Shown here: one piece after another, positions 1 through 10,749 of the stretch
Numbering within the stretch: the stretch's first letter is position 1
Layout of the letters: each line of letters starts with the position of its first letter
Source: an uncultured Eubacteriales bacterium
Lineage (GTDB): Bacteria > Bacillota > Clostridia > Oscillospirales > Oscillospiraceae
NCBI GenBank assembly: GCA_902461475.1
Contig: CABPXX010000019.1
Location: 1-10,749 of the forward strand
Direction: 5' to 3'
Length of the DNA stretch: 10,749 bases
Notes under the pieces: model-generated
What the model saw: only the letters and a program-made list of their open reading frames with translations
Told to the model about the DNA's origin: nothing
The model's database searches: none
Program-made: the position numbers and the translations under genes

Positions 1-314
1 GCGGTTGATTGGGCGCCGTGGGCGTCCACCCCCCCCCCGCCGCTGCCAAGGAGCTGGCCCGTCTGGAGGCCATGGGCTTTGACAAGCTGCCTGTGTGCAT
101 GGCCAAGACCCAGTACTCCCTGTCCGACGACGCCACCCAGCTGGGACGGCCCGAGGGCTTCACCATCACCGTGTCCAAGGTGAAGGTGTCCGCCGGCGCT
201 GGCTTCGTGGTGGTGCAGACCGGCGACATCATGACTATGCCTGGCCTGCCCAAGGTGCCCGCCGCCGAGAAGATCGACGTGGACGAAAACGGCGTCATCT
301 CCGGCCTGTTCTAA
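1..314 (+). CDS. fhs: Formate--tetrahydrofolate ligase, C-terminal fragment (partial, 5' end outside window)
   Basis: This is the last ~95 residues of formyltetrahydrofolate synthetase, which uses ATP to join formate to tetrahydrofolate in cytoplasmic one-carbon metabolism and in the methyl branch of the Wood-Ljungdahl pathway. It is recognised from the conserved family C-terminus, seen here as [44 protein letters not shown] and a final [10 protein letters not shown] before TAA at 312-314. The gene body lies upstream of the window. The first ~45 bases do not fit the family: an in-frame TGA lies at 6-8, and a C-rich run at about 28-38 replaces the usual residues just before the PAAAKEL segment. 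I read this as poor sequence at a contig edge rather than a real gene start; the TTG at 9 is not a credible start. A strong terminator follows, so fhs is not co-transcribed with the downstream regulator. The identity is firm; the 5' boundary is not. Confidence 0.9.
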
Positions 315-325
315 TCATCAAACCC

Positions 326-368
326 AAAAGCTGTCGGCCATGCCATGGCAATGGCCGACAGCTTTTTT
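326..368 (+). terminator. Rho-independent terminator after fhs
   Basis: The sequence shows a near-perfect inverted repeat: left arm 326-341 (AAAAGCTGTCGGCCAT), a 9-nt loop 342-350, and right arm 351-366, ending in a run of six T (363-368). It begins 12 nt after the fhs stop codon. The stem is long and GC-rich with a U-tract, which is the classic intrinsic terminator shape. Because the arms carry A and T runs at both ends, it could act weakly in the other direction too, but no minus-strand gene ends here. Confidence 0.93.
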
Positions 369-409
369 CTGTCTATACAGAGAAGTCCGGTGGAACTCCA
401 GGGCTCGGC

Positions 410-442
410 TTAACACAAACTGAACACCCCATATGGTATAAC
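410..442 (+). promoter_or_regulatory. Response regulator promoter with tandem TTAACA-type operator
   Basis: TTAACA at 410-415 is followed 11 bp later by TGAACA at 421-426, a direct repeat on one face of the helix. The second hexamer ends 10 bp before TATAAC (437-442), which has an extended TGG just upstream and serves as the -10. No good -35 lies at 16-18 bp. Direct hexamers with 5-bp spacers overlapping the -35 region are the known binding pattern of OmpR/PhoB-family activators (for example PhoB and Bacillus PhoP boxes). The same layout occurs at 2323-2355. Autoregulation by the downstream regulator is inferred. Confidence 0.7.
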
Positions 443-469
443 GAGGGGAGACACAAAGGAGGGAGAAGC

Positions 470-1159
470 ATGCGCATCCTGGTGGTAGAAGATGAGGTGG
501 ACTTGCAAGAGGCCATCGCAGAGGGTCTGCGGCTGGACGGGTATGCCGTGGACACCTGCGGCGACGGTGCAACGGCCTATGAGCTCTTATATGTGGAGGA
601 GTATGACCTGGTGATTTTGGACCTGAACCTGCCCGAACTGGACGGCTTGACCGTACTGGAGAACATCCGGGAGGAGAAACCGGAACTCAAGGTGCTGATT
701 CTCAGCGCCAGAAGTACCGTTTCCGACAAGGTCCGGGGGCTGGACCTGTGGGCCAACGACTACCTGTCTAGGCCCTTTGACTTTGAAGAGCTGGAGGCCC
801 GCATCCGCAGCTTGCTGCGGCGCAGATTCATCCAGGAAGATCCCTGCCCCCAGTGCGGGGAACTTGAGCTGAACCTCTCCACCCGCACCGCCCAGGTGGG
901 GGGCGAGGCGCTGCCTTTGACCAAGAAGGAATTTGCTCTGCTGGAGTACCTCATGCTGCACCAGGATCGGGTGGTCAGCCAGGAGGAGCTGATGGAACAC
1001 GTGTGGGACGCCCAGGTGGACAGCTTCAGCGGGGTCATCCGGGTGCATATGGCCAGCCTTCGGAAAAAGCTCAAGCAGGGGCTGGGCTACGACCCCATTA
1101 TCACCCGCATTGGCCAGGGGGACTTGCTGCCCAAGGGGGGAGGAAAACCGGATGCTTAA
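470..1159 (+). CDS. OmpR/PhoB-family two-component response regulator
   Basis: This 229-residue protein is the DNA-binding output of a two-component system. The receiver domain (about 1-117) has the acidic pair E7/D8, phosphoacceptor D51 in VILDLNLPELDG, and S79. The C-terminal winged helix (about 130-222) has LTKKEFALLEYLM, VVSQEELMEHVWD and a recognition-helix region RVHMASLRKKL. The start at ATG 470 is set by AAAGGAGGG at 455-463, 6 nt upstream, and by receiver homology beginning there; the open frame further upstream is not coding. Odd points: the normally invariant receiver lysine before PF is R101, the usual glycine before AxDYL is W94, and the conserved tyrosine near the C-terminal hairpin is D218. 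A CPQC motif (126-129) sits in the linker. The kinase gene overlaps its end by 8 nt. Family is certain; whether phosphorylation signalling still works is doubtful given R101. Its likely targets are its own promoter and that of the ABC operon. Confidence 0.92.
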   Translation: MRILVVEDEVDLQEAIAEGLRLDGYAVDTCGDGATAYELLYVEEYDLVILDLNLPELDGLTVLENIREEKPELKVLILSARSTVSDKVRGLDLWANDYLSRPFDFEELEARIRSLLRRRFIQEDPCPQCGELELNLSTRTAQVGGEALPLTKKEFALLEYLMLHQDRVVSQEELMEHVWDAQVDSFSGVIRVHMASLRKKLKQGLGYDPIITRIGQGDLLPKGGGKPDA

Positions 1160-2289
1160 GAGAATCTCGCTGCGCTGGCGTCTGACCATCCTGACGACCT
1201 TGCTCATGGCGCTGTGCTGCATCTGCCTGAGCCTGGTGCTGAGTGCCTCCGCCTATCGGATGGCAAACACCATTGAAGCCATCCCGGTGCAGCCCGCCTA
1301 TAGCATTGGCGACCTGCCACTGGAGGAGACCATGCCCCCCATCCTTCCCGCCACCTCTTCGGATGTGGCCCAGCAGGCCAGGGGAGACTATAGGTATGAG
1401 AGCTTGTTTTTCACCCTGGTCGCCATGGTGATCGGGGGATGCCTGACCTACTATGTGGCGGGGAAGGCGTTGGAGCCGGTGAAGGCCTTCAACAAACAGG
1501 TGAAGAACATTCATGTACACAACCTAAAGGAGACTATAGAGGTGCCCCCCACAGGGGACGAGATTGCAGAACTAGCCGCCTCCTTCAATAACATGACCGA
1601 GAAGCTGGACCGGGCCTTTTCCATTCAGAAGCGCTTTTCGGCGGATGCCGCCCATGAATTGCGCACTCCCTTGGCGGTGATGCAGACCAAACTGGATGTC
1701 TTTCGCAAGAAGGGCCAGCACACCCCGGAGGAGTATGAGGCCCTGACGGCGGCCTTTCAAAAGCAGCTGGGGCGGCTGCGCAGTCTGGTGACCGAGCTGT
1801 TGGATATGGCCAACATGGAGGGAGAGTGGACCGCTGCACAAGTGCCGCTACTGGAGCTGCTGGAGGAGGTGCAGACGGATTTGTCCAGTGTGGCAGAGGG
1901 GAAGACTGTCACCATTTCCCTGTCTGGCGGGGAAGCCTATGCATGGGGAAACCCGGAGCTGTTGTACCGAGCCTTTTACAACCTGGTGGAAAACGGCATC
2001 AAATACAATGTGCCCGGGGGCCGTGTGGCCATAGAGATACAACGGGGGAAGGACCAGGTGACAGTTTCCGTCAGCGACACCGGCCCCGGCATTCCCCAGG
2101 CCATGCAGGAACAGGTCTTTGAGCCCTTTTTCCGCGTGGACAAATCCCGCAGCCGGGAGATGGGGGGGCGCAGGGCTGGGCCTGTCCATGGTGGACGCCA
2201 TTGTGAGGCAACACGGCGGCACGGTCTCTTTGACCGACCGGGAGGGCGGCGGCAGCTGCTTTACCGTGACGCTGCCCATACATCCATGA
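1152..2289 (+). CDS. Sensor histidine kinase, frameshifted near its C-terminus
   Basis: A membrane-bound HisKA/HATPase_c kinase, the partner of the overlapping response regulator. ATG 1152 is preceded by GGGGAGGAA at 1136-1144. In order: TM1 (about 8-32), a short extracytoplasmic loop of ~50 residues, TM2 (about 84-103), HAMP (104-157), DHp with phosphoacceptor H168 in SADAAHELRTP, then the ATPase domain with N box NLVENGIKYN (N277, N281), G1 box DTGPGIP (309-315) and F box VFEPFF (322-327). At 2162-2168 a run of seven G breaks the frame. With six G the protein continues into a normal G2 box (GGAGLGLSMV) and ends at TGA 2287-2289, giving 378 residues. As read, the frame drifts through a foreign tail and through the terminator to a stop at 2340-2342, losing the G2 box. 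This is a sequencing error, a real inactivating mutation, or a slippage-prone switch; the sequence alone cannot tell. The tiny outer loop resembles kinases that sense through a partner transporter or the membrane (inference). Confidence 0.85.
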
Positions 2290-2290
2290 C

Positions 2291-2319
2291 AAAAGGACTG
2301 GGAATTTCCCAGTCCTTTT
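2291..2319 (+). terminator. Terminator after the histidine kinase
   Basis: A perfect 13-bp inverted repeat: left arm 2291-2303 (AAAAGGACTGGGA), loop ATT, right arm 2307-2319 ending in TTTT. It starts 2 nt after the frame-corrected kinase stop (2287-2289), which independently supports that stop as the true gene end. The free U-tract is short because the T run is paired, so efficiency is uncertain. The symmetric A/T ends mean it may work in both directions. It separates the two-component operon from the ABC operon, whose promoter begins 4 nt later. Confidence 0.8.
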
Positions 2320-2322
2320 GCC

Positions 2323-2355
2323 TTAACAGGGATTTAACATAGTTTGCTTTATGAT
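2323..2355 (+). promoter_or_regulatory. ABC operon promoter with tandem TTAACA operator
   Basis: TTAACA at 2323-2328 is repeated exactly at 2334-2339, 11 bp later, and TATGAT (2350-2355) follows 10 bp after the second copy as the -10. No -35 lies at 16-18 bp. Hexamer identity, 11-bp period and distance to the -10 all equal those of the response regulator promoter (410-442). Direct activation by the upstream OmpR-type regulator is inferred from the match. The -10 covers the first in-frame ATG (2351), so translation must begin later, at 2387. Confidence 0.72.
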
Positions 2356-2386
2356 GGTGTCAACTCCAGTAGAAAGGATCAGAACC

Positions 2387-3055
2387 ATGTCTGTCATTGA
2401 AAATGTATCCAAACAATACGGCCCGGAATACGCCCTGCACCATGTGACTATGACCATCGGCAAGGGGATGAACTTCCTGGTGGGAGCCTCCGGCAGCGGA
2501 AAAACCACCCTGTTAAAGCTCTTGAGCGGAATGGAGGGGGACTTTGAGGGGGAGATCTCCTATCGAGGCAAGTCCATTCGGGATTTCTCGCCCCAGGAGA
2601 AGAGCGGGCTATACCACTCGGTGTTCGGCTTTGTGTGGCAGGACTTCCACCTGCTGGAGGAGGCCACCGTGCTGGAAAACGTGCTCTTGCCCGGCCACTT
2701 ACAGGAGGGGACGGACAAAGCCCAGGGAGAACGGCTGCTGCGCCAGCTGAACATCGAGGACCTGGCCGGGCAGAAAGTCAAATACCTGTCCGGGGGACAG
2801 AAGCAGCGGGTAGCCATTGCCCGAGAGCTGATGAAACAGCCACAGGTCCTCTTCTGCGATGAGCCCACCAGCGCCCTGGACGCCAAAGCCGCCAAGGCCA
2901 CCATGGACATTTTGCGCACCCTGTCCAAGCAGCGGACGGTCATCGTGGTCACCCATGATACCTCCCTCATCACCAGCAAGGATACCGTGTTTGAGCTGGA
3001 CAAGGGGGAGCTCATTTCCGCCCCGCCCCAGGAGAAGGAGCGTAAGGCAAACTGA
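2387..3055 (+). CDS. ABC transporter ATP-binding protein (LolD/MacB-type)
   Basis: A 222-residue cytoplasmic ATPase that would power the adjacent permease. All motifs are intact: Walker A GASGSGKT (33-40), Q-loop Q85, signature LSGGQ (134-138), Walker B VLFCDEP (154-160, catalytic E159), D-loop SALD (162-165) and H-loop H190. The length is normal for single-domain ATPases of the lipoprotein-export/antimicrobial-peptide-resistance group. ATG 2387 is chosen because AAAGGA (2373-2378) lies 8 nt upstream and because the ATG at 2351 overlaps the promoter -10 box. The permease begins 6 nt after its stop, so the two form an operon. Placement next to a two-component system that shares the same operator resembles the Bce/Vex-type sensing-and-export modules of Firmicutes, with antimicrobial peptides or envelope lipids as possible substrates; the substrate itself is not visible. 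No lesion is seen. Confidence 0.92.
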   Translation: MSVIENVSKQYGPEYALHHVTMTIGKGMNFLVGASGSGKTTLLKLLSGMEGDFEGEISYRGKSIRDFSPQEKSGLYHSVFGFVWQDFHLLEEATVLENVLLPGHLQEGTDKAQGERLLRQLNIEDLAGQKVKYLSGGQKQRVAIARELMKQPQVLFCDEPTSALDAKAAKATMDILRTLSKQRTVIVVTHDTSLITSKDTVFELDKGELISAPPQEKERKAN

Positions 3056-3061
3056 AAGTCG

Positions 3062-3950
3062 GTGGCCCGCCCCAAGCTATATCTGCCCGGCGCGTTGCGC
3101 ATCGCAGGGATGAATCTCAAGAACCGGGCGGGGCGGTTTGCCGTGTCGGTGCTCACCCTGCTGGTGGCATCCACCCTACTGCTGGCCACCGTCAGCGGGG
3201 CCATCGGAAGCAGCGGGGGCCGGGAGTTTGACAAACTGCTCCAGACCTATGGGGAGGGCATTTTGGATATCAGCCTGGTGGGCAGCTTCACCGGAGCCGC
3301 CGGGACATCGGGGGAGGACGAGGACAATACCAATCAGGATGTGGAGCAGGACCTCGGCGGCCTCTATGAGACCTATGCCCAGGACCCCCGGGTGGAGTTC
3401 ATTGTTCCCTCCCAGGCCTTTGACAACATTCAGGTCACCGTGGATGGACAGACCCACACCGTGGAGCAGAGCGGTAATACCCCGGTACTCACCAAGCTGC
3501 TGTCTGGGTCCATCCCCGCAGGGGATGACTTTCAGGTGGTGATTCCGGAGAAGTTTGCCCAGAGTCTGGGCTGGACGGCAGAATCTGCCCTGGGGAAGAC
3601 GGTGGAGTTCTCCGCCACCATCAACAAGTGGGTGAACAATCAGCCCATCGCAAAGCCGGTGAACTTGAAAGCTACGGTGTGCGGTGTGGCAGATAACACC
3701 GTGGTCTATGAGTACGAGGGACAGACCATGAGCTTCACGGTGGACGACAGCTTCTTCTTCAACCGGGCTGCCATTGAAGAGGTGCGCCGACAGGCGGGCA
3801 TCCAGGGGGACAGCGCCAACATGATTCTCAGGGCCAAGACCCCGGAGGACATGATCTCCCTGAAGGACGAGCTGAATCAGAAGGGAATTGTCCCCCTGGG
3901 CCAGTTTCCGCCTGGTATACACCGAGCCAGCCATAGCGCTGCGCACATAA
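3062..3950 (+). pseudogene. FtsX/MacB-type ABC permease, truncated after the extracellular domain
   Basis: The N-terminal ~281 residues of the permease partner of the upstream ATPase. A GTG start at 3062 lies 6 nt after the ATPase stop, with a weak ribosome binding site, so translational coupling is likely. Visible: a basic N-terminus, TM1 (about 26-49, VSVLTLLVASTLLLATVSGA), then a large hydrophilic outer domain (about 50-281) typical of FtsX-like permeases. Family members then carry three more membrane segments and a cytoplasmic FtsX domain; these are missing. Recognisable permease sequence ends about 3904. Deleting one T in 3905-3907 would give a short tail and a TAA at 3948-3950, immediately before the terminator. 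Without that, the frame runs to 4921 antisense to the next gene, a tail with no permease features. A deletion, rearrangement or misassembly near 3905 is likely. As it stands the transporter cannot form a normal membrane channel. Confidence 0.78.
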
Positions 3951-3992
3951 GAGCAAAAAAAGACCATCGGGATACCGATGGCCTTTTTTGCT
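3951..3992. terminator. Bidirectional terminator between the permease remnant and the ArsR-like gene
   Basis: A long inverted repeat: left arm 3951-3969 (GAGC, seven A, then GACCATCGG), a 4-6 nt loop, and right arm ending CCATTTTTTGCTC-like at 3976-3992 (CGATGGCCTTTTTTGCTC). Read on the plus strand it ends in six T (3984-3989); read on the minus strand it ends in seven T. It overlaps the last base of the ArsR-like stop codon (3992-3994). The shape suits convergent genes sharing one terminator. Confidence 0.9.
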
Positions 3993-5068
3993 CAGTTCTT
4001 GCCGAACAGCGCTGCCTGCCGCTCCAAAAACAGCTGGATCTGTTCTTCGTCCAGGGTGTAAAAGGTACGGTTTCCGTGGATGGTGCACTGCACCAGGCCG
4101 CAGTCGGAGAGCTTATTCATATGGTGGTGGATGGTGTTGCGGCTCAGGGAGAAGCGGGTGGACAGCTCCTGCACGTAGGCGGTGCGCCCCCGCAGATAGC
4201 ACAGAATGTCAAATCGGGTGGGGTCCCCCAACAGGCGGTAGGTCTCGCACACCTGATCCTGGGCGGAGGTGCGGCCGCTGACCAGCTCCATGAGCTCCCG
4301 CCGCAGCACGCCGCCGTAGATGCGCACTCGGCCGGGGGACTCGTCAAAGGTCAGGTTGGTGTCCGCCCCAAAGAGGAAGGGGTGAAGGGTGTAGGTGGTC
4401 TCCGGGGCGGGGCGCAGGTGGGACAGCTGGGTGAAAAACTCCAGCTGGGACAGGGGGGCGCACTGTTGGAGGTAGGAGGCGGCCAGCTCTTCCAGCTGCG
4501 CCTGGTGTTCCTCCAGGTGAGCCACAATGGGGCGCAGACACGCCAGAGCCCGCGCTCCCACCGCCTGATGGTTTCGGGAGAGCTCCAGCAGGGCCACCTT
4601 AGTGGAGTCCGGAGCGTTGAGCCCCAGTACCAGGTCGGTGAAGATCTGGGGGTCCATCCGGTGCTGGTTGGACAGGTCGTCCTCGAAGATGCTGGCGATG
4701 CCCCAGACCACCTCCTCCCGGTCCAGCCCGTCCACCAGCTGGGAGAAGGCCTCCCAATCCCCCTGGAATCGGTCCAGCAGGGGATAGAGGAGGAAGAAGG
4801 CGGGAGAGCTGGAGCCGATGGTGTTGTAGGGGAAGCCCTCCAGGTCGCCAAACAGCGCCTGAATTTCCTTTTCCTCGGCAGTGGCCACCCGGTCCAGCTG
4901 GTGGGTGAGGGCCTTGAGTAGCTCCAGAGCCTGGCACAGAGCGGGGCTGGGCAGCACCTTGCGCTGCTGAATGCGCTGCTCCATCTGGTCCCAGGTTTTG
5001 TTGCTGGCACGCCGCCCCAGATAGGCCAGTGCTTCCAGAATGAGGTTTGGTTTGTGTTGAATTATCAT
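3992..5068 (-). CDS. ArsR-type winged-helix transcriptional regulator with a large N-terminal domain
   Basis: A 358-residue protein with an ArsR-like DNA-binding domain at its C-terminus (about 273-348): LLGDPTRFDILCYL, a helix-turn-helix in VQELSTRFSLSRNTIHHHMNKL, and a wing around GLVQCTIHGNRTFYTLDEEQI. Canonical ArsR/SmtB proteins are ~100 residues; the ~270-residue alpha-helical N-terminal half here is a separate, probably ligand-sensing or dimerising domain of unknown function. The metal-binding CVC motif of the alpha-3 helix is absent, so metal sensing is unlikely. ATG at 5068-5066 is favoured by AAAGGAA (5080-5074) 5-6 nt upstream; the open frame continues upstream without a ribosome binding site. 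It is divergent from the secreted protease and ends in a bidirectional terminator. It may repress or activate the protease or itself (inference). The frame is intact, unlike most neighbours. Confidence 0.85.
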   Translation of the reverse strand: MIIQHKPNLILEALAYLGRRASNKTWDQMEQRIQQRKVLPSPALCQALELLKALTHQLDRVATAEEKEIQALFGDLEGFPYNTIGSSSPAFFLLYPLLDRFQGDWEAFSQLVDGLDREEVVWGIASIFEDDLSNQHRMDPQIFTDLVLGLNAPDSTKVALLELSRNHQAVGARALACLRPIVAHLEEHQAQLEELAASYLQQCAPLSQLEFFTQLSHLRPAPETTYTLHPFLFGADTNLTFDESPGRVRIYGGVLRRELMELVSGRTSAQDQVCETYRLLGDPTRFDILCYLRGRTAYVQELSTRFSLSRNTIHHHMNKLSDCGLVQCTIHGNRTFYTLDEEQIQLFLERQAALFGKN

Positions 5069-5160
5069 AGAAATTCCTTTCTGCCCCGGAGTTTCAATTG
5101 ATATGGTAAGAATTGCTGGGGCTTGCAGTTGACAATTTTTTGGAGAGTTGACAATTTCTC

Positions 5161-5189
5161 TTGACAAAGGGAATGGGTGGAGGTATCGT
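5161..5189 (+). promoter_or_regulatory. Probable sigma-A promoter of the S8 protease
   Basis: TTGACA (5161-5166) matches the -35 consensus exactly and TATCGT (5184-5189) follows after 17 bp, matching the -10 at four of six positions. It would start transcription near 5196 and leave a 5' leader of ~105 nt. Two further TTGACA copies upstream (5129, 5148) lack a -10 at the right distance and may be operator half-sites. A second -10-like TATGAT at 5233-5238 has no matching -35. Confidence 0.6.
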
Positions 5190-5208
5190 TTGAGCATGAC
5201 ATACACCT

Positions 5209-5227
5209 ATCGTGCAAAACGAACGAT
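5209..5227. promoter_or_regulatory. Small inverted repeat, possible operator
   Basis: ATCGT (5209-5213) and ACGAT (5223-5227) form an inverted repeat with a 9-bp centre, lying just downstream of the predicted protease transcription start. The TATCGT at 5208 also repeats the -10 sequence at 5184. A site here could let a dimeric regulator such as the divergent ArsR-like protein block transcription. The arms are short, so chance is a real alternative. Confidence 0.35.
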
Positions 5228-5300
5228 GTCCATATGATAACATGGCAGAGCCCTTTGGGCAATGGGGGCATGTGAGATTCAGATAGAAGGGAGAAGAACA

Positions 5301-8300
5301 ATGGAAAAAGTCAGAAAAAGCATGGCAGTGTTACTTGCCGTCATGATGCTGGCTGGCGCACTTCCCGGAGCCGCTTGGGCTGAGGGCACTCAGACCAATG
5401 AGCGCACGGTCCAGGCCCGGGAAGTGGAGTCCGAGTCCCGGGTGCAGTATCAGGACGCCCAGGACGACAGCCAGCCCCGATATGCAGAGGATGAGGTGGT
5501 AACCGTCATCGTGGAGATGGAAGCTCCTGCTGTGATGGACTACTACCAGGTCAGCAGCTACGCCGCCTCTGTGGGCGACGAGACCAGCGCCGGTGAGGCG
5601 GTATCCGAGTACCTGGCCTCTTCGGACGTGCAGCAGACTACTCAGCAGCTGCTGAATGACCAGCAGGGCGTCATCGACTAGGTGACTGCTCTGGCCGCTC
5701 AGCAGCCCGCCGTGACCGACGCCACCGATGAAAACAGCGGTGAGCCTGTGGGTACCATTGTAGGCCAGTGGGCCACTTTGGTCAACGCCATGGCCATCCG
5801 GGTGCCTTACAGCGCTCTGGACGGAGTCAAGCGAGCCTATGTGGAGCAGGTGTATGACCGCCCCGAGGAGACCAGCGGCACCGTGGACGGTGACAAGGCC
5901 TGGTATTCCTACAGCTACGACAAGGTGGGCGTGGAAGGCGTCTGGAGCGAGGGCTACACCGGCCAGGGTATGCTGGTGGCCGTTTTGGACAGCGGCCTGG
6001 ACCTGAAGTTGGGCGTGACTCAGAACGAGGACGGCTCACAGGGCCGCGGCGTGGTGCGGGTCCACGAGGCCTTCACCGACAACTCCTTTAAGAATGACCC
6101 CAACGACGCCGAGAACGGCTGGAATCTGCGCTACACCTCCGAGAGCCTGGCTGCCTTCCTGGAGGACAACCAGCTCAACTCCACCACCGGGCAGGACGGC
6201 GGCGTGATTGTGTGGGACTACAACGGTCTGTACAAAAACCTGAAGGTGCCCTACGCCTGTGACTACGCAGACGGCGACATCAACGTCCTGCCCACCTCCA
6301 GCGATCACGGCACCCACGTCTCCGGCACGGTGGCCGGTTACGCTGAGACCGACGAGGGCGAGGTCATTTTCTCCGGCGTGGCCCCCGACGCTCAGCTGAT
6401 GATGATGAAGGTGTTCCCCGATCAGGACGGCGGTGCTCAAGCAGACGGTGACCATCAACGCCCTGGAGGATGCTCTGAAGCTGGGCGCCGATGTCATCAA
6501 CCTGAGCCTGGGTTCTGACAACGGCTTTGCCGACGACGACACCATGCAGAACGAGCTGTACGCCCGCATTGAGGAGGCCGGCATTGTGCTCATGGCCTCC
6601 GTCGGCAACAGCAGCTACTCTTCTGCCAGCCACAACTACGGGGACAACCCCCTGACCTCCGATGTGGACACCTCTATGATGTCCTCCCCGCCATCTACTC
6701 CTCCAACCTGGGCGTGGCCTCTCTGGAGAACGCCATCCAGGTGCAGTCCTACTTCACCTGGACCAACGAGGACGGTGAGACCCGGGAGATCGACCCCTGG
6801 ACCGTGGCTATGAAGGCCACCTTTGCCGACAAGGTCACCAACGCCCAGTCCTTCTCCTCCGTGGTTCACGGGGAGACCCGAGGCATCCTGGGCGTGCTGG
6901 TGTATGATAGCGACCCCAATGCCCCTGAGCTGATCAACATGAGCGTGGAGAACACCAGCCTGTCCAGTGCCTACATCAAGGGCCGGGAGGGCTCTGCCAT
7001 GGAGGCCGCTCTGAAGGCTGGCCAGTCCGTGAACATCGTGGTTCCCGAGGAGGACAAGGCCGTGGAGAATCCCACCGACGGTCAGATGTCCACCTTCTCC
7101 TCCTGGGGCGCTGGTCCCAGCCTGGAGCTGAAGCCTGAGATCACCGCCCCCGGCGGCAACATCTGGTCCACCATCATCGACCAGATCAACACCGCCGACG
7201 AGGGCTACACCGGCAGCTACGGCATGATGAGTGGTACCTCCATGGCCGCCCCCCACATGACCGGTATTGCCACTCTGGTGCGCCAGTACGTGCAGTCCAG
7301 CGCAGCCTTTGCCGGCAAGGAGCCCGGTGAGGTGGGCGACATTGTCAACCAGCTGCTGGTGAGCACCGCTGTGCCTCAGACTGATTCCAACGGGGTGTAC
7401 TACTCTCCCCGTCAGCAGGGCGCCGGTCTGGTCAACGCCACCGCCGCCGTGGACACCCCCGCCTACATCACCGTGGACGGCCAGAATGTGGGCAAGCTGG
7501 AGCTGCTGGACGATCCCAACCGCACCGGCAGCTATGACATCACCTTTGATGTGCACAACATCTCCGACAAGGCCATGACCTATGACGTGGCCATCACCCT
7601 CCAGCGCCCCGACACCCAGACTGTGGACAGCACCTGGGGTGAGCGCAACACCATGATGCACCAGGACGTGGTCATCAAGACCGTGGAGCTGGGCCAGGTC
7701 ACCGTGGAGGCCGGACAGACCGCCCGCTTCTCCAAGACTGTGACCCTCACCGACAGTGAGAAGGCTCAGCTGGACCAGCTGTTTGAAAACGGCGTGTATG
7801 TGGAGGGCTTTGTCTCCCTCACCGATGCCGCCGGCACCGCTCCCACCCTGGGCCTGCCCATGCTGGCCTTCTACGGCGACTGGACGGCCGCCCCCATCTT
7901 TGACCAGGGCGACTGGACCGACGAGGCCGAGGACGGCGAGAACGTGATGAACAACGAGTCCACTTGGGGCGTGTCCCTGATGGGCAGCACCATGGTCAAC
8001 TGGAGCTCTGGGGAGATCATTGGCTACCTGAACCTGGGCCAGAATCCCTTTGACTCCGACGCTGTCATGAATCAGACCCTCTATTGCGAGGAGAACATTA
8101 CCATCTCCCCCAACGGAGACGAGTACTTCGACCGCGTGGACGACTACATCCTCTATCAGCTCCGTGACGCCAAGATGATCGTGGTGCGGGTCACCGATGC
8201 CGAGACCGGCGAGGTGTACTTTGCCGACTGGAACTCCTTCATCACCCGTACCCTGTACAACGCCTCTTACGCCGCTCCCACCCCCCTGAGCGCCATGTAC

Positions 8301-10749
8301 TATGGCCTCATCCCCACTTGGGACGGCACCGACCAGGAGGGCAACGTCCTGCCCAGCGGCACCAAGTGCAAGTATGAGATCATCGCCTACGGCGAGGGTG
8401 ATTACGGCGACAAGGTGTACAACGAGGATATGGGCTACGAGATCACCGACTTCGACGCCGTGGCCGCCGGGGAGATCACTCCCACCTCCAACGGCCACGA
8501 GATGGACATGACCGGCGACGTGATGGACTTCTCCATCACCGTGGACACCGTGGCCCCCGAGCTGGAGAACAACACCGTCTCCATCTATGAGAAGGACGGC
8601 TGCACTTACATGACCGGCACCGTCTATGACGAGGACGGCTCCCTGGCTAACATCGAAGTGTCTCCCTATGTCACCCGTACCTATAAGGAAGGCTACGGCG
8701 ATCCCAACTACTCCGAGGTGGGCGTGAATAGCACCAACGCTTTCCTGGTGGAGAACTTCTATGACCCCGCCGTGAAGACTCGCACCTTCACCGTGGACGT
8801 CACCGAGTACGCCCACAGCATTGAGAACTATCCCGGCGAGAACAACGTCTATGACTTCACTTGGAACGGCAACGTGCTGGTGTCCTGCGGCGACTACGGC
8901 GCCAATGACCGCAGCTATGCCATTACCGTGGAGTCCACCCAGGGCCTGGTGCTCTCTCAGACCTCCGCTCTGCTCCATCCCGGTAACTCCTTCGACCTGA
9001 GCGTCATCGACAACAGCGGCCAGGAGGGCACCATCACCCGCACCTCCAGCAACCTCGAGGTGGCCACCATTGACGATTACGGCCATGTCACCGCCGTGGC
9101 TCCCGGCCAGACGGTCATCACCGTGGCCAAGGGCGGCTCCAGCGCCATCTGTGTGGTGGCCGTGGAGGAAGTGCCCACCGTGGTGGAGGACTTCGATCTG
9201 TCCATCCAGAGCTTTGACGGCCTGAAGCCCGACGGCCAGGTGGTGGTGAAGGTGGACAACCTCCAGCCCGCCAACGTGGACCTCTCCGAGATCAAGTGGA
9301 CTGTGCGGGAGGACGAGGACTACGCCGAGAACTATGCCGAGGGCCTCATCGACGTGGACCAGTACACCAACGACGGCCTCACCGGCGTGATGTACCTCAC
9401 CGTCTCCACCTCTCAGGCTGGCCTGGAGCTGCCTGAGGGCAACGGCAGACTGGACGTGACCCTCAACGGCGTCACCCGTTCCATGGACATCAACTGGGAC
9501 GACATTTACACCACTTCCGATCAGGACGACCTGGTCTCTGACATGGCCATGGGCGACCAGGTGGTGTACGTCAAGCAGGGTGAAACCGCCCAGCTGCTGG
9601 CCAAGAATCGCCAGAACAAGCTTCACGAGACCAGCACCGTGGAGACCGAACTCACCGGCCTGAAGCTGGATGGCCCCGACTTCTTCAACGTGGGCGGCAC
9701 CTACGAGGCCACCCTGGTCAACGAGGCCGGTTACGACCTGCCCGAGGATGTGGAGCTGTGGATTCGCTACGCCAACGGCTCCGAGGTGCAGATGCAGAAT
9801 AGCGCAGGCTACAAGCCCTACACCTACGATCCCGAGACCGGTAAGCTGGTGGTGCATTACGTACCCAGCGGCGCTACCAACGTGCTCATTATCCGGGCCG
9901 CTGGTGTGGAGAATCCCGAGGCCCAGGCCGGCAGCATGTCCGGCCAGACCTGGACCCGTCCCGATCCCCTGTACGGACCCTTCGACTGGACCGTTACCGA
10001 CGGCAACGGCGAGCTGACCATAGGTACTGTGACCGACAAGTGGGGTCAGGAGATCAACGCCGCCATGTACACTCCCTCTGAGCCCGGCGTGAGCTACATC
10101 ACCGCCACCACCAAGGACGGTCAGTACTCTTTGAACTTCGCCGTGGTGTGTGAGGCGGTCCTGGCCGACACTCTGAACCTGGACACCCACCGCCTGGATC
10201 TGGAGGCTGGTGACACCCACACCCTCACCGCCACCCTGAGCCCCGAGCCCACTCGGGCCGAGGACGCCCAGGTGCGCTACATCAGCTTCAACCCCGATGT
10301 GGCCTCTGTGGATGAAAACGGTGTGGTCACCGCCCACAAGGAGGGCTATGCCTACCTGAAGGTGGAGAGCGTGGCCGACAACCAGGTCACCAGCTACTGC
10401 GTGGTCAAGGTCACCGGCAACATGTATCAGGTGAAGTTCGTGGACGACACCGGCAACATCTACAAGCTGGTGGAAGTGGCTGAGGGCAGCTGCGTGTCCA
10501 AGCCCCAGGACCCCGTGCGGGAGGGTTACACCTTCGACGGCTGGTTCATGGACGAGGACGGCACCCAGGCCTACGACTTCAACACCCCTGTGGACGCTGA
10601 CCTGACCCTGTACGCCCACTGGACCAAGGTGGACACCGAGCCCACCCCCAATCCCGGTGGTGACGGCGGCTCCCAGGGCGGCGGCAGCGGTACCGGCGAC
10701 GAGAGCAACCTGATTGTGCCCATGGCCACTCTGGTGTGCGCCATGGCAG
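5301..10749 (+). pseudogene. Giant secreted S8 (subtilisin-like) cell-envelope protease, interrupted; 3' end outside window
   Basis: A lactocepin/C5a-peptidase-like protein of >1816 codons. ATG 5301 has AAGGGAG 7 nt upstream and a signal peptide (1-27, cut after AWA). Then: a propeptide (about 60-180); S8 domain (about 215-710) with D230 in VLDSGL, H336 in DHGTHVSG, S647 in SGTSMAAPH, and a reduced PA-like insert (about 480-575); an Fn3-like domain (about 725-855); a FlgD-like Ig domain (about 934-1040: SPNGDEYFD ... WDGTD); two Big_2-like domains (about 1211-1289, 1624-1705); a Listeria-Bacteroides repeat (about 1709-1775); a Gly/Pro linker; and the start of a hydrophobic C-terminus. Lesions: in-frame TAG at codon 127 (5679-5681, expected Q), an extra A near 6440 and a missing C near 6689. 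The indels compensate, and the segment between them carries the oxyanion-hole Asn (6607-6609). It is either decayed or mis-sequenced. It probably degrades extracellular peptides; control by the divergent regulator is inferred. Confidence 0.85.

Follow-up and report, generated by a model that had tools for sequence, protein, structure and literature searches.

The window, i.e. the whole stretch of 10,749 bases that was analyzed, contains the 3' part of a formate--tetrahydrofolate ligase gene, a strong hairpin, a response-regulator gene, an overlapping histidine kinase gene, a second strong hairpin, an ABC ATPase, a permease fragment, an ArsR-type protein encoded on the opposite strand and a large subtilisin-like protease, the class of which was read by eye from the sequence. 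All coordinates given below refer to features on the plus strand. The first hairpin (329..368; -26.6 kcal/mol, z -6.3) is terminator-like, lies 3' of the ligase gene and shields operator 1 from transcription coming from upstream. Operator 1 (CTTAACA-N5-TGAACA, 409..426) and a -10 element located 10 bp 3' of it (TATAAC, 437..442) were identified by pattern match and by alignment with orthologous sites, and are followed by the response-regulator gene (470..1159). The encoded protein of 229 aa consists of a receiver and a winged-helix domain (Pfam Response_reg and Trans_reg_C) and was assigned to the OmpR/PhoB family with 98.9 bits for PF00072 (cut-off 30.2) and 72.6 bits for PF00486 (cut-off 26.2). 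The sensor histidine kinase open frame (1152..2165) comprises two hydrophobic helices, HAMP, HisKA and part of HATPase before it is broken; the HAMP domain scored 33 bits (cut-off 25) and ∼50 residues separate the two membrane helices.

Between the kinase and transporter genes a hairpin with a T-run was found at 2290..2320 (-23.2 kcal/mol, z -7.5), which is terminator-like, possibly bidirectional, and agrees with the terminator that an earlier note on this DNA had placed there. Operator 2 (CTTAACA-N5-TTAACA, 2322..2339) and its -10 element (TATGAT, 2350..2355), again 10 bp downstream and again identified by pattern match and alignment, precede the transporter genes. The ABC ATPase part (2387..3055; 222 aa, ABC_tran) is 98% identical to residues 1-222 of P0243, an intact fused transporter recorded for Pseudoflavonifractor capillosus. 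The permease part (3062..3907), which covers the extracellular domain region and is without the C-terminal membrane part, is 96% identical to residues 226-507 of the same protein; this piece alone gave no Pfam match. Given these identities, the window probably stems from P. capillosus or from a close relative of it.

Several gene copies in the window are interrupted. The kinase reading frame breaks after ∼2165 and the ATPase and permease pieces lie in different frames. Permease homology ends near 3907; the frame stays open beyond this point but has no homology there, and the next features are a terminator-like hairpin and another gene. The second ABC gene of the relatives is absent at this place. 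The protease gene contains a stop and frame changes. Compared with a 98% identical relative, the regulator is changed at residues 44, 94, 100, 101, and 218, of which residues 94, 101, and 218 are highly conserved in the family. Since both the kinase and the transporter genes are broken in the window, the circuit may not work there. It might be a relic in the sequenced organism, in which the genes for the kinase, the transporter and the neighbouring protease are in decay and the operators merely persist. The broken kinase frame, the split and truncated transporter, the changed regulator residues and the damaged protease would all fit such decay; however, simultaneous breaks in several unrelated genes look equally like sequence errors, and close relatives of the affected genes appear in good order, as P0243 is intact and the 98% identical regulator with the usual residues (P0001) has 61 member sequences. 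A relic is a serious but rather unlikely explanation.

The two sites, CTTAACA-N5-TGAACA-N10-TATAAC (409-442) and CTTAACA-N5-TTAACA-N10-TATGAT (2322-2355), have their hexamers 11 bp apart, a gap of 10 bp to the -10 and a common extra C 5' of the first hexamer (CTTAACA). A search of all 10,749 bases with TTAACANNNNNTKAACANNNNNNNNNNTATRAY resulted in two matches only, 410-442 and 2323-2355, both on the plus strand and with 0 mismatches. In 200 shuffled sequences, with up to three mismatches allowed, the mean was 0.01 matches, the largest number was 1 and none had 2; because TTAACANNNNNTKAACANNNNNNNNNNTATRAY was drawn up from the two window sites themselves, this estimate of chance is post hoc and the orthologues are the independent test. 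Apart from these shared elements, the two sites differ in their flanks and spacers, so that a recent duplication does not seem to underlie the resemblance. In view of the orthologous loci described below, the recurrence of the box at both promoters is judged not to be a coincidence.

Neither hexamer of the window sites lies at 16-18 bp from the -10, the gaps being 21 and 10 bp. Both sites fit a PhoB-type class II layout, in which an 11-bp direct repeat ends 10 bp before the -10 and no -35 is present. In the excerpt of PMC1906773, the E. coli PhoB Pho box is given as 8-bp direct repeats with a 3-bp linker, i.e. an 11-bp period, located 10 bp upstream of the -10. The earlier note had described paired hexamers with 11 bp spacing and 10 bp to the -10 at both promoters and the lack of a proper -35, and each of these was recovered exactly; the layout is the PhoB geometry of that excerpt.

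To follow the box into relatives, the regulator was sought at E <= 1e-75 in 391 genomes of the class of Robinsoniella and 348 of the class of Solibacillus, and also in three families (141, 194, and 250 genomes); these samples overlap and yielded a total of 35 regulator-bearing genomes. From these, 34 regions of 10.5-16 kb together with L001 and L002 gave 36 loci in 35 genomes. The regulator orthologues, from relatives of Solibacillus and Robinsoniella, have identities of 54-70%. A stretch of 300 bases upstream of every gene was scanned with the 13-position box CTTAACA-N5-TTWAYR, one mismatch being tolerated (at least 12/13), a pattern refined after relatives had been inspected, and the locus counts were compared by Fisher test.

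The box could be identified before the regulator and a secreted protein gene in Solibacillus palustris (L001), before the regulator, ABC and lipoprotein genes in Robinsoniella peoriensis (L002) and before the regulator and ABC genes in L080. Over all labelled loci it preceded the regulator gene in 18/34, divided into 15/18 at 60% identity or more and 3/16 below, and the first ABC gene (fused ATPase-permease) in 10 of 14, compared with 8/373 other genes that served as control. The box was also found before the 4Fe-4S gene in 12/20 loci and before the secreted-protein gene in 6/6, but these two sets were named once the box was known, so that independence from it applies to the regulator and ABC counts alone. 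It was absent before the kinase gene (0/36), the second ABC gene (0/14) and the TlpA-like gene (0/20). Five of the eight boxed control genes, four encoding thioredoxin-like lipoproteins and one ABC-operon leader gene, look like real targets; they were kept within the control count. With the stricter 12-position pattern of the earlier note (at most one mismatch) the counts were 11/18 for the regulator, 6/14 for ABC and 3/373 for the others. Two further loci in which the regulator was missed by gene calling, L089 and L091, also carry the box. Paired hexamers at orthologous promoters, which had been named beforehand as the observation on which the proposal would stand or fall, are therefore present before most of the closer regulator genes and most first ABC genes.

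Three closer regulator promoters (at least 60% identity) lack the box (L081, L099, and L109), and 13 of the 16 more distant ones (<60% identity) are without a good box; at many loci below 60% identity the box sits before the 4Fe-4S gene and not before the regulator. Four ABC genes have no box of their own. Those of L105, L106, and L112 lie 3' of the rr-hk genes and the TlpA-like gene on the same strand, in the gene run RR-HK-TlpA-like-ABC1-ABC2-4Fe-4S, and the boxes in the respective regulator promoters score 11, 12, and 12 of 13. The fourth, in L088, comes after another ABC-operon leader gene that bears the box.

The geometry of the box was analyzed in 64 sites (42 target and 22 regulator-gene sites, window included), which were gathered by hand from boxes already found and hence describe the appearance of the box and not its frequency. 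Both half-sites are conserved across the aligned set, in which the 11 bp hexamer spacing was fixed by the way the search was built. Of the 64 sites, 54 have a gap of 10 bp to the -10 and 9 are off by one. A gap of 10 bp is present in 41/42 target sites; of the regulator-gene sites 13 have 10 bp, five are a base shorter (9 bp) and four a base longer (11 bp). A -10-like hexamer is located 9-11 bp after the second half-site, and 20-22 bp after the first, in 63/64 sites. The identical geometry proposed before the relatives were considered therefore holds for the spacing of the hexamers, but not for the gap to the -10, which is off by one base in 9/22 regulator-gene sites.

It is concluded that, very probably, one OmpR/PhoB-type regulator jointly controls its own operon and the adjacent transporter, a reading that is well supported by the comparison of orthologous loci. 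The most detailed form of this model, to which a probability of about 0.8 is given on the basis of the sequences, is that a regulator dimer at the CTTAACA-N5-TTAACA repeat would activate the rr-hk and ABC operons and replace the -35. The partner kinase would phosphorylate the regulator encoded at 470-1159, which presumably binds the 11-bp direct repeat as a head-to-tail dimer. The box would span approximately -40 to -23 from the expected start, in place of a -35 element, and the bound regulator could recruit RNA polymerase to the -10 located 10 bp downstream by class II activation. Via the box before its own rr-hk operon the system would exert positive feedback, and via the box before the ABC exporter operon, past the terminator, the transporter would be co-induced. 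Four points of this model were established by computation, namely the presence of the sites, the conservation of these at the orthologous promoters, the joint occurrence of box and regulator, and the match of half-site 2 within genomes.

The earlier note had proposed that the regulator activates both operons. Shared control was borne out by the orthologues, while activation, as opposed to repression, is inferred from the position of the box. If the regulator instead bound both boxes as a repressor, it would block polymerase at -40 to -23 until a signal alters its phosphorylation. The box does overlap the polymerase site, and the response regulator CBO0786 represses via a -10 region according to the excerpt of PMC3610760; however, the aligned sites are without a -35 at a usable distance, as in activator-dependent promoters, and they lie as far from the -10 (10 bp) as the PhoB boxes in the excerpt of PMC1906773. 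Repression is improbable on these grounds, and activation by the regulator is preferred.

The link between the box and the regulator was further analyzed in whole genomes with a pattern for box and -10, CTTAACANNNNNTTWAYRN10TANAMT. Exact matches numbered 37 in 28/35 regulator-bearing genomes vs 0 in 35 relatives scored as lacking the regulator. When one mismatch was allowed, 79 vs 15 matches were obtained, and the reversed pattern gave 23 vs 27. One genome scored as lacking (G1028) holds a 56% identical regulator beside a one-mismatch box before a 4Fe-4S-like gene, so that this control is slightly contaminated, in the direction against the hypothesis. Inside the regulator's own locus fall 32 of the 37 exact matches; the other five are located before three secreted-protein paralogues, a second 4Fe-4S gene and one gene read as kdpA. 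Within one family of 194 genomes, the regulator was found in 6, the fused ABC protein in 6 (one at only 36% identity) and both in 5. In the class sample of 391 genomes the ABC protein was found in 2. Both belong to the 6 genomes that carry the regulator, of which the remaining 4/6 showed no match to the transporter. No regulator match was obtained at 1e-60 in a plasmid collection.

The second half-site varies between genomes, mainly as TTAACA, TTTACA, and TTTATR, and its type tracks the regulator clade. Among promoters of the same genome (16 genomes with at least two sites) half-site 2 identity was 0.95 vs 0.73 after shuffling, with 0/2000 shuffles as high, and when regulator sites were paired with target sites (21 pairs, 14 genomes) 0/5000 shuffles were as high; the near-duplicate genomes G827, G669, and G973 were left out, and since the shuffles ignore kinship among genomes, the agreement rests on a few clades. 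The same test showed no within-genome agreement for the N5 spacer and the -10, and weak agreement for the 15 bases upstream and the N10 (28 and 91 of 2000 shuffles, respectively). A within-genome match of half-sites would be the trace expected of one trans-acting regulator.

Box matches were also present in G150 and G212 before genes that we take to be kdpA, and other OmpR-family regulators may thus see similar DNA. It could be argued that another regulator of similar specificity, KdpE-like or a different OmpR-family paralogue, binds one or both sites in the window, the more so because SphR and PmrA use CTTAA-type 11-bp repeats in the excerpts that describe them. This is very improbable, as the exact box is missing from the 35 relatives scored as lacking this regulator and the form of half-site 2 changes from one clade of this regulator to another. 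Ordinary sigma-A promoters, in which TTAACA would serve as a TTGACA-like -35 (5/6 bases identical) and the second hexamer and the promoter resemblance would be due to chance, are hardly credible and were discarded despite a promoter-like TTAACA-N16-TATGGT at 410-437 in site 1 alone, because the alignment of the 64 sites, with both half-sites conserved and the -10-like hexamer 20-22 bp after the first in all but one, contradicts them and the box tracks the regulator gene.

Returning to control by the regulator itself, its residue 188 was compared with position 5 of half-site 2. Asn occurs with T, and Gly or Ser with C, in 35/36 regulators, with G1003 as the exception and G1236, a mixed genome with T at one site and A at the other, counted as T. 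On the tree this link is represented by two independent pairs, which agree in 1.8 of 2 on average, and with only two independent switches a sign test is unable to reach significance. The window regulator could be aligned to the PmrA structure 4s04 (1-202 to 1-202), and by this analogy residue 188 would sit just before the recognition-helix residues named for PmrA in the excerpt of PMC3973317. A link between residue 212 and position 3 of half-site 2 (17+14 concordant, 5 not) was rejected, as the independent pairs disagreed in direction.

The operator resembles those of several known regulators. It has the 11-bp period and the 10 bp distance to the -10 of PhoB, as given in the excerpt cited above; the window regulator, however, scores below the NCBIfam cut-offs for PhoB (TIGR02154, 144.9 vs 296.2; NF053854, 151.9 vs 270). 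Membership of the Pho regulon was discarded because these equivalog cut-offs were missed, and none of the inspected targets stood out as a phosphate gene. In cyanobacteria, SphR uses the 8-bp direct repeats CTTAACCT, a half-site that shares CTTAAC with the window box, but SphR is reported in the excerpt of PMC1906773 to bind at least three repeats, compared with two here. The PmrA (BasR) box is described in the excerpt of PMC3973317 as half-sites CTTAAG and XTTAAT, five base pairs apart, which is the register of CTTAAC-N5-NTTAAC. On this description the register and the CTTAA core of half-site 1 agree, and the last base is C and not G or T. PmrA is the second-best NCBIfam model for the window regulator, but the score of 179.6 for NF007928 is below the cut-off of 330 and its target genes are unlike those found here. 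RR_1586 of Clostridioides difficile, set apart by its excerpted description only, has another half-site and another target set.

Two systems resemble this one in their gene content. The excerpt of PMC9239216 describes ModRS of Fusobacterium nucleatum as a two-component system that is genetically linked to a thioredoxin-like gene under its control, and the relatives of the window system seem likewise to regulate linked thioredoxin-like genes. Compared by that description only, ModRS differs in its linkage to MsrAB and CcdA, and in that no MacB-like transporter or operator is described in the excerpt. As far as the open literature shows the regulon is undescribed, no description having come up in searches of open-access PMC papers, while its operator design, of the PhoB/SphR/PmrA kind, is well known.

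In Bce-type modules (BceRS-BceAB), two-component genes lie beside the ABC transporter that they control, and the kinase is without HAMP and senses through the transporter. The window system shares the two-component genes adjoining an ABC transporter, but its kinase has a HAMP domain above the cut-off, which sets it apart from Bce-type sensing modules, and the transporter of the relatives is a pair of fused MacB/FtsX-like proteins. The idea that the transporter takes part in sensing gained no support, as the HAMP domain and the extent of the region between the kinase helices are unlike these modules.

Each of the two ABC genes of the relatives codes for a fused ATPase-permease protein, with lengths of 648 and 598 aa in L080, and the window ATPase part corresponds to the N-terminal half of the single fused protein of ∼648 aa. 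In L002, the first protein contains ABC_tran and MacB_PCD (30.7, cut-off 27) and the second ABC_tran and FtsX, i.e. a MacB/FtsX-type fused exporter architecture. In relatives, genes for secreted repeat proteins, for thioredoxin-like lipoproteins and for a membrane protein of the 4Fe-4S type also have the box before them, and most regulator-bearing genomes of the class sample are without a transporter match; the proposal of the earlier note that the transporter is a dedicated output is therefore too narrow and not supported in that form. We consider it possible, though short of an even chance, that a regulator family of Bacilli and Clostridia governs a small module, composed of a MacB-like transporter pair and either an extracytoplasmic electron relay, formed by the thioredoxin-like lipoprotein with the 4Fe-4S membrane protein, or secreted repeat proteins, and that the operator evolves asymmetrically, with half-site 1 (CTTAACA) nearly fixed and half-site 2 changing with residue 188 of the regulator, where the recognition helix begins. 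The thioredoxin-like and 4Fe-4S company in relatives, with the same-strand run of L105, L106, and L112, and the case of ModRS make extracytoplasmic redox or envelope stress a reasonable but weak guess for the signal.

These results provide a defined operator and a short target list for a two-component system of Firmicutes from gut and soil that had been uncharacterised. Shared control links a MacB-like transporter pair with thioredoxin-like and 4Fe-4S proteins, in two genomes the genes also follow one another without a break on one strand, and the relatives form a natural series for the study of a regulator that changes together with just one half of its operator.

No MsrA/MsrB genes beside the regulator were flagged in a short-motif search of 12 loci. 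In L089, an MsrA-like gene is located at a distance of ∼5 kb from the regulator, and the only boxes before it have two mismatches.

Among the 38 target promoters, in which the operator, an 11-bp direct repeat of the CTTAACA-N5-TTAACA type, precedes an ABC transporter, secreted-protein, 4Fe-4S or lipoprotein gene, 19 carry an ACATCAA-like element (at least five of the seven bases) that starts 4 nt past the aligned -10. The target promoters include those at the relatives' loci L001, L002, L080, L083, L085, L086, L096, L097 and L099. At the same offset, the element was present in none of the 19 promoters of the response-regulator gene (0/19), and the ABC promoter of the window (operator at 2322-2339, -10 at 2350-2355) scored no match. 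The element perhaps represents the start-site region or the site of a second regulator. Secreted-protein promoters account for nine of the 19 carriers, and the likeness of these nine may be explained by common descent.

The small secreted proteins with KGMTLDELIAQLEKEGK-like repeats, whose genes lie downstream of operators, form a family (L114, L115, L116, L085, L086, L001 and L089), and three of its members have the operator in genome G803. A Pfam scan of two members yielded no convincing family.

In more distant relatives (L081, L103, L107 and similar loci), the regulator gene is divergent from the adjoining 4Fe-4S membrane gene, toward which the operator is oriented and which is followed by a gene for a TlpA-like, thioredoxin-like protein. 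Operator-like sites were also identified at L120:5290 and L122:5393, upstream of genes which we take to be kdpA; these sites suggest an overlap with KdpE-type boxes.

The window further encodes a large secreted subtilisin-like protease (5262-10749), whose gene is interrupted near 5680 by an in-frame stop codon and changes frame between ~6433 and ~6518 and again between ~6714 and ~6813; these breaks look as if the sequence were error-rich or decaying across the entire window. The gene for an ArsR-type HTH protein (3992-5068, minus strand), of which ~270 N-terminal residues are without assignment, is convergent with the truncated permease gene.
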